Source of the DNA: Candidatus Saccharimonadota bacterium | GTDB taxonomy: Bacteria > Patescibacteriota > Saccharimonadia > Saccharimonadales > Saccharimonadaceae | NCBI GenBank assembly: GCA_017519305.1 | Contig: JAFWSN010000001.1 | Span: forward strand, 1-64,000 | Length of the DNA: 64,000 nucleotides | Direction: 5' to 3' | Shown here: piece after piece, positions 1 through 64,000 of the stretch | Position numbering within the stretch: the first letter of the stretch is position 1 | Layout: each line of letters starts with the position of its first letter | Made by a program: the position numbers and the translations under genes | The notes under the pieces: generated by a model | What the model was told of the DNA's origin: nothing | The model's input: the letters and a program-made list of their open reading frames with translations, nothing else | Databases searched by the model: none

Positions 1-120
1 CCACACCTGTACCGAGTAATACTCCGACACCGACCCCGGTGCCGAGTAATACCCCTACTCCCACACCTGTACCGAGTAATACTCCGACACCGACCCCGGT
101 GCCGAGTAATACCCCTACTC
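1..120 (+). repeat. 60-bp tandem repeat inside the TP-rich coding region
   Basis: Bases 1-60 and 61-120 are identical, so this is a perfect 60-bp tandem duplication that may continue upstream of the window. Each unit contains two diverged 30-bp half units and encodes 20 residues. After 120 the pattern continues in degenerate form. Perfect identity suggests recent expansion, and copy number could vary between strains. Confidence 0.9.
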
Positions 121-299
121 CTACACCTACACCGAGTCCGACTCCGACGCCAGTTCCTAAGAAAGATCCTGGCAAGAAGCCGACTCCACCTGGTGGAGGC
201 GAAGGCGCAATCGGTACGCCGACACCTACGCCTAAGCCAGGTGAAAAACCTGATCCTACACCAACCCCGCAACCGCGTCCGCCGCGGCTGGTGATTTAG
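1..299 (+). CDS. C-terminal part of a Pro/Thr-rich repeat protein (5' truncated by window)
   Basis: The frame starting at base 3 is open from the window edge and ends at TAG 297-299. It encodes repeats of the type [10 protein letters not shown], then a P/T/K/G-rich tail ending RPPRLVI. Such low-complexity extensions usually act as extended stalks or wall-spanning linkers of surface proteins; that role is inferred. The true start lies outside the window, so an internal methionine at 39 should not be taken as the start. The stop may not be the ancestral one: coding-like sequence continues in two other frames to 447 (separate entry). No function can be assigned from this fragment. Confidence 0.7.
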
Positions 300-447
300 T
301 ACTCTTAGCAAAAAACATAACAATGGACGCAAGAACATTATCGTGGGTGGCCGCAAGGTCACCCACACCCCCATGTTTGAAACTGAGACGATTCGGTTGG
401 TGGTTAAGACGAAAATTAACAATTCGGCTAGCGATTATAAAAAATAA
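290..447 (+). pseudogene. Frame-shifted coding-like tail of the upstream TP-rich protein
   Basis: After the TAG at 297, reading frame 2 gives a plausible segment ([15 protein letters not shown], about 290-334). Frame 1 then gives a plausible segment starting NIIVGGRKVTHTPMF and ending SASDYKK, with TAA at 445-447. Joining the three frames needs two successive single-base losses, one near 281-290 and one near 331-335. This reads as a real C-terminal domain broken by two indels, from either pseudogenisation or assembly error. The frame-1 codons look like neighbouring real genes. The segment also contains a 10-bp hairpin with a GCAA tetraloop (343-366). Confidence 0.4.
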
Positions 448-522
448 TAGCAACATAACCAGACCAACCAATATTATTAATTTTTGATTTAATAAAACAA
501 CTTTTAATCGAAAGGATAAATT

Positions 523-1350
523 ATGAAAAACTTTTCTAAAATTGTTCTTGGTACTGTCGTAGCTGCTGCTACTGCTGGTACCATTGCCCCTGTTGCAAAC
601 GTTTCTGCTTGGGGTGACACTGAAGGTGGCCGTAAAGGTTACACCCTCGAAGAAATCGACGCTGGCGTTCTTGGCGACAAGATCGTCTTTAACTCTATTA
701 TCGATGCTACTACTACCGACGAAAACGGTACCGTACTTAGCCTCGGTGACGAACGTAACTTCGTTCGTGCTCGTTTGAGCGGTTCATCAGACTTTTGGTC
801 TACTGATGAAATTACCGTCGAAGATGGTAAAGAATATGTCATTAGCCTTTATGTTCACAACAACAACCCTAAAGGCGAAGACGCAGTTGCTGAAAACGTA
901 GCTGTTCAAATCAGTATTCCTAAAGATGAATCTGGTTCTATCGAAGTCAACGGTTTCATCGACTCTTCAAATGCTACTCCAGGTGAATACTGGGATAACA
1001 TTATCTTCAAGAGTGCCGATGGTTCTAAGTTCCACTTGGAATATGTTGACGGTTCTGCTGCTTGGAGCAGCAACGGTGCTTCCAATGGTGCCCTTAGCGA
1101 TGATATCGTTCGTACCATTGAAGGCGTAAAGGTTGGTTATGACAAACTTGATGGTAAGATCCCTGGCTGTTACCAATACAGTGGTTACGCCAGTGTTCGC
1201 GTCAAAGCTGTTTTCGAACATGAGCCTGAAGACACTCCTAAAACCATCGTTAAAACTGGTGCCGATTCTATCGTCGTCAGCGCGCTTGGTGCAGGTGCAG
1301 TTGTCACCGCTCTTGGTTACTACATTGCTAGCCGCAAACAACTTAGGTAA
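523..1350 (+). CDS. Secreted, C-terminally membrane-anchored surface protein
   Basis: This 275-residue protein has a signal peptide (about residues 1-30, ending VSAWG). A beta-rich extracellular region contains a phrase on 'expression of velocity'-type strands (EYVISLYVHNNN, AENVAVQISIP), the kind of domain common in Saccharibacteria surface proteins. A C-terminal membrane segment (about 250-270) is followed by a basic stop-transfer tail (ASRKQLR). The Thr-Gly before the membrane helix plus the basic end resembles a wall or membrane anchor, but no LPXTG is present. The start is supported by AAAGGA 8 bases upstream of the ATG. A strong terminator follows. The specific function is unknown. Confidence 0.8.
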   Translation: MKNFSKIVLGTVVAAATAGTIAPVANVSAWGDTEGGRKGYTLEEIDAGVLGDKIVFNSIIDATTTDENGTVLSLGDERNFVRARLSGSSDFWSTDEITVEDGKEYVISLYVHNNNPKGEDAVAENVAVQISIPKDESGSIEVNGFIDSSNATPGEYWDNIIFKSADGSKFHLEYVDGSAAWSSNGASNGALSDDIVRTIEGVKVGYDKLDGKIPGCYQYSGYASVRVKAVFEHEPEDTPKTIVKTGADSIVVSALGAGAVVTALGYYIASRKQLR

Positions 1351-1386
1351 TCTAGACCGCTTCGCGTAAGTCTAGCAGGTCTAGAC
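1351..1386 (+). repeat. Nested TCTAGAC inverted repeats after the surface-protein gene
   Basis: TCTAGAC at 1351-1357 can pair with GTCTAG at 1370-1375 or with GTCTAGA at 1379-1385, giving mutually exclusive hairpins just upstream of the terminator. It may be part of the 3' end structure of the mRNA; no function is known. Confidence 0.45.
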
Positions 1387-1392
1387 GAAAGC

Positions 1393-1422
1393 AAAAATCC
1401 CCCCGCATAAGGGGGATTTTTG
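1393..1422 (+). terminator. Rho-independent terminator
   Basis: An A-run and CCCCCC stem pairs with GGGGG followed by a T-run (loop around GCATAA). It lies 43 bases after the stop of the surface-protein gene. Confidence 0.9.
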
Positions 1423-1455
1423 TTGCATTTTTTGTTGCATTTTTCAAAATGCTTA

Positions 1456-1464
1456 TGGTATAAT
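1456..1464 (+). promoter_or_regulatory. Extended -10 promoter (TGGTATAAT) close to the start codon
   Basis: TG at 1456-1457 and TATAAT at 1459-1464 lie 10 bases before the ATG at 1475. The transcript would have at most a few bases of 5' leader. No ribosome binding site is visible. Confidence 0.65.
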
Positions 1465-1474
1465 TGATACCAAC

Positions 1475-2209
1475 ATGGGTCCATCACAAAATGACTTTGT
1501 AAACCAGTTTGAGCAGCAAGTCTCAAGCTCAGGCTCCAGTAAAGGTGGGGATATTATTTTGGCCTCCGACAAACCAGCCGGCAAGAGCAAAAAACCGATT
1601 ATTATTGCTGCGGTGGCCGTGGTGGCATTACTGATCGTTTTGGTAGCGGTGATGATGTTTTTGCCTAAGACCGGCGGCAGAACTTCCGAATACAAGAATC
1701 TAGCCAAAGAGTACGCTGGTTATTTTATCTTTGGGCCAAATGACGGCAATAGTGGAGAATCTTTATCGGAAAACGAATATTATTTCAATATCTTCGGTCA
1801 GAACGACGAATATCTAGAAAATATTAAAGCTAAACTTGTTGCGCTCGAAGAGGCCGCGAGTAACGAATCCGATAAAAAATCGGCACGCCTGCAACTCGAC
1901 CGCACTATTGCATATAACAACGCATTGAACTGCTTGCAAGACATCAATGACAGATGTGTCACTATAGCCCCTGAGACAATATCGGATTCTGAATTGATTA
2001 ATTTCTACAAACAGACCTCTCAATACGTCGAAAAAGAGTCGGCTAGAGTAAATGCCGAATACGAATATGAAAATATGGAAATAGAACAATCGGAATATTC
2101 TGAATATGTTGTGAACAGTGGTCGTGCGGCCATTGTATTACAAAATGCACAAAGCGGTATTCGCAACCAGCTATCTGCATACGCAAAGGAGCTTTATGAA
2201 AAATACTAA
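1475..2209 (+). CDS. Single-pass membrane protein, partner of the VirB6-like gene
   Basis: This 244-residue protein has a Ser/Gly/Lys-rich cytoplasmic N-terminus, one strong membrane helix (about residues 46-68) and an extracytoplasmic domain with acidic helical character and a Cys pair. No family is recognised. Its 3' end overlaps the next gene by 14 bases, so translation of the two is probably coupled and the product may belong to the same envelope complex. There is no Shine-Dalgarno; the start follows from the promoter position. Confidence 0.75.
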   Translation: MGPSQNDFVNQFEQQVSSSGSSKGGDIILASDKPAGKSKKPIIIAAVAVVALLIVLVAVMMFLPKTGGRTSEYKNLAKEYAGYFIFGPNDGNSGESLSENEYYFNIFGQNDEYLENIKAKLVALEEAASNESDKKSARLQLDRTIAYNNALNCLQDINDRCVTIAPETISDSELINFYKQTSQYVEKESARVNAEYEYENMEIEQSEYSEYVVNSGRAAIVLQNAQSGIRNQLSAYAKELYEKY

Positions 2210-5200
2210 AAAGCGTCTAATCGCCATCTCGATCTCTATTTTAGCCGTCATAATTTGTTTCTTTGTGCTACCAATGTCTACGGTAAAGGCCGCATCGGAC
2301 TCCTCGGTAATCTTTAAGAAAACAATTCTTAGTGCTATGAAAAATTGCTTTGGTCCAGAAACGATCGCAAAAAGTGTCACAATAGGAGTATCGGAAGATA
2401 CAGACTACAAAAATAGCGATAGCGTATTTATATCGGATGCACTGAGAATTTTATTGCCAACAAAACTGTCTAACGACCACATCACAAATAATAGCCAAGT
2501 GGCGGACATTAGTTGCCGAGACTTCTTCAATGGTGTTAGCGGCACCAGTAAAACATTTAGTGGCGTTTTCAAAATTTTCGGGAGAGAGTCGTTGCCTTCT
2601 TACGACTATCTAGACCCAAATGCCGCACAACAACTTGCTAATGTTGAAAAATCACTGGAAGCGCTTGGTTACACTAAAACCATAGTGGCGCAAGGCCCAT
2701 GCGTAAAAGTGACTGTGACACCGTCAGGTGGGGGCAGTACGGATACTTATGGATATTTTTGCTGGGCAAACAACGAAATTATGACAAATATGCAGAATGC
2801 GGTACAGAATAACTACACGTATTTTGTAAAAGGGCCTAATTATGATAGTAGCTGGGCAAATAAATTTAGCCTTAATGGTATCACGCCAGTCATTGTCGGT
2901 AAAGTAAATGGTGAATCTAAAGAAATACCACTGGCCGCAGATGAGGTTGGGGGAGTCTTCTATCTTCCATTTTCCGCCTGTTCTGGCTATGAACCATATT
3001 TCGGGATAAATGATGATTATGGCGAAGCCGGTGAGGAAATGATAGAAAAAACAGGAAACCTGACATGTATGGATAACTTTGGTGTTAATTACAACATCGG
3101 TTTCGAAGCTAGTAGCGTAACTAGTTTAGCGAACTCTGGCATAGAGACAGGATTACCAGTCGGGTATTCGTTCAATATATCAAAATATGACGATGCTTAT
3201 ACAGCAGCATTAAGGAGTTTGGATGAATCATACGTTGGCAACACTACGACAACCGCCCAAGAAAAATTCGATCTTTACGGTCACTATATGACTAATGTGT
3301 TCAGCATATCTGTGGGCTCCACTACTGATTGTGTCGATGAAAGGCCAGACACTGGGCCGGCCAGCGGCAACCTAGTCCTTTACACCCAAAACGGCTGGTG
3401 TAAGGTCTATATTGGGGAAACTGCAGAAAACAAAAGCCTCAAAGTTTCTGTTTTTAGCAGAACAATTAATGAGGGCGCAACGAATCAGGCTGGCTCGACA
3501 ATGTATGATTACAGCAGAACATTAGACACGAGGGCAACGCCAACCGAAGTATTGCAAGAAATGTATATATTACCAACTCAACACCCAACTATTTCGCCGC
3601 TCAATGTTGATGGTGGCATGATTGTCGATCCGACACCTGGTGGCGGAGGGGGAACCGGCGAAGTAGACAAAGTTGATCCATGTTACGCCAGCGGTGAGTC
3701 TATGGGATGGCTCCTTTGTCCACTAGTAAAACAAGTCGGAAATGCGCTAAACAATTTGTATAACGACACTATTAAGGGTTATCTTAAAATAGATTCATTC
3801 TTATTGAACGTTGGTGTCGATAATAACGACGACGGGAAATATGAAAACAATGCCGGCACATATGCCGCCTGGACGACTTTTGTTAATATAGCCAATATTA
3901 TTCTCGTCATATTCTTCTTAGTGATTATATTCTCGCAGGTTACCGGTGTCGGCATTGATAATTATGGTATTAAGAAAGCATTACCAAAAGTAATTGTTGC
4001 CGCAGTATTGATTAATGCATCATTCCTTATTTGTCAATTGGTCGCCGATTTGTCGAACATCGTTGGTAATTCTATAGAAAACATGTTAACGTCTATCGGC
4101 AAGGGTATCTTGCCATCTGACATTGTAGATAGTGGTGTCGATATTGGCAGCGGTGGTTTATTCCGATTCATCCTGGATGGCGCGTTAACGCTTGGGGCTG
4201 GCGTTGCAGTTACGACTATTGTGTATGATTTCGTAAAGAATGGCGCCGCTAACGCGATAGTCGGGCTCCTCATCCCGCTACTCGTTATGGCCCTCATTGC
4301 CCTGGTTGCGATATTGTTCTTCTTTGTGATGTTGGGTATTAGAAAAGCCGCCGTGATTGTCCTTGTGGCAGTATCTCCTATAGCTTTCGCATGCTACATG
4401 TTGCCGAACGCCAAGAAGCTAGTCTTCGATCGTTGGTTCAAGCTGATGAAGAGTATGTTGTTGGTATATCCACTATGTGGCCTTGTGATCGGTGGTAGCA
4501 ACCTCGCCTCATCAATTTTAATGGCATCCGGATTACAGAAAAACTTCCTCTTCTACATTGTGAATATGCTTCTTATGGTTGTCCCATTCTTCTTCCTGCC
4601 ATCACTTATCACCAAGTCAATGGGTATGATTGGTTCTCTTACACAAAAGGCAACCAATACGGCTCGTCGATTTGGCAATAAAACCGGAGACAGAGCCAGC
4701 AATGCCTGGAAGAATTCTGAAGGTTATAAGCGCAGGCAAGGCATTAGGCAAGAAAAACTTGCAGAAGGTAGAGCTAAGAGGACAATCGGTAAGTTACAGG
4801 ATAAGAAAAATCTTACAGAAAATCAACGCGCGAAGCTTGCTGCTGCCCGCGAAACATTAGTCCAGCAGGATAAGGCCGACAAAGATAGGATGCTTCATAG
4901 TAGTGTCGACTGGCAGTCTGGCAAGACTAGCGCAAATACGCTTGCTATCAGCAAAGAGGAGCGCGAAACATCCAACCTTGCAAAGGCCGGTTATTATGAT
5001 GCTGCCACAAAGAAACAAGAACTTGCCATGAATGCAGACTATGAGGACACTATGAAATATGGCAACAAAGCTTACGCCGAAGGAAAAGCGTTTGTCCAGC
5101 AACAAACCAATAAACAAGATTTCCACAAAATCAAACGCTTTGGACAAACCGCTACTGAATACGTGGAACCAAAAAAGGACAAAAATGGCGAAATTGTTGG

Positions 5201-6467
5201 GAGCGGGCGTGTTCAGACTGGGTTGACTAAAGACGCACAAATTGCGCGCTCGTCATTACAGAATAAATTGAAAATTGAGAGAGATGCCGAGAATAAAATG
5301 GACGAAGTTTACGCCACATCTGAATCTCTCAGAGCTGGTATCGCCGCTAATACAGCGAAAGCGACATCTAAGAGGGAAGAAATATTCCAATCTCAGCTCA
5401 GCAATGGCCAGCTCAAGATTGGTGGCGTAACGGTAAACCAAAACGACAGCGCGAATATGTCCATTGCGCATGCGCGATTGCTAGAACAGTTGCAGACCCT
5501 TCCTGTCAACAGTAATGAACGCAGGGATGTTGAGGCGCAGCTCCGAGTCCTTCAGAGCCAAATGATGAAGAAAGACGAAGGCCGAGAGGCTGTGAAGGTG
5601 AACTATGAAAGTGCTATTGCTGGATTACACGCCAAAGGACATGCTGATGGTTCAGCGGAAGTCAATAGTATTAAAATGGCTGTATCTAACCTCATGGACC
5701 AATATGGCGACAAAATCAAAACCACCGACCGTGGAGCGCACGCTATGTACAGCGAGTTTACTTCGGATACTCCTAGAAATGGTGCCACCTCTGTTATAGA
5801 ATCGGTAGCGAACGGTATTAGAAACAATGGATATCGTAGTGAAGGCTGGAAATCTCTCACAGCTGAGACTATAAGGAATTACGACGACGGTTATCTAGCG
5901 GCGGTCGCATCTACAATGAGTGGGCTTAGGGCCAAGGTTCATCAGCGTACGGCGAGCGAAGAGGAGTTTAAGCAATATAGTAAGTTCCAAGAATTGATGA
6001 GGGATTACTATAGTCCGGCAAATGACAATTATCGAAGTCCGAAAGTCAATGCGCTTATTGGAGATAAAGACTATTGGGCAAACCCGGATGCTGTAACCGC
6101 TCAAGGTCCTGCGCCGAAACGTGGAAACGCTTATGGACCAACACCAACAATGGCTCCAACGGCAGCCCCAGCCCCAGCTCCAACATCAGCTCCAGCTCCG
6201 GTCCCAACGGCAGCCCCAGCCCCAGCTCCAACATCAGCTCCAGCTCCGGTCCCAACGGCAGCCCCAGCTCCGGTCCCAACGGCAGCCCCAGCCCCAGCCC
6301 CAGCTCCAACCGCGGGCTCAACGGATGACGCGGCTCCGACCCCAGCTCCAACAACGGATTCAGAAGTAGATCCAATCATAGCCCCAACTGAGACTCCATT
6401 CCCAGATCCAGCTCCGACCTCGTTTGAGTCAGATGACAGCGACGACGCAGACAGCTACTGGGAATAA
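2196..6467 (+). CDS. Large VirB6/TrbL-like membrane protein with AP-rich tail (type IV secretion-like)
   Basis: The start at 2196 is chosen over an upstream in-frame ATG because AAAGGA precedes it and a signal peptide follows directly, giving 1423 residues. Order: signal peptide (about 1-32, ending VKA-AS); a large extracellular region with several Cys; a cluster of hydrophobic helices (about 570-830) containing a conserved-looking LPNAKKLVFDRWFKLMKS segment; a long charged cytoplasmic coiled-coil-like region (about 830-1300); and a tail of APAP/PTAAP repeats ending in acidic residues. The helix cluster resembles VirB6/TrbL-type inner-membrane components described in Patescibacteria. That assignment is by architecture only. 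No other T4SS gene is in the window. Confidence 0.65.
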   Translation: MKNTKKRLIAISISILAVIICFFVLPMSTVKAASDSSVIFKKTILSAMKNCFGPETIAKSVTIGVSEDTDYKNSDSVFISDALRILLPTKLSNDHITNNSQVADISCRDFFNGVSGTSKTFSGVFKIFGRESLPSYDYLDPNAAQQLANVEKSLEALGYTKTIVAQGPCVKVTVTPSGGGSTDTYGYFCWANNEIMTNMQNAVQNNYTYFVKGPNYDSSWANKFSLNGITPVIVGKVNGESKEIPLAADEVGGVFYLPFSACSGYEPYFGINDDYGEAGEEMIEKTGNLTCMDNFGVNYNIGFEASSVTSLANSGIETGLPVGYSFNISKYDDAYTAALRSLDESYVGNTTTTAQEKFDLYGHYMTNVFSISVGSTTDCVDERPDTGPASGNLVLYTQNGWCKVYIGETAENKSLKVSVFSRTINEGATNQAGSTMYDYSRTLDTRATPTEVLQEMYILPTQHPTISPLNVDGGMIVDPTPGGGGGTGEVDKVDPCYASGESMGWLLCPLVKQVGNALNNLYNDTIKGYLKIDSFLLNVGVDNNDDGKYENNAGTYAAWTTFVNIANIILVIFFLVIIFSQVTGVGIDNYGIKKALPKVIVAAVLINASFLICQLVADLSNIVGNSIENMLTSIGKGILPSDIVDSGVDIGSGGLFRFILDGALTLGAGVAVTTIVYDFVKNGAANAIVGLLIPLLVMALIALVAILFFFVMLGIRKAAVIVLVAVSPIAFACYMLPNAKKLVFDRWFKLMKSMLLVYPLCGLVIGGSNLASSILMASGLQKNFLFYIVNMLLMVVPFFFLPSLITKSMGMIGSLTQKATNTARRFGNKTGDRASNAWKNSEGYKRRQGIRQEKLAEGRAKRTIGKLQDKKNLTENQRAKLAAARETLVQQDKADKDRMLHSSVDWQSGKTSANTLAISKEERETSNLAKAGYYDAATKKQELAMNADYEDTMKYGNKAYAEGKAFVQQQTNKQDFHKIKRFGQTATEYVEPKKDKNGEIVGSGRVQTGLTKDAQIARSSLQNKLKIERDAENKMDEVYATSESLRAGIAANTAKATSKREEIFQSQLSNGQLKIGGVTVNQNDSANMSIAHARLLEQLQTLPVNSNERRDVEAQLRVLQSQMMKKDEGREAVKVNYESAIAGLHAKGHADGSAEVNSIKMAVSNLMDQYGDKIKTTDRGAHAMYSEFTSDTPRNGATSVIESVANGIRNNGYRSEGWKSLTAETIRNYDDGYLAAVASTMSGLRAKVHQRTASEEEFKQYSKFQELMRDYYSPANDNYRSPKVNALIGDKDYWANPDAVTAQGPAPKRGNAYGPTPTMAPTAAPAPAPTSAPAPVPTAAPAPAPTSAPAPVPTAAPAPVPTAAPAPAPAPTAGSTDDAAPTPAPTTDSEVDPIIAPTETPFPDPAPTSFESDDSDDADSYWE
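6160..6315 (+). repeat. Ala/Pro-coding minisatellite in the VirB6-like gene
   Basis: Imperfect tandem units based on 'gccccagctccaacatcagc' and 'tccggtcccaacggca' encode (A/T)PAP(A/V)PT repeats. Long stretches are identical, so the unit number is probably unstable between strains. Confidence 0.85.
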
Positions 6468-6488
6468 TCACCAAGCTTTGATAAAAAG

Positions 6489-7265
6489 CTAAGCTTCAAC
6501 CACGTGTTCAAACAAACAAGTCACAGTTAATGGCCCGACCCCGCCGATGCGCGGGGTTATGGCTGTGAGGTCGGTGCGTTCGCGCACGGCCTCGGCTAAA
6601 TCGCCAACTAGTACGCCGTCTTCGGATGCGGTGCCGGCGTCTACCACAATAGCGCCAGGCGCCACCATGTCGGAGGTAATTAATCCTGGTACGCCAGTAG
6701 CGGTCACGATCAAACTAAAATTCTTAAGCTCAGACAAATCATCGCCACGGCCAAAAACCGTCACATCGAATCCGGAATTAGTCCACATTTTAAGGAGCGG
6801 AGCGCCCACTAATTTACCACGACCAACCAAGGCGATTTTCTGTGCAGCGAGATCAATACCGTAACCCGCTAGTAGCCAATTAATTGCTGTCGCGGTGGCC
6901 GAATCAAACTTGCCGTTAGTAGACAATCCATCGACGTCTTTCTCAGGAGCAATCAAACTAGTTAATTCATCGGTTTTTTCGCGCTCCAAAATTGGCAACT
7001 GAATAATAATTCCCGAAATTGCATTATCATTATTGGCAGCGAGAATGCGTTCGCGAATCTCGTCACTACTTTTGGCCAAGAAGTCTTCCACTACAACGCC
7101 AATATCTTCACCGTATTGTTTTTTAAGATTTACATATTTTAAAATTACTGGGTTATCACTATCGCGAATGATCAAAAGTTTTGGTTTTTTAGCCATGCCA
7201 CGAACCGTCAAAAATTGACGTTCTTTAATAAAGCCAGCTAGTTCGCTACCGTTTAAAACCTTCAT
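6489..7265 (-). CDS. folD: Bifunctional methylenetetrahydrofolate dehydrogenase / cyclohydrolase
   Basis: FolD interconverts 5,10-methylene-, methenyl- and 10-formyl-THF in the cytoplasm. The 258-residue protein is slightly short for the family (about 280). Visible landmarks are the YVNLKK segment with the expected catalytic Lys, the IIQLPI segment, PEKDVDGLSTNG before the Rossmann half, and GRGKLVGAPL in the NADP-binding domain. The usual PCTP motif after KDVDG is replaced by SATAT. Its start overlaps the end of murB by 4 bases (ATGA), so it is the second gene of a murB-folD operon. Divergences at motif positions could change activity, but the fold assignment is firm. Confidence 0.9.
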   Translation of the reverse strand: MKVLNGSELAGFIKERQFLTVRGMAKKPKLLIIRDSDNPVILKYVNLKKQYGEDIGVVVEDFLAKSSDEIRERILAANNDNAISGIIIQLPILEREKTDELTSLIAPEKDVDGLSTNGKFDSATATAINWLLAGYGIDLAAQKIALVGRGKLVGAPLLKMWTNSGFDVTVFGRGDDLSELKNFSLIVTATGVPGLITSDMVAPGAIVVDAGTASEDGVLVGDLAEAVRERTDLTAITPRIGGVGPLTVTCLFEHVVEA

Positions 7266-8275
7266 GCAATCTCCACTGGCTCCTGTTCGAGCTTAAAGCC
7301 AAATTTAGCGTAAACTGTGTCAATAATTTCTTGGCGTGCGGCAGCCAAATCAGCATAAGACTCGGCTGAGTCGTTAATAAGAACTAGCGCAGCCTTTTCG
7401 TTAACACGGAAACCGTGCAAAACTTTGCCAGACAAACCAGCTTGTTCAATCAGCCAGCCAGAATTAATTTTATTGCCATCCGAACCATGATAAACTGGAA
7501 AACCAGCCGCTTCGCACTCGGCGGCGCGAGCATCATCTAGATAAACATTCTTAAAGAAACTACCGGCACTCGGGATGAAGGCTGGATCCGGCAATTTGTC
7601 GGCACGAATTGCCGAGACCATACGGCGAATTGCTGCTGGCGAAAAATCTGTCTCGTTATTTTCGGCGATATATCTTTCGAGCGACTTATAGAACGGACGC
7701 GTCATCTGACCTGTTTTAAGCTCGAAAGTTGCCGCAATTACAAAATAGCGACCATATTCGGAGCTATTCAAGATACTCTTGCGATAAGCAAAGCCGAGAT
7801 CGGCAGCCGAGAGAGTTTTAAAAGTAGAGTCAGCAGTATCAAAAACCTCAACGTTAACAAGAACTTGAGAAACATCTTGCCCGTAGGCACCAATATTCTG
7901 TACTGGCGCCGCGCCAACGGTGCCAGGAATTTTGCTTAGAGCCTCGATACCAGTGAGGTTAGCTTCGCAGGTTGCTGCGACTAAATCATCCCAAACTTCG
8001 CCGCCCATTGCATGGACGGTTGCTGAACCGTCTTCGTGCGCATCGATATCAATGCCGCGCAGCTTGTTCATAATCAAGACACCATCAAAGCCTTCGTCGT
8101 GGCCAAGAGTATTAGCGCCGCCGCCGAGGACAAAAACCGGCAACTTACGCTCACTCGCAAAACTATAGGCCTCAGGAATATCTTCCGGCTTTTCGATTTC
8201 AACGACGTATTTTGCTGGCCCGCCCAAACGCATTGTTGTGAGGCTAGCAATAGGGATGTTTTCGCGAATTTTCAT
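7262..8275 (-). CDS. murB: UDP-N-acetylenolpyruvoylglucosamine reductase
   Basis: MurB is the FAD-dependent enzyme that makes UDP-MurNAc, the second committed step of peptidoglycan synthesis. The 337-residue sequence shows TMRLGGPA at the N-terminus, the FAD loop VLGGGANTL, GAAPVQNIGAYGQ, the YRKS segment, the catalytic Ser region SAGSFFKN and NSGWLIEQAGL. It is of normal length. ATG 8275 has TATAAT (on the minus strand) 6 bases upstream and no ribosome binding site, so the mRNA is probably leaderless. It is first in the murB-folD operon. Confidence 0.95.
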   Translation of the reverse strand: MKIRENIPIASLTTMRLGGPAKYVVEIEKPEDIPEAYSFASERKLPVFVLGGGANTLGHDEGFDGVLIMNKLRGIDIDAHEDGSATVHAMGGEVWDDLVAATCEANLTGIEALSKIPGTVGAAPVQNIGAYGQDVSQVLVNVEVFDTADSTFKTLSAADLGFAYRKSILNSSEYGRYFVIAATFELKTGQMTRPFYKSLERYIAENNETDFSPAAIRRMVSAIRADKLPDPAFIPSAGSFFKNVYLDDARAAECEAAGFPVYHGSDGNKINSGWLIEQAGLSGKVLHGFRVNEKAALVLINDSAESYADLAAARQEIIDTVYAKFGFKLEQEPVEIA

Positions 8276-8281
8276 GCATCA

Positions 8282-8290
8282 ATTATACCA
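8282..8290 (-). promoter_or_regulatory. murB promoter, leaderless type
   Basis: On the minus strand TGGTATAAT is followed by 6 bases and then the murB ATG. Transcription would start at or next to the A of the ATG. Confidence 0.7.
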
Positions 8291-8418
8291 TTTTTTACCT
8301 TATTTGTCAGGTCTTGGCAGCCTTAAAAAGCGAAAACGTTAATATTAAAACTCGTCATGGGTTGTAACGAAAAATAAACTATGCTAATACTCGCGCCGTG
8401 TAAGCTTTTCAAAACTTA

Positions 8419-8447
8419 TGCTATAATAATATTAATTCTAAAAAAGG
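8419..8447 (+). promoter_or_regulatory. recA promoter and ribosome binding site
   Basis: The extended -10 TGCTATAAT (8419-8427) is followed by AAAAAAGG (about 8440-8447) before ATG 8455. Unlike many genes here, recA keeps a leader of about 20 bases with a Shine-Dalgarno. No convincing LexA-type palindrome was seen. Confidence 0.7.
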
Positions 8448-8454
8448 TAATACT

Positions 8455-9477
8455 ATGGCAAAAAAATCTGAAGTGGTGGCAGAAAAATCTGATGGCAAAA
8501 GCGACGCTTTGAAACTCGCGATTGCTCAAATTACTAAACAATTTGGTGACGGTTCAATTATGAAACTCGGCGAAACGCCAAAGATGGATGTGGAGCTTCT
8601 CCCGTCTGGCTCGTTGTCGCTTGACCTTGCCCTTGGTGGTGGCTATCCAAAAGGTCGTATCATCGAAATCTATGGCCCAGAATCTTCTGGTAAAACTACT
8701 TTGGCACTTCACGCCATTGCCGAAATTCAAAAACAAGGCGGCCAAGCAGCCTTTATTGATGCTGAGCACGCACTCGATCCGGCCTACGCCAAACGTATCG
8801 GCGTCGACACTGCAAACTTACTAATTTCTCAACCAGACAACGGCGAGCAAGCTCTCGAAATTTGTGAAACTTTGGTTCGCTCCAATGCGGTTGATTTGAT
8901 TGTGGTCGACTCGGTCGCCGCACTTGTTCCACAAGCTGAAATCGATGGCGATATGGGCGAAGCTCAAATGGGTCTTCAGGCTCGTTTGATGTCTCAGGCT
9001 ATGCGTAAACTCACCGGTATCATTAGCAAATCCAAAGCCACTGTGATCTTTATTAACCAAATTCGTATGAAGATTGGTGTGATGTTTGGTAACCCAGAAA
9101 CCACTACCGGCGGTAACGCACTTAAATTCTATGCTTCTGTCCGTATCGATATCCGCCGTATTGGCCAAATTAAAGACGGTGACAATATTGCTGGTAACCG
9201 CACTAAGGTTAAAATTGTTAAAAACAAGATCGCTGCACCATTCCGCACTGCCGAATTCGATGTAATGTACAACGAAGGTATTTCTAAGACTGGTGACGTA
9301 CTCGATCTCGCTGTCCAATATGGCATTGTCGAAAAAGCTGGTGCCTTCATTAAATATAACGGCGAAACTCTCGGCCAAGGCCGCGAAGCCGTCAAAAAAC
9401 TCTTCAAAGAAAAACCAGAACTCATGGCCGAAATCGAAGCCAAGGTTCGCGAAGCTGCTACCGTAGAAAAAGATTAG
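8455..9477 (+). CDS. recA: Recombinase RecA
   Basis: The 340-residue RecA forms ATP-dependent filaments on ssDNA and performs strand exchange. Walker A GPESSGKT lies at residues 74-81. Other hallmarks are the [12 protein letters not shown] Walker B segment, [36 protein letters not shown] (loop 2) and [11 protein letters not shown]. Length is normal, with a short C-terminus. It is followed one base later by a NUDIX gene and then recX, so recA and its modulator are probably co-transcribed. Confidence 0.98.
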
Positions 9478-9478
9478 T

Positions 9479-10021
9479 ATGGAGCATCCGGGCGAAGTTT
9501 GGCAGGAATTCGATTATAATGGCGAGCGCCTCGGCGGCATCGAGCCACGTGATTTTGACGAAACAAAAAGTAAGCTGGTCGGCGGTAGCGCCATCATGCT
9601 TTATCGCGTGCGCGACGGGCAAATTGAATTTCTGTTTCAACATCGCTCAAAAACTCTCAAAGGCAATCCAGACAAATGGGATGTGTCGGCGGGTGGGCAC
9701 GTTAATTTAAACGAACCAATTATCGACACGGCCATTCGTGAAACGCGCGAAGAAATCGGCGTCGATATCGATAAAAACAAACTGGAATTCGCCGAGTATT
9801 ACATCAAAGAAAAGCTAATGGTATTCCTATATTTTTACGATTGGGGCGACCGCGCGGACGAATTTTCTTTCGACGACCAAGAAGTCGAAGAAGTAAAGTG
9901 GGTTAAATATTCTGAATTCGAATCGTTTTTGCCAATGTTAAAACCGAATCTCAAAAGAGACCTAAAATTCCTACGCTGTCTGGACGAATGGAACGATAAA
10001 ATCCAAAATGGAAATATATAA
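9479..10021 (+). CDS. NUDIX hydrolase, IDI-like
   Basis: This 180-residue protein has a complete Nudix box at about residues 73-95 (G-x5-E-x7-REtrEEiG). The N-terminal arrangement (IEPRDFDETK, FLFQHRSKTLKGNPDKWDVSAGGHV) resembles isopentenyl-diphosphate-isomerase-like NUDIX proteins. The substrate cannot be told; nucleoside diphosphate derivatives or isoprenoid diphosphates are both possible. It sits between recA and recX and overlaps recX by 14 bases, so a house-cleaning role in the recombination operon is plausible. Confidence 0.88.
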   Translation: MEHPGEVWQEFDYNGERLGGIEPRDFDETKSKLVGGSAIMLYRVRDGQIEFLFQHRSKTLKGNPDKWDVSAGGHVNLNEPIIDTAIRETREEIGVDIDKNKLEFAEYYIKEKLMVFLYFYDWGDRADEFSFDDQEVEEVKWVKYSEFESFLPMLKPNLKRDLKFLRCLDEWNDKIQNGNI

Positions 10022-10745
10022 GCTCAAAGATTTTGAAAAAGTCGACCAGAACACTGGCGAAGTCGCTGAGTTTCGTGTTACCGACATCAAGCAGGCGGTC
10101 AAAAACGAAAACCGCGTCAATGTTTTCGTGAATAATAAATATTCTTTTTCGCTCGATATTGCACAACTTGTAGATTTCAAAATCAAAAAAGGCCAAGCAA
10201 TCACAGAAGTAGAACTCGAGAAATTCAAAAACGCTTCCGAATTCGGCAAACTTTACCAACGAACTTTGGAATGGGTTTTGGTGCGCCCGCGCTCGACACG
10301 AGAAGTAAAGGACTACTTATTTAAGAAATCTATCCAGCCAATTAAATCCAAAGACCCGGAGACTAAAAAAACGATTCTCAAAAAACCTACCGTAGATCGC
10401 GCGCAGTTCGCCGATCAGATTATTAATCGTCTCGGCGAAAAAGGCTACTTAGACGATGAGCGCTTCGCTAAATATTATGTTGAAAATCGCTTTGTCAAAA
10501 AAGGTATTTCCAAAAAGCGCCTTGGTTTAGAGCTCGCCCAAAAAGGTATCGCCAAAGAAATTATTGACCAGGTTTTAGATATTAGAAGTGACGAAGAGGA
10601 AATCAGAAAGATTATCGCAAAAAAATCAAAACGTTATGATGCGGATAAAATGATTAGTTATCTGACTCGTCAGGGATTTCACTTTGAGACTGTGCGTAAT
10701 CTGGTTCAGGATTTTTACGGAACGGATTCACAAAGTTTGGAATAA
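10008..10745 (+). CDS. recX: Regulatory protein RecX
   Basis: RecX binds and modulates RecA filaments. The 245-residue protein has the three-helix repeat pattern of the family, with RTLEWVLVRPRSTREVKDYL, LGEKGYLDDERFAKYYVENR and KKGISKKRLGLELAQKGI. It also has an N-terminal extension of about 80 residues. It lies in the recA-nudix-recX operon. The last 92 bases overlap the end of the convergent PRC-barrel gene. Confidence 0.9.
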   Translation: MEIYKLKDFEKVDQNTGEVAEFRVTDIKQAVKNENRVNVFVNNKYSFSLDIAQLVDFKIKKGQAITEVELEKFKNASEFGKLYQRTLEWVLVRPRSTREVKDYLFKKSIQPIKSKDPETKKTILKKPTVDRAQFADQIINRLGEKGYLDDERFAKYYVENRFVKKGISKKRLGLELAQKGIAKEIIDQVLDIRSDEEEIRKIIAKKSKRYDADKMISYLTRQGFHFETVRNLVQDFYGTDSQSLE

Positions 10746-11262
10746 AGTCTTCTTTTTCGGCGCGTTCTTTGATTTTCTTTTCTTCGTCGCGCACAATAAG
10801 TTTCGTGTCGGTTACTTCTACGACTTCGCTACGAGGGATCAAGAGTTCAGGATCCATTAGCGCCTTGAATGCTGGACGCTGCACAATAAATTGTTGCACG
10901 ATAAAATCACCCTCGCTACAATTGAAGCTAGTAATTTTGCCAAGCTTTGAGCCTCTGCGGCTTTCAACCTTCAAACCAATCAAACCAAAATCAAGCTCCA
11001 AGGCGTTACGAATTTTAATGACGTCTTCGCCATTCACAAATTCGTCCGCCGAATCAATCACCATGCCGTAGCTAGAAAATTCACGAATACTTTTTACATC
11101 CAAAATATTGGCACCAGAATTTGACATTGGTCCAACAGTTTTAAAACCTACAATTTTGAGTTCGTCTGGATCGACAATAGGTTCGCCAGCACGCGCAATC
11201 ATGCCGCCGGCCTGAATACTAAGAATTGGTGTATTCGAAAGTTTCTCGCTATTGATTAACAT
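10654..11262 (-). CDS. PRC-barrel domain protein
   Basis: This 202-residue protein carries two PRC-barrel-like units: GEPIVDPDELKIVGF near residues 27-41 and GKITSFNCSEGDFIVQQFIV near 125-145. A charged tail follows (FRKNPEPDYAQSQ). PRC-barrels occur in RNA-processing and photosynthesis-related proteins; the function here is unknown. Its 3' end overlaps recX antisense by 92 bases. ATG 11262 follows a minus-strand TATAAT by 6 bases. Confidence 0.8.
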   Translation of the reverse strand: MLINSEKLSNTPILSIQAGGMIARAGEPIVDPDELKIVGFKTVGPMSNSGANILDVKSIREFSSYGMVIDSADEFVNGEDVIKIRNALELDFGLIGLKVESRRGSKLGKITSFNCSEGDFIVQQFIVQRPAFKALMDPELLIPRSEVVEVTDTKLIVRDEEKKIKERAEKEDFIPNFVNPFRKNPEPDYAQSQSEIPDESDN

Positions 11263-11268
11263 AAGTTA

Positions 11269-11274
11269 ATTATA
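11269..11274 (-). promoter_or_regulatory. PRC-barrel gene promoter, leaderless type
   Basis: TATAAT on the minus strand, then 6 bases, then the ATG; no ribosome binding site is possible. Confidence 0.65.
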
Positions 11275-11313
11275 ACACACCACAGATGACCCGTGGAAAA
11301 AAGACGCGAAAAA

Positions 11314-11322
11314 TGGTATAAT
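11314..11322 (+). promoter_or_regulatory. lepA promoter, leaderless type
   Basis: TGGTATAAT (11314-11322) is followed by 7 bases and then the lepA ATG at 11330. Confidence 0.7.
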
Positions 11323-11329
11323 TTTCCAT

Positions 11330-13114
11330 ATGAATCCAGATAAAATCCGTAATTTTTGTATTATTGCACACATCGATCACGGCAAATCGACTCTTGCTGA
11401 CCGCATGATGGAAATCACTGGCACAGTTGAGAAACGTGAGATGAAGGCGCAGCTTCTTGACAGCATGGATTTGGAACGTGAAAAGGGCATCACGATTAAA
11501 CTTGCGCCAGTCACAATGAACTGGAAAGGCTATATGCTGAACTTAATCGATACTCCGGGCCACGTGGATTTTTCTTATGAAGTTTCGCGCTCGCTTCAGG
11601 CAGTTGAAGCTGCAGTTTTGGTGGTTGATGCTACGCAGGGCATTCAGGCCCAAACCCTCGCGAACGTCTATCTTGCGATTGAACAAAATTTGGAAATTAT
11701 TCCGGTGATCAATAAGATTGACTTGCCGGCAGCAGATGTCGAGAAAGTTTCGGCTGAAATTATTAATTTGCTTGGCTGCAAAAAAGAAGATATTATTGGC
11801 GTTTCAGCCAAAACCGGTCTTAATGTTGAAAAAGTTTTGGATGAAATTATTGCCAAGGCTCCGCAGCCAAAAGTTGAGGCTGCCGCCGCCGGTGACACTC
11901 GCGCTTTGATTTTCGACAGCTACTTCGATGACTATCGCGGCGTAGTGCTTTATGTACGCGTTTTCGATGGTCATATCCCAAAGAACTCCGAAATCCATAT
12001 GATGGCAAACCGCACTAATGGTTTGGCACTCGAAGTTGGTGTTTTGACGCCAAAAATGTCACCAAAAGACGAACTTACGAGTGGCGAAATTGGTTACATT
12101 GTGACGAACCTCAAAACCACGCGCGAAGCAAAAGTCGGTGACACAGTGACTTTAACTAAGGCTCTCGCTACGACGCCTTTGCCAGGCTATCGAAATGTTT
12201 TGCCGTTTGTTTATGCTGGATTTTTTCCAGTTTCAAATGACCAATACAAAGATTTGAAAGAAGCCATCGAAAAACTCAGTCTTTCCGATTCGGCACTTCG
12301 TTTTGAACCAGAAAATTCACCAATCTTAGGCTTTGGTCTTCGCATTGGATTCCTCGGTCTTCTTCATATGGACATTATTAAGGAACGCCTCGAACGTGAA
12401 TTTAAGCTCGACCTCATCGTCACCAATCCTTCCACCAACTACCAGGTTGTTTTGAATAATGGTGACGAAATGGATATTAAATCTGCCTCCGACTTGCCAG
12501 ACATTTCCGAGGTCAAAGAAATCCGCGAACCATGGGTCAAAGGTGAAATTATTTTGCCGGCTAGCATGATTGGCAACGTACTCGGTCTTATCAACGAAAA
12601 ACGTGGTCACCAGACCAATCTTAGTTATATTGAAGATCGTGCCGTGATTGATTTTGAGGCTCCGATGGCGAACCTCCTTACCGATTTTTACGACCAACTT
12701 AAATCTGCCACTTCTGGTTACGCGAGCTTTAACTACGAACTCAGCGGTTATAAGGCCGAAGACCTCGTGCGTCTCGATTTTCTCGTCGCAGGGAACCGCA
12801 TGGACGCGCTTTCTATCATGTGTCACAAAACCGAAGCCGATCGCATTGGTCGCGAAATCACTAAGAAACTTAAAGAAGTAATTCCACGCCAAAACTTTGA
12901 GGTGGCTTTGCAGGCTGCCGTGGGCGCCAGAATCATCGCTCGCGAGACTATCGGTGCTTATCGCAAAGACGTGACGGTCAAAATTCATACCGGTGACCGC
13001 GATCGCAAAGCCAAATTACTCGAAAAACAGAAACGCGGCAAAGCCCGTATGAAACGTTTTGGTAAAATCGATATCCCATCTGACGCATTTACCGTCATGT
13101 TGAAGCGCGATTAA
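11330..13114 (+). CDS. lepA: Elongation factor 4 (LepA)
   Basis: This ribosome-bound translational GTPase of 594 residues is of family length. G1 is AHIDHGKST near residue 13, G2 lies at EREKGITIK, G3 at DTPGHVDF, G4 at NKIDLP and G5 at SAKTG. The LepA C-terminal domain is recognisable (GYASFNYELSGYK, LEKQKRGKARMKRFGKIDIPSDAF). It has its own leaderless-type promoter. Confidence 0.97.
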   Translation: MNPDKIRNFCIIAHIDHGKSTLADRMMEITGTVEKREMKAQLLDSMDLEREKGITIKLAPVTMNWKGYMLNLIDTPGHVDFSYEVSRSLQAVEAAVLVVDATQGIQAQTLANVYLAIEQNLEIIPVINKIDLPAADVEKVSAEIINLLGCKKEDIIGVSAKTGLNVEKVLDEIIAKAPQPKVEAAAAGDTRALIFDSYFDDYRGVVLYVRVFDGHIPKNSEIHMMANRTNGLALEVGVLTPKMSPKDELTSGEIGYIVTNLKTTREAKVGDTVTLTKALATTPLPGYRNVLPFVYAGFFPVSNDQYKDLKEAIEKLSLSDSALRFEPENSPILGFGLRIGFLGLLHMDIIKERLEREFKLDLIVTNPSTNYQVVLNNGDEMDIKSASDLPDISEVKEIREPWVKGEIILPASMIGNVLGLINEKRGHQTNLSYIEDRAVIDFEAPMANLLTDFYDQLKSATSGYASFNYELSGYKAEDLVRLDFLVAGNRMDALSIMCHKTEADRIGREITKKLKEVIPRQNFEVALQAAVGARIIARETIGAYRKDVTVKIHTGDRDRKAKLLEKQKRGKARMKRFGKIDIPSDAFTVMLKRD

Positions 13115-13123
13115 TGCTATAAT
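13115..13123 (+). promoter_or_regulatory. Leaderless-type promoter directly after lepA
   Basis: TGCTATAAT (13115-13123) overlaps the region just after the lepA stop and lies 6 bases before ATG 13130. Confidence 0.7.
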
Positions 13124-13129
13124 AAAAAT

Positions 13130-13627
13130 ATGAGAAAAATTATTTTAAGTTTATCTCTGATTGCGATGCCGCTCATTATTGCTGGCAGCGCTACTGCTTT
13201 GAGTGACGCTCAGCGCCAAGTGATTGCTGGCGAATGTGACACTATTCATCGAGTATTAGAATCTTTGCAAAAAACTGATTCCAAAACTCGCGTTAAACTC
13301 GGCTATTACTATGAAACAATCCTTAGCAAGTTTATGATTCCGCTCAATAGCCGTTTAGTCAAAAACAGTATTTCTAATTCCGAACTGATCGATATTCAAA
13401 CCGAATTTAAGGAAGCTAAGCAAAAGTTCTCGGACGATTTTATTGCCTATCAAAAAAATCTCGAAGCTTTGCTCGGTATGAATTGCAATGGTGACCCAGA
13501 TGCATTTTACGAAAAAATCGTTTCAGTTCGTAGCGACCGCGCCAAAGTACACCAAGATACGGTTAAACTCAAAGAACTAATAACTAAGCACCGCGATGCG
13601 GTCAAAAAATTAATGGAGCGACTATGA
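13130..13627 (+). CDS. Secreted helical protein, unknown function
   Basis: This 165-residue protein has a signal peptide (about 1-23, GSATALS), then a mostly helical, charged mature part with two cysteines (about residues 36 and 120) that could form a disulfide. No family is recognised. It overlaps the next gene by 4 bases (ATGA), so the two are probably translated together and act in the envelope. Confidence 0.75.
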   Translation: MRKIILSLSLIAMPLIIAGSATALSDAQRQVIAGECDTIHRVLESLQKTDSKTRVKLGYYYETILSKFMIPLNSRLVKNSISNSELIDIQTEFKEAKQKFSDDFIAYQKNLEALLGMNCNGDPDAFYEKIVSVRSDRAKVHQDTVKLKELITKHRDAVKKLMERL

Positions 13628-13953
13628 CAAGAGGCGGTAAGAACTTAATTTTGCTCGGCGTTGCTTCTATTGCAATTGCGGTTACAACTACTTTCATTAG
13701 CTTGGCGATTTATCATAATTCCGGCGATATTTATATTGACCGTTCTCGCCCGGGCTTTTTGCCAGACGAAGAGGAAATCGAAGAAAAAGAACAGGAAAAA
13801 GAATCGGCCTACGAATTTTCTGAAAATGGTGAAATTTCTACCGACGTACTCAAAGAATATCTCGAACAGCTCGAAAAAGAAGCTGACGAAATTGATGCTA
13901 TTGAATCTCCATTTGATGCCAAAGCATTGTCGGACGAAGTTTTTGGAATTTAA
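13624..13953 (+). CDS. Small single-pass membrane protein with acidic tail
   Basis: The 109-residue product has an N-terminal membrane helix (about residues 10-32) and a long Glu/Asp-rich extracytoplasmic part. Its partner upstream is the secreted helical protein. Its stop overlaps the stop of the convergent murC by three bases (13951-13953 against 13950-13952). The function is unknown. Confidence 0.7.
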   Translation: MTRGGKNLILLGVASIAIAVTTTFISLAIYHNSGDIYIDRSRPGFLPDEEEIEEKEQEKESAYEFSENGEISTDVLKEYLEQLEKEADEIDAIESPFDAKALSDEVFGI

Positions 13954-15164
13954 TCTTTAAGATTAACGCGAGCCCACTCGTCAGTCTCGCCGGTTAGAAT
14001 CATTAAAATCAAATAACCGTCTTTTTTGTAGGCCAAAAGTTTTTCAGCTAAAGCATCGTTTAAATCAGCTGGTTCAGCAATTTCTGGATTTTCAATTTCA
14101 CCAATCAACATTTCTGGCGTCAACAATTCAAATCCGGGTTTTTCGCGCGTAAGGAAAGTTGGCAGCCAGAAAAGCTTACTGGCGCCAAGGAAAGTTTTCT
14201 TGTATTCGTGTCTGACTTCGTGTTGGCGCATATTTTGAAGTGGTTGATACGCCACAACGACGCCCTTTAGCCCGAGTCTCTCAGCTTCTTCATTAGCGAT
14301 ATTAATTACAGTTTCGACTTCTTCCGGATGATGTGCGTAGTCGGAGTAAACGTTGGTAGCAATTTTTTCGAAGCGCCTTGCAACACCGGGAAAATCATTA
14401 ATGACTTTGATTACTTCGAGCTCGTCGAGCTCTGGTTTCAACTCCATAATCGCACGCTTGGCCAAAGTAGCATCGAAACGACGCGATTCGCCCACGAGCG
14501 TAATGCGGGAATCGGTTTCGCCACCCTCGATTACTTGCTGGCTTTGGGCCCTAAATTGTTCGAATGCAGCATGATAATCCTCGCGCGTTGGGTAAATATC
14601 GGCATGGTCATAAGTCTCGGACGGGATGAGGGAAATGAATGGGTGGAAATGCAAGAAATTACGATCGAATTCATCGGCTTCGTAAATAAAGTATTCGTCG
14701 CCTGCAGTATACTTGCCGGCCGGAGCAAAACTTAGCGTTGAACCAACGATGTGTGCGGCCGGAATACCAAGTCTAGAAAAAGCATAAATCAAGATTGCCG
14801 TGGTGGTTGTTTTGCCGTGTGTACCGGCTACCGCCACCATTTTAAGACCAAGTTTTTCAATCAAAAACGCAATCAATTCGTCGCGTTTGGAAACGCGAAT
14901 GCCGAGTTCTTTGGCGGCAATAAGCTCTGGATTGTCGGCTTTTAGGGCTGAAGTATGAACGAACCAATCGATGTCATCAAAACTTCTGAGGAAATTACCG
15001 TCCTGTGGACCAACATTAACTTTAATACCGCGTTTCATAAGTTCCGGCATAATGTCGCCATCGGCAGCAAGGTCGGAGCCAATTACTTCAAAACCAGCAT
15101 CGCTAGCGAGTAATGCTAGTGGCCCCATGCCTTTTCCGGAAATACCAGAGATATAAATTTTCAT
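13950..15164 (-). CDS. murC: UDP-N-acetylmuramate--L-alanine ligase (MurC/Mpl-type Mur ligase)
   Basis: This ATP-dependent ligase adds the first amino acid to UDP-MurNAc. The 404 residues show the N-terminal dinucleotide-type fold (ISGISGKGMGPLA), the ATP loop GTHGKTTTT (about residues 114-122), EADEFDRNF, and a C-terminal region with DYAHHPEEV, as expected for MurC. It is shorter than typical MurC (450-490). Mpl (murein tripeptide ligase) is an alternative, but MurC is favoured with murB and glmM nearby. Its ATG lies only 14 bp from the divergent tsaE ATG. Confidence 0.8.
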   Translation of the reverse strand: MKIYISGISGKGMGPLALLASDAGFEVIGSDLAADGDIMPELMKRGIKVNVGPQDGNFLRSFDDIDWFVHTSALKADNPELIAAKELGIRVSKRDELIAFLIEKLGLKMVAVAGTHGKTTTTAILIYAFSRLGIPAAHIVGSTLSFAPAGKYTAGDEYFIYEADEFDRNFLHFHPFISLIPSETYDHADIYPTREDYHAAFEQFRAQSQQVIEGGETDSRITLVGESRRFDATLAKRAIMELKPELDELEVIKVINDFPGVARRFEKIATNVYSDYAHHPEEVETVINIANEEAERLGLKGVVVAYQPLQNMRQHEVRHEYKKTFLGASKLFWLPTFLTREKPGFELLTPEMLIGEIENPEIAEPADLNDALAEKLLAYKKDGYLILMILTGETDEWARVNLKD

Positions 15165-15178
15165 GCTATAATTTTATC
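15165..15178. promoter_or_regulatory. Overlapping divergent leaderless promoters of murC and tsaE
   Basis: The whole intergenic region is 14 bp (gctataattttatc). On the plus strand TATAAT 15167-15172 sits 6 bases before the tsaE ATG. On the minus strand TAAAAT (plus 15171-15176) sits 6 bases before the murC ATG. The two -10 boxes overlap by two bases and no 5' leader is possible from either. Confidence 0.7.
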
Positions 15179-15580
15179 ATGAAAATTGCCTCTGAAGAAG
15201 AAATGCTGGCGTTTGGCAAAAACTTTGCTAAAGATCTGAAACCACCAAAAATTATTGAACTTATTGGCGACGTTGGCGCCGGTAAGACAACTTTTGTACG
15301 CGGTTTGGCTGAGGGTCTTGGTGTCAAAGAGCCAGTGACGAGCCCGAGTTTTACGATTTCCAAAGAATACGCTTTTGACGGCGGCGTTTTGATTCATTAT
15401 GATTTTTACCGTATCTCAGATCCGGGTTTAATGGCAGGCGATTTAGAAGAATCGATTATGGATCCGCAAGCGATTACGATTGTTGAATGGGCGGATTCGG
15501 TAGAAAATGTTTTGCCAGAAGATCGTGTTAAGATTTCTATTAAATACTGTGATGATGGCAGTAGGGAAATTGAACTATGA
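15179..15580 (+). CDS. tsaE: tRNA threonylcarbamoyladenosine biosynthesis ATPase TsaE
   Basis: TsaE is the ATPase of the t6A37 tRNA-modification complex (with TsaB and TsaD). The 133-residue protein has Walker A GDVGAGKTT at residues 30-38, the SPSFTI motif and HYDFYRI, with EWAD near the end. The start at 15179 is used because it has a -10 box exactly 6 bases upstream; an in-frame upstream ATG would overlap murC. It overlaps tsaB by 4 bases. Confidence 0.95.
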   Translation: MKIASEEEMLAFGKNFAKDLKPPKIIELIGDVGAGKTTFVRGLAEGLGVKEPVTSPSFTISKEYAFDGGVLIHYDFYRISDPGLMAGDLEESIMDPQAITIVEWADSVENVLPEDRVKISIKYCDDGSREIEL

Positions 15581-15909
15581 AATTATATCTAGATACTTCC
15601 ACTAGCACTACTTTGTTGAAGCTGGACGACAAAGAATATACTTGGGAATCTGGTCGTGATTTAGCTGAAAAATTACACGCCTTTGTGCGTGACAAGCTTG
15701 CTGAAAATGGCAAAACTTGGACCGACATTTCGGAAATTATTTACATGGCTGGACCAGGCTCATTTACTGGACTTCGCATTGGCGCAGCTTTCGTGAATGC
15801 TCTAGCGAGCGAATTGAGTATACCGCTCTTTAATCACAAAGGCGAAAAAGTCAAAATTATTTTGCCGGAATATGGTGCCGGCGCCAATATTACTGCTCCC
15901 AAAAAATAG
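15577..15909 (+). CDS. tsaB: TsaB-like protein, short form
   Basis: The 110-residue product keeps the N-terminal ASKHA half of TsaB: LYLDTSTSTT at the start and the hallmark GPGSFTGLRIG near residues 59-69. The family is usually about 220 residues, so the second half is missing, and no remnant follows the stop. TsaB binds TsaD and TsaE through its N-terminal half, so a reduced dimerisation subunit is plausible. It is translationally coupled to tsaE (ATGA). Confidence 0.85.
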   Translation: MKLYLDTSTSTTLLKLDDKEYTWESGRDLAEKLHAFVRDKLAENGKTWTDISEIIYMAGPGSFTGLRIGAAFVNALASELSIPLFNHKGEKVKIILPEYGAGANITAPKK

Positions 15910-15918
15910 CACAAGTGC

Positions 15919-15945
15919 TATAATTAGACAAAATAACAAAAGGAG
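15919..15945 (+). promoter_or_regulatory. Promoter and ribosome binding site
   Basis: TGCTATAAT ends at 15924 and AGGAGA starts at 15941, 10 bases before the GTG start at 15951. This is a conventional leadered gene. Confidence 0.65.
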
Positions 15946-15950
15946 AGATT

Positions 15951-16328
15951 GTGGAATCAAAAGAATCAAAAAAGAGCAATAAAAAACTCTTTATTATTGT
16001 TGGCGCTATCGCAGCCATCATCGTTGCTGTCGTTATTACTATTGTGCTAATCATTGTAAACAGTAGGCCAAAACTATTTGGTAAATGGAATGCTGAAGGC
16101 AGCAGCTGGTATTATGATTTCACTAGCGACACCGAAGGTCTTTACGGCTATCACTACGATTCAATCGACTATCCAGCACAAAAATTCACTTATGTTGATA
16201 ATGGTGATCATCTCACTATTACCTATGAAGGTTTCACTACTGGTATGGATCTCAACTATCGTCTCGAAGGCAACAAACTCATCGTTACCGATAGCTTCGG
16301 TACTGACGTTACTTATATTCACGAATAA
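15951..16328 (+). CDS. Membrane-anchored lipocalin-like small protein
   Basis: The 125-residue protein starts with GTG after AGGAGA. It has a Lys/Ser-rich cytoplasmic N-terminus, a membrane helix (about residues 13-38) and a beta-rich extracellular domain (LFGKWNAEGSSWYYDF and later strands). This resembles small DUF5640-like domains that measure or bind ligands outside the cell, but the match is only by pattern. It is a single-gene unit with its own terminator. Confidence 0.75.
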   Translation: MESKESKKSNKKLFIIVGAIAAIIVAVVITIVLIIVNSRPKLFGKWNAEGSSWYYDFTSDTEGLYGYHYDSIDYPAQKFTYVDNGDHLTITYEGFTTGMDLNYRLEGNKLIVTDSFGTDVTYIHE

Positions 16329-16334
16329 TCAAAA

Positions 16335-16369
16335 CAAAAAATGCAACTTCGCTCGGGGTTGCATTTTTT
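16335..16369 (+). terminator. Rho-independent terminator
   Basis: AAAAAATGCAAC (16335-16346) pairs with GTTGCATTTTTT (16358-16369), ending in the T-run. Confidence 0.92.
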
Positions 16370-16382
16370 GAGGTTTTAAGAG

Positions 16383-16388
16383 TAAAAT
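16383..16388 (+). promoter_or_regulatory. radA promoter, leaderless type
   Basis: TAAAAT lies 6 bases before the radA ATG at 16395 and directly after the preceding terminator. Confidence 0.5.
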
Positions 16389-16394
16389 AAGTTT

Positions 16395-17741
16395 ATGAGA
16401 AAGACCAACTTCGTCTGTCAGCAATGTGGAGCCACCTATGCGAAATGGGTTGGGCAATGCTCTAATTGCAAATCTTGGAATTCTTTAGTCGAGCAAATCG
16501 CCGAAGACGAAACGGTGAAAAAATCCGCCATCGCAAAAGGCCAACTTTCTGGCAAAAAATTAGCTTACGAAAATATTAAATCAATCGTACCGTCCGACGC
16601 CAAAGAACGTTTAAAAACTGGTTTTTCCGAACTGGACTTGGTGCTTGGCGGCGGCATTTTGCTTGGCTCGGTTAATTTGCTAGCTGGCCAGCCGGGCATT
16701 GGTAAGTCGACACTTTTGATGCAAATTTGCAACAACGTCGCCAAAACTCGTAAAGTCCTGTATGTTTCGGGTGAGGAATCGGCCGGCCAAGTTAAACTTC
16801 GTGCTGAACGTTTGGGTGCTTCGTCTGATAATTTGAATTTTGCTTCTAGTACTTCGGGCAACGATATTGCTAAGACGATCGAGTCGGGCGAATTCGATTT
16901 CGTAATTGTAGACTCGATCCAAACTTTGGCGCTCGACGAAATATCGTCTGCGCCGGGCACGGTTTCGCAAGTTACCAACTGCGGCAACTTAATTATTCGT
17001 GCCGCTAAGTCCACCGATACTGCCGTTGTGATTGTCGGGCACGTCACCAAAGAGGGAACTTTGGCTGGACCAAAAGTCCTAGAGCATTTGGTTGACGTAG
17101 TTTTGAATTTTGAAGGCGACCGCTACGGTGGCTTTAAGACTGTCCGTGCCATCAAAAACCGTTTTGGTGGCACCAACGAAGTGGCAATTTTCGAAATGAA
17201 TGAAAAAGGTTTGGCCGAGGTCCAAAATCCATCCGCTGCACTTTTGGCTGAGCGTCAAAACACAGACGGCTCAATTATTCTTGCAACGCTCGAAGGGAAT
17301 CGCCCGATTCTAGTCGAAATCCAGGCTCTTGCTACTACGACGAATTTTGGTTATCCAAAACGTACGGCATCAGGTTTTGATTTGAATCGTTTGAATTTGT
17401 TGATTGCCGTAATTGAACGCCGCACCAAATTGAAACTGAGCGACAAAGATATTTTCGTAAACGTAGTTGGCGGCATGAAGCTAAACGATTCCGCTGCCGA
17501 TCTTGCTGTCTGTCTTGCTATTGCTTCGGCCGTAGCTAAGCGCAAACTTGGTGATGAATATGTGGTGTTTGGTGAAGTTGGCCTTGGCGGCGAAATCCGC
17601 TCCGCCTTCCGCGCGGATCAACGCATTGCTGAGGCCAAAAAGCTCGGCTTCAAACATGCAATTGCGCCAGCCTCGCTCAAAGATAAATTCGTTGTTCCTG
17701 TTTCTGACCTACGCGAAACTTTAATCAAATACGTCAAATGA
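16395..17741 (+). CDS. radA: DNA repair protein RadA
   Basis: RadA is a RecA-like ATPase that drives branch migration in recombination. The 448 residues include the N-terminal zinc finger (CQQCGATY...CSNC), Walker A GQPGIGKST near residue 100, the KNRFGGTNE motif diagnostic of RadA, and a C-terminal Lon-like domain. It overlaps ruvC by 4 bases. Confidence 0.97.
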   Translation: MRKTNFVCQQCGATYAKWVGQCSNCKSWNSLVEQIAEDETVKKSAIAKGQLSGKKLAYENIKSIVPSDAKERLKTGFSELDLVLGGGILLGSVNLLAGQPGIGKSTLLMQICNNVAKTRKVLYVSGEESAGQVKLRAERLGASSDNLNFASSTSGNDIAKTIESGEFDFVIVDSIQTLALDEISSAPGTVSQVTNCGNLIIRAAKSTDTAVVIVGHVTKEGTLAGPKVLEHLVDVVLNFEGDRYGGFKTVRAIKNRFGGTNEVAIFEMNEKGLAEVQNPSAALLAERQNTDGSIILATLEGNRPILVEIQALATTTNFGYPKRTASGFDLNRLNLLIAVIERRTKLKLSDKDIFVNVVGGMKLNDSAADLAVCLAIASAVAKRKLGDEYVVFGEVGLGGEIRSAFRADQRIAEAKKLGFKHAIAPASLKDKFVVPVSDLRETLIKYVK

Positions 17742-18199
17742 AAATTTTAGGTATTGACCCGGGTATCGGGATTTGTGGATTTGGTCTAATCGAAAACGAT
17801 AAGGCTCTCGATTTTGGTGTCGTGACGACCGTAATTGGCGCGCCGTTGCCGAGCCGCCTGAAAGAACTATATGAAGGTCTCACCGAGGTCATTGAAACGA
17901 CCAAGCCAGACGTAGTCTCGGTCGAAAAACTCTTTTTCAGTAAAAACATTACGACCGGCATTTCGGTAGCCGAAGCTCGCGGCATTGTTTTGCTTGTAGC
18001 CGAGCAGCATAAAGTTCCAGTTTTTGAATATACGCCAAACGAAATTAAGAAGACTTTGACTGGCTACGGCTCGGCTAAGAAAGGCCAGATTCAGGAAATG
18101 GTTAAAATTCATCTCGGCCTCGAAACCAGGCCAAAACCAGACGACGCCGCCGACGCGTTAGCCGCTGCCATTACACACTCTTTGATGCATAAATTTTAA
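17738..18199 (+). CDS. ruvC: Holliday junction resolvase RuvC
   Basis: This is the endonuclease that resolves Holliday junctions with RuvAB. The 153 residues show ILGIDPGIG with the first catalytic Asp (residue 6), VSVEKLFF with the catalytic Glu, the YGSAKKGQ segment and PDDAADALA at the C-terminus with the last acidic residues. It is translationally coupled to radA; ruvB lies far away at 39069. Confidence 0.97.
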   Translation: MKILGIDPGIGICGFGLIENDKALDFGVVTTVIGAPLPSRLKELYEGLTEVIETTKPDVVSVEKLFFSKNITTGISVAEARGIVLLVAEQHKVPVFEYTPNEIKKTLTGYGSAKKGQIQEMVKIHLGLETRPKPDDAADALAAAITHSLMHKF

Positions 18200-18219
18200 A
18201 AATGTTTTTATAAAAGTTG

Positions 18220-18277
18220 TTGACGACCCAAAATTTTTATGTTAATTTTAAAAATAGAGTTAGGTCATACATAACTC
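18220..18277 (+). promoter_or_regulatory. Promoter and first leader hairpin of adhesin paralog 1
   Basis: TTGACG (18220-18225) and TGTTAATTT (-10 TAATTT 18243-18248) are spaced 17 bases. The early leader holds a hairpin GAGTTA/TAACTC (18257-18262/18272-18277) that presents GGTCATACA in its loop. A second GGTCAT lies 38 bases further on (18301). Confidence 0.6.
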
Positions 18278-18287
18278 AGAAACACAT

Positions 18288-18402
18288 ATAAAAACCAAAG
18301 GGTCATGGAAAAACGAAACAAACATTCGTTTGAGAAACTATTTAATTCTAAACATTTTTGTTTCCAAATTTCCAATTCTCGCTGACCCTTTTTGGTTTTT
18401 AT
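18288..18402 (+). promoter_or_regulatory. Structured leader: 18-bp outer stem enclosing two hairpins
   Basis: The arm 18288-18305 pairs with 18383-18402 (18 bp, one 2-base bulge). Inside are CAAAC/GTTTG (18319-18332) and AAACA/TGTTT (18350-18363), so a three-way junction can be drawn. The right arm ends in a T-rich run. The left arm contains the AAAGGGTCAT element shared with the other adhesin leaders. The outer stem is far longer than expected by chance; the function is inferred. Confidence 0.5.
18305..18385 (+). CDS. Possible 26-residue leader peptide
   Basis: ATG 18305 follows AAAGGG (a plausible ribosome binding site) and the frame ends at TGA 18383. The peptide starts MEKRNKHSFEKLF and is basic, with a single Cys. 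Its start and stop fall exactly in the two arms of the long leader stem, so its translation would open that stem. This is a candidate attenuation-type leader ORF, but it may be a chance ORF. Confidence 0.3.
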   Translation: MEKRNKHSFEKLFNSKHFCFQISNSR

Positions 18403-18439
18403 TTTTCACAAAAAGTAAAAAACACTGCAAGAGCGTAAT

Positions 18440-19831
18440 ATGTCAAAACGAAAATTCTGTCTACCTAAAAGCTTTAAGAGTAATCCTATTTTTATACTCT
18501 CAGCTGCAGCAATCATACTTTTTGGTCTCGTAGTTGTACTCCCAGCAGTTCCAGAAAAAACTTTTGCTGAAGGTGATGATCCAAATGAAGGCATCGTAAT
18601 CACAATCTCCCCCGAAATTAATGCTTCTCTCATCTCTTCTGAAAATGGTGATTACAAGATTGTAAAAGATACTGTCACGATTGGTACTGATGCGCTCAAC
18701 GGTTATACTCTTTACATCTCAACGGATACTCCACAACATCAAACGCTATATCTGAATGGCGATACATCAAGTGAAAACAGAATTAATGGCGCTAATGGCA
18801 CTTATGAAGAACCAAAAACCTTGGGTGATTACGAATGGGGGTTTGCTGTGCCTGGCGTTGGTCATTTCGATGATACATATAGCGCCGAAAATCCAAACGA
18901 AGATTCTAAATTTGCTATCCTTCCAACCGAGAATAAAATCATCCGCGACTATACCACTGCCACTTCCGAAGACGCAGCTGAAGTCTATTATGGGTTTAAA
19001 CTTGGTGGCACCATTGAACCAGGGGCTTATGAGACCAATATTACTTACACTGCCATTCCGGCAACTCAGCCACTAGTAGCCAAGGCCGTCTTGGGTGAGA
19101 ATGGTAACCTTAACTTCTTATACAATCGCAATACGTATACGGTTGGGGAGATCTATGAAGACAACATTGAAGAAACGACTATCAAAAAAGTTTTTATGGT
19201 ACCGACCAATTCTACTTCTGAAAATGATATAGGATGGGCAAGCAATCTTTCAATAACATCAGCCAATTTCGAACCATCATTTTATAATTTCAAACCAACC
19301 AGTACGTCTTGCTGGTTTTATGGAGATGAGTATCTTGGAGCCATCACTAAAACGACGAACCTTAATACTAGCAACGTGACGAATACGTCTAATATGTTTA
19401 GGGCAGCCAGTTATAATGCCGTTGCTTTCAATTCGGATCTTAGTAGCTGGGATGTTAGTAATGTGACGGATATGTCTAATATGTTTCTTTTTGCCGGTTC
19501 CAATAGTCTTACCTGGACCGTTGGGAATCTTGATGACTGGGACGTTGGTAGTGTGACAAACATGTCCAGCATGTTCAAATATGCTGGCTACCATGCCGGC
19601 ACTTGGTCTATCGGCGATCTTAGCGGCTGGGATGTTGGCAACGTAACGGATATGTCTTATATGTTTAATTACGCCGGTTCTAATGCCACCGCTTGGAACA
19701 TTGGGAACCTCAACTACATAAGCGAAACCCATAGAGGTTGGGATGTATCCAAAGTCACCAATCATGCTAATTTCGTAGATTGGACTCAATCCAACATCGA
19801 CCTTTCCAAACTCCCATGGCAATCCAATTAG
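18440..19831 (+). CDS. BspA-like surface protein, DUF285-type repeats (paralog 1)
   Basis: The 463-residue protein starts with the basic n-region MSKRKFCL, which is shared with the two other paralogs, followed by a signal/anchor helix (about 18-40). A conserved N-terminal domain (about 45-230) is over 80% identical to paralog 3 by eye. Then come about four 30-residue repeats of the form W-D-V-x-x-V-T-x-M-S-x-M-F-x-x-A-G, and a C-terminal cap ending LSKLPWQSN. BspA/DUF285 repeats form leucine-rich-repeat-like adhesive surfaces. A role in host attachment is inferred. Confidence 0.88.
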   Translation: MSKRKFCLPKSFKSNPIFILSAAAIILFGLVVVLPAVPEKTFAEGDDPNEGIVITISPEINASLISSENGDYKIVKDTVTIGTDALNGYTLYISTDTPQHQTLYLNGDTSSENRINGANGTYEEPKTLGDYEWGFAVPGVGHFDDTYSAENPNEDSKFAILPTENKIIRDYTTATSEDAAEVYYGFKLGGTIEPGAYETNITYTAIPATQPLVAKAVLGENGNLNFLYNRNTYTVGEIYEDNIEETTIKKVFMVPTNSTSENDIGWASNLSITSANFEPSFYNFKPTSTSCWFYGDEYLGAITKTTNLNTSNVTNTSNMFRAASYNAVAFNSDLSSWDVSNVTDMSNMFLFAGSNSLTWTVGNLDDWDVGSVTNMSSMFKYAGYHAGTWSIGDLSGWDVGNVTDMSYMFNYAGSNATAWNIGNLNYISETHRGWDVSKVTNHANFVDWTQSNIDLSKLPWQSN

Positions 19832-19843
19832 CTAGGAACGTGT

Positions 19844-19849
19844 TATAAT
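19844..19849 (+). promoter_or_regulatory. tyrS promoter, leaderless type
   Basis: TATAAT lies 6 bases before the tyrS ATG at 19856. No T-box leader is present. Confidence 0.68.
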
Positions 19850-19855
19850 TAACTC

Positions 19856-21091
19856 ATGAACCTATCTGAAGAATTAATTTATCGTGGCTTCATGGCCCAA
19901 TCTACTATTGACAATCCTGCCGAGCTTGATGCTCGTGCGTCCAAAAAATTCTATTGGGGCGCTGATCCGTCTGCCGACTCTCTTACGATTGGTAACCTTG
20001 CCGCCATGATGATGTGTGCTTGTTTTATTCGCCACGGCTATGAGCCATACTTCTTAGTAGGTGGTGCTACTGGCCAAATCGGTGATCCGAAAGAGAATGG
20101 CGAACGCGAGCTAAAGACATTAGACGAAGTTGAACACAACAAAGTTTGCATCAAAGAGCAAATCGAGCGCATCGTCGGTCTAGACAATGCAACAATCCTC
20201 GACAATTATGATTGGTTCAAAAATATGAATTATCTTAGCTTCCTTCGTGAAGTTGGTAAAGTTTTCTCGATGACTCAACTTCTCGATCGTCAATTTGTGC
20301 AAAATCGTATCGGCGAAGGTGGCGCAGGTATTTCTTATGCTGAATTTTCCTATACCTTGATCCAGGGCTATGATTTCTTACATCTTTACCGCGAACACGG
20401 TGTGGCCTTGCAGCTTTGTGGTGCCGACCAATATGGCAACTGTGCCTCGGGTATACATTTGATTAAACGCCTCGAAGATGCGAATGCCGACATTTGGTCT
20501 ACTCCGCTCGTTATCGACCCGGTCACTGGTCGCAAGTTTGGTAAGTCCGAAGGGAACGCCGTCTGGCTCGCCGCCAAGGACAATGGTTCCGGCAACTATA
20601 CTTCTGTGTTTGATTTTTACCAATTCTGGCTTAATCAACCAGACGAATCCGTTGAATCGTTGATTAAAATTTACACAGTTTTGTCTCGTGAAGAGATTGA
20701 AGGCGTTCTCGCTAAACATCGCGAGCATCCAGAACTTCGCCTTGCTCAAAAGGCTCTAGCTAAGGGCGCAACCGAAGTCGTCCACGGCAAAGAAAAAGCT
20801 GCTGCCATAATTAATTTGACCGAGCTTTTGTTTAACCGCGATACTAATTTTGCTGATTTTTCGGCCGACGAAATTTCCGAATTTGCCGAATACTTGCCAG
20901 TCGTAAAACAGGGCACGAATTTAGTCGACGCTCTAGTCGAAACCGGTCTTGCCGATTCCAAGAAAAAAGCTCGCGAATTCATCGCTCAGGGCGCAATTTC
21001 TATTAATGGCGTCAAAGTTCAAGACGAAATCGAATTAGATCAAATTGCCATTATCAAAAAAGGCAAAAACAAATTCGCAATCGCGAAATAA
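19856..21091 (+). CDS. tyrS: Tyrosyl-tRNA synthetase
   Basis: Class I aminoacyl-tRNA synthetase of 411 residues. The HIGH-like motif is TIGN (residues 44-47) after GADPSADSL, and the KMSKS equivalent is KFGKS in TGRKFGKSEGN. QLCGADQYGN is the tyrosine pocket segment. A C-terminal S4-like RNA-binding domain starts near KKAREFIAQGAISING. Length and order are normal. It lies inside the adhesin island but is transcribed from its own promoter. Confidence 0.97.
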   Translation: MNLSEELIYRGFMAQSTIDNPAELDARASKKFYWGADPSADSLTIGNLAAMMMCACFIRHGYEPYFLVGGATGQIGDPKENGERELKTLDEVEHNKVCIKEQIERIVGLDNATILDNYDWFKNMNYLSFLREVGKVFSMTQLLDRQFVQNRIGEGGAGISYAEFSYTLIQGYDFLHLYREHGVALQLCGADQYGNCASGIHLIKRLEDANADIWSTPLVIDPVTGRKFGKSEGNAVWLAAKDNGSGNYTSVFDFYQFWLNQPDESVESLIKIYTVLSREEIEGVLAKHREHPELRLAQKALAKGATEVVHGKEKAAAIINLTELLFNRDTNFADFSADEISEFAEYLPVVKQGTNLVDALVETGLADSKKKAREFIAQGAISINGVKVQDEIELDQIAIIKKGKNKFAIAK

Positions 21092-21104
21092 CCCCTTAGA
21101 AAAC

Positions 21105-21191
21105 TTTACTTTTTTGATGTTTATGCTATTATAGAAGCAGGAGTGTTGGTCATAATTGGCTGAGGTGTAAAAACTAAAACCAAAAGGTCAT
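21105..21191 (+). promoter_or_regulatory. Promoter and GGTCAT leader of adhesin paralog 2
   Basis: TTTACT (21105-21110) is followed after 16 bases by TATTAT (21127-21132) preceded by TATGC. GGTCAT occurs at 21148-21153 and again 38 bases later at 21186-21191, the second within AAAACCAAAAGGTCAT, whose AAAAGG is the likely ribosome binding site for ATG 21199. Spacing and sequence match paralog 1. Confidence 0.65.
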
Positions 21192-21198
21192 ACAAAAA

Positions 21199-23703
21199 AT
21201 GCCAAAACAAAAATTTTGTTTGGGGAGAAAATCCACACACAATATTTTGTTCACGTGCGCCAGTATCGTGTTGGGGCTTTTTGCTGCCTTCACTTTTTTC
21301 CCGGTCGTGATTGACGGCGCTAAGGCTATCGATGGCTCTGGTGATGGAATTAATATTGCTGTAAGCGACCTCGAAATCAATATGACGCCACTTATTAACG
21401 ATATGAAAATCGCCAAAAGCACCATAACCGTCAATACTGGTTCAGCTAGCGGTTATCAGCTTTTTATTTCTACTGATTCAGTCGACCATCAAACAATGTA
21501 TTTAGATGGCGATCCGAACAACACTGCAAACAAAATCGACCCTGCCACTGGCACTTATGATGTTCCGACCACCCTGGGGCTTAATACCTGGGGTTACGCC
21601 GTAGCCGGATTGGGCAATTTTGACGACTCTTATAGCACTATCAATCATGGCACCAATAGTAAGTTCGCCAGAGTACCGCTAGCTGGTAGCGAGCAATTAA
21701 TTTATGAATTTGATGGCACGACTTCTGGCAATGAGTCAGATGTCTACTACGGAGTGAGGACGCGCAGTGATTTGTTGGCCGGCGATTATGTTGCCGAGGT
21801 TACTTATACCGCTGTTCCGGCTGCCGCTCCACGTACCGCCAAGGCGATTTATACCAATGATCATGTTCTGACCTTCGTTTACGATTCGAACGTTTACGCG
21901 TCTGGCGATTCGTATACTAGCTACAAGGGAACAACGACGGTTTCTTCTGTCTGGAATGTGCCAATGGGCAACGCCAACGGAAGTCGCAATGACTACAGTA
22001 CGATGCCATGGACGGCCAATAATAATATTTACTATGTGAACTTCGATTCTACTTTTATCGATTTTAAACCGATTAATGTGGGTGTTTGGTTCTATTATTG
22101 TAGGTATCTACAAGAAGTTGTAAATATTGAAAACTTTAACACTAGCGAAGCGATTAGTATGGAAAGATTATTCTTTGGTGCCGGAGTCAATCTGAGCAAC
22201 GGTGCAACTATAAACCTCAACCTAGACAACCTGCAAACCGGCTCGGTTAAGAATATGTCCCAAATGTTCTATCAGGTTGGCAAGAAATCGACCTCGTCCC
22301 CTAGGGTGCAAGTTAACTTCGGCGATCTTAGCAGTTGGGATGTAAGCAAGGTAACCAATATGGCTAACATGTTTGAAGGGGCTGGATATAGTAGTCCTAC
22401 TTGGAATGTGGGAGATATAGGCAAATGGAATGTTGGCGGGGTTACTACTATGTCTGGTATGTTCCAACAGGCCGGTTACTATTCCTCGTCGCTATATATT
22501 GGGAATCTTGGGGTAGATAGTAATGACCCGGTAAATCATCCTGGTTGGAAACCGGCCAAAGTTACGACGATGGCGAACATGTTTAACAGGGCCTGGTACA
22601 ACATTGAAACCTGGAACGTTGGCAATATTGGTAGCTGGAACACCGAAGAATTGGGCAATATGTCTAGTATGTTTGCATACGCTGGGTATAATTCCCAAAA
22701 CTTCATCATTGAGAATCTCGGCGATTTGAATGTGAGTAAAGTCTCTAATATGGAAGCCGCTTTCGACCGTACTGGCTATGGCGCGAAAGTTTGGAACGTC
22801 GGTAGTCTTGGTTATGTCGACGACAACCATAAAGGCTGGAACACCGGAAACGTCACCAATATGTATCATCTGTTCTTTGAAGCGGCATATAGTGCCGAAG
22901 CATTTGATATTGGTAACATCGGCAGCTGGAACACTGTAAAAACTACGCGCATGAGATCGATATTCTATCGAACCGGATATTCTGCCAAGACTTGGAATAT
23001 TGGCAAGTTGAGCTATGTCGATGCCAATCATCAGGGGTGGACTATAAACACCAGCAACACGGATATGGGATATATGTTCTATCAAGCTGGCTACAGCGCG
23101 GAACATGTCTTCGACGTAGGTGATCTTGGTGAATGGAAAGTATCATTGGCGACGGACATGTCTCATATGTTTGAAGAGGCCGGTTACTCTGCCGACACCA
23201 CCTGGAACATTGGCAACCTCGGCTACATAGACGCTGACCATCCGGGCTGGAGTGTCACTAAGGCGAAAGATATGACCAGAATGTTCTCTAGCGCCGGTTA
23301 TTCCGCTCCGACTTGGGATATTGGCAATCTTGATAACTGGACGGTTAGTGCCGTCACTGATATGTCGTATATGTTTAACGACGCTGGCCACTCTGCTGCC
23401 ACTTGGAATATTGGCGATCTTAGTGGTTGGAGTACTGTCAAGGTGACTAACATGTCCTATATGTTTAATGGTGCCGGCTACTCTGCCACGACAACCTGGG
23501 ATATTGGCGACCTTGATGGCTGGACGGTAGACCTCGTTTCTAGTATGGGCAAAATGTTCTATGGCGCCGGTTACTCTGCCGACACCACCTGGAACATTGG
23601 CGATATTTCTGGTTGGGTAACGAAATCCGGCGTTACACACACCGATTTTATTAACACGAACCTTCATAACACTAATACGATCACCGAGCCAGTTTGGAAC
23701 TAG
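21199..23703 (+). CDS. BspA-like surface protein, DUF285-type repeats (paralog 2, longest)
   Basis: The 834-residue protein has the MPKQKFCL n-region, a signal/anchor helix (about 16-42) and an N-terminal domain homologous to paralogs 1 and 3 but more diverged. It is followed by at least a dozen W-x3-x-VT-x-M-x-x-MF-x-x-AG-Y repeats of 30 residues, some with an 8-residue insertion of the type GYVDDNHKG. The C-terminal cap differs from the other two paralogs (ends TEPVWN). It is probably an extended solenoid displayed on the cell surface; an adhesin role is inferred. Confidence 0.88.
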   Translation: MPKQKFCLGRKSTHNILFTCASIVLGLFAAFTFFPVVIDGAKAIDGSGDGINIAVSDLEINMTPLINDMKIAKSTITVNTGSASGYQLFISTDSVDHQTMYLDGDPNNTANKIDPATGTYDVPTTLGLNTWGYAVAGLGNFDDSYSTINHGTNSKFARVPLAGSEQLIYEFDGTTSGNESDVYYGVRTRSDLLAGDYVAEVTYTAVPAAAPRTAKAIYTNDHVLTFVYDSNVYASGDSYTSYKGTTTVSSVWNVPMGNANGSRNDYSTMPWTANNNIYYVNFDSTFIDFKPINVGVWFYYCRYLQEVVNIENFNTSEAISMERLFFGAGVNLSNGATINLNLDNLQTGSVKNMSQMFYQVGKKSTSSPRVQVNFGDLSSWDVSKVTNMANMFEGAGYSSPTWNVGDIGKWNVGGVTTMSGMFQQAGYYSSSLYIGNLGVDSNDPVNHPGWKPAKVTTMANMFNRAWYNIETWNVGNIGSWNTEELGNMSSMFAYAGYNSQNFIIENLGDLNVSKVSNMEAAFDRTGYGAKVWNVGSLGYVDDNHKGWNTGNVTNMYHLFFEAAYSAEAFDIGNIGSWNTVKTTRMRSIFYRTGYSAKTWNIGKLSYVDANHQGWTINTSNTDMGYMFYQAGYSAEHVFDVGDLGEWKVSLATDMSHMFEEAGYSADTTWNIGNLGYIDADHPGWSVTKAKDMTRMFSSAGYSAPTWDIGNLDNWTVSAVTDMSYMFNDAGHSAATWNIGDLSGWSTVKVTNMSYMFNGAGYSATTTWDIGDLDGWTVDLVSSMGKMFYGAGYSADTTWNIGDISGWVTKSGVTHTDFINTNLHNTNTITEPVWN

Positions 23704-23716
23704 GTCGTCCTTCTTA

Positions 23717-23725
23717 TGCTATAAT
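23717..23725 (+). promoter_or_regulatory. Leaderless-type promoter of the beta-helix protein
   Basis: TGCTATAAT (23717-23725) lies 6 bases before ATG 23732, favouring this start over the in-frame TTG at 23726. Confidence 0.68.
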
Positions 23726-23731
23726 TTGAGC

Positions 23732-25414
23732 ATGGAAGAGAAAGTGGATAATAAGAAAAAAATCATTATTATTAGCTCTGTAATCGGAGCTCTAACGGCA
23801 ATTATCGTCGCCGTTGTTCTGATTATTATTTTTGCTCATGGCGGAAGCGATGAGGTTAGTAAAATTAGTATTAATTTAAGCGACGCTAGTAGTCTAAAGA
23901 CCTACACGTCGGACGATTACGATAGCTTCAAATCGGACTATGATAATAATTCTTTGCCAGCAGTTTATGTAACGGAATTTTTGTTTGATGGTGTTGGTAT
24001 GTATAAAACTTACGACCTTGATGATTTTATCGAGGACGGCAACGACGCAAAAGTCAAAGCTTTGTCTGCACAGGTGTTTAATATTAGCGCGTCCGGCGAT
24101 TTTGAATTTACCGGCGAAACCACTGGCGGCATGATTGCAGTTAATACTAACAATCTAAATGGCGACGTTAATATTATCTTGAACGGCGTTAAACTCGACA
24201 CTGACTCCAAAAAAATCCCAGCGATCTATATTTACAACAAAGACATCACTTACGACGAGCACAAAGTCACGATCAAGACAGCCGAGGGAACTGAAAATTA
24301 TCTAGAAGGTGGCAAGTTTAAAAAGGTTAGCCTTGTCGACAAAGATTCTCTCGCCGACTATGCCGATAAATATTCTGGCGATGCCAGCACTTGGTACCAA
24401 GAATATTCTAATTATTATGGTGTTTACACGGCGGAAGAAATCGAAAATATTCTCTTCGCTAAAGTTACGGCCGATAGTGAAGATCTCGCCGACGGTGATC
24501 CGTACTATTTCTATAAAGGCGCCGGCGCCATCTCTTCCGACGTCGATTTGTATTTTGAAGGCACAGGTATTTTGAACGTAGTCAGTAAAAACAAAGAGGG
24601 CATCGAGACCAAAGGTAACCTCTCGTTTGTCGGTGGTACCGGCGACTATATAATTAACGCCGAAGACGACTGCCTTAACACTACGACCGAGTCTACGGTT
24701 TCTGGCGCACACAACGCACTTTATATCAATGTCAAAAGTTTGAGAGCAATCGTCTCGCTCGAGGCGGACGAAGGTGACGCTATCGATAGTAATGGTACAC
24801 TCACGATTGATGGCGGCAATATTATTGCGCTTGCCAAACCAGGCGCCGACGCCGGCCTTGACGCTGAAAAAGGTACCTATATTAATGGTGGCACAATTAT
24901 CGCTACCGGCAACATGTTCGACGCCATTAGCAGCGAATCTAAACAAAATTTCCTTGCGCTCTCATTTAGTGAAGCCGTTGATATTAATGACGTAATTAGA
25001 TTTACCAATAGTGACGGCCAAGAAACCTTCGTTCACGAAACCAATCGCGCATATACAAACTTGGTTTATAGCTCAAGCGCACTTGTTGATGGTGAATATA
25101 CTTTGACCAAAAACGACGAATTGATGGGCTACGCCAGCACCGGCAACATGGGCGGCATGGGCCCAGGCGGCGTGGGCGAGCCAGGAGAGATGGGCGAACC
25201 AGGCGAACGCCCAGACGACATGAATCAGCCAGGCGAAACACCTCCAGAAAAACCAGATGGCGAAATGCCGGGCGGCGCAAGTGGTGAAATGCCACCAGAA
25301 ATGCCAAATGGGGAAATACCAGGTGGCATAAACGGTGCAGCTACCAACAAAACCTTCACGATTAGCGGAATCTCAAATCTATTTAGTGGTATTGCAGTCT
25401 ATTCTGGCGAATGA
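23732..25414 (+). CDS. Cthe_2159-like carbohydrate-binding beta-helix protein, membrane anchored
   Basis: The 560-residue protein has a Lys-rich N-terminus and a membrane helix (about residues 12-36). A long parallel-beta-helix-like region contains LNGDVNIILNGVKL, GIETKGNLSFVGGTGDYIINAEDD, LEADEGDAIDSNGTLTI and DAGLDAEKGTYINGGTI. A Gly/Pro/Met/Glu-rich segment follows (about 470-540). This architecture matches the Cthe_2159 family, whose founding member binds acidic polysaccharide with calcium; the Asp-rich turns fit metal binding. It is located between adhesin paralogs, so a surface carbohydrate-binding role is likely. Confidence 0.8.
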   Translation: MEEKVDNKKKIIIISSVIGALTAIIVAVVLIIIFAHGGSDEVSKISINLSDASSLKTYTSDDYDSFKSDYDNNSLPAVYVTEFLFDGVGMYKTYDLDDFIEDGNDAKVKALSAQVFNISASGDFEFTGETTGGMIAVNTNNLNGDVNIILNGVKLDTDSKKIPAIYIYNKDITYDEHKVTIKTAEGTENYLEGGKFKKVSLVDKDSLADYADKYSGDASTWYQEYSNYYGVYTAEEIENILFAKVTADSEDLADGDPYYFYKGAGAISSDVDLYFEGTGILNVVSKNKEGIETKGNLSFVGGTGDYIINAEDDCLNTTTESTVSGAHNALYINVKSLRAIVSLEADEGDAIDSNGTLTIDGGNIIALAKPGADAGLDAEKGTYINGGTIIATGNMFDAISSESKQNFLALSFSEAVDINDVIRFTNSDGQETFVHETNRAYTNLVYSSSALVDGEYTLTKNDELMGYASTGNMGGMGPGGVGEPGEMGEPGERPDDMNQPGETPPEKPDGEMPGGASGEMPPEMPNGEIPGGINGAATNKTFTISGISNLFSGIAVYSGE

Positions 25415-25416
25415 CC

Positions 25417-25462
25417 TTGACTTATATTAATCTTATGCTATTATAAGTACATAAAAGGTCAT
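25417..25462 (+). promoter_or_regulatory. Promoter and GGTCAT leader of adhesin paralog 3
   Basis: TTGACT (25417-25422), a 16-base spacer and TATTAT (25439-25444, preceded by TATGC). AAAAGGTCAT ends at 25462, just before ATG 25465. Only one GGTCAT is present here, unlike paralogs 1 and 2. The -35 starts three bases after the preceding TGA stop. Confidence 0.7.
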
Positions 25463-25464
25463 AT

Positions 25465-27201
25465 ATGCTAAAACAAAAATTTTGCTTAGTAAAAGCGTCC
25501 AAGAATAATGCTTTGTTTGGACTTTCTTGTGCGTTAATCATACTTTTTGGTTTTGCAATCATACTCCCAACAGTTCCAGAAAAAACTCATGCTGAGGGCG
25601 ATAGCCCAAATGAAGGCATTATAATCACGATTTCCCCTGAAATTAATGCAAGCCTTATCTCCTCCGAGAACGGTGATTATAAGATCATAAAAGATACCGT
25701 TACAGTTGGTACTGATGCACTCAACGGTTATACTCTCTACATTTCAACGGATACTGCAGAACATCAAACGCTATATCTAGATGGCGATACATCAAGCGAA
25801 AACAAAATTAACGGCACTAATGGCACCTACGAAGAGCCAAAAACTCTAGGTAATTATGAATGGGGCTTCGCTGTTCCTGGTGTTAGTCATTTCGACGACA
25901 CATATAGCGCAGAATCCCCAAACACAGAATCTAAATTCGCCATTCTTCCACTAGAAAACAAAATCATCCGCGACTACACCACTTCTGCTTCCGAAGATGC
26001 GGCCGAGGTCTATTATGGCTTTAAGCTAGGCGGAACTATTGAACCCGGTGCCTATGAAACCAATATTACCTATACCGCTATCCCAGCAACCCAACCGCTT
26101 ACAGCCAAGGCTATTCTAGGTGACAATAATAACTTAAATTTCTTATATGACCGTAATGTCTACATGGTTGGAGAAACCTATACGGATAACATTGGCGAAA
26201 CTACAATCGCCAATGTTTACGATAATATACCAATGGGCGGCATAACTGCGGACGACTTTTGGCCATGGACCGAACAAAGCGACACGATCTTTACTGCGAA
26301 CTTCGACAAGTCATTCGCAAACGCTAGATTAACCAGCACACTTAGGTGGTTCAGAGACCTAAAAAAGCTTAGCAACATAACCAACCACCAGAATCTAAAT
26401 ACCAGTATGGTCAGTACTATGTACCAAATGTTCGCCTATACCGGAAACGACGTTGCGGCTTTTAATCTCGACCTTAGTGGATGGGACACCAGCAATGTGG
26501 TAGATATGTCTTATGTATTTGCTCGCGCTGGCGAATCTAGCGAGACGTTTAACCTAAACATTAATGGCTGGGATACTGGCAATGTTACGAGCTTTTATGC
26601 TATGTTCTATAGGTCTGGATTTTCTGCCACTAATTGGAATATTGGTGATCTTAGTGGTTGGGATACTAGTAATGCTACGAGCTTTCATGGTATGTTCAAC
26701 CGTGCTGGAAACTCTGCCACCACCTTTGATATTGGAAATCTTGATGATTGGAAAACTGGTAATGTAGTCAACATGAACAGCATGTTTGGCCAGGCTGGAG
26801 CGAGCGCTACGGTTTGGAATATAGGCGATATTGGCAGCTGGGACACTAACAATGTGACCGATATGAGTTGGATGTTTAATCAGGCTGGGCGCGATGCTGA
26901 GGTTTGGAATATCGGCGATCTTGGCAGCTGGAATACTGGTGCCGTAATGGATATGAGTTACATGTTCCCAGATTCTGGCCACAATGCCGCCACCTGGGAT
27001 ATTGGCGACATTAGTGGCTGGGATACCAGCAAAGTAACCAATATGTGCAGTATGTTTGAGTGGGCCGGCAAAAACGCCACATCTTGGAATGCTGGCGACC
27101 TCAGTGGCTGGAACATTGATAGTGTCACTAACCATGATCGTTTCGCGGATTGGACTCAGACTAATATCGATTTTTCCAAACTTCCGTGGCAATCAGACTA
27201 A
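25465..27201 (+). CDS. BspA-like surface protein, DUF285-type repeats (paralog 3)
   Basis: The 578-residue protein has the MLKQKFCL n-region, a signal/anchor helix and an N-terminal domain nearly identical to paralog 1 (TISPEINASLISSENGDYKI in both). It has roughly eight 30-residue W-D-T-x-x-VT-x-M-x-x-MF repeats and the same C-terminal cap as paralog 1 (FSKLPWQSD against LSKLPWQSN). Conserved ends with a variable repeat number suggest expansion or contraction by recombination. An adhesin role is inferred. Confidence 0.88.
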   Translation: MLKQKFCLVKASKNNALFGLSCALIILFGFAIILPTVPEKTHAEGDSPNEGIIITISPEINASLISSENGDYKIIKDTVTVGTDALNGYTLYISTDTAEHQTLYLDGDTSSENKINGTNGTYEEPKTLGNYEWGFAVPGVSHFDDTYSAESPNTESKFAILPLENKIIRDYTTSASEDAAEVYYGFKLGGTIEPGAYETNITYTAIPATQPLTAKAILGDNNNLNFLYDRNVYMVGETYTDNIGETTIANVYDNIPMGGITADDFWPWTEQSDTIFTANFDKSFANARLTSTLRWFRDLKKLSNITNHQNLNTSMVSTMYQMFAYTGNDVAAFNLDLSGWDTSNVVDMSYVFARAGESSETFNLNINGWDTGNVTSFYAMFYRSGFSATNWNIGDLSGWDTSNATSFHGMFNRAGNSATTFDIGNLDDWKTGNVVNMNSMFGQAGASATVWNIGDIGSWDTNNVTDMSWMFNQAGRDAEVWNIGDLGSWNTGAVMDMSYMFPDSGHNAATWDIGDISGWDTSKVTNMCSMFEWAGKNATSWNAGDLSGWNIDSVTNHDRFADWTQTNIDFSKLPWQSD

Positions 27202-27228
27202 AAAAGACGCCCCTCGAGGCGTCTTTTA
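27202..27228. terminator. Bidirectional terminator between paralog 3 and rpmA
   Basis: AAAAGACGCC and GGCGTCTTTT pair around CCTCGA; A- and T-runs flank both sides, so it can serve both convergent genes. Confidence 0.9.
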
Positions 27229-27234
27229 TTATTT

Positions 27235-27507
27235 TTAGCGGACTTCTACGCGGACGCGTGGCAATGATTTGCCGGAGAAGTGAGTTTTCTTGGTTTTGAC
27301 AAAGACCACTACGCCGTCTTTGGCAGCGTGGATGGTGAAATTGCGGGACATATAAGTACCTGGGCCTGCAATCTTTGTTGAGCCGGTTTGGCGAACGATA
27401 ACTTCACCGTTCTTAACTTTTTGGCCACCAAAGCGTTTGACGCCTAGGCGCTGGCCAGCATTGTTATGGACGTTCTTGGCGGTACCGCCAGCTTTTACGT
27501 GTGACAT
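27235..27507 (-). CDS. rpmA: Large ribosomal subunit protein bL27
   Basis: The 90-residue protein has the L27 core: AGQRLGVKRFGGQKVKNGEVIVRQTGSTKIAGPG followed by VVFVKTKK (given here as one continuous family signature spanning residues 17-73). The flexible N-terminal arm SHVKAGGTAKN reaches the peptidyl-transferase centre in other bacteria. bL21 (rplU), the usual neighbour, is not adjacent. It lies directly downstream of the methyltransferase gene with no gap, so the two are probably one transcript. Confidence 0.95.
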   Translation of the reverse strand: MSHVKAGGTAKNVHNNAGQRLGVKRFGGQKVKNGEVIVRQTGSTKIAGPGTYMSRNFTIHAAKDGVVVFVKTKKTHFSGKSLPRVRVEVR

Positions 27508-28695
27508 TTATTTCTTCCTTAATATTATTATATCTCGCGCCACGACTTGGTTATCGCGATGATAAAGAAGCCCCTCGCGCGTTTTATTCATAACATTATA
27601 CCCCAGATTGGCGATTTCGTCAACAAGATTCATCCGATGATAGCTTCCGTCCGGGCGGAGCCACGCCGGTATCGCCACCACGACTGGCGTATTTGATTTA
27701 ATCTGAGGTGCCAAATTCTTCAAAAAGCCGAGAATAATAGAGGAGCACTCCTGTTTTTCGGTCTTGAGCTTAATATCTGCTGGCGGCAAAGACATTGGTT
27801 GTCCAAGATAGCCCTCGCACGCTACCGCGTCAATTGGTTGCTCCCAGGTAAAAGAAGTCGCATCGCCTTGAAGGACCTGAAATTGACCTTCGAGGGAATC
27901 CGGAGCCTGGCAAGGCGAGGACGAGCGCTGTCCGCCCATGGCGATGGGCCGGACAGACGCGGCCCGAGAAGGGTCAGTTTTAGGTTCTTCAGAGAGCCAT
28001 TCCAGATTCTTTTTACTGTATTCGACCATCCTATCGCTAAGATCAGTGCCGTAAGCCTGGTAACCCATCAGCAAGGCTTCCTGCAAGACTACGCCAGTTC
28101 CGCAAAACGGATCGAGTACTCTAGCGTCAGCGGGCAACGGTCCACAAAGATTAATCAAAATCTGCGCGAGTTTTGGTGGTAGCATACCAACCTTGGCATC
28201 GCGTGCTGGTCTAGCTTGGTCACGACGAGCGTAAGCATCGATATTTTGTACGCCAACCACGCGCCACCACTTTTCGTTAACTAAAATCAACTCGACTTTA
28301 TTGGTTTTTGACCCGCTCAGTCCATTGTGTAAAGAAGTGGCAGTCGATAAGACGGTAGACTTATTTTCGACCACGCGCACGCTGCGACCATGACGAGAAA
28401 GAATCTTTTTAAGCCTTAAAGCTTCGCTTTGTGATTTGCGAGCTGAAGCCTTAGTAGAAAAATCCGAAACGCCAATGGTGATTTTGCCCTCTGGTAAATT
28501 TTGCAAATATTCAAGCGGGGAATCATTAAGTTCTACGGCGATTTTTAGACATCCGCCCAGGCGATCAATTAAAGGTTCTTTGTCGGCAGAAAAAGTTGCA
28601 AGCTCATCAGAAATTTTTGTGACACGAGAAAATAATGCCGAAAGTTCGGCGAGGGAAATTTCCGGTTGTCGGCCGAGCACTGCCAAGTATCTCAT
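27508..28695 (-). CDS. Trm-G10/Trm11-like RNA (guanine-N2) methyltransferase
   Basis: The 395-residue SAM-dependent methyltransferase has LDPFCGTGVVLQEALLMG (motif I), YGTDLSDRMVEYSKKN (motif II) and a motif IV-like DAVACEGYLGQP. The order resembles archaeal-type TrmG10/Trm11 tRNA methyltransferases, including an N-terminal region that could be THUMP-like. A roughly 30-residue insertion rich in Ser/Arg/Pro/Gly (around PSRAASVRPIAMGGQRSSS) coincides with a GC-rich palindrome. The exact RNA substrate is not known. The start has a leaderless-type promoter. Confidence 0.8.
   Translation of the reverse strand: MRYLAVLGRQPEISLAELSALFSRVTKISDELATFSADKEPLIDRLGGCLKIAVELNDSPLEYLQNLPEGKITIGVSDFSTKASARKSQSEALRLKKILSRHGRSVRVVENKSTVLSTATSLHNGLSGSKTNKVELILVNEKWWRVVGVQNIDAYARRDQARPARDAKVGMLPPKLAQILINLCGPLPADARVLDPFCGTGVVLQEALLMGYQAYGTDLSDRMVEYSKKNLEWLSEEPKTDPSRAASVRPIAMGGQRSSSPCQAPDSLEGQFQVLQGDATSFTWEQPIDAVACEGYLGQPMSLPPADIKLKTEKQECSSIILGFLKNLAPQIKSNTPVVVAIPAWLRPDGSYHRMNLVDEIANLGYNVMNKTREGLLYHRDNQVVARDIIILRKK
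27925..27960. repeat. GC-rich palindrome inserted in frame in the methyltransferase gene
   Basis: CTGTCCG+CCCAT (27928-27939) pairs with ATGGG+CGGACAG (27944-27956, one bulged C) around GGCG. A further GCG/CGC pairing is possible after one bulged A. Its base composition is richer in GC than the neighbourhood. It encodes the odd Ser/Arg/Pro segment. Confidence 0.6.
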
Positions 28696-28732
28696 AGGGA
28701 AATTATATCATGAATATGCTATAATTAACCTT
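28696..28732. promoter_or_regulatory. Divergent leaderless-type promoters
   Basis: On the minus strand TGATATAAT (TATAAT at plus 28702-28707) is 6 bases from the methyltransferase ATG. On the plus strand TGCTATAAT (28717-28725) is 7 bases from ATG 28733. Only 37 bp separate the two starts. Confidence 0.7.
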
Positions 28733-29779
28733 ATGACTATCAAGATTTCTTTTCGTACAATTCTGACTTTGCTCACTGCTGTACTCGTAGGTTATGTAGT
28801 CTATCAAAACTGGCCAGACATTGTTGAGGCAACCAGGCATCTTAGCGAAACCAATATTGTTGTCTTGCTTTTGCTGGTCCCGGAGCAGCTGTTTATGTAC
28901 TATGCATGTGGCGAGATCTTTTTCTCATATCTTAGACGACGCAAAGATGTTAAAAAAATCTCAAAAAAAGAGCGACTTAGGATTTCTACCGAGCTCAATT
29001 TTGTTAATCATGCAGTCCCGGCTGGCGGCGTGGGCGGCCTTACATTTTTAACTTTTCGCCTGCGCGACATTGGCGTGTCGGCTGGCCAAGCTAGTTTTCT
29101 TTACGTTTTCCGCTATGCCGTCACCACGGTCATCAATTATGTGCAGGCACTCATTGCTATTGTAGTTTTGTTGCTTTTACATAAAGTGCCAGATGATGCG
29201 CTTTGGGTTTTGCCGGTCTCATTATTGATGAACGTTGGCGTAGGCTTTGCGCTCACCTTGATTATTTTCGTCGCGAGCGGCAAAAAACGCCTCGAATTTT
29301 TCTCACATGTGATTACTCGCTTCGGTAATTTCTGCATTAAAATTGTAACCTTTGGCAGAAAAAAGAACACGGTTAAATACGAAAAAATTAACCACTATTT
29401 CTTGGATATTCACGAAAGCTTGATGATTGCGCGTCGCGACAAACGTCACCTTAAAGGCCCGGTTCTTTGGGGAATCATTTATAGTCTTTGCGAGGTCGGT
29501 ACGTATTGGATTGTTGCGCTCTCGCTCGGTCGTCCAGAAATTTTGCCATGCATCATGGTGGGCGAAGCAATTGGCTCAGTCTTTGACGGCATTGTTCCAT
29601 ACGGCTTATACGAACTTGGTATGGCCGGCGTAATGATTGCACTTGGCGTAGATTTTTCAACTGCCACTATTGTTACCGTGATGACTCGCGTGATTACACT
29701 TCTATTTACGATTGCTACTGGCTCATGGCCATATTACCAAGCTATTCGTGGAGAGAAAGATGTCGCCAGCAAATCTTAA
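28733..29779 (+). CDS. LPG-synthase-type (UPF0104/AglD-like) membrane protein
   Basis: ATG 28733 is preferred because of the -10 box 7 bases upstream; upstream in-frame codons would run antisense through the methyltransferase gene. The 348-residue protein has about seven or eight membrane helices and the hallmark NHAVPAGGVGGLTFLTFRL segment of the lysylphosphatidylglycerol synthase transmembrane family (PF03706). Family members act in lipid flipping or aminoacyl-lipid or glycolipid synthesis. The soluble aminoacyl-transferase domain is absent. It overlaps xseA by 20 bases. Confidence 0.85.
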   Translation: MTIKISFRTILTLLTAVLVGYVVYQNWPDIVEATRHLSETNIVVLLLLVPEQLFMYYACGEIFFSYLRRRKDVKKISKKERLRISTELNFVNHAVPAGGVGGLTFLTFRLRDIGVSAGQASFLYVFRYAVTTVINYVQALIAIVVLLLLHKVPDDALWVLPVSLLMNVGVGFALTLIIFVASGKKRLEFFSHVITRFGNFCIKIVTFGRKKNTVKYEKINHYFLDIHESLMIARRDKRHLKGPVLWGIIYSLCEVGTYWIVALSLGRPEILPCIMVGEAIGSVFDGIVPYGLYELGMAGVMIALGVDFSTATIVTVMTRVITLLFTIATGSWPYYQAIRGEKDVASKS

Positions 29780-30902
29780 ACTTGCGGAAACGCCAATGCC
29801 AGGCGAGGCTCCAACTTTTCGCCCGACCGAACTCCTAGAAGTCATTAATCAAACTTTAGAGTATTCATTTAGTAGTGTCCTTTTGGTTGGCGAAGTTTCA
29901 AGTTTCAAAATCAATCAAGACAAGTGGGTTTTCTTTGATCTTAAAGACGAAGAATCTTCCGTGCCATGTTTTATGTCTAAGTTCCAATTACGCGTGCCGC
30001 TTGAAGATGGTATGAAGATTGTCGTGCGTGGTATTCCAAAAATCACCAAGTGGGGTAAGTTCTCGTTTACGGTTCAAACCGTGCAGCCAGTGGGCGAGGG
30101 CAGCATCAAAAAGGCCTTCGAAATGCTCAAACGTAAGCTTACCGAAGAAGGTTTATTCGATGTAGAACGCAAGCGCAAAATTCCGGAAGACATTACTCGT
30201 CTCGGCGTGATTTCAAGTACTAAAGCTGCTGGTTATGCCGACTTTATCAAGATTTTGAATGCGCGTTGGGGTGGCATTAAGGTCCAGGTTGCGCATACTC
30301 AGGTGCAGGGAATTGATGCACCGGAGCAAATCATGCGCGCATTGAAATATTTTAATGAGCATACCGACGTTCAGACTATCGTGATTATTCGTGGTGGCGG
30401 TTCGGCTGATGACTTAGCTTGTTTTAATGATGAAGCCTTAACTCGCGCGGTAGCCGCCAGCAAAATCCCGGTTGTTACCGGCATTGGTCATGAGGTTGAC
30501 GAATCGCTAGTCGATCTTGCTGCCGACCTTAAAGCTTCGACGCCGTCCAACGCCGCCGAGCTCATCACTAAAGATAAACGCAATCTCGAATCTTGGGTTG
30601 AAACCAAAATCGATGCTACTGGGCGAGCTATCATTAGTCGTGCTGATGCCGAGCTGAGGCGCACCGGCGAAGAGCTGGAACACCTCAGGACTTTTATTAA
30701 ACAAAAGATTGAATTTATTTATAATACTTTGCTTCAGCGCGTCAAAATTCTTGAAAGTCTTAATCCAGAAAAGATCTTAGAGCATGGCTACGCCATATTG
30801 ACAGGTAAAATTTCCCCAGGTAGTGTTGTGAAAATTACAACATTTGATAAAGAAATTAATGCAGAAATTAAGGAGATACATGAGCGAAGCAAAAACCATT
30901 AA
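29760..30902 (+). CDS. xseA: Exodeoxyribonuclease VII large subunit
   Basis: The start at 29760 follows GGAGAG; an in-frame upstream ATG lies inside the previous gene. The 380 residues have the N-terminal OB-fold (LLVGEVSSFKINQDKWVFFDLKD), the catalytic domain with GVISSTKAAGYADFIKIL and IIRGGGSADDLACFNDE, and GIGHEVDESLVDLAAD. It degrades ssDNA to oligonucleotides together with XseB. It is followed by an overlapping xseB. Confidence 0.96.
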   Translation: MSPANLKLAETPMPGEAPTFRPTELLEVINQTLEYSFSSVLLVGEVSSFKINQDKWVFFDLKDEESSVPCFMSKFQLRVPLEDGMKIVVRGIPKITKWGKFSFTVQTVQPVGEGSIKKAFEMLKRKLTEEGLFDVERKRKIPEDITRLGVISSTKAAGYADFIKILNARWGGIKVQVAHTQVQGIDAPEQIMRALKYFNEHTDVQTIVIIRGGGSADDLACFNDEALTRAVAASKIPVVTGIGHEVDESLVDLAADLKASTPSNAAELITKDKRNLESWVETKIDATGRAIISRADAELRRTGEELEHLRTFIKQKIEFIYNTLLQRVKILESLNPEKILEHGYAILTGKISPGSVVKITTFDKEINAEIKEIHERSKNH

Positions 30903-31077
30903 TCAAAAAATTAAAGACCTCGACGAAAAGACTAGTTGGTTCTATTCTGATGAGTTTACGCTCGACGAGTCTACTAAGAAATATAAAGAAGCCATCGATC
31001 TCGCTAAGGACATCCGTAAAGATCTAGAAGACCTCAAGAACGAAATCGAAGTTTTATCAGAAGATTTTAGTAAATAG
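30880..31077 (+). CDS. xseB: Exodeoxyribonuclease VII small subunit
   Basis: ATG 30880 follows AAGGAG; it overlaps the end of xseA. The 65-residue protein is coiled-coil, with the family pattern of acidic and basic heptads (WFYSDEFTLDESTKKYKEAI, DLEDLKNEIEVL). It binds XseA. Confidence 0.9.
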   Translation: MSEAKTINQKIKDLDEKTSWFYSDEFTLDESTKKYKEAIDLAKDIRKDLEDLKNEIEVLSEDFSK

Positions 31078-31080
31078 TGT

Positions 31081-31086
31081 TATAAT
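31081..31086 (+). promoter_or_regulatory. Leaderless-type promoter
   Basis: TATAAT lies 6 bases before ATG 31093; TGT just upstream completes an extended -10. Confidence 0.68.
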
Positions 31087-31092
31087 AAGCTT

Positions 31093-31857
31093 ATGGATAA
31101 TTTTTCGCAGCAACCAATGATGTCTAATTTGCCGCCAACGCCACCGGCACAGATTAATCCTGTTCCGATGCAACAGGCTCCAGTCGCACCTGGCGCCCCA
31201 GCAGCAAAAGCTCCATCAAAATTTAACGAAAACCTTAAATTTATCATCGCGATTGTCGCTACGTCAGTTGCGTTACTTATTTTTGCTGTTTTGTTCCTCA
31301 CGACATTAATGAAATATAACGATGCCAAATCTGATTTGGATGAAAAAATCGACATTGCTGTGGCTAAAGCCAAAGACGAACAAGCCGAAGCTCTCGAAGC
31401 GGAATTTGCCGAGCGTGAAAAAACTCCATACAAAGATTTTTCTGGTCCAGAAGATTATGGTTCGCTTAACTTTAAATATCCAAAAACCTGGAGCGTATAC
31501 ATTCCACAAGACGCCTCTACTGGTGGCGACTTTGAAGCTTACTTCACCCCTGGCGAAGTCCAAGCAATTTCAAACGAGAACGTTAACTCTTTGCGTCTTC
31601 GCATCGTTAACCGTAATAGTGAATCTGTTAAAGCTGACTATCAAAGATCGGTCGGGGCAGACGGTCTTTCCCCAGAAGAAATTAGCATCGCCAATACGAA
31701 TGCCACTCATTATTCTGGAAAAATCCCAGGCACTGAGTTTATCGGTCATATTGTGATTTTCAAGATCCGCGACAAAACCGCAATTTTCCAAACAGATTCT
31801 GAACTGTTTGCCGACGATTTTGGCGAAATCTTGGACACGGTTTCCTTTAACGAATAA
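31093..31857 (+). CDS. Single-pass membrane protein with extracellular PsbP/lipoprotein-like domain
   Basis: The 254-residue protein has a Pro/Gln/Ala-rich cytoplasmic N-terminus (about 1-45), a membrane helix (about 50-75), a helical spacer, and an extracellular domain beginning YGSLNFKYPKTWSVYIP. This phrase recurs in many bacterial lipoproteins and PsbP-like domains. No defined function is known. It precedes the secreted nuclease but has its own promoter. Confidence 0.75.
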   Translation: MDNFSQQPMMSNLPPTPPAQINPVPMQQAPVAPGAPAAKAPSKFNENLKFIIAIVATSVALLIFAVLFLTTLMKYNDAKSDLDEKIDIAVAKAKDEQAEALEAEFAEREKTPYKDFSGPEDYGSLNFKYPKTWSVYIPQDASTGGDFEAYFTPGEVQAISNENVNSLRLRIVNRNSESVKADYQRSVGADGLSPEEISIANTNATHYSGKIPGTEFIGHIVIFKIRDKTAIFQTDSELFADDFGEILDTVSFNE

Positions 31858-31862
31858 TTTGT

Positions 31863-31868
31863 TACAAT
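31863..31868 (+). promoter_or_regulatory. Leaderless-type promoter of the nuclease gene
   Basis: TACAAT lies 6 bases before ATG 31875, directly after the previous stop codon. Confidence 0.55.
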
Positions 31869-31874
31869 TGCCCT

Positions 31875-32660
31875 ATGTTTAGATTAGGACACAAGTTCCG
31901 CCGTCTAATTATCGTAGTTGTCGCTCTTGGCGGCATCGGGGCTTGGCTTGTCCTTAATCCTGATAGCTACGAGCAAATCTTCCAAAAAATCGACGATGTT
32001 AAAGCCGATTTTAGCATTGATGAAGCCGTTGATACAGTAGCTTCTGGGCTCGGACTTGGTGTTCCGGCGACCAGTGATATCTCAGTTGCTGAGAATTCTG
32101 CGCTCGACATTTTGTCTAGACTCGAAATCAAAGGTCGTTCGCCTAAAACCAACTATGAACGCGAACGTTTTTATAGTACTTGGCCAACCGTAGATGGCTG
32201 CAACTTGCGCCAGAGAATTATTAAACGTGATTTTGGTGATAACGCAGTGCTAGATGGTTGTACGGTTATGTCTGGCGAGTATGATGATCCATATACTGGC
32301 GAGCACAAAGTTTTTAATGAAAAATCTGAAATTAGTTCTGGTATTCAGATTGATCACGTCGTGGCCTTGTCGGATGCTTGGCAGAAAGGCGCCGACCTCG
32401 ACCATATGAGCGACGAAGAACGTTACGCCCTGGCGACTGACCCGCTCAATTTGCTCGCGGTTGATTCTGGTGCTAATCAAGCTAAGAAAGACGGTGATGC
32501 GGCGACCTGGCTACCAAAAAACAAAAAGTTCCGCTGCCAATATGTCGCTCGTCAGGTTTCAGTAAAATACAAATACCACCTCTGGGTCACGTCAGCTGAG
32601 CATGATGCGATTGCAAATATTTTAGCGAACTGCCCAAACGAACCGGCTATTGGTCTCTAG
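31875..32660 (+). CDS. Secreted or membrane-tethered HNH nuclease (DUF1524/GmrSD-C type)
   Basis: The 261-residue protein has a basic N-terminus and one hydrophobic segment (about 10-28), then a nuclease domain with IDHVVALSDAWQKGA, NLLAVDSGANQAKKDGDAATWLP and a Cys pair near the end. DHV plus the N and K/D positions are the HNH (His-Asn-His) core of DUF1524-type nucleases also found in secreted streptomycete nucleases. It probably degrades extracellular or host DNA. With ComEC and type IV pilus genes in the window it may feed nucleotide or DNA uptake (inference). Confidence 0.88.
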   Translation: MFRLGHKFRRLIIVVVALGGIGAWLVLNPDSYEQIFQKIDDVKADFSIDEAVDTVASGLGLGVPATSDISVAENSALDILSRLEIKGRSPKTNYERERFYSTWPTVDGCNLRQRIIKRDFGDNAVLDGCTVMSGEYDDPYTGEHKVFNEKSEISSGIQIDHVVALSDAWQKGADLDHMSDEERYALATDPLNLLAVDSGANQAKKDGDAATWLPKNKKFRCQYVARQVSVKYKYHLWVTSAEHDAIANILANCPNEPAIGL

Positions 32661-32667
32661 AAAACCG

Positions 32668-32676
32668 TGCTATAAT
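32668..32676 (+). promoter_or_regulatory. Leaderless-type promoter of the histidine kinase
   Basis: TGCTATAAT ends at 32676, 6 bases before ATG 32683. Confidence 0.68.
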
Positions 32677-32682
32677 AATGGC

Positions 32683-33363
32683 ATGGAAAAGGAGGTCGAA
32701 AATATACTCTTGGCTGCGCATGAGCTAAAGGCTCCGCTTTCGGTCTTGCGTCAGCTCGCGCTTTCTTTTGACTTTGAAGATTCGACCAACGAGCATATTC
32801 GCTCCGAAATGATTAGTGTTTCCGAACGTGCCATCAAACAAGTGAACGACTTGACTAAAATCGCCAGGCTCGAAGATGGTTTATTTGAAATGGAACCGGT
32901 TTCGGTACGCGCAGTTTGCGACGATGTCACGCGCGAGCTTAACTATCTCTTCCGTTATAACCAACGTGATTTGTATGTAAAATACAAAAATCGCTCCCGT
33001 CTCGTCACGGCCAATCGCGAATTACTATACAGTGTAATTTATAATTTCTTGCTCAATGCCATGCATTATTCTGGCAAAGACACACGTTCGGAATTGGTCG
33101 TAAATGAATATAAGGGCAAAATCAGGGTTAATATCCGTGATTTTGGTCCAGCCTTGCCGATGGATGTTTGGCGAGAACTTCGTCGCGGTTGGATCAATAA
33201 ACCAACTTCGATCGCGATGCGCCCAGGTAGTTCTGGTCTCGGCCTTTATATTGCTTCAAAGTTTTCTCGATACATGAATGCTAATGTTGGTGCAATTCGC
33301 CATCGTGATGGGACTAGCTTCTTCGTAGAACTGCCAATCTCAACGCAGGCGAGGTTGTTCTAA
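32683..33363 (+). CDS. Soluble sensor histidine kinase without input domain
   Basis: ATG 32683 is chosen from promoter spacing. The 226-residue protein consists only of a DHp domain (H13 in AAHELKAPLS) and a HATPase_c domain: N-box NFLLNAMHYSG, G1 NIRDFGPALP, G2 SSGLGLYIASKFSRY. There is no membrane segment and no PAS, HAMP or GAF domain, so the signal must come through a partner protein or be cytoplasmic. It overlaps the response regulator by one base (TAATG), a clear cognate pair. Confidence 0.9.
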   Translation: MEKEVENILLAAHELKAPLSVLRQLALSFDFEDSTNEHIRSEMISVSERAIKQVNDLTKIARLEDGLFEMEPVSVRAVCDDVTRELNYLFRYNQRDLYVKYKNRSRLVTANRELLYSVIYNFLLNAMHYSGKDTRSELVVNEYKGKIRVNIRDFGPALPMDVWRELRRGWINKPTSIAMRPGSSGLGLYIASKFSRYMNANVGAIRHRDGTSFFVELPISTQARLF

Positions 33364-33701
33364 TGATTTTTATTATTGATGATGATGAAGTAATGGCGGA
33401 GTGTATCGCCCGCTATTGTGGCAAAAATAAAACCAAGGTTTTTTCCAACGCCATCGAAGCAATGAACGCGATCGATGATGAAAAACCAGATTTAATTTTC
33501 CTTGATATTTTGTTGGATGGTCCGGATGGTTTTACCTTTTTGAATGAACTTGCATCATATGGCGACACAGCCAAAATTCCTATCGTTATCGTTTCATCAC
33601 TTGATTTAAAAAATCGTGACCTGACCGAATATGGTGTAATTGGTATCATTCATAAAGACACGATGTTGCCGGAGGATATTAAACAATATGTCAATCGATA
33701 A
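33363..33701 (+). CDS. Single-domain response regulator (receiver only)
   Basis: The 112 residues form one CheY-like receiver: acidic pocket DDD at 6-8, phospho-acceptor Asp48 in IFLDIL, a Ser/Thr near 77-78 and Lys near 98 in IHKDTM. There is no DNA-binding or enzymatic output domain, so it must act through protein contacts. It is the partner of the upstream kinase and overlaps recO by 14 bases. Confidence 0.92.
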   Translation: MIFIIDDDEVMAECIARYCGKNKTKVFSNAIEAMNAIDDEKPDLIFLDILLDGPDGFTFLNELASYGDTAKIPIVIVSSLDLKNRDLTEYGVIGIIHKDTMLPEDIKQYVNR

Positions 33702-34371
33702 TAAAGATTTGCGCACTAAAGCCTACGTGCTTCGCCGCACGAATTATGGCGAAGCGGACCGCATTTTGAATTTGCTCACGCCGCAAGGCAAGATTTCTGC
33801 TATCGCCAAAAGCGTACGCAAAGAAAAATCCAAACTCGCCGGCAATATTGAAATGTTCTGTCTGGTAGACGTCAACGTGCATCGCGGCAAAGGCGACATG
33901 GGCGTAATCACGAGCGCCAAAATGTTGAAATACCATGGCAATCTTGTGACAGATTTTAACCGTCTAGAAACCGCTTCGATGATTCTAAAAAAGGTTAGTA
34001 AGGCTGCCGAAAATTCCGATAGCCCAGATTTTTTCTCGGTCGTCGACCAGGCGCTCACCGCCCTGAACGACTTTATGCCACCGGCACTAGTCGAAACTTG
34101 GTTTTTGTTTGCTCTGGTGCGAGCTTGCGGCGAGGAAGTCAATTTGTATCGCGATGCTGACGGAGAAAAATTATCTGCCGACAAGCGCTATGTTTGGGAT
34201 ACGATTGAGTCGGCTTTGCGCGAACAGCCGGAAGGCAACATCGGTGCAGACGAGATTAAAATTATGCGCCTGATGTTTACGTCTAAACTCAGTCTAGTCA
34301 GCAAAATCACCGGTCTCGCTGACAAAATTCCAGCCATTTCCTATATTGCAAAGTCCATCAATAAGATGTAG
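33688..34371 (+). CDS. recO: DNA repair protein RecO
   Basis: The start at 33688 follows GGAGGA; an in-frame ATG further up lies inside the regulator gene. The 227 residues have the N-terminal OB-fold (TKAYVLRRTNYGEADRILN, TPQGKISAIAKSVRKEKSKLAG) and the helical C-terminal domain. The zinc-binding Cys cluster found in some RecO is not evident. RecO loads RecA onto SSB-coated ssDNA with RecR. Confidence 0.93.
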   Translation: MSIDNKDLRTKAYVLRRTNYGEADRILNLLTPQGKISAIAKSVRKEKSKLAGNIEMFCLVDVNVHRGKGDMGVITSAKMLKYHGNLVTDFNRLETASMILKKVSKAAENSDSPDFFSVVDQALTALNDFMPPALVETWFLFALVRACGEEVNLYRDADGEKLSADKRYVWDTIESALREQPEGNIGADEIKIMRLMFTSKLSLVSKITGLADKIPAISYIAKSINKM

Positions 34372-34376
34372 TGTGT

Positions 34377-34402
34377 TATAATTAAATAAGTAAAAAGAGG
34401 AG
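34377..34402 (+). promoter_or_regulatory. Promoter and ribosome binding site
   Basis: TATAAT 34377-34382 is followed by GAGGAG (about 34397-34402) before ATG 34412; this gene keeps a leader. Confidence 0.65.
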
Positions 34403-34411
34403 TTATTACTT

Positions 34412-34924
34412 ATGGCAGAAGATGCTAAAACAGAGAAAAAAAATACTAAATTGATTGCTGGAATTATTGCCGCCCTTGTTATTGTTGCCGGCGTCGCTGT
34501 TGCTATTTTCTTAGTTAATCGTGGCAGAGTTATCGACGATAACTTCTTTAAATCTGATGATACTAAATATGTTTTGACACAAGACTATGGTCTAAACGGC
34601 GCAAGTAGAACCCACACCGTAATTTATTACGATAAAGAAGATAACATTACTAAATGGGAAAACTATCTCGAATATAGCGATGCCGAATCTGCGCGGGCCG
34701 CTTACGATAACGTTAAAGATGTAAACGAAGAAAAGAGTGGCGTTAAATATAGCATTAATGGCAAATACATCATCTCTGAATATCCAAAAGAAACTTACGA
34801 AAACACCGCTGCTTCAACCTACAAACAATGGTTTGATTCTTTGACCAAGCATCAAGAAGAGGAAGCTCAAGCCGAAAACGAAGCCGAAGATGCTGAAGAA
34901 ACTTCCGAGGAAGCCGAAGAATAA
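34412..34924 (+). CDS. Membrane-anchored extracellular protein with acidic tail
   Basis: The 170-residue protein has a Lys-rich N-terminus, one membrane helix (about 14-36), an extracellular mixed alpha/beta domain and a Glu/Ala-rich tail from about residue 145. Its TAA is directly followed by the helicase ATG with no gap, so the genes are co-transcribed. The function is unknown. Confidence 0.75.
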   Translation: MAEDAKTEKKNTKLIAGIIAALVIVAGVAVAIFLVNRGRVIDDNFFKSDDTKYVLTQDYGLNGASRTHTVIYYDKEDNITKWENYLEYSDAESARAAYDNVKDVNEEKSGVKYSINGKYIISEYPKETYENTAASTYKQWFDSLTKHQEEEAQAENEAEDAEETSEEAEE

Positions 34925-36913
34925 ATGGATATCCTGCAGGGTTTAAATCCGGCACAAAAAGAAGCGGTCGAAACTTTAAGTGGACCGCTTCTGATTTTGG
35001 CTGGCGCTGGTTCTGGCAAAACTAAAACCCTCACCCATCGCATCGCCAACCTCATGATGCACGGCACGGCTCCATCAAATATATTGGCCGTGACTTTCAC
35101 CAACAAAGCTGCACGCGAAATGCGAGAGCGCCTGTGGCGCCTTACGGATGGCCGCGGCGAAATTCCGCCACGTGGATTCATGCCATATATGGGCACTTTC
35201 CACGGTATTTGCGTCAAGATTTTGCGCATCGAAGCTGACGCTTTGAAACTTGATAAGAATTTTGTAATTTATGACACCGACGATCAAATTGCATTAATTA
35301 AGCGAGTCATTAAAAACCTAAATCTCGCAGATGATAAATCTTTGAAGCCGAAGTCGATTCAATCAATTATTAGCAAAGCCAAAAACGAAGGCCAAACACC
35401 AGACGAATATGAGGCAAGCGCACTTTATCCGAACCAAAAACACATTGCTAAGATTTTCAGAAAATACGAAGCAGATAAAAAGAATGCCAGCGCGCTCGAC
35501 TTTGACGATTTACTTCTTAAAACTTTGGAATTATTCGAAAACAATCTAGATATTCGTAAAAAATGGCAACAAAAGTTTGAGCATATTTTGATTGACGAGT
35601 ATCAGGATACCAACATGGTGCAGTATCATCTAATTAAAATGTTGGTAGGGAAAGAACGCAATATTTGCGTTGTTGGTGATGACTGGCAATCAATCTATTC
35701 TTGGCGTGGCGCCGATTTTACTAATATTCTACATTTCGAACGCGATTTTCCAGGCGCCAAAGTTATTAAACTCGAACAGAACTATCGCTCGACGGGAAAT
35801 ATTTTAGCCGCCTCGCAAAAGATTATTAATGAAAACAAAACTCGTACCGACAAAACTTTGTTTACTGAAGCCGAACGCGGCGAGCCGGTAGATATTGAAT
35901 CTCTGCGCGACGAAACCGAAGAAGCAAATTTCGTGGCACGCAAAATTTACGAACTCCACCGTCAGTTCCCGAACTTCTCAGACTTCGCCGTGCTTTATCG
36001 TACCAACGCTCAGTCGTACACATTTGAACGCGCGTTTATTAATATGCATATTCCATATAAAATCATTGGTGGCGTACGCTTCTACGATCGTAAAGAAGTT
36101 AAAGACGTGCTCGCGATTTTGAAAGTCTTAATGAACGAGCGCGACCGCGTCAGTTTGGAACGCATCGCAAAAAATGTTTTATCTGGACTTGGCGACGCTT
36201 CGCTTAGTAAGGTCTTTAGCGCAATGGAAGTTTTGCCAGACGTTGAGCCACTTAAGAATCCAGACTTACCGGATGTTTTGTCCGGCAAAGCCAAAAAATC
36301 TTTTGAGAAATTGGTGAACTTCTTAAAGAATACTTCCGTCGACTTGCCGCCAGCCGAAATTGTCCAGAAAGTCATCTCGTATTTTGATTTTGATAGTTTA
36401 CTCCGTGACGGAACACCGACCGGGGAAGAGCGCATCGAGAACCTTGGCGTGATGACCGGCAACGCTATGCAATACGAAGCATTGGAGGACTTCTTGGCCG
36501 ACGCTACATTGATGTCGTCTGCCGACGAGAGCTCAGCTAACGATTCTGTTACCTTGATGACGATGCATGCGGCGAAAGGTCTAGAATTTCCAGTTGTTTT
36601 CTTGGTCGGCATGGAGGATGGTTTGTTTCCGAGCTCTCGTGCTGAAGATGAAGCCTCGCTCGAAGAAGAGCGTCGCCTCGCCTACGTCGGTATGACTCGT
36701 GCAATGAAAAAGCTATTCTTGACCTATGCTGCCTCGCGATTTTCGTTTGGTAACCGCTCTTATGGTATGCCGTCACGATTCTTGATGGAACTCGGCTATA
36801 ATCCGTATGGCTCGAATCAATATAATGACAACGATGCTTACGACGACGATAATGATGGCTTCAAAGATTACTATGACGAATTCCCGGACGACGAACTGCC
36901 GATTTACGAATAA
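34925..36913 (+). CDS. pcrA: UvrD/PcrA-family superfamily 1 DNA helicase
   Basis: The 662-residue 3'-5' helicase carries motif I AGAGSGKT (residues 26-33), Ia TFTNKAAREMRERL, II DEYQDTN, III VGDDWQSIYSWRGAD, IV NYRSTGNIL, V MTMHAAKGLEFPVVF and VI YVGMTRAMKKL. The C-terminus is Asp-rich. UvrD and PcrA cannot be separated by sequence inspection alone. It works in repair and removal of RecA filaments. It ends in a strong terminator. Confidence 0.93.
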   Translation: MDILQGLNPAQKEAVETLSGPLLILAGAGSGKTKTLTHRIANLMMHGTAPSNILAVTFTNKAAREMRERLWRLTDGRGEIPPRGFMPYMGTFHGICVKILRIEADALKLDKNFVIYDTDDQIALIKRVIKNLNLADDKSLKPKSIQSIISKAKNEGQTPDEYEASALYPNQKHIAKIFRKYEADKKNASALDFDDLLLKTLELFENNLDIRKKWQQKFEHILIDEYQDTNMVQYHLIKMLVGKERNICVVGDDWQSIYSWRGADFTNILHFERDFPGAKVIKLEQNYRSTGNILAASQKIINENKTRTDKTLFTEAERGEPVDIESLRDETEEANFVARKIYELHRQFPNFSDFAVLYRTNAQSYTFERAFINMHIPYKIIGGVRFYDRKEVKDVLAILKVLMNERDRVSLERIAKNVLSGLGDASLSKVFSAMEVLPDVEPLKNPDLPDVLSGKAKKSFEKLVNFLKNTSVDLPPAEIVQKVISYFDFDSLLRDGTPTGEERIENLGVMTGNAMQYEALEDFLADATLMSSADESSANDSVTLMTMHAAKGLEFPVVFLVGMEDGLFPSSRAEDEASLEEERRLAYVGMTRAMKKLFLTYAASRFSFGNRSYGMPSRFLMELGYNPYGSNQYNDNDAYDDDNDGFKDYYDEFPDDELPIYE

Positions 36914-36950
36914 AAAAATAACCCCCGTCTTAAACGGGGATTATTTTTTT
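36913..36950. terminator. Bidirectional terminator between pcrA and dnaK
   Basis: AAAAAATAACCCCCGT pairs with ACGGGGATTATTTTTT around a CTTAA loop; it is suitable for both convergent genes. Confidence 0.92.
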
Positions 36951-36961
36951 AGAGCCTATAA

Positions 36962-38851
<1,890 letters not shown>

Positions 38852-38868
38852 TTTTACTCCTTTCATTT

Positions 38869-38895
38869 CTAGCACTCTATGTCAGTGAGTGCTAA
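38869..38895 (-). promoter_or_regulatory. CIRCE operator 1 (HrcA site) in the dnaK 5'UTR
   Basis: C-TAGCACTC-N9-GAGTGCTAA at 38869-38895 has the 9-base arms and 9-base spacer of the HrcA-binding CIRCE element, with one mismatch at the outer base. It lies between the dnaK promoter and its start. Confidence 0.92.
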
Positions 38896-38904
38896 TCTTC
38901 CTCT

Positions 38905-38933
38905 ATTGTAGTTAATTAGCACTCATTTGTCAA
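38905..38933 (-). promoter_or_regulatory. dnaK promoter (TTGACA-17-TACAAT)
   Basis: On the minus strand TTGACA (plus 38928-38933) and TACAAT (plus 38905-38910) are spaced 17 bases. This is a classical sigma-70 promoter with a strong -35, unlike the extended -10-only promoters elsewhere in the window. Confidence 0.88.
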
Positions 38934-38942
38934 TAGTGCTAA
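38916..38942 (-). promoter_or_regulatory. CIRCE operator 2 overlapping the dnaK -35 region
   Basis: TTAGCACTC-N9-TAGTGCTAA (one base off the GAGTGCTAA arm). It covers the -35 hexamer, so HrcA binding would directly block polymerase. Confidence 0.85.
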
Positions 38943-38964
38943 TAATAAAAAATAGACGAAAAAG

Positions 38965-39039
38965 CATTCAAATACCCTTTCGGGGACCATAAGCTTGGCC
39001 GAACGGCCTTGAGTGTGTCCCCGAAAGGGTGTTTGGATG
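38965..39039 (+). repeat. 75-bp near-perfect palindrome between dnaK and ruvB
   Basis: Arm 38965-38987 pairs with 39017-39039 over 23 bases. The two non-identical positions become U-G wobbles in a plus-strand RNA (they would be A-C mismatches in a minus-strand RNA). The 29-base centre holds a GGCC-GAAC-GGCC mini-hairpin. It lies outside both the dnaK and ruvB transcripts as predicted. It could be a small structured RNA, a mobile palindrome or a boundary element. Confidence 0.7.
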
Positions 39040-39053
39040 ATTTTTCTCTTTGG

Positions 39054-39062
39054 TGCTATAAT
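39054..39062 (+). promoter_or_regulatory. ruvB promoter, leaderless type
   Basis: TGCTATAAT ends at 39062, 6 bases before ATG 39069. Confidence 0.7.
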
Positions 39063-39068
39063 AGCATC

Positions 39069-40112
39069 ATGGCAATAGAGAGACAGAATGACTTCCTAAA
39101 AGACCGCATAGTTGAGCCAACTATCTCTGATTCTGATTCCGAAGAAGCAAAGATTGAGATCAGTCTTCGCCCGACTAATTTTAATGAATATATCGGCCAG
39201 GAAAGGCTTAAAAACAACCTCAAACTCGCTATTGATGCCGTCAAAAAACGTGACGACGGCTCTACTTTGGATCACATATTATTGTATGGCCCACCAGGGC
39301 TTGGTAAGACTACGATGGCAAACGTCATTGCGCACGAGCTCGGCGCTGGGCTTCGCGTGACCTCTGGTCCGGCAATTGAACGCGCTGGTGATTTGGCCTC
39401 AATCCTTACCAATCTCAAAGACGGCGATGTGCTATTTATTGATGAAATTCACCGTTTGCGCCGCGCCGTAGAAGAAATTCTGTACTCCGCAATGGAAGAT
39501 TGCAAGCTAGATATCGTCATTGGCAAAGGCCCAGCTGCCCGTTCAGTGCGTCTAGATTTACCGCACTTTACCGTAATTGGTGCCACTACTCGTACCGGCT
39601 CGCTAGCTGGCCCGCTTCGCGATCGTTTCGGTATCATTCACCGTTTAGAGTATTATAAAGAGCCAGAAATCGAAGAGATTATTCAGCGTACGGCTAAAAT
39701 TTTGAATACTAAAATCGATAAAGATGCAACCAAGTTGCTTGCCACACGTTCTCGCCTTACCCCGCGTATTGCTAACCGTATTTTTAAGCGCGTGCGCGAC
39801 TACGCCGATGTTAATGGCGACGGCATTATTGATACAAAAATCGCTACCGAATCACTCAAACTTATGGAGATTGATCAGCTCGGGCTCGATCCGGCAGACC
39901 GCAATATGCTAGAATTGATGCTTGATAACTACGGCGAACGCCCAGTCGGTCTAAACACAATCGCTGCGCTTACCGGCGACGAAGCTACCACAATCGAAGA
40001 TTATTATGAACCATATCTCCTAAAACTTGGGTTGCTCGCTCGCACTCCACGTGGTCGCCAAGTCACCGAAAAAGGGAAAGAGCATTTAAAAAACGCTAGA
40101 AATATGATATAA
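39069..40112 (+). CDS. ruvB: Holliday junction branch migration helicase RuvB
   Basis: ATG 39069 is selected by the promoter; an upstream in-frame ATG would start inside the palindrome. The 347-residue AAA+ motor has [15 protein letters not shown], Walker A GPPGLGKT, Walker [10 protein letters not shown], sensor 1 GATTRTGSL, the RDRFGI arginine finger and the winged-helix C-terminus ([16 protein letters not shown]). It partners with RuvA (not in the window) and RuvC. Confidence 0.97.
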
Positions 40113-40125
40113 TCAGGCAAAGGAG
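40104..40125 (+). promoter_or_regulatory. Promoter and ribosome binding site overlapping the ruvB end
   Basis: TGATATAAT overlaps the ruvB stop (TAA) and AAAGGAG follows before ATG 40130. Confidence 0.6.
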
Positions 40126-40129
40126 TGAT

Positions 40130-40714
40130 ATGGACGAAACTTTAGCCAATATCCGCCACGAGCGCAGCAAAAAAGATTTCCCAGCTCTTAAGCTGGAAGA
40201 TAACGAATACGTGGAATTCGCTTTTTCGCGTGCTAAAATCTGCTATCTTTTAATTTGGATTGCTGTTGGTGGCGCCGCACTCCTCATCTCATTGCTTTTC
40301 TTAATTGTATTCTTAACCCAGCCAGAAGTTAGTGACATGAGCCGCAACTTCTTGTCATTCTTGGTTATTACGATCGTTGCCGCGGCTATCATCGGTGGTC
40401 TTATTGCTACCAAAGTGTTTAGCTGTAACAAACTTTACATTACCAATCGCCGCGCGATTCAATATGTCATGATTTCCCCAGTCGTAACTTCCAAAAACAT
40501 CATCGACCTTTCTTCGATCGAAGACGCTAGCTTCCATCAAAACAGTATCATCCAAAAGCTTTTCAAGATTGGCACTTTGCGCCTATCTACAGTTGGCGAC
40601 GAGACCACTTATACTCTTAAATATACCGAAGTCATCGGCGGCGATGAATTAAATAGCATCACAAAATTAATTCGTTCCAACAAGAATTCTAAAAAATCTG
40701 AAGAAGATAATTAA
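40130..40714 (+). CDS. Membrane protein with bacterial PH (YdbS-like) domain
   Basis: The 194-residue protein has two membrane helices (about 38-65 and 78-102) followed by a bPH_2-like domain with the family phrase LYITNRRAIQYVM and later VTSKNIIDLSSIEDASF. YdbS-like proteins sit in the membrane with the PH domain in the cytosol; the function is not established. It abuts the convergent prepilin gene with no gap. Confidence 0.82.
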   Translation: MDETLANIRHERSKKDFPALKLEDNEYVEFAFSRAKICYLLIWIAVGGAALLISLLFLIVFLTQPEVSDMSRNFLSFLVITIVAAAIIGGLIATKVFSCNKLYITNRRAIQYVMISPVVTSKNIIDLSSIEDASFHQNSIIQKLFKIGTLRLSTVGDETTYTLKYTEVIGGDELNSITKLIRSNKNSKKSEEDN

Positions 40715-41104
40715 TTAGTTACGATTGCGTTTGATGTACATATCTTCTTTTTCGAGCTCTGCGCGAAGAACATATTCTTTACACTTGCCTTCAACACAGT
40801 CGGCTGGTTCGTAGAAGTAAGTACTGCCTTCAGTTCCAAGGTTAATACCAAATGGGTCAGTCCAAAGTGCCGGATCAATCACCTTAATGTTTTCTTCCGA
40901 AATAGCGTCTGGGTAGTAGCCATTCTGAGCATAGAAGCCTTCTTCGAGCGCGTAGTACATAGCATTGATAGCTTCTTTACGTTGCTCATCGCGCTGCATA
41001 GCATCGATATTGGCTTTTTGGACGAAGAATAAAATCAAAAGTAAAGTGGCGAAAACGCCTACAATGATAATTTCTAAGATAGTAAAACCGCTTTTTCTTT
41101 TCAT
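40715..41104 (-). CDS. Type IV prepilin-like protein
   Basis: The 129-residue protein has a class III signal: a short basic leader KRKSG, then F-T-I-L-E with Glu at mature position 5, and a hydrophobic helix of about 20 residues. A small globular domain follows with one Cys pair (VEGKCK and ADC), typical of pseudopilins or minor pilins (GYYPDA and WTDPFG phrases). It should be processed by PilD and assembled by PilB (52564). The start is leaderless type. Confidence 0.9.
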   Translation of the reverse strand: MKRKSGFTILEIIIVGVFATLLLILFFVQKANIDAMQRDEQRKEAINAMYYALEEGFYAQNGYYPDAISEENIKVIDPALWTDPFGINLGTEGSTYFYEPADCVEGKCKEYVLRAELEKEDMYIKRNRN

Positions 41105-41107
41105 GCC

Positions 41108-41139
41108 TTTATTATATCACGTAACTGTGATATAATAAA
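41108..41139. promoter_or_regulatory. Perfect palindromic divergent promoter: prepilin / tRNA-Met
   Basis: TTTATTATATCAC and GTGATATAATAAA form a perfect 13-bp inverted repeat around GTAACT. Each arm supplies a TGATATAAT extended -10, one reading left to the prepilin ATG (6-base gap) and one reading right to tRNA-Met. Confidence 0.78.
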
Positions 41140-41146
41140 AAAACGT

Positions 41147-41223
41147 GGTACCGTAGCTCAGATGGTTAGAGCGTGGGACTCATAAGCCCAAGGTCACTGG
41201 TTCGATCCCAGTCGGTACTACCA
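41147..41223 (+). tRNA. tRNA-Met (anticodon CAT), elongator or Ile2 type
   Basis: A full cloverleaf: acceptor GGTACCG/CGGTACT with G1-U72, D-arm GCTC/GAGC, anticodon loop CTCATAA, T-loop TTCGATC, discriminator A and encoded CCA. The anticodon stem has an A31-G39 mismatch. G1-U72 argues against an initiator (which normally has a 1-72 mismatch with three GC pairs below the anticodon). Lysidine-modified Ile2 cannot be excluded. Confidence 0.93.
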
Positions 41224-41335
41224 TTTTTGTTTCACAAAAAACGGTAGTACGCGGAACTTCGTAAACGGTACTACCATTTTTGTTTCACAAAAAACGGTAG
41301 TACGCGGAACTTCGTAAACGGTACTACCATTTTTT
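41213..41335 (+). repeat. 53-bp tandem repeats of the tRNA-Met 3' end with inverted copies
   Basis: The unit starts CGGTACTACCATTTTTG (the tRNA acceptor strand plus CCA) at 41213, 41266 and 41319. The first two units are identical over 53 bp and the third is partial. Each unit also holds CAAAAAACGGTAGTAC, an inverted copy of the same acceptor end. The last copy runs into the stop codon of the phosphoesterase gene. Several alternative hairpins are possible, some terminator-like. Confidence 0.92.
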
Positions 41336-42262
41336 ATAGCGGCGTTTTACGGATGGTTTAGTACCATCTGATTTTTTATGGCTAATCTCAACCAGTGCGA
41401 CGTTGGCTGGGAAAATAGCGTCAATAAGCCCATACTCTTTAGCCTTAGGGGTAACAGTGGTCACGGCGCCGAGTACTACAAGCTTGCCGCCGTAAAGTCC
41501 CAAGCGCGTATTTTGGTTCGCGAAAATTTTTTTGGTAGCGGTAACAAAGCCGCGGTGGCCGCGCCAAATCTCTTGTAAAATCGGCGGTACAACGCCGTTG
41601 TGCATGTGCCCGGCAAAAACAAAATCAAATTCATCTAAATATTTGCAAACATCTGAGTCTGCCAAATAGGTCGGGGAATGCATTAGAAAAATTTTTGCCT
41701 TATTCTTAGGAAGATTTTTTAGTCGTGCGGCATTCTTCCTAAGTTCATTAATTAAAATCTTTTTATCTTCCGTGTACGGATGTGCTGGCGTATCATAATA
41801 TTCTGGTGGCATCGACAGTCCGAATGCGTAATTCTGCTCATTTTCAAAAACGCCATTATCTAAAACATGAACATTTTTGACGCCGGCCAGACATTCAATT
41901 AGCGGAGACTCTTCGACCGTGTCGTATATGTATTTGCGACGACCGATTCTAACTGGATTATCTATTTCGTAATACGGATCATGGTTACCTAAACAGATAC
42001 AAACCGGCGCAATCTTGCCGAGTTCGGCAAACCAATTTTTAAACTCTTTTTTGCTAGCATCGCTTGCTAGAGCGCCGATATTGTCAATTATGTCGCCAGG
42101 GACAACAATCAAATTTGGCTTAGACTGCTTAGCAAAATCGCTAACGCGGCGATGGTTTTTAGTGAGTTCGCCCGCAAAATGAATATCGGAGATGGCAAGA
42201 ATTTTCTGCGGCGCCAAATCTGATCGGTAAAAACTGTAATGGGAACAGTAGAGCGATTTCAT
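41324..42262 (-). CDS. Calcineurin-like metallophosphoesterase
   Basis: The 312-residue protein carries the dimetal motifs D-x-H (ISDIHF), GD-x-x-D (PGDIID), GNHDP, MHSP and GHMHNG. This order matches YkuE/LpxH-like cytosolic or membrane-surface phosphoesterases. The natural substrate is unknown. Its last codons (W-stop) lie in the third tRNA-Met-derived repeat, so that repeat has shaped the gene's 3' end. Confidence 0.9.
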   Translation of the reverse strand: MKSLYCSHYSFYRSDLAPQKILAISDIHFAGELTKNHRRVSDFAKQSKPNLIVVPGDIIDNIGALASDASKKEFKNWFAELGKIAPVCICLGNHDPYYEIDNPVRIGRRKYIYDTVEESPLIECLAGVKNVHVLDNGVFENEQNYAFGLSMPPEYYDTPAHPYTEDKKILINELRKNAARLKNLPKNKAKIFLMHSPTYLADSDVCKYLDEFDFVFAGHMHNGVVPPILQEIWRGHRGFVTATKKIFANQNTRLGLYGGKLVVLGAVTTVTPKAKEYGLIDAIFPANVALVEISHKKSDGTKPSVKRRYKKW

Positions 42263-42278
42263 AGTAATAGCTTATCAT

Positions 42279-42314
42279 AAAAAATAGCCCCTCAGATGTC
42301 AAATCTGAAGGGCT
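42279..42314 (-). terminator. Terminator upstream of the phosphoesterase gene
   Basis: On the minus strand AGCCCTTCAGAT pairs with ATCTGAGGGGCT (one mismatch), followed by TATTTTTT. It ends the transcript coming from tRNA-Ser and its repeat region. Confidence 0.85.
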
Positions 42315-42436
42315 GGAAGAACCTCTGGCTCGAACCTAGCTTCTTGCAGGCAAGAAGCCTACAAAAATGACCCCTACGGGCCATTTTTCTAGTCTTCCTG
42401 GCGGAAGGGACAGGATAGGAATCCGAGCCCTTCACC
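42315..42436 (-). repeat. tRNA-Ser 3'-end copy and tRNA-like remnant region
   Basis: An 18-base exact copy of the tRNA-Ser 3' end (42399-42416) lies 79 bases beyond the gene. On the minus strand it is preceded by GAAGGG, an inverted copy of the acceptor CCCTTC. Further on are AAAAATG/CATTTTT (42363-42388) and GCTTCTTG/CAAGAAGC (42339-42358) hairpins and a GGTTCGAGCC T-arm-like segment ending TTCTTCCA. No complete second tRNA can be folded. Confidence 0.7.
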
Positions 42437-42465
42437 AAAAACAAAATAAGAGAGCAAGCTCTCTT
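42437..42465 (-). terminator. tRNA-Ser terminator
   Basis: On the minus strand AAGAGAGC/GCTCTCTT is followed by ATTTTGTTTTT. Confidence 0.85.
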
Positions 42466-42477
42466 CTTTCGTTTTTA

Positions 42478-42564
42478 TGGCGGAAGGGACAGGATTCGAA
42501 CCTGCGAAGCTATTAACTTGCTGGTTTTCAAGACCAGTGCCATCAACCACTCGGCCACCCTTCC
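42478..42564 (-). tRNA. tRNA-Ser (anticodon TGA)
   Basis: The 87-base gene has acceptor GGAAGGG/CCCTTCC, anticodon loop CTTGAAA, a long class II variable arm (about CAAGTTAATAGCTTC), T-loop TTCGAAT, discriminator G and encoded CCA. A minus-strand TATAAT is 7 bases upstream. Confidence 0.96.
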
Positions 42565-42585
42565 ACGGGTTATTATAGCATAAAA

Positions 42586-42617
42586 AATACCGGCTGAAAA
42601 GTCTTCGGCCGGTATTT
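42586..42617. terminator. yebC terminator
   Basis: AAATACCGGC and GCCGGTATTT pair around a TGAAAAGTCTTC region, with A/T runs on both sides. Confidence 0.88.
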
Positions 42618-42621
42618 CAAT

Positions 42622-43323
42622 TTATTCAGCGTTCGTATGGACTGCAACTACGTCGTCCAAATCGTCGACAGCGTCGAGCAATTTCTCAAGTTTTTCGGCA
42701 TCTTCGCCAGAAACTGGCACGAGATTGTTTGGTACGTATTGCAATTCGGCAGAGGTAACATTGAGACCAGCAGCGATCAAATCACCGCGTACTTTCATCA
42801 AATCGGAAGCGGCAGTGTAGATTTCGATACCATCTTCTTCTTCGGAAGCATCTTCGGCGCCGGCTTCAAGCGCGGTCATCAAAGCATCCTCGCCTTTGTC
42901 CGAAATCATGATTACGCCTTTTCTGGTAAATTGGAACATCACTGAACCCGGATCAGCCATGCGGCCGCCGTTTTTATCAAGCGTGTGGCGTACTTCTGGC
43001 ATGGTGCGGTTTTTGTTGTCAGTAGCAACTTCAATCACAATACCAACACCGCCTGGGCCGTAAGCTTCGTAAGTCTCTTCGATAAGAGCCGCAGCAGATT
43101 TATCAGCTACGCGAGCAATTGCGCGCTCAATGTTGGCTTTTGGCATGTTGGCAAGACGAGCTTTTTCGAGCACCATCGCAAGGGAAGGGTTCATGTTTGG
43201 ATCGGTACCGGAACGCGCCGCAATTGCGATTTGGTTGCCAATTTTCGTGAACAAAGCGCCACGCTTGGCATCAACAACCGCTTTTTGGCGTTTGGTGGTA
43301 GCCCATTTACTGTGTCCTGACAT
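42622..43323 (-). CDS. yebC: YebC/TACO1-family protein
   Basis: The 233 residues have the family start SGHSKWATTKRQKAVVDAKRG, the middle domain with YGPGGVGIVIEVATDNKNRT, and the acidic C-terminal domain. Family members act as translation factors that relieve ribosome stalling at prolines and/or as DNA-binding regulators. The start is preceded by GGAGAAA. It is monocistronic. Confidence 0.95.
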   Translation of the reverse strand: MSGHSKWATTKRQKAVVDAKRGALFTKIGNQIAIAARSGTDPNMNPSLAMVLEKARLANMPKANIERAIARVADKSAAALIEETYEAYGPGGVGIVIEVATDNKNRTMPEVRHTLDKNGGRMADPGSVMFQFTRKGVIMISDKGEDALMTALEAGAEDASEEEDGIEIYTAASDLMKVRGDLIAAGLNVTSAELQYVPNNLVPVSGEDAEKLEKLLDAVDDLDDVVAVHTNAE

Positions 43324-43407
43324 ATTATTTCTCCAAAAATTTAATAGATTAACTTCGTTTTATTTTAACATTTTTCCATCAAAAAGTCTACCTTGCTAGC
43401 GGGGTGA

Positions 43408-43722
43408 TTATTTGAAGAAGAATAATAAGAATCCGGCACCAAATATAAACACTGGGAGTATGCCCATCACGAGCATGAAAATTGCGAAGATGCGGGCCGC
43501 AGCAATTTTAGATTCGGACAGTTTAAGCAAGCCGTATTCCATCCCGAGCAAACAGAGCGCAAGCCCCAAGAGAACACCGATGCCAACTGGGCTGCCAAGC
43601 GTGCCGGTTGAAGCGTCAATTTGGATGGTCTTGCCGCTAAACATAATGAGATGTAAGAGGATTACTACACCAGAATAAATTGCCGAGCCGATGAAAATCT
43701 TTTTGTTAGTTTTGTTCAACAT
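43408..43722 (-). CDS. Small membrane protein (three helices)
   Basis: The 104-residue protein has three hydrophobic helices and no recognised family. It is the last gene of the comEC operon, sharing one base with the gene before it. Confidence 0.65.
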   Translation of the reverse strand: MLNKTNKKIFIGSAIYSGVVILLHLIMFSGKTIQIDASTGTLGSPVGIGVLLGLALCLLGMEYGLLKLSESKIAAARIFAIFMLVMGILPVFIFGAGFLLFFFK

Positions 43723-44126
43723 TATTTTACCCCTTTCTTCCAGTTTTTTTTGATTTGTTTTTTGGCGGACGCTTTAATCAATAAATTAAGTACGATTGCG
43801 GCTATTGTATATAATGCAAGAGCTTGCAAAACTTCTCCGCTCGCAAGCGACACATAATCTCTATTGCAGATATCCACCATGCATAATGTATGGCCGCCAT
43901 TCCAGTACACTAAGGTGGCAAGTAGCGCCTCAATAAGCGCTAGTAGCATGAATGGCCAATAATCTTTTTGGTAAAGATTAAATTTAGCTGATAGCTTCCC
44001 AGCGATCAATATATAGATAATGAATGGTATAGCAATAATGAATAGGCCCCAACCGTTAGCAAAAAGCACCAAGCAGGAACTAATCAGAATGTTTAAAATT
44101 ATTAGAACGATTGCTGTTGCGCTCAT
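43722..44126 (-). CDS. Small membrane protein (four helices)
   Basis: The 134-residue hydrophobic protein has about four helices, a pair of Cys in an outside loop (CMVDICNRDY) and a basic C-terminus. It overlaps the upstream gene by 4 bases. No family is recognised. Confidence 0.65.
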   Translation of the reverse strand: MSATAIVLIILNILISSCLVLFANGWGLFIIAIPFIIYILIAGKLSAKFNLYQKDYWPFMLLALIEALLATLVYWNGGHTLCMVDICNRDYVSLASGEVLQALALYTIAAIVLNLLIKASAKKQIKKNWKKGVK

Positions 44127-44527
44127 TTTATCCCTTTCTTTTTGTTTGCAACTTTAACAGTGATATAGATAGCTAGATGCGAAATTGCGGCACAGAGGAA
44201 ATAAATGCCGATGTTGCTTGCGCTTCGCTTGCCGTTGCTGAGTACTTCTAGGAACATAGTAACCATAAACCATCCTGCCAGTGCGCCAAACGCAGCCGAG
44301 ATTGCTAAACGCAAGATTAACTTGTTTTCCGGAATGTTCTGTTTGGCTAGAAGCAGTCCAGCCGGAATAGTGTAGGCCAGTGCCAATAAGGCCATGAAAA
44401 GAGCGACCGCAATGGAGCCGCCATTAGCACTCGTTCTAAGCATATATAAGCAAAAAACTAGAACTACACCAGAGGCGCTCGCTGAACCAAAGGCGTAATA
44501 TGTTGAAAAGAAATTTTTAATACTCAT
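44123..44527 (-). CDS. Small membrane protein (four helices)
   Basis: The 134-residue hydrophobic protein has about four helices and a Lys-rich end. It overlaps comEC by 4 bases (ATGA). Its size and layout are like the next gene, so the two may be old duplicates; the identity is too low to be sure. Confidence 0.65.
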   Translation of the reverse strand: MSIKNFFSTYYAFGSASASGVVLVFCLYMLRTSANGGSIAVALFMALLALAYTIPAGLLLAKQNIPENKLILRLAISAAFGALAGWFMVTMFLEVLSNGKRSASNIGIYFLCAAISHLAIYITVKVANKKKGIK

Positions 44528-45666
44528 GCCTTAATTATATAGCGTCTACGCTTTTTGCGCCACCCGATAATTAGGGTCACCAAGATCGAAAGATAGAGTA
44601 AAAACACCCATGCGTTGTGCGGCGGAATTTTTACCGTAAAATAACTTTGCGTCGCAAAAAATTCCACGATCAAAATATGAAGACGAAGTAGGCCCTTCGC
44701 GAAGAAAGCAAAAATCGGTCCAACGATTGGCAGACCGGCACCAAACGTCAGTCCCATTGCAAATGGCAGAGTCGGCAGAATTAATAAGTTTGCCGCAATA
44801 GCCAGCAGTGAAAATGAGCCAAAATGATAAAGTGTAATCGGCAAGGTAGCAAGCGTCGCCGCGACGGTCGTAATAATGACCGAACCAACAAACGGCGGCT
44901 TTGCTTTGCCGTAGCAAAAGCGCTGGATTTTTGGCGCGAGCACCAGCACTCCCGTAAAAGAAGCAAACGACATTTGCCAGCCAAGGTTTTCTAAAAAGCT
45001 CGGGTTAATTAAAAGCGTGATCGTGGCGGCAAGCAAAATAATCCGCCAAGGCTCAAACTTTCGCCCCACATACCAGGCAATCAAAGAAAGTATCGCCACG
45101 ATTCCGGCTCGCAAAATGGACGGCGTAAAACCAATTAAGGACATAAATAAAACTATCAAAATAAGCGTCGCAATTAGCCCAACTCGCCGCGAAATCCGGC
45201 CAAAAACTTTGCGCGTGACGTCGATTAAAATAGATAAATGCGTACCGGACGCCACTACGATATGCGCCAACCCAATGGCGCGCAAATTTTGGCTGAGCGT
45301 TTCCGGTAGGCCGTCCTTGATGCCAAGAAGATACGCTATACCAAGTTTGGATTCGGGCGAACCAATGTTTAAATCGATCTGCGTTTTGTAACTATCACGA
45401 AAAGCAAGAATAAAATCAGCCGAGGTAAGATTGTTTGTCTCGTCGGTATATTTTTTCGCGGCGATAATCACCCCTGATAAAAACGCCAAAACTATGAAAG
45501 TATGATTTGGATAACAAAAAGCATAAATCAAAAGTACAAGAGCAAACAAAATCCAAAGCGGGGAAGCGAAAAAATTCCAATGCAAAACTTGCATCAAAAC
45601 CATGCCCGAAACGACGCCAAGACACATTGCCACCAGAACGTATGATTGGTGAAAAAACTTTTTCAC
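44524..45666 (-). CDS. comEC: ComEC/Rec2-family DNA uptake channel, short form
   Basis: The start is GTG (45664-45666), with a minus-strand TAATAC 7 bases upstream. The 380 residues cover the competence domain: hydrophobic N-terminus, the family phrase AYLLGIKDGLPETLSQNLRAIGLAHIVVASGTHLSI and a block of helices. The N-terminal OB-like region is reduced and the C-terminal metallo-beta-lactamase-like nuclease domain is absent. ComEC carries ssDNA across the inner membrane; the missing nuclease role might be met by another protein, for example the secreted HNH nuclease (inference). Confidence 0.9.
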   Translation of the reverse strand: MKKFFHQSYVLVAMCLGVVSGMVLMQVLHWNFFASPLWILFALVLLIYAFCYPNHTFIVLAFLSGVIIAAKKYTDETNNLTSADFILAFRDSYKTQIDLNIGSPESKLGIAYLLGIKDGLPETLSQNLRAIGLAHIVVASGTHLSILIDVTRKVFGRISRRVGLIATLILIVLFMSLIGFTPSILRAGIVAILSLIAWYVGRKFEPWRIILLAATITLLINPSFLENLGWQMSFASFTGVLVLAPKIQRFCYGKAKPPFVGSVIITTVAATLATLPITLYHFGSFSLLAIAANLLILPTLPFAMGLTFGAGLPIVGPIFAFFAKGLLRLHILIVEFFATQSYFTVKIPPHNAWVFLLYLSILVTLIIGWRKKRRRYIIKA

Positions 45667-45682
45667 CGGGCAAGTATTAGCA
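45667..45682 (-). promoter_or_regulatory. comEC promoter, leaderless type with GTG start
   Basis: Minus-strand TATGCTAATAC, a 7-base gap, then GTG. No ribosome binding site is visible. Confidence 0.6.
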
Positions 45683-45736
45683 TAGCTTTCCTAGAGTTTC
45701 AACCCATCACGCCGCAATCTGGTATAATAATGGCAT

Positions 45737-45813
45737 GCACCCGTAGCTCAGTGGATTAGAGCATCTGTCTTCGGAACAGAGGGTCGTGGGTTCGAGTCCC
45801 TCCGGGTGTACCA
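45737..45813 (+). tRNA. tRNA-Arg (anticodon TCG)
   Basis: Acceptor GCACCCG/CGGGTGT with G1-U72, anticodon loop CTTCGGA with stem TCTGT/ACAGA, T-loop TTCGAGT, discriminator A and encoded CCA. TATAAT (45723-45728) ends 8 bases before G1. No terminator follows; the ABC transporter operon starts 26 bases later. Confidence 0.96.
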
Positions 45814-45839
45814 ATATAACCATTAAGGAGAGATAGGAA

Positions 45840-46829
45840 ATGTTCGAACAACCCCTTAAGGAAACAAACAAATTCAAAGTATTCGCCATGGCTTTGTTGG
45901 GTTTAGCAATTATCGCCGTTGGCGCTTTTTTGTGCATAAACAAACCACGCGACAAGCGTAAAATTACAGCAATCTACGAATATTCGCAGGCCTGTTCGGT
46001 AATTACGTTAGTCAAAGAAAATCAATTACTAGAAAAATATTTGCCGGATGACGTAGAAATTGAATGGGTAATGATGGATAGTGGCAGCGACAGACGCGAT
46101 GCTATTGCTACCGACCGTGCGCAAATCGGTGTTGTCGAAAATCTTAAAGTAATTACTTCACTCGAAAATGATTATCCGCTAAGGATTTTGGCTAATGGCC
46201 CAGCATCGTATCGTGGTATTTACACTGCAGATGACAATATTAATTCAGCGGCTGATTTAGCCGACAAAAAAATCGCCTACCAAGGCACCGGTGCTGGTCT
46301 AACACTCAAGAAAGACTTGGCAGAGAACTATCAAATCAATCTCACGGACGATCAGCTACTTTCATTAAACGAACAACAATTAATTGATCTCATTGCTCAA
46401 GATCAAGTTGACGCTGCAGTAATGACCAGGGTAATGGCTTCCAAAGCTATGCAGGTGCGTCCAGACCTCAGGATGGTTCACAGCCTAACCGAGGAGACCG
46501 CCAGAATCGGTGCAACTTATTGGCTAATCGGTAGCGTAAGTTATTTCGACCAGAACCCAGATTTGCTTGAGCCAGTGATGAAAGCTTACACTGAAGCAAT
46601 TGAAACTATTAATAAGGATCCAAAAGCAGTTGCTGAGCAGCTCTCGCCACTCTTCGAGATCGACGCTGAAATTATCGAACAAGAGTTCTTGGATTTTGCG
46701 CCAATCGTTGAAATTTATGGCTATGACGAAATCGCCGAAATGCTCTACGAAAACGGTGAGTTAGACGAAGCACCAAAGAAATTCGCAGAAATTCCTTACT
46801 ATGAAAGCACGCCAAAGAAAGCAGAATAA
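45840..46829 (+). CDS. ABC transporter substrate-binding protein (SsuA/TauA/THI5-like)
   Basis: The 329-residue protein has an N-terminal membrane anchor (about 12-35) instead of a lipobox. A NMT1/THI5-type periplasmic-binding fold follows (RAQIGVVENLKVITSL, GIYTADDNINSAADLADKKIAYQGTGAG, DAAVMTRVMASKAM). This family imports nitrate, sulfonates, taurine or thiamine precursors; the ligand is unknown. AAGGAGA precedes the ATG. It is first of an importer operon probably read through from tRNA-Arg. Confidence 0.88.
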   Translation: MFEQPLKETNKFKVFAMALLGLAIIAVGAFLCINKPRDKRKITAIYEYSQACSVITLVKENQLLEKYLPDDVEIEWVMMDSGSDRRDAIATDRAQIGVVENLKVITSLENDYPLRILANGPASYRGIYTADDNINSAADLADKKIAYQGTGAGLTLKKDLAENYQINLTDDQLLSLNEQQLIDLIAQDQVDAAVMTRVMASKAMQVRPDLRMVHSLTEETARIGATYWLIGSVSYFDQNPDLLEPVMKAYTEAIETINKDPKAVAEQLSPLFEIDAEIIEQEFLDFAPIVEIYGYDEIAEMLYENGELDEAPKKFAEIPYYESTPKKAE

Positions 46830-47604
46830 AAACAAACTTGTAACCTTCCTGAAGCGCCTTGCGCCATTCTTGGTCATTATCGCGCTTTGGGAATGCGCGT
46901 CTAGACTAGGTTGGGTACCGAAATTTATCCTGCCTAGTTTATCGACGATTACGGGAACTTTGTTCCGTGAATTATTCACCGGTACTTTATTTTTCAATTT
47001 AATACGATCGCTTTTAATTCTGATCGCGGGACTAGCTATTGATTTGGTCGTATCGCTAATTATTATTTTGGCATGCATCAAATTTCAAAGTTTCAAATAT
47101 TTTTACAAGACAGTCGCTACTATGATGAACTCGATTCCAAGTATGGCACTTTTGCCACTTATCATTATGTGGTTCGGGATTGGCGATTCGGCAATTATTG
47201 CGTTGGTTACGCATAGCGTAGTTTGGACGTTTACGATTTATATTTTGGACGGCATTAATTCGCTACCCAAAATTTATCAAGAATTTGCTGATAATATTAA
47301 CCTAGACCTAAAAAGCCGGATCAAAGATATTTATATCCCAGCACTTTTGCCAAATATTACAGCTGGGCTCAAGGTGGTTTGGGGCAGGGCATGGCGTTCG
47401 TTGATCGGGGCAGAAGTTGCTTTCGGCGCGATTGGCGCAGCAGGTGGCCTAGGCTACTACATCAACATCAATCGTTACAATGGCGACATGGCAAAAGTTT
47501 TTTCGGGAATCATTATTATCGCTGCGGTTGGTTTGATTGTTGATCTAGCGGTCTTTAGTAATATTGAAAAGAAAATGAAAAAGTGGGGGACGCTCCATGA
47601 GTAA
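46801..47604 (+). CDS. ABC transporter permease (SsuC/TauC-like)
   Basis: The 267-residue protein has six helices in the BPD_transp_1 domain and the EAA-like loop GAEVAFGAIGAAGGLGYYI. It overlaps the binding-protein gene by 29 bases and the ATPase gene by 8. Confidence 0.9.
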   Translation: MKARQRKQNKNKLVTFLKRLAPFLVIIALWECASRLGWVPKFILPSLSTITGTLFRELFTGTLFFNLIRSLLILIAGLAIDLVVSLIIILACIKFQSFKYFYKTVATMMNSIPSMALLPLIIMWFGIGDSAIIALVTHSVVWTFTIYILDGINSLPKIYQEFADNINLDLKSRIKDIYIPALLPNITAGLKVVWGRAWRSLIGAEVAFGAIGAAGGLGYYININRYNGDMAKVFSGIIIIAAVGLIVDLAVFSNIEKKMKKWGTLHE

Positions 47605-48280
47605 AGCAGTTTTTGAAGCAATCGACATTTGCAAAAGTTTTGATGAACGAAAAATCTTAAAGGATGTTACGTTTAGCTTACACAAAAGCGAAATCATGGC
47701 TATTGTCGGTAAGTCCGGCTGCGGTAAAACAACCCTGCTTAGGATTCTTGCCAACTTAGAACTTCCGGATAGTGGCGAGCTCCTATTCGATGGTCAACCA
47801 CAAAAGAATCCAACGCCAAACATTATCTTTATTCAGCAAGATTACAACCAATTGTTGCCGTGGAAAAGCGTAATTAATAATGTAGCTTATCCAGCTATTG
47901 CGACTAAAAAATATTCCAAAGAGGACGCTTTTAGGCGAGCCAAAGAATTGCTCGAAAAAATGGATTTAGCAGAATTTGTCGATTATTATCCTCGCGAACT
48001 TTCTGGTGGCATGAAACAGCGAGTGGCGATTGCTCGGGCACTGATTATGGAGCCAAAAATTTTGCTGCTCGATGAACCTTTTGGCGCAGTAGATCGAGAA
48101 TCGAGAGAAAAAGTTTACGGCATTATTAAAAAACTTTGCAACGAATATGGTACGGCGGTACTACTCGTTACGCACAATTTGCAGGAAGCCAAAAACGTAG
48201 CGAAGAAAATTATTTATTTTGAAGCAAATACCGTTAAAATTATAACTAGCGCAGAATTCAACAAAATAATAGGAGTTTAG
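47597..48280 (+). CDS. ABC transporter ATP-binding protein (SsuB/TauB-like)
   Basis: The 227-residue protein has Walker A GKSGCGKTT, Q-loop FIQQDYNQLLPW, signature LSGGMKQRVAIARAL, Walker B ILLLDEPFGAVD and H-loop LVTHNLQEA. It completes a three-gene importer. The short C-terminus is normal for the subfamily. Confidence 0.94.
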   Translation: MSKAVFEAIDICKSFDERKILKDVTFSLHKSEIMAIVGKSGCGKTTLLRILANLELPDSGELLFDGQPQKNPTPNIIFIQQDYNQLLPWKSVINNVAYPAIATKKYSKEDAFRRAKELLEKMDLAEFVDYYPRELSGGMKQRVAIARALIMEPKILLLDEPFGAVDRESREKVYGIIKKLCNEYGTAVLLVTHNLQEAKNVAKKIIYFEANTVKIITSAEFNKIIGV

Positions 48281-48282
48281 GC

Positions 48283-49032
48283 ATGAAAATTATTACACTC
48301 AACTTAGCTAGAAAAGACGATCTTGGCATGGACTATGACGCCCGCATCAAAAGTGTCGCGGAATTTTTAGACAAAGAGGGTGCCGATATTGTTTGCTTCC
48401 AAGAAGTTTCCTTTTCCGATTCACAGAGTCTTGCTGATGACATCAATCAGCTAATGAAAAAACCGTATAAAAATGTTTGGTCCAAACTTAGTCGCAAATG
48501 CAAGATTGCCAACCTTGCACCGGCCAAGCGCGCGACTAGCATGAAAAAAATGTATGCCAAAGACAAGAATGCAATTTTCACCGACGGCGAAGCAATTATG
48601 TCGAATCTGGATTTGATTAAGCAAAAAACTATCCACTTACACAAAGTTCCAAACGACGAACGCGGTCGTCGTGACCCGCATCCGCACATCGTGCAAAGTT
48701 TGGATTTTGGCGACATTAAAATTTCAAACATTCATTTTGCCGCCAACAACAATGCGCATTTTCAACTCGAAGAAACGTTGAACAAAATCAAACACGACCG
48801 CATCATTATTGGCGATTTTAATATGACGAGCGCCATGATTAATGAATATCGCAGTTTATGGCAAGATGATTATCGCGAGGCTTCTGAATTTTATGACTAT
48901 GTTTCTTTCCCGGCAGACGGCGTAGCATATGATCACGTTTTGATTCCGAAAAAATACAAACTAAAATCACTAAGAACTCAGGACGGTTTGTCGGACCATA
49001 GCGCCGTTATTATCGAGCTAGTTGACTTGTAA
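48283..49032 (+). CDS. Endonuclease/exonuclease/phosphatase family protein
   Basis: The 249 residues show the EEP fold: N-terminal TLNLA, FQEVSF with the catalytic Glu, IIGDFNM and the closing DGLSDHSAVI. The substrate is unknown (nucleic acid or phospho-ester). There is no signal peptide. AGGAG precedes the start and it is directly behind the importer operon. Confidence 0.9.
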   Translation: MKIITLNLARKDDLGMDYDARIKSVAEFLDKEGADIVCFQEVSFSDSQSLADDINQLMKKPYKNVWSKLSRKCKIANLAPAKRATSMKKMYAKDKNAIFTDGEAIMSNLDLIKQKTIHLHKVPNDERGRRDPHPHIVQSLDFGDIKISNIHFAANNNAHFQLEETLNKIKHDRIIIGDFNMTSAMINEYRSLWQDDYREASEFYDYVSFPADGVAYDHVLIPKKYKLKSLRTQDGLSDHSAVIIELVDL

Positions 49033-49091
49033 AAATAGCCTTTTTATTGTATAATTAATAAAATTGTACATTTGAAAGGTGGTGATGCTTC

Positions 49092-49817
49092 GTGTTCACG
49101 AGCGAACTTGAGACGAGAGAGTTTTCCAGCTATAAAATGCCGGAAAGATACCGGAACATAGCGGAAAAATATTTGGCGGAAGCGCAGACGATTTTTGGAA
49201 ATGATTTGTTATTTTTCTCAATCACTAGTAGTTGCGCAATGGATTTGTGCATCGACGGCTGGTCAGATATTGACGTCCTAATTGTGACGAAAAATTTCGA
49301 TCTGGAGAAGAACAAATTGATCCACGAAGCCGGCAGTGCTCACGATATTCGTATCGCATTGATGCTACTTACGCAGTACGAATTCGAACACAACTTGCTC
49401 GACGACAAAACCAGAGTCGTAATCTGGCAGTTGAGAGAGAGGCAAATTTGTCCGAATTTCGTTAATGGTAGTTTGAGTATTCCGTATGTCACGCTTGGGA
49501 GTATCCAAAACGACGACAAAACGATGATGCCCACTTATCTTCATAAATTAAGAAGATTATTCTGGGAGGACACCAAGAATAGCAAGCGCCCAATCATCAA
49601 GATGTTGTATATCGTCATTAAGATGAGGCTGCGCCAGCGAGAACGCATCGTTTATACGTATGTTGGAGCTTTCCAACAATTCGCAAAACTCTATGGTGAG
49701 CCGGAATTTGATATCCTGAAGGAGATTATGTCCAAGTCAAAAGATCCGTCACCAGAATTCTTAGCTTATGCTCAGAATGTAGTAAAAATGCTTTGCGTAG
49801 GTGAAGACGACACCTAA
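49092..49817 (+). CDS. Nucleotidyltransferase-fold protein
   Basis: The start is GTG 49092 behind AAAGGTGG; an ATG at 49137 is an alternative. The 241 residues have a minimal NTase core with S-x-x-x-D-x-x-x-x-x-x-SDIDVLIV (residues about 38-60), then a helical C-terminal half. It resembles aminoglycoside-nucleotidyltransferase-type or MNT-like proteins; no HEPN partner gene is adjacent, so a toxin-antitoxin assignment is not supported. Confidence 0.78.
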   Translation: MFTSELETREFSSYKMPERYRNIAEKYLAEAQTIFGNDLLFFSITSSCAMDLCIDGWSDIDVLIVTKNFDLEKNKLIHEAGSAHDIRIALMLLTQYEFEHNLLDDKTRVVIWQLRERQICPNFVNGSLSIPYVTLGSIQNDDKTMMPTYLHKLRRLFWEDTKNSKRPIIKMLYIVIKMRLRQRERIVYTYVGAFQQFAKLYGEPEFDILKEIMSKSKDPSPEFLAYAQNVVKMLCVGEDDT

Positions 49818-49843
49818 AAAACGAGCCCACCGGCTCGTTTTTT
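49816..49843. terminator. Bidirectional terminator
   Basis: AAAAAACGAGCC pairs with GGCTCGTTTTTT around CACC, between convergent genes. Confidence 0.93.
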
Positions 49844-49849
49844 CTTGTT

Positions 49850-50287
49850 CTATAACTCAACCCTAAAGAAATTCGTATCGTATATTTCGGCGCCGTGGTT
49901 TTTGTAGAATTCTTGTGCTACTTCGCGACCATTGCCGCAAGTGAATTCCATGCGTTTGCAGCCTTTTTCGCGCGCCCACACAAGCATCTCGTTCCAAAGC
50001 GCGGAGCCTACGCCGCCAGTGCGACTTTCGGCATCAACTACGAAGTCTTCGAGGTAGGCATTCCTAGAAATACCAGGGCCCATATTGACAGAAAGCGAAG
50101 CCATGCCAATGATGCGGCCGTCTTCTTTAGCTACGAGCAAATCATGCCACGGGGAATTAATAATATCGGTAAACCATTGTTCTGGAATTTCGCCTTTGTC
50201 TTTGCCGCTACGTGAAAGCTGAATTAAAAGCTCGCGCACGCGCTGGGCGGTTTCTGGTGAATATTCAGTTAGTCTTTCAATAATCAT
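49850..50287 (-). CDS. GNAT-family N-acetyltransferase
   Basis: The 145-residue protein has the acetyl-CoA site VDAESRTGGVGSALWNEML and C-terminal FYKNHGAEIYDTNFF. It overlaps glmM by 4 bases, third gene in a pta-glmM-GNAT operon. The acceptor is unknown; the context suggests amino-sugar or small-molecule acetylation, but it could be a protein acetylase. Confidence 0.88.
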   Translation of the reverse strand: MIIERLTEYSPETAQRVRELLIQLSRSGKDKGEIPEQWFTDIINSPWHDLLVAKEDGRIIGMASLSVNMGPGISRNAYLEDFVVDAESRTGGVGSALWNEMLVWAREKGCKRMEFTCGNGREVAQEFYKNHGAEIYDTNFFRVEL

Positions 50288-51603
50288 AAAAGCTCCTTTA
50301 ATTTAGCTTCGAGTTCGTTTAGTAAACCAGAAATTGTAACTTCATCATTACCCCACATCATCAAACGAATCAAATTTTCTGTGCCGCTTGGGCGGACCAA
50401 CAATCGTCCAGCCACAGCGTGTAATTTTTCTTCAAAATCAAGCAAAACTTTTTTAACCTCATCGGAATTCTTGAGCTTTTCTTTCATTTCCGGAGTGGCT
50501 TCGAAGTTTGAGCTAACTTGCGGCATCTTGGTAATAATGCCGGCAAGCTCAGACAAGCTAGAACCAGTTTCTGCTACAACTTTTGCAATTGAAAGTGCGG
50601 TTAGCATGCCATCGCCAGTCGGCTCGCCCGGCAAAGTTACGTGGCCATTTTGTTCGCTGCCAAGTCCAATATTATTTTCACGCATACCGGCCGAAACGTG
50701 CTGGTCACCTACCGGTACAACTTCGAGATGGACGCCAGATTCTTTGCCCCATTCAAGCAAACCTTGGTTCGCAGTGACCGTTACTACGGCGGCTGGCAAG
50801 CCAAGATGTTTGGCGAGAATCGCCGTCATATGATCGCCGTCCACGAGATTGCCTTTTTCGTCCACCATCAAACAACGGTCGCCATCGCCATCAAACGCGG
50901 CACCAAAATCCAAATGATTTTCTTGGACGAATTTCGTCAATCCTTCAATATGAGTACTGCCGCAGTCGGCATTAATGCCTTGGCCGAATTCGGCATCGAC
51001 ATTGATAAGATGAACTTCTGCGCCGAGTGCTTCGAAAACGGTTTTATTAATTACGCTCATCGCACCATTCGCACAGTCCAGACCAACTTTAAGCCCACTA
51101 AAGTCAACGTCGCCGATATATTTATATAGATGTTCGAGATAACGCTCGACGGCTTCGTCGTGCAGATTCTCGCGGAGCTCGGTAGCTACTACTTCATAAT
51201 CTTGATCAGCATCAATAGCGGCTTCGATAACTGCTTCGCCAGCATTTGAAATTTTACGATAAGAATCGCCATCACGCTCAAAAACTTTAACACCATTGTC
51301 TGTGTATGGGTTGTGCGAGGCGGTGATGTCAATCGCAAAATCAAACCCAGCCGTGTAAAAAACGTAGCCAATGGCTGGAGTTGGCAAAACATCAACGGAA
51401 CTATATTCCACGCCGAGCGTTTCAAACGCTTCTTCAAAACTACGAATCATCCACTCGGTCGATTCGCGCGTGTCACCACCAATCAAAACTTTAATGTCGC
51501 TGCTGCCGGCATAATCCACCAAGCCCTTAGCGACCGCGCGCAAGAAACGCGGCGTAAAATCAACGGCTTTTTTACGAATACCATCAGTACCAAAATATTT
51601 CAT
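50284..51603 (-). CDS. glmM: Phosphoglucosamine mutase
   Basis: The start at 51603 (MKYFGTDGIR) follows GGAGAAA; longer versions run into pta. The 439 residues have the phosphoserine loop TASHNPYTDNG, the metal loop DGDGDRC, the sugar loop EQNGHV and the phosphate-binding loop RPSGTENLIR. GlmM makes glucosamine-1-phosphate for UDP-GlcNAc. A related phosphomannomutase activity is possible. It overlaps pta by 4 bases (ATGA). Confidence 0.9.
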   Translation of the reverse strand: MKYFGTDGIRKKAVDFTPRFLRAVAKGLVDYAGSSDIKVLIGGDTRESTEWMIRSFEEAFETLGVEYSSVDVLPTPAIGYVFYTAGFDFAIDITASHNPYTDNGVKVFERDGDSYRKISNAGEAVIEAAIDADQDYEVVATELRENLHDEAVERYLEHLYKYIGDVDFSGLKVGLDCANGAMSVINKTVFEALGAEVHLINVDAEFGQGINADCGSTHIEGLTKFVQENHLDFGAAFDGDGDRCLMVDEKGNLVDGDHMTAILAKHLGLPAAVVTVTANQGLLEWGKESGVHLEVVPVGDQHVSAGMRENNIGLGSEQNGHVTLPGEPTGDGMLTALSIAKVVAETGSSLSELAGIITKMPQVSSNFEATPEMKEKLKNSDEVKKVLLDFEEKLHAVAGRLLVRPSGTENLIRLMMWGNDEVTISGLLNELEAKLKELL

Positions 51604-52340
51604 ACTAATTTCTCCAATACTTTTATTGTTAGCACGACGTCTTCGACTCCGCTTCCGCGCGATAAGTCGGCGACTGGTTTTTTGAAACCTTGTAAAATCG
51701 GCCCAGCTGCGGTCCATCCGCCAAGCTGCTCGAGGCCTTTATATAAAATATTTCCGGAATTTAAATCTGGACAAATCAAAACATTGGCGCGACCAGCGAC
51801 CGGGGAATCAGGACATTTTTTAGCCGCTGCGGCTGGGTTCACTGCGGCATCAAGCTGCATTTCGCCATCGATAATAATTTCTGGGTGGTCGCTTTTAACT
51901 TTGGCGAGAGCCTCGTTGATTACGTCAATCGTGGCATCCTTGCCACCACTGCCGAACGTTGAAAACGAAAGTAAAGCAATGCGTGGTTCGTCGAAAATTT
52001 TGCGAGCTGTTTCGTAAGTTTCTAAAATAATACTAGTAAACATTTCGGCATCCGGATGTTTGCAGACACCGCCGTCAGCCAAAATCAAAGTTTGATCCCC
52101 CTTCTGCAACACAAAACAACTCGTGAAATATTTGCCAGTCTTAGTTAAATGGTCACGACAAGCAAGTAGTACGTCACGCGTGGTAGTATCGATGCCAGCA
52201 ATCATGCCGTCGACTTCGCCTTTTTCAAGCAAAGCGCACCCGTTAGCGACGCTATCTACTTGCACCGCTTCTACCTCTGGGCAAAGTTTTGTCGCTTCAG
52301 TAATTAATGAATTTCTAATTTCTGGAAACGCAATTTTCAT
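51600..52340 (-). CDS. pta: Phosphate acetyl/butyryl transferase, short form
   Basis: The 246 residues keep the PTA_PTB core: VDGMIAGIDTTTRDVL, ADGGVCKHPDAE, LSFSTFGSGGKD, DGEMQLDAAVNP, ANVLICPDLNSGNILYKGLEQ and GPILQGFKKPVADLSRG. Normal Pta is about 325 residues, so about 80 N-terminal residues are missing. It links acetyl-CoA and acetyl-phosphate (ATP generation with AckA, not in the window). Start of leaderless type. Confidence 0.9.
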   Translation of the reverse strand: MKIAFPEIRNSLITEATKLCPEVEAVQVDSVANGCALLEKGEVDGMIAGIDTTTRDVLLACRDHLTKTGKYFTSCFVLQKGDQTLILADGGVCKHPDAEMFTSIILETYETARKIFDEPRIALLSFSTFGSGGKDATIDVINEALAKVKSDHPEIIIDGEMQLDAAVNPAAAAKKCPDSPVAGRANVLICPDLNSGNILYKGLEQLGGWTAAGPILQGFKKPVADLSRGSGVEDVVLTIKVLEKLV

Positions 52341-52344
52341 AGAA

Positions 52345-52350
52345 TAATTA
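52345..52350 (-). promoter_or_regulatory. pta operon promoter, leaderless type
   Basis: Minus-strand TGTTATAAT followed by TATTCT and the ATG of pta (6-base gap). Confidence 0.68.
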
Positions 52351-52358
52351 TAACACTA

Positions 52359-52386
52359 TAAAAATAACCCCAGCGGGGTTATTTTT
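52359..52386 (-). terminator. Terminator of the small basic protein gene
   Basis: AAAATAACCCC pairs with GGGGTTATTTT around AGC, with T-runs both ways; it also isolates the pta promoter. Confidence 0.88.
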
Positions 52387-52489
52387 AGCGACCGTTTTTC
52401 AAATTCAAATGTTTGCGTTTGTCGCTGTGTTTATGATTGTTGTTGCGGTTTTGTTTCGCAACAGGTTTCATAGTTGCTTTTCTTGCCAT
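52385..52489 (-). CDS. 34-residue basic protein, possible ribosome-associated peptide
   Basis: The frame from ATG 52489 to TAA 52385 encodes MARKATMKPVAKQNRNNN and then a His/Lys/Arg/Asn-rich end (KHSDKRKHLNLKNGR in part). About a third of residues are Lys/Arg. The composition and the MARKA start look like a small ribosomal or RNA-binding protein, but no family match is certain. A minus-strand TATAAT 6 bases upstream and a terminator right behind make it a complete gene. Confidence 0.7.
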   Translation of the reverse strand: MARKATMKPVAKQNRNNNHKHSDKRKHLNLKNGR

Positions 52490-52495
52490 GTTGAA

Positions 52496-52501
52496 ATTAT
52501 A
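52496..52501 (-). promoter_or_regulatory. Promoter of the 34-residue protein, leaderless type
   Basis: TATAAT (minus strand) is 6 bases from ATG 52489. Confidence 0.65.
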
Positions 52502-52548
52502 ACATAAAAATTTATTTTTCATAGTATAAACACAAAATAAAAAGCTTA

Positions 52549-52557
52549 TGCTATAAT
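52549..52557 (+). promoter_or_regulatory. pilB promoter, leaderless type
   Basis: TGCTATAAT ends at 52557, 6 bases before ATG 52564. Confidence 0.7.
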
Positions 52558-52563
52558 GTAGGC

Positions 52564-54186
52564 ATGGATGAAAATGATATCCAGATCAAACGTCGCAATA
52601 ACGAAGAATTAGCGACGGCTAATCGCGCACGCATTTTGATGCTGCCTTATCTTGATACCCGCGAGTTCGAAAATCGCGTTAATTTGGTTCCTGGCATACT
52701 TTCAAAAGAGCAAATGCACCGCGACTATATCATTCCGCTTCAAGAAGACAAAGAATCTAATCGTTACCAATTCATGGTTACGAGCCAAACGCCAAACAAA
52801 GTCATTGAGCGCATGCGTCAGGAATATACCGACGAAGGTAAGCGCATCGATTTCTTCCTAATTTCCAATTCGGCTTATCGCGTATTTATGTTGCGTTATG
52901 ATCCGCCAAAGGAAATTATTTACGACGATATTAAAATTGCTGATGACGGAGATTCTGAAACTATCGCTTCGGTTTCGAAGACCCTCGATTCGGTTTCTCC
53001 AGAAAAAGTTTTTGACTACTTAATTGAGCAGGCCGACAAACTCGGTGCCTCGGATATCCACATCGAAAACATGCGTACCGAAATTCGTATTCGTATGCGC
53101 GTTGATGGTATGTTGCACCCGGTTGCCAATATCGATAAAGACCGCTACCGTATCATCATTAGCGAGCTCAGTTCTCGTGCCAACGTCTCGACTGCCGTCA
53201 ATAAGCCGCAGTCTAGCCACATGCAAAAAGAAATTTACAGCGATGGTTCGTCGCACGTCTTGAATATTCGTGTCGAAATGGTGCCGACGCTTTATGGCCA
53301 AGACGCCGTGATGCGCTTGTTTAACTTTGACGAATCTTTGCTTAATCTCGACTTCCTTGGTCTGTCCGAAGAAGAACGCAGCCAGATCGACGATGTGATT
53401 TATCATCCGCGCGGCCTCGTTTTGATGGTCGGTCCAACCGGTTCTGGTAAGTCCACTACGCTTTACTCAATGTTGAACGCGTTGAATACTACGGACCGCA
53501 AGATCATTACTCTCGAGGATCCAATCGAATATGGTCTCACCGGTATTTCGCAAATTCCAATCGAGACCAACGAAGGTGGCTCGTTTGCTGATGGCTTGCG
53601 CTCGGTACTTCGTCTTGATCCAGACGTTGTGATGGTGGGTGAGATTCGTGATGCCGATACCGCTAAAACTGCAATCCAGGCTTCGATCACCGGCCACTTG
53701 GTGCTTAGCTCATTCCACGCCAATTCGTCATCGGCAGCTTTTGCTCGTATGATCGATTTGGTTGGTGCTAACCCAATTTTTGCCAACTCGATTCGCCTAG
53801 TCGTGGCTCAGCGCTTGGTTCGTAAACTTACTGATGACAAAGAACCGCGCGAAGCTACTCCAGCCGAAGCAAATTACATTCGTTCCGTACTTGAAGGTGT
53901 CCCAGCTGAGAAACTTGCCGGAATCGATTTGAACAAGATTACTTTATACGAACCAGTCAAAACCGAAGAATTTCCATTCGGCTTCAATGGCCGCAAGGCA
54001 ATTATGGAGCAACTCTTTATGACCGACGAAATCCAGGCCTTCATCCGTGGTGACATTCAAGACATCAACATGAAAGATATTGAGAGAACTGCCCGCGCTG
54101 GCGGCATGTTGACCCTTGAGCAAAAGGGCATCATCGCGGCCCTTCGCGGCGAAACCACCCTCGAAGAAATCTCTCGTGTGATATAA
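52564..54186 (+). CDS. pilB: Type IV pilus assembly ATPase PilB (GspE family)
   Basis: The 540-residue hexameric ATPase has Walker A GPTGSGKSTT (290-299), the Asp box LEDPIEYGLTGISQ, Walker B RLDPDVVMVGEIRD and the His box ATITGHLVLSSFHA-like ASITGHLVLSSFHAN. The N-terminal domain is divergent and the zinc tetracysteine found in many PilB is not seen. It powers pilus extension. pilC and pilT are not adjacent. The promoter of the following tRNA-Arg overlaps its stop codon. Confidence 0.94.
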   Translation: MDENDIQIKRRNNEELATANRARILMLPYLDTREFENRVNLVPGILSKEQMHRDYIIPLQEDKESNRYQFMVTSQTPNKVIERMRQEYTDEGKRIDFFLISNSAYRVFMLRYDPPKEIIYDDIKIADDGDSETIASVSKTLDSVSPEKVFDYLIEQADKLGASDIHIENMRTEIRIRMRVDGMLHPVANIDKDRYRIIISELSSRANVSTAVNKPQSSHMQKEIYSDGSSHVLNIRVEMVPTLYGQDAVMRLFNFDESLLNLDFLGLSEEERSQIDDVIYHPRGLVLMVGPTGSGKSTTLYSMLNALNTTDRKIITLEDPIEYGLTGISQIPIETNEGGSFADGLRSVLRLDPDVVMVGEIRDADTAKTAIQASITGHLVLSSFHANSSSAAFARMIDLVGANPIFANSIRLVVAQRLVRKLTDDKEPREATPAEANYIRSVLEGVPAEKLAGIDLNKITLYEPVKTEEFPFGFNGRKAIMEQLFMTDEIQAFIRGDIQDINMKDIERTARAGGMLTLEQKGIIAALRGETTLEEISRVI

Positions 54187-54187
54187 T
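54182..54187 (+). promoter_or_regulatory. tRNA-Arg(TCT) promoter overlapping the pilB stop codon
   Basis: TGATATAAT covers the last codons of pilB and its TAA (54184-54186). Confidence 0.65.
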
Positions 54188-54200
54188 ATAAACATGGCAT

Positions 54201-54275
54201 GGGGCCATCGTTCAACGGATAGGACATACCCCCTCTAAGGGTACAATGCTGGTTCGATTCCAACTGGCCCTGCCA
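54201..54275 (+). tRNA. tRNA-Arg (anticodon TCT) with C33
   Basis: Acceptor GGGGCCA/TGGCCCT (G1-U72), D-stem GTTC/GGAC, a perfect anticodon stem TACCC/GGGTA, loop CCTCTAA, T-loop TTCGATT with one C-A mismatch in the T-stem, discriminator G and encoded CCA. Position 33, almost always U, is C here. The next gene starts 15 bases after the CCA, with no terminator. Confidence 0.92.
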
Positions 54276-54290
54276 CAACATTAAGATTTT

Positions 54291-55532
54291 ATGAAACAAG
54301 AATTAAGCGATGTAGAGAAAAAACGCAGAACACGCACCAGGCGTCGCGTGGCAATTATTTCTTCCATCGCTATTTTATTGCTCGGTATTACTACTTGTTT
54401 GTTACTATACTTCTTCTGGCCACAGACCGATGAATCTAGTCGCAATGCCAATGTGAGTATTGAAGAATTGCCAAAAATTCAAGCCGACAAGGATTGGGTA
54501 ACGGTCTGCCCGAGTGGCAAATTGCAAGATTTCAAACTCTCGGTTTTAGATGAAAAAGATGGCGACATTACCGATTCGGCCAAGCGAAGGAGCTTGCCCG
54601 GTGGCGTTTTAATTGAGGCAACCGACTCGGACGGGAACTATGTCAGCAAAGTACTGGCCGCCAAGTACGAAGACAATGTTGCGCCGCAAATTAATTTAAA
54701 TGGCGAGAGCTATTATAGTATTCTTGTCGGCGGAAGCCTCGAGCTTCCGGCTGTAACTGCAACGGATAACTGCGATGGTCAGGTTGAAGTTGAAACCACT
54801 GGTAGTTATGATGTCGATACGGTCGGGCAATATATTATTAAGTATCGCGCGAAGGATGCTGCGGGCAATGTTTCTACGGCCGAACGAGAAATCAATGTTA
54901 CGAACAATAGCGGCGTAATTTATCTTACTTTCGATGATGGTCCAGGTCCATATACGGAACATCTACTAGACATCCTTAAAGCCAATAATGTCAAAGCCAC
55001 CTTCTTTGTGACTGGCGCCGGTAGCGATGCTGTTTTGAAACGTGAATACGACGAAGGTCATGCCATTGGTCTTCATACTTACTCACACGTCTATTCATAC
55101 ATTTATGAGAGCGTCGACAATTATTTTGCCGATCTCGAGCAAGTTCAGCAACGTGTCAAAGATGTTACTGGCTACACTACGAAATTAATCCGCTTCCCGG
55201 GCGGAACTTCAAATACGATTAGTCGCAACTACGATGGCGGCGCACGCATCATGAGTCAACTATCGGAGCTTGTCAAAGAAAAAGGCTACACCTATTTCGA
55301 TTGGAATATTGCTTCGGGCGATGCCGGCAGCGCCAGTACGGCGGACCAAGTCTACAATAATGTTATTAGTCGCTTAGTCCCGAATCACGATTACGTAATT
55401 TTGCAACACGACATTAAAAGCTATTCGGTCGATGCCGTTGAGCGCATTATTGAATATGGCAAAAGCCAGGGCTTTACTTTTAAGAAACTAGACGAAAATT
55501 CGTTCACTGCTGCGCACGGCGTCAATAACTAA
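54291..55532 (+). CDS. Membrane-anchored polysaccharide deacetylase (NodB domain)
   Basis: The 413-residue protein has a basic N-terminus, a membrane helix (about 18-40) and an Ig-like/HYR-type domain (about 55-200, with TATDNCDGQVEVETTGSYD). A NodB homology domain starts at IYLTFDDGPGPYT: motif 1 TFDDG, motif 2 H-x3-H in HTYSH, motif 3 RFPGGTS. It probably deacetylates GlcNAc or MurNAc in peptidoglycan or other glycans at the surface. It has no ribosome binding site and is probably processed from the tRNA-Arg transcript. Confidence 0.92.
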   Translation: MKQELSDVEKKRRTRTRRRVAIISSIAILLLGITTCLLLYFFWPQTDESSRNANVSIEELPKIQADKDWVTVCPSGKLQDFKLSVLDEKDGDITDSAKRRSLPGGVLIEATDSDGNYVSKVLAAKYEDNVAPQINLNGESYYSILVGGSLELPAVTATDNCDGQVEVETTGSYDVDTVGQYIIKYRAKDAAGNVSTAEREINVTNNSGVIYLTFDDGPGPYTEHLLDILKANNVKATFFVTGAGSDAVLKREYDEGHAIGLHTYSHVYSYIYESVDNYFADLEQVQQRVKDVTGYTTKLIRFPGGTSNTISRNYDGGARIMSQLSELVKEKGYTYFDWNIASGDAGSASTADQVYNNVISRLVPNHDYVILQHDIKSYSVDAVERIIEYGKSQGFTFKKLDENSFTAAHGVNN

Positions 55533-55562
55533 TTATGGTAAAATTATAGAGAAGGAGAAAAC

Positions 55563-56399
55563 ATGGCCAAAGCTGAATTATTCCAAAAAGATTTACCAGA
55601 AGAAGAACGTATTTTTTACTATGATTCATTGGAAGACGATCCAATTCAAACTGAAGAGCAGGAAAAAACCCACAACAAAGTCGAGCTTGCAAATGGCTAT
55701 GTTTTTATTCATAAAAATCCATTTGTAAAATTATATTCTGCAATTTTGTATCGCGGTTTTAAGCTTTTTGCCCGTTTCTACGCTCGTTTTTATCTACATA
55801 TGAAAGTCGAAAATCGCAAACTATTTAAGAAGGCCAAGGGAACTGGTTACGTAATTTACGCAAACCATACTAACCCATTCCATGATGCTTTTTCGCCGGC
55901 AATTGTCGCGGATAGGCATATTTATACAATCTGCAGCCCTGCCAACTTGCATGTGCCGGGCGTCGGTAAGTTTTTGCCGTATCTCGGCGCCTTGCCGCTC
56001 GGCAAAGACAAAGAGCAAAAAGCAGAGATGAATGCCGCAGTCGACAAAAGATTGCAACAGAAAAACTGCCTAGTGATTTATCCGGAAGCTCACGTTTGGC
56101 CATTCTATACTAAGATTCGTAAATTCCCAGCCGGTGATCGCTCATTTAAATATCCAGTACGCAACAACTTGCCAATTTTCACCATGACTACAACCTATCA
56201 GAAAGCCAAGAAAAAAGGTCAGGCTCGTCCAGATATGACAGTTTACATTGACGGCCCTTTTTATCCGGACCCGAAACTTACCGACGACGAGAACCGTGCT
56301 AAGTTGGCTAAGGAAGCCTACGAAAGTATGGTAAAATATTCTAAGAAGAGTAACTATGAGTATTTTCAATACAGGCAGAAGTCTAATTCACAAAAGTAA
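55563..56399 (+). CDS. 1-acyl-sn-glycerol-3-phosphate acyltransferase-like (PlsC)
   Basis: The 278-residue protein has the NHTNPFHD (H-x4-D) block, a middle GALPLGKDK segment and the YPEAHVW block of the PlsC family. A hydrophobic stretch lies at about residues 55-75. It transfers acyl chains to lysophosphatidate or related lipids. GAAGGAG precedes the ATG. It overlaps the GT8 gene by 44 bases. Confidence 0.87.
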   Translation: MAKAELFQKDLPEEERIFYYDSLEDDPIQTEEQEKTHNKVELANGYVFIHKNPFVKLYSAILYRGFKLFARFYARFYLHMKVENRKLFKKAKGTGYVIYANHTNPFHDAFSPAIVADRHIYTICSPANLHVPGVGKFLPYLGALPLGKDKEQKAEMNAAVDKRLQQKNCLVIYPEAHVWPFYTKIRKFPAGDRSFKYPVRNNLPIFTMTTTYQKAKKKGQARPDMTVYIDGPFYPDPKLTDDENRAKLAKEAYESMVKYSKKSNYEYFQYRQKSNSQK

Positions 56400-57324
56400 A
56401 GTTATCCCAGTTTTTTATACAATTACGGACGATTTTGCGCCGTATGCTGCTTGTTCGATTGCCTCGATTATCAAGCACGCTAATCCGAAAAAATCATATC
56501 GTATTATGATCTTGTACGATAAGATTAGTTTTCGCAATTACATTAAACTACGCAATCTTGTAACAAGAAACTGCGAAATTCAATTTCACAAAGTTAGGCA
56601 CAGCATCTATCTTCGTGCAGTAATTAAACACTGTTCAAACAAAGTCGGCGCCGGTGACTTTTTCTCGTCGGCAGTTTATTTCTATCGTTCGTTTATTGCT
56701 AGACTTTACCCAATGTATGGCAAAGCAGTCTACGTTGATAGTGACACGATTTTCTTGGACGACGTAGCGAAGCTGTTTGATACTGACCTTAAAGGCAATA
56801 TCATTGGCGCAGTCGTCGATAAAAAAGTCGAAGTCGTGCCGGAGTTTAGGCAATATGTTGAAAATGCACTGGGCGTGCCGCACAAAGAATATATCAATTC
56901 GGGCGTTTTGGTGCTCGATTTGAAACAGCTTCGCAAGATGCACTATCTTTCTAAGATGGTGGATATTATCGAAAAATACGACGCTAGCCTCGTAGCGCCA
57001 GACCAAGATTATCTTAACGTGCTTTGTCGCGGCAAAATTTTACATATCGATCCGAGTTGGAACGCCGATCCATCTGCCGGCATCAAGGGCGCCAAATTGG
57101 TGCATTTCAATTTGTTTAAAAAACCATGGCAATGCGACAATGTGGACGGCGAAGAAATCTTCTGGGATGCTGCCGAAAAATCTGGCTATTATCACGATTT
57201 GCTTAAGAAGAAAAAACTCTATTCAGTTAACGACATTCGTGTCAAAGAGGCTCAAGTTGGCGCCTTGATTATCAAGGCTGGTAAGCTCGCTAAAGTAAAA
57301 GAGCCAATTATTAAAGATTTGTGA
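56356..57324 (+). CDS. Glycosyltransferase family 8
   Basis: The 322-residue protein has the GT8 start VIPVFYTITDDFAPYAACSIASI, the D-x-D motif in YVDSDTIFLDD, the NSGVLVLDL block and DQDYLN with LVHFN near the end. It uses a UDP-sugar to decorate a surface glycan or lipid. With the upstream deacetylase and acyltransferase it forms an envelope-modification cluster. Its TGA overlaps the tRNA-Cys promoter. Confidence 0.92.
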   Translation: MSIFNTGRSLIHKSKVIPVFYTITDDFAPYAACSIASIIKHANPKKSYRIMILYDKISFRNYIKLRNLVTRNCEIQFHKVRHSIYLRAVIKHCSNKVGAGDFFSSAVYFYRSFIARLYPMYGKAVYVDSDTIFLDDVAKLFDTDLKGNIIGAVVDKKVEVVPEFRQYVENALGVPHKEYINSGVLVLDLKQLRKMHYLSKMVDIIEKYDASLVAPDQDYLNVLCRGKILHIDPSWNADPSAGIKGAKLVHFNLFKKPWQCDNVDGEEIFWDAAEKSGYYHDLLKKKKLYSVNDIRVKEAQVGALIIKAGKLAKVKEPIIKDL

Positions 57325-57330
57325 TAAAAT
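57322..57330 (+). promoter_or_regulatory. tRNA-Cys promoter overlapping the GT8 stop
   Basis: TGATAAAAT at 57322-57330 includes the TGA stop; tRNA G1 lies 8 bases after the hexamer. Confidence 0.6.
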
Positions 57331-57338
57331 AAAACCAC

Positions 57339-57412
57339 GGCACTGTGGCGGAGTGGTTACGCAGCGGTCTGCAAAACCGCGTACACCGGTTCAATTCCGG
57401 TCGGTGCCTCCA
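57339..57412 (+). tRNA. tRNA-Cys (anticodon GCA)
   Basis: The 74-base gene has acceptor GGCACTG/CGGTGCC, anticodon loop CTGCAAA with stem GCGGT/ACCGC, T-loop TTCAATT, discriminator U73 (an identity element of tRNA-Cys) and encoded CCA. Confidence 0.96.
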
Positions 57413-57470
57413 TTTTTTTCTTCAAAAAATGTTCGGCACCGGGCTACGCCAACGGGCCTCCATTTTTTTG
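57402..57470 (+). repeat. Inverted and direct copies of the tRNA-Cys 3' end
   Basis: Behind the CCA and T-run come AAAAAATG, then GGCACCG (inverted copy of the acceptor CGGTGCC) and an 11-base linker. A direct copy, CGG-GCCTCCATTTTTTT (57453-57469), follows and is missing one T against the gene. The layout matches the tRNA-Met locus. The AAAAAATG/CATTTTTTT pairing makes it a plausible terminator. Confidence 0.82.
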
Positions 57471-57475
57471 AAAAC

Positions 57476-58405
57476 TTATATTTGCAACACGACAATGCCC
57501 ACCACCACACAGGCTGTAGCGACGAGCCTAGAAATGAGCGATTTTCGATCCAGCTTTTCACGCCCAAGCTTTGGACTAATCAAGGTGAGGAGTACGCCCA
57601 TAACCAAAACTACGACCGGCTCAATCGAATCCGATGCAGCTGAAGCAATCGCCACGGCTGGAGCCGTAAGCAAAGCTAGGCGATAAGTAACATCCTTTAC
57701 GAGACAGAAAATCAGATCGATGGTGAGAGGGAAGTAAACTTTGCCTTTACTGCTTTTTACGACATGGCGCCAACGTTTGGCCCACTTCGGTCTGATAATA
57801 TAACAGAGTATTAGGTTGCCGATACCTTTACCGAGGAAGACGCAGGCCATCGCGATTCTAAAATCAATCGTCGAGCCAGTATTAATCTTAACGAATAAAA
57901 TATTGCTAATTGTATAAATCAAAACATATAACGACACCAATGCTACGGTGCGCATCTTGGCCTTGCGACTATTTTTGCGGGAGCCCATAATGATTAGTAG
58001 TGGACCCATCAAAATCATGGCGAAAGCCACAAACTGCAACGGACTGAATCTCTCGCCGAGCAAGAACCAACCAAAAACCAGATAGAAAATTGGCGATAGC
58101 TGGAAGAAAATCGAAACGTCGGTCGAATCATCGAGCTCGAGTGCGCGGTAGTATGCGATACTGCCGACGCTGGCAATAATGCCAGTCAGCGTAACGAGGA
58201 ATAGTGTTAAAATCGAAGTTTCGTTTAGGTTGATACCTACAGCAAGAATGACGATAATTGCAAAAAGCAGATAAATCCAACCGGAAAAAACCTTTTGAGC
58301 AGTGGATAAACGACCTTTAAAATAGACATCCGAGACATAGTTATCAATAAACATCGCGGACGAGTCGGTCAAAAGGTAGATTGCGATTAAGATAATCCAA
58401 AGCAT
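57476..58405 (-). CDS. EamA/DMT-family membrane transporter
   Basis: The 309-residue protein has ten hydrophobic helices in two EamA-like repeats; the first half contains YYRALELDDSTDVSIFFQLSPIFYLVFGW and the second VLVMGVLLTLISPKLG. Drug/metabolite transporter family members export or import small metabolites; the substrate is unknown. It starts in a TGATG overlap with the exchanger gene and stops right beside the tRNA-Cys repeat. Confidence 0.85.
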   Translation of the reverse strand: MLWIILIAIYLLTDSSAMFIDNYVSDVYFKGRLSTAQKVFSGWIYLLFAIIVILAVGINLNETSILTLFLVTLTGIIASVGSIAYYRALELDDSTDVSIFFQLSPIFYLVFGWFLLGERFSPLQFVAFAMILMGPLLIIMGSRKNSRKAKMRTVALVSLYVLIYTISNILFVKINTGSTIDFRIAMACVFLGKGIGNLILCYIIRPKWAKRWRHVVKSSKGKVYFPLTIDLIFCLVKDVTYRLALLTAPAVAIASAASDSIEPVVVLVMGVLLTLISPKLGREKLDRKSLISRLVATACVVVGIVVLQI

Positions 58406-59370
58406 CAGCTCAGCGCTCCGTAAATTATGCTACCGTAATATGCTGCAAAAATCGTCAGGAAAATTGCGCCCTCAAGTCGGCTAATACGATTGTCTTTTTC
58501 GACAAAGAACCAGAGTAAAGCAGCGGAGCCGAGCATTACGATAAGATCGAGCATCTCGAAACTCTTTGGTGTTACCGCACCAAATAATGCCACTGGCAAA
58601 CCAAGCACAACACAGATATTAAAGATGTTACTACCGATGATGTTGCCAACAATCAAATCGGTTTCTTTGCGCTTGGCGGCAGTAATAGTGGTGACGAGCT
58701 CCGGCAAGGATGTGCCAAGCGCCACGACAGTAAGGGAGATCATACGATCTGAAATGCCCATCGAGGACGCGATTGATGAAGCGCCATTTACGACGAGCTG
58801 GCTACCACCGATGATGCCAGCAAGGCCGATGATGGTAAGCAGGAATGATTTGCCTAGCTTGTGCTCCGGTTTTTCCTGTTTTTCTTTACGTTTTTTGCGC
58901 GCCATCGCGATGAGATAGTAGAGGAAAATTGCGAAGAACAGCAAACAAACAATTGCGTCACTCCTGGTGATTTCGTTGTTGCTACCGTTCGCCAGGGAAA
59001 TATCAAGGAACAATACGGTGAGCGCAGTGGAAATCAAAAGCAGAATCGGAAGCTCTTTGGACACAGTGTTTCGTTTGACCACGATAGGGCAAATTAGTGC
59101 GCCAATCCCAACAAGTAATAGAATGTTCATAATGTTACTACCAATAACGTTGCCGAGCAACATGTCGGTCGTACCATTTGCAAGCGCCGAAATCGAGACG
59201 GCGAGCTCTGGGGCGCTAGTACCGAAGGCCACGATCGTTAAGCCAATTAACATTTTTGAAACTTTGAAGTTTGCCGCAATGGACGAAGCGCCGGAGACCA
59301 AAACGTCTGCGCCCTTAATCAAAAAGACGAATCCAGCGACTAACATTAAAATTTGTAGTGCGATTTCCAT
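58405..59370 (-). CDS. Calcium/sodium antiporter (CaxA/YrbG family)
   Basis: The 321-residue protein has ten helices in two inverted repeats, each with the family alpha-motif: GTSAPELAVSISA with GNVIGSNIMNI, and GTSLPELVTTITA with GNIIGSNIFNI. The repeated G-T-S-x-PE and N-x-x-GSN-I residues line the cation site. It exchanges Ca2+ for Na+ or H+. It is first in a two-gene operon with the EamA transporter. Confidence 0.95.
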   Translation of the reverse strand: MEIALQILMLVAGFVFLIKGADVLVSGASSIAANFKVSKMLIGLTIVAFGTSAPELAVSISALANGTTDMLLGNVIGSNIMNILLLVGIGALICPIVVKRNTVSKELPILLLISTALTVLFLDISLANGSNNEITRSDAIVCLLFFAIFLYYLIAMARKKRKEKQEKPEHKLGKSFLLTIIGLAGIIGGSQLVVNGASSIASSMGISDRMISLTVVALGTSLPELVTTITAAKRKETDLIVGNIIGSNIFNICVVLGLPVALFGAVTPKSFEMLDLIVMLGSAALLWFFVEKDNRISRLEGAIFLTIFAAYYGSIIYGALS

Positions 59371-59400
59371 TTTTGAGTGTTTATTTTAATTTGTTTATGC

Positions 59401-59420
59401 TTTTATATTAGCATAAGTTC
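59401..59420 (-). promoter_or_regulatory. Possible promoter of the exchanger operon
   Basis: On the minus strand TATGCTAATATAA gives an extended -10 about 40 bases before the ATG; a TAAAAT nearer the start is an alternative. Confidence 0.45.
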
Positions 59421-59474
59421 TTATCTTTGTCTACCCTATAATAAATAAATCTTGTCGAAAAACCAAAACTTTGT

Positions 59475-59480
59475 TATAAT
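59475..59480 (+). promoter_or_regulatory. tRNA-Gly promoter
   Basis: TGTTATAAT ending at 59480, 10 bases before tRNA G1. Confidence 0.65.
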
Positions 59481-59490
59481 AATGACACAT

Positions 59491-59567
59491 GCGAATGTAG
59501 CTCAGTTGTTTAGAGCGCTTCCTTGCCAAGGAAGAGGTCGAGAGTTAGAGTCTCTTCATTCGCACCA
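59491..59567 (+). tRNA. tRNA-Gly (anticodon GCC) with U19:A56
   Basis: Acceptor GCGAATG/CATTCGC, D-arm GCTC/GAGC with loop AGTTGTTTA, anticodon loop TTGCCAA, T-stem GAGAG/CTCTT with loop TTAGAGT, discriminator A and encoded CCA. Position 19 is T instead of G and position 56 is A instead of C: a compensated change of the tertiary elbow pair. All other features are canonical. Confidence 0.93.
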
Positions 59568-59569
59568 GT

Positions 59570-59604
59570 AATCCCGATTTAAACCCCCCTTTAAATCGGG
59601 ATTT
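59570..59604 (+). terminator. tRNA-Gly terminator
   Basis: ATCCCGATTTAAA and TTTAAATCGGGAT form a 13-bp stem with a CCCCCC loop and a T-run. Confidence 0.93.
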
Positions 59605-59710
59605 TTGGTTTGTTTCAAAACTGTAAAACTTATGTTTTTATTTTTTACTAAATCGTGATACGGTATAAGTAGTTCTAGATGGTACATTACATAGTAAGGG
59701 GGCTTTAAAA

Positions 59711-60313
59711 ATGCTGATTAAAGAAATTGAGGCTTTGAAAAAAGACATTGCTGAGCTGGATGCTTGGATTACTGTTCTAAAAAATGAATTAGACGAGAAA
59801 AACAAGCAGTTCAACAAAGAATCGAAGGCGTTTGGTGAGATGCTCGAAGAAATGGCCGACAAATACGTAGAGGACGTTTTAAACAATCGAGACACCGATA
59901 AGCCGGAACTCAAAAGAACATTAAGCAAGGTGATGTTTCGTAGATCAAGCTCTTGGAAGGGGCAGGCGGTGTATGAATATTTTCCGGCCGCAACAGCCAT
60001 TGCTGATTATTGCGAGAGAAAAACGCAAAAATCAATCATTCTTCAGAGCGACACAAGACTCAAGACGATTCAGGCAGCTATCATCGGTGATGACATGATG
60101 ATTGCGATAGGAGACAAGGATAAAGATAAATATGGCAAGAAATTCTTGTCGACAGTTTTATTCTTTACTCAAATTTGCGACGAAGATGTCGATACGGCGC
60201 TGGGCTTAACAAAAGAAATTCTTGAGGGAAGAGCAGGCTGCGGGATCGATACAATCGATGAGTATCTTTATGGGTTTGACGAATCTAGAACTAACGAGAA
60301 CCGGTCCGATTAG
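59711..60313 (+). CDS. Hypothetical cytoplasmic protein with N-terminal coiled coil
   Basis: The 200-residue protein has a strong heptad region (about 1-45, Leu/Ile/Lys/Glu), then a mixed domain with YEYFPAATAIADYCERKTQKS and IIGDDMMIAIGDKDKD. There is no membrane segment and no recognised family. AAGGGGGC precedes the ATG and a terminator follows. Confidence 0.7.
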   Translation: MLIKEIEALKKDIAELDAWITVLKNELDEKNKQFNKESKAFGEMLEEMADKYVEDVLNNRDTDKPELKRTLSKVMFRRSSSWKGQAVYEYFPAATAIADYCERKTQKSIILQSDTRLKTIQAAIIGDDMMIAIGDKDKDKYGKKFLSTVLFFTQICDEDVDTALGLTKEILEGRAGCGIDTIDEYLYGFDESRTNENRSD

Positions 60314-60326
60314 GGCCGGTTTTTTC
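60299..60326 (+). terminator. Terminator overlapping the stop codon
   Basis: AACCGG(T)CC pairs with GG(G)CCGGTT followed by TTTTTT; the stem includes the last codons of the preceding gene. Confidence 0.85.
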
Positions 60327-60401
60327 GCGTCCGGCTTATCTGTTGACGTGTTTTTATCTTAAACGGCATTATTTTTTTTGTGAAAAAGCGTAAGCGTGAT
60401 A

Positions 60402-60407
60402 TAAAAT
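60402..60407 (+). promoter_or_regulatory. Leaderless-type promoter before a GTG start
   Basis: TAAAAT lies 6 bases before GTG 60414; an overlapping TGATATAAA is an alternative. Confidence 0.5.
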
Positions 60408-60413
60408 AAACAG

Positions 60414-61526
60414 GTGAAATACAACAAAAACGAAAAATTGTTTGATATCTATGTCTTCCTGACGACTTTTTCGCGCAACTTGATTGAAGTTTTTGTTGGT
60501 ACGTTTCTTTTTAAACTCGGCTTTTCGGTGCATGAAGTAGTACTCTATATTCTGCTGGCCTACATTTTTTCGACGCTGCTCGCATATCCTTGTGTTGCCT
60601 TTTCGAAAAAGTTTTCCAATGAACTACTAGCCTTTGTCAGCGTGTTCGCGTTTATTGGTATGCAGTTCACATTGAACCACATGGGGTGTCAATTGCCGCT
60701 TCTGGTTTTAGTATCATTTTTGTTTGCCTTGTATCGCAAAACTTATTGGATCGCGCGCCGATACTATACTCTAAGACTTGTCAGCCATCAGCAAAACGTC
60801 GCAAGGAAATACTCAGTCATTTCTGTCATCAACCAGCTCGGCGTAATTATTGCCGCCTATGCTGGCTCGGTCTTTCTTGAATTTTTCACGATCGACATCA
60901 TCACGATAATTTCGTTCGTTCTACTTACGATTAGTACGGTCACGTTGCATTTTATCAAAGTCAAACCAGAAAAAGATACGACCAAAATTCAGCTATTCAA
61001 AACTCTGCGCAGAATTCCGTTTTCGGGCGCAGTGCACATCATTTGTTATGAGTTAGTTAATATTAGCAAAATACTTTTGCCAGTTTTTATTATTCTATAC
61101 GTTAAAGATACTTACACTGCGGTTGGCATCGTAACACTAATTGCAAACGTTGCGGCATTAATATTTATTTACGTGTACGGCCGCATCATTAATAAAAAAC
61201 GAAATTTCTTGCGCTGCAGTATTTTAATTTACACGATTATGAAAATTTGCCAGGTCAATAGTACTGGCATTTTGCTAGCTATTTTTACGTTCTGTGAAGG
61301 TTTTGCCTTGAAGGCGTACGAACAATCCTTCCACAAAGAATATCTCATTATGTCCAGAAAATTCGACGGCTTCAATTTCAACCTCGCTTATGAAATCATT
61401 ATGGATGTGGGACGGCTCGCTGTTGTCGCCTTTTTATTCTTCTTTATCGCGGACATCAAAACCATGCTTTATATCGTCTTTGGGCTAACATCCGTTGGTC
61501 TCCTGTTTAGGTTCAACAAACATTGA
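60414..61526 (+). CDS. Major-facilitator-like membrane transporter
   Basis: The 370-residue protein, starting with GTG, has about ten to twelve helices. The N-terminal half and C-terminal half are separated by a charged loop (VKPEKDTTKIQLFKTLRR). The layout suits an MFS permease, although the classical motif A is not clear. The substrate is unknown. It has no ribosome binding site. Confidence 0.72.
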   Translation: MKYNKNEKLFDIYVFLTTFSRNLIEVFVGTFLFKLGFSVHEVVLYILLAYIFSTLLAYPCVAFSKKFSNELLAFVSVFAFIGMQFTLNHMGCQLPLLVLVSFLFALYRKTYWIARRYYTLRLVSHQQNVARKYSVISVINQLGVIIAAYAGSVFLEFFTIDIITIISFVLLTISTVTLHFIKVKPEKDTTKIQLFKTLRRIPFSGAVHIICYELVNISKILLPVFIILYVKDTYTAVGIVTLIANVAALIFIYVYGRIINKKRNFLRCSILIYTIMKICQVNSTGILLAIFTFCEGFALKAYEQSFHKEYLIMSRKFDGFNFNLAYEIIMDVGRLAVVAFLFFFIADIKTMLYIVFGLTSVGLLFRFNKH

Positions 61527-61576
61527 ACTCGTGCTAAGAACGGTGTATAATTAGAGAGTAAAAAGGAGAATTAAAA

Positions 61577-62146
61577 ATGCCAGTATGGGCAATTATTATC
61601 CTCGTAATAGTCGGTATCATCATTTTCTTTGGTGCCATTATTGCAGGAATGTACAACAGTTTAGTCAAACTTAACGAACGTGTCGAAGAGGCTTGGTCTG
61701 ATATCACTATTCAGCTCAAACGCCGTGCCGACATGTTGCCAAACCTTGTCGAAACCGTCAAAGGTTATGCCAAACACGAAAAAGAAGTCTTCGAACACTG
61801 TGCTGATGCCCGTGCCAAAATGATGGGCGCTCGCACCGTCCAAAGCGTTGCTGACGCTGACCGCTCAATGCTTGGTGCACTTTCTCGCATCATGGCTGTG
61901 GCCGAAAACTATCCAGCTCTTCAAGCTAACGAAAATTTCAAGAAATTGATGTCTGAAATTTCCGACACCGAAGACAAAGTTAGTGCTTCTCGCCGCTTCT
62001 ACAATGCTGGTGCCAAAGATTTGAATACCAAGATCAAAATCTTCCCATTCAACATCTTGTTCCGTAGCTTCAAGGTACGCGAATATTACAATGTTGACGA
62101 AAAAGAGTTCGATCGTATCGAAAAAGCTCCAGAAGTTAAATTCTAA
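61577..62146 (+). CDS. lemA: LemA family protein
   Basis: The 189-residue protein has an N-terminal membrane helix (about 4-27) and the LemA core: YNSLVKLNERVEEAWSDI, LKRRADMLPNLVETVKGYA and KFYNAGAKDLNTKI-like RRFYNAGAKDLNTKIKIFP. AAGGAG precedes the ATG. It is commonly next to HtpX or other membrane proteases, as here. Confidence 0.95.
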   Translation: MPVWAIIILVIVGIIIFFGAIIAGMYNSLVKLNERVEEAWSDITIQLKRRADMLPNLVETVKGYAKHEKEVFEHCADARAKMMGARTVQSVADADRSMLGALSRIMAVAENYPALQANENFKKLMSEISDTEDKVSASRRFYNAGAKDLNTKIKIFPFNILFRSFKVREYYNVDEKEFDRIEKAPEVKF

Positions 62147-62153
62147 GGTAAAA

Positions 62154-63032
62154 ATGTACAAGCAAATCGCCGCAAATAAACGCAAGACAATCTTTCTTAT
62201 GATAGGATTTATCGTTTTTATTTCGGCGATTTCTTGTTTCTTTGCTTGGTACACGGGCGACTGGAGTATTCTAATTATCACTTTAGTTATTTCTGTGGTT
62301 TATACCCTCATTCAGTTTTTTCTTTCGGGTTCTCTTACTACCATTATGGCAGGTGCTAAAGAAATCGAAAAAAAGGACTGCCCAAGACTTTATAATGCAG
62401 TTGAAAACCTCAGTATTACTACCGGCTTGCCAATGCCAAAAGTCTATATTATTGATGACCCAGCACCAAACGCTTTCGCGGCTGGTCGCGATCCAAAACA
62501 TTCAGTAGTTGCGGCCACTACCGGCTTGCTCGACATCATGAACGACAACGAACTTACTGCCGTAATGGGCCACGAAATGTCACATATCAAAAACTACGAC
62601 ATTCGCGTTTCAACCATCGTCGTCGGCCTAGTATTTCTCGTTGGTTTTTTGGCCGATTTGGCTTCACGCATGATTTTCTACGGCAACCGCAAACGCAACG
62701 AAGAACGTAGCCCAGTGGGCTTAGTAATCATGTTGCTCGTTGCAATTCTCACGCCAATTTTTGCCGCTATTGTTCAAATGGCAATTTCGCGCGAACGCGA
62801 ATATCTTGCCGATGCATCATCAGTTAATATTACGCGTTATCCAGAAGGCATGATTGCTGCGCTCAAAAAATTACAATCACACTCACAGCCGATGCGTAAT
62901 CAAAACTCGGCCACCGCGCAGCTTTATATTAATAACCCATTGAGAAAGAGTTTCCTTAGCAATTTGTTTAGCACGCACCCACCAATCGAAAAACGTATTG
63001 AAAGGCTCGAGCATGGCAAAACAACCTTCTAG
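62154..63032 (+). CDS. htpX: Membrane zinc metalloprotease HtpX
   Basis: The start at 62154 follows AAGG just after the lemA stop; a longer in-frame version would overlap lemA. The 292 residues have two N-terminal helices, the zinc site HEMSH in MGHEMSHIKNYD, two further helices and AISREREYLADASSV with the third zinc ligand. The end STHPPIEKRIERL is typical. It degrades damaged membrane proteins. Confidence 0.96.
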   Translation: MYKQIAANKRKTIFLMIGFIVFISAISCFFAWYTGDWSILIITLVISVVYTLIQFFLSGSLTTIMAGAKEIEKKDCPRLYNAVENLSITTGLPMPKVYIIDDPAPNAFAAGRDPKHSVVAATTGLLDIMNDNELTAVMGHEMSHIKNYDIRVSTIVVGLVFLVGFLADLASRMIFYGNRKRNEERSPVGLVIMLLVAILTPIFAAIVQMAISREREYLADASSVNITRYPEGMIAALKKLQSHSQPMRNQNSATAQLYINNPLRKSFLSNLFSTHPPIEKRIERLEHGKTTF

Positions 63033-64000
63033 AAAAAAACGTATCAAAGCTAGCGACGCCAAGCAGAAAGCGAAAAATCAAAAAGCGCCAGCTAGAAAGG
63101 TGGTCAAAAAAACGACCAAAGTTAAAGAACGTAAAACTTTGCGCGAAAAACTAAAAGCTGTGCGCGCAAAACTTCATCGTTCCGGTCGTCAGGTGCATCT
63201 ACATAAATCATTTAGGCGCTCATATCGCGAAGACTATAGGCGCGAGCTCGAAGTCCCAGGCATTTTGAGTCACGCGATGCATACATTTAAAATTATTTTT
63301 AAAAACTGGCGCATTTTTGTGCCATTTTTGATTTTGATTGTTGCAGCTAACGCATTGCTCGTTGGCCTCATGAGTGAATCGACTTACAAAGATTTTCAAG
63401 ATACTATCGACGAAGCATCGCACACCATCGCTGGTGGCGAAATTGGTGACGTTGGCAAGGCTGCACTCCTCCTCGTTTCAACCATTACAACTGGTGGTTT
63501 CAAAGTCGATATGAGTGAAGCCGAGGGCGTTTACGCAATCGTAATTTTCTTAATTGTTTGGCTCGTGACAATCTTCTTGCTCAGGCATATTTTCGCTGGT
63601 AACAAAATTAAATTACGCGATGGTCTCTACAACGCCGGCTCTCCAATTATCTCTACCTTTGCGATTTTCTCGATAGTATTTATTGAGTGTATCCCAGTCT
63701 TCATTTATATCATTGTGCAGTCCGCCGCAATTGAAACGGGTTTCCTTAATACGCCGTTCTATGCGTTGGTATTCTTTATCTTCGCTGTATTGATGTTGAC
63801 GATTTCCGGTTACTTACTATCCAGTTCTCTCATCGCCTTGATTGCCGTTACGGCGCCGGGTCTTTATCCTATGAAAGCGCTTGATGCGGCTTCGGATTTA
63901 ATGGCGGGGCGACGCATAAAATTCCTCATTCGCGTAATTAGCTTGATTTTAGTAATTGCAATTATGTGGGCTATTGTGATGGTTCCAGCAATCGTATTTG
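63013..64000 (+). CDS. Polytopic membrane protein with basic N-terminus (3' truncated by window)
   Basis: ATG 63013 lies inside the htpX end (20-base overlap), and the frame stays open to the window edge (329 codons). A very basic Lys/Arg/Ala-rich cytoplasmic segment of about 90 residues (MAKQPSRKKRIKASDAK start) is followed by five or more hydrophobic helices, the first near residues 97-117. Overlap with htpX implies coupled translation. No family is certain. Confidence 0.8.
   Translation, partial: MAKQPSRKKRIKASDAKQKAKNQKAPARKVVKKTTKVKERKTLREKLKAVRAKLHRSGRQVHLHKSFRRSYREDYRRELEVPGILSHAMHTFKIIFKNWRIFVPFLILIVAANALLVGLMSESTYKDFQDTIDEASHTIAGGEIGDVGKAALLLVSTITTGGFKVDMSEAEGVYAIVIFLIVWLVTIFLLRHIFAGNKIKLRDGLYNAGSPIISTFAIFSIVFIECIPVFIYIIVQSAAIETGFLNTPFYALVFFIFAVLMLTISGYLLSSSLIALIAVTAPGLYPMKALDAASDLMAGRRIKFLIRVISLILVIAIMWAIVMVPAIVF

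Follow-up and report, generated by a model that had tools for sequence, protein, structure and literature searches.

Introduction

The nearest known system to the repeat analysed here is the tRNA-linked repeats (TLRs) of Escherichia coli, including the rtT repeats of tyrT and tyrV (Rfam RtT, RF00391). TLRs were first described in 1978, and no function is known for those located in tRNA operons (PMC8144298). There are 22 known TLRs at ten loci, in all of which the last 18-19 bp exactly reproduce the 3' end of the tRNA or rRNA lying upstream (PMC8144298). Transcripts of the rrA/B/F TLRs undergo processing and interact with Hfq and CsrA, and for RrB it was suggested that the repeat serves as an RNase E recognition signal (PMC8144298).

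We examined 42 distinct tRNA loci of E. coli K-12, drawn from eleven regions (one containing only one tRNA), and found copies of the tRNA 3' end at 11 of them: tyrT, tyrV, three of argQ/Z/Y/V, five lys genes of the lysT cluster, and proK. At tyrV an inverted arm, GGGGAAGGAT (complementary to ATCCTTCCCC), precedes ATCCTTCCCCCACCACCA, and the inverted arm at tyrT is near-identical to it. At proK a 168-bp unit is present zero, one or two times, depending on the strain. The Rfam RtT model matches the E. coli tyr, pro and lys tails.

Here we describe a similar arrangement in a stretch of 64,000 nucleotides (the window) from a Candidatus Saccharimonadota bacterium (contig JAFWSN010000001.1, positions 1 to 64,000), where a tRNA-Met gene is followed by tandem units carrying direct and inverted copies of its acceptor end.

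Results

Architecture of the tRNA-Met tail

The tRNA-Met(CAT) gene, probably an elongator, lies at 41147..41223 on the forward strand (ARAGORN; Rfam tRNA, 65 bits). Its final 11 nt, CGGTACTACCA (41213-41223), constitute the source copy D, and the tail continues on the same strand in the order D, P, I, L, D', P, I, L, D', T6. The first palindrome, P1 (TTTTTGTTTCACAAAAAA, a T5-GTTTCAC-A6 element at 41224..41241), begins at the first nucleotide after the tRNA, with its T-run abutting the CCA and its A-run preceding I1 (41243..41250), an inverted copy, GGTAGTAC, of the acceptor strand GTACTACC. The loop L1 (GCGGAACTTCGTAAACG, 41251..41267) shares its final CG with the start of D'1 (41266..41276), a direct copy of CGGTACTACCA with CCA at its end. 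The series is then repeated on the forward strand as the palindrome P2 (41277..41294), the second inverted acceptor copy I2 (GGTAGTAC, 41296..41303) and the loop L2 (41304..41318), and closes with D'2 (CGGTACTACCA) and T6 (41319..41335), from which the final terminator-like hairpin takes its 3' arm and U-run.

The first-pass annotation of this DNA had described tandem 53-bp units with both kinds of acceptor copy, and this description is confirmed. The unit, CGGTACTACCATTTTTGTTTCACAAAAAACGGTAGTACGCGGAACTTCGTAAA, occupies 41213-41265 and 41266-41318 with 100% identity between the copies, followed by a partial third unit start of 16 nt (41319-41334). Within the window the palindrome core is confined to the Met tail (0 in 100 shuffles), and no further copy of the 53-bp unit was found anywhere in the 786-kb genome. 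The third genomic match of the motif GGCTWCGCCAACG has no tRNA in its vicinity.

As RNA, the Met tail is predicted to fold much more stably than shuffled sequences (z -4.7). The I-L-D' segment with its A6/T6 flanks gives a stable terminator-like hairpin of -15.1 kcal/mol, in agreement with an earlier proposal that one of the folds available here is a downstream (putative) terminator; a perfectly paired variant of the hairpin reaches -19.5 kcal/mol. The Met-tail hairpins were not listed by a simple terminator scan because their loop exceeds the limit of 8 set in that scan.

A convergent ORF of 312 aa, metallophosphoesterase-like by inspection, lies at 41324..42262 on the reverse strand. Its last codon (TGG) and stop (TAG) fall inside D'2 and are complementary to CTACCA, a sequence derived from the tRNA. 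The protein has another C-terminus in the relative L148, RYKKLRS, compared with RYKKW in the window.

Comparison with E. coli TLRs

Like E. coli TLRs, the window unit is located on the same strand directly downstream of a tRNA gene (or, in E. coli, of 5S), ends in a copy of that gene's own terminus with CCA, and occurs in tandem with a varying copy number. The alternating inverted/direct design had been thought to set this locus apart from tyrT; however, the tyrT and tyrV repeats also have an inverted copy before the direct copy, as do lysQ and proK by our own reading of the sequences. The two systems differ in the length of the unit (~168-178 bp in E. coli, 53 bp in the window) and of the copy (18-19 nt in E. 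coli, 11 nt, or 16 with the T-run, in the window), and the inverted arm in the window spans the acceptor strand plus CC rather than the T-arm and is accompanied by A6/T6 flanks. RF00391 found nothing in the window stretch at E<=1, nor in four element loci at E<=10, and at the gathering score tRNA was the sole Rfam family matched in the window stretch. Because D' is 11 nt long, short of the 18-19-bp identity of TLRs, and RtT is not matched, we file the window unit as a TLR-like variant rather than a strict member. Other tails in the genus resemble E. coli TLRs in having copies of 18 or 21 nt and inserts similar to GAGCGAAGCGAG. Tails in E. coli and in Saccharibacteria may either share ancestry or have had two origins.

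Frequency of tails downstream of tRNA genes

Within the window's own genome, the last 35 nt of each tRNA at 43 loci were compared with the tRNA's own 250-nt downstream flank, with the flanks of other tRNAs serving as the null. In the direct orientation 8 of the 43 exceeded the 99th percentile of the null (~0.4 expected), compared with 0 of 43 for upstream flanks. For larger samples the last 30 nt were scored and a direct copy was counted at a score of at least 20. Direct copies were present at 20/77 tRNAs from the genus (1.35 expected), 35/144 from named Saccharibacteria records, which are draft genomes mostly labelled metagenome-assembled (2.5 expected), and 7/30 from one genome of another family (0.15 expected); these samples overlap in ancestry and, owing to the manner of fetching, are rich in tRNA-Ser and tRNA-Met. 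Their upstream flanks were near background. Among other Patescibacteria, copies occurred at 2 of 44 tRNAs, 18 of which lack an encoded CCA, and a small non-Saccharibacteria control of seven contigs showed direct copies at 0 of 32.

Among the Saccharibacteria tRNA genes sampled, between about one in five and one in four have a TLR-like tail. We found no description of them in Saccharibacteria in the literature, as covered by open-licence papers; earlier descriptions may exist. The first-pass annotation had proposed a survey of tRNA loci in this and related genomes, and had reasoned that orthologous loci free of comparable copies in every relative would mark the tail as a one-off duplication or an assembly artefact. 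In the survey, tails were present at many tRNAs of the window's genome and of its relatives, orthologous tRNA-Met loci among them.

General architecture of the tails

In many cases the tRNA is followed, in this order, by a terminator-like palindrome, an inverted copy, a loop or insert, and a direct copy up to CCA. Exact copies of at least 13 nt are concentrated close to their tRNA, with 62 located within 350 nt downstream and 3 farther away. Their lengths cluster at 17-18 and 20-22 nt over ~20 tRNA types, indicating that the copies begin in the T-loop, and their identity mostly ends at CCA; elsewhere in the genus, for example, copies are 18 nt long at Ser and Ala and 21 nt at Pro, Ile, Leu and Asp. 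Most tails have an identity block from T-loop to CCA, and the Met block of the window comprises the acceptor end only. For the start of D', its own upstream segment is a stronger pairing partner than the corresponding segments of other tRNAs (median -12.3 vs -8.2 kcal/mol; 69 elements, P = 2e-17, a value to be read as a guide only because related rows are not independent).

Two parts of the tail are shared between tRNAs of different type. In the genus the module T6-GTTTCAC-A6 follows the CCA of Ile, Asp, Gln, Ser, Ala, Leu, Val and Met tRNAs. The loop core GGAACTTCGTAAACG is found at Met, Asp and Phe tRNAs in different species, with 10/10 distinct instances lying <=100 nt downstream of the tRNA and none away from tRNAs in roughly 1.2 Mb searched.

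The window contains further examples. On the reverse strand, a tRNA-Ser(TGA) gene located by tRNA search (42478..42564) bears a related tail with an exact 18-nt D', ATCCTGTCCCTTCCGCCA (42399..42416), and an I, GGTGAAGGG (42428..42436), capable of pairing with the CCCTTCCGCC end. On the forward strand, tRNA-Cys (57339-57412) adjoins a tail (57413..57469) whose layout matches that of the Met tail: T7-CTTC-A6, I (GGCACCG), the loop GGGCTACGCCAACG, a decayed D' (GGCCTCCA) and T7. Tandem arrangement recurs in genome G181, where an 82-bp unit 3' of tRNA-Asp (contig 77, L281) is present as three full copies and one partial copy, identical by eye; each consists of P, AAAAAG, an inverted arm, a hairpin and a 21-nt copy to CCA.

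Several tails show local peculiarities. In the tRNA-Ile tail of L278, D' reads CCACAT where L274 has CCTGAT, matching the inverted arm GTGG, a change that on sequence looks like arm homogenisation. The tails of G042 (L238, L243, L143, L241, L247, L255) have longer inserts in the copied T-loop that are similar across different tRNAs; in one example, GCGCA-stem-TTGC-stem-CGAGCAYG, both sides of the stem are changed, and the inserts may represent a structured RNA family. At ~1500 of L275 a tRNA-Gln-type unit stands without a tRNA body, CCAGCCA being the only remnant of the tRNA end; it adjoins an apparent gene fragment that has no start codon, and a recombination junction or an assembly chimera is possible.

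The Met element in related genomes

The Met element was identified in 7/174 genomes of the genus, including that of the window, and an eighth (G066) has a Met tail with a different loop; most tRNA-Met orthologues are without the tail. Two full units are present in the window only, and the six other genomes have one. I-L-D' is identical or one base off across the seven, while pairs of carrier species differ at 38-75% of the four-fold sites in the prepilin gene next to it. P varies in sequence among relatives with its T-run and A-run kept. In the window, as in most relatives, D' leads into a T-run, and beyond D' the sequences of relatives are unrelated.

On a tree of the prepilin (a 129-aa protein; weak support) the carriers are scattered rather than forming one group, so that vertical descent with loss and transfer are both possible. 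The near-identity of I-L-D' combined with this scatter points either to strong constraint accompanied by many losses or to movement.

Between the close species L148 and L159, and between L191 and L197, unbroken upstream homology ends at the last A of CCA. At tRNA-Ser, L209 has 78 bp more than its sister species L151, a clean filled/empty site that includes an 18-bp direct repeat and has 88% identity in the flanks on both sides; loss by recombination between direct repeats explains this site as well as insertion does.

The interval from tRNA-Met to tRNA-Ser(TGA) (41224-42477 in the window; also L148, L159, L191 and L197) varies in gene content between sister species. This variable spot is small and bounded by tRNA 3' ends, with the tRNA genes and outer flanks conserved.

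Discussion

Our best explanation, which we hold with as much doubt as confidence, is that the tail is a tRNA-linked tail repeat which most likely acts as an intrinsic terminator, tandem and bidirectional, for tRNA-Met and the gene convergent with it, and that a unit single in relatives was recently duplicated in tandem to give the two of the window. Termination is our best guess because of the site between these two genes, and the bidirectional form is the most likely here because an A-run and a T-run flank each I-L-D' hairpin, a symmetrical layout that would allow action in both directions if the tail is transcribed. Each short unit is appended to the tRNA gene and consists of D', which copies that gene's 3' end, and ahead of it a palindrome and the inverted copy I, which is able to pair with D'; I might additionally protect the tRNA by stopping D' from competing with the real acceptor strand. 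We suppose that the tRNA 3' end is the precise point at which units are gained and lost, possibly through local template switching and recombination between direct repeats. Template switching is documented as a maker of such hairpins (PMC8794818).

The window tail resembles known intrinsic bidirectional terminators in its stable stem, preceding A-run, following T-run and convergent genes. It differs from them in that its 3' arm copies the tRNA end and its loop is conserved, and the near-exact conservation of the 17-nt loop exceeds the needs of a terminator. Most other tails lack the T-run: it follows D' in only 10/69 copies elsewhere, and no association was detected between copies and a T-run after CCA (P = 0.85). 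A terminator role for all tails in general does not fit these figures.

Alternatively, the units may be mobile mini-cassettes that insert site-specifically at tRNA 3' ends, each bringing a copy of the target that restores the tRNA and displaces the old end. We consider this unlikely. In its favour are the T-loop-to-CCA extent of the exact copies over ~20 tRNA types, the break in sister-species homology exactly at the last A of CCA, the filled/empty site, the loop common to Met, Asp and Phe tRNAs, the orphan Gln-type unit, and the scatter of carriers, which could reflect mobility. The tails also recall tRNA-targeted integrative elements (att), in which such an identity block (present in most tails) likewise restores the tRNA and displaces a 3' copy. 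However, the tails are 50-170 bp long, without cargo or adjacent integrase, and have a tRNA-specific inverted arm; since I and D' are specific to each tRNA, a single element cannot serve many tRNAs. Just three exact copies lie far from their tRNA, and in four of five genomes there is only one tyrosine recombinase match, consistent with the Xer housekeeping enzyme. In the window's own genome the single PF00589 match is on another contig (C2), and the Met unit itself measures 53 bp. Ordinary recombination suffices for E. coli proK, which varies by whole tandem units.

Neutral mutational scarring is a further reading that we doubt: slippage and template switching at tRNA/terminator palindromes would create copies that arise and decay without function. 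Tails do differ between sister species, many have decayed, an inverted copy is the expected product of template switching (PMC8794818), and D' in L278 is altered towards its inverted arm. Such scars would not readily account for an I-L-D' that is near-identical in seven divergent species, or for placement downstream only with boundaries fixed at T-loop and CCA.

More speculative is the idea that tRNA 3' ends form a general docking site in both Saccharibacteria and E. coli, where an unknown enzyme system either writes palindromic cassettes of 50-170 bp from the T-loop-to-CCA segment of each tRNA or inserts them there, so that they stack beside the tRNA in integron-like fashion; we regard this as improbable.

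The first-pass annotation suggested that the alternative folds could regulate tRNA maturation or termination; as a maturation switch, I would pair with the tRNA 3' strand and block or delay maturation until D' is made. The alternative folds behind it stand up, in that I can pair with either the tRNA 3' strand or the next D', the two being mutually exclusive. Co-folding of the precursor in ViennaRNA bears this out: with the tail present, D is predicted to pair with I while the tRNA 5' strand takes D' as its partner, a fold that lies ~5 kcal/mol below the native cloverleaf and reduces the native acceptor probability from 0.96 to about 0. The step from these folds to regulated maturation, in contrast, draws on equilibrium folding, a model that takes no account of co-transcriptional folding, tertiary contacts or modification. 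Moreover, a control with scrambled I likewise loses the native acceptor; I is therefore not the driver of the swap and the model does not support an I-based switch. Transcription would reach the tail only once the tRNA is complete, and most tRNA-Met orthologues do without this tail. We think such a switch very improbable.

We give even less credence to the possibility that the unit yields a processed small RNA with its 3' end set by the tRNA-like repeat, as suggested for RrB. The exact CCA ends of most D' copies and the processed, Hfq/CsrA-bound rrA/B/F transcripts (PMC8144298) would suit it, but the 53-bp unit is nearly all stem and A/T-runs, and RNase E/G (PF10150) was not matched in five Saccharibacteria genomes (G000, G151, G139, G034, G042), whereas the E. 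coli control was. The RNase E role suggested for E. coli therefore cannot apply here and is not general. For RNase Z, nothing above the cut-off was found in the same five genomes; a weak match in the Saccharibacteria set is an ORF of >700 aa that is perhaps RNase J-like. The occurrence of tails with TLR architecture in a distant, genome-reduced lineage in which RNase E/G is unmatched turns the question of their role into a comparative one, and the filled/empty sites, the fixed T-loop and CCA boundaries and the matched inverted arms provide handles on how tails are made and what they do.

Finally, we give next to no likelihood to an assembly artefact or one-off duplication, for which two 100% identical units in a draft assembly might speak. 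For the element itself it is contradicted by copies in other genomes (single at tRNA-Met in six, tandem at tRNA-Asp in G181, with like tandem variation in complete E. coli genomes), and it could bear on the copy number of two only.

Two minor observations lie outside the terminator reading of the Met tail. A sub-threshold match to the sRNA family sX4 (RF02223) at L118 (1494-1644) proved to be tRNA-Ser itself plus flank, and the sequence suggests that the family includes a tRNA-Ser gene. Positions 1-148 and 6153-6308 of the window contain strong tandem repeats of 30/60 bp and 24/48 bp, which are apparently proline-rich coding repeats.
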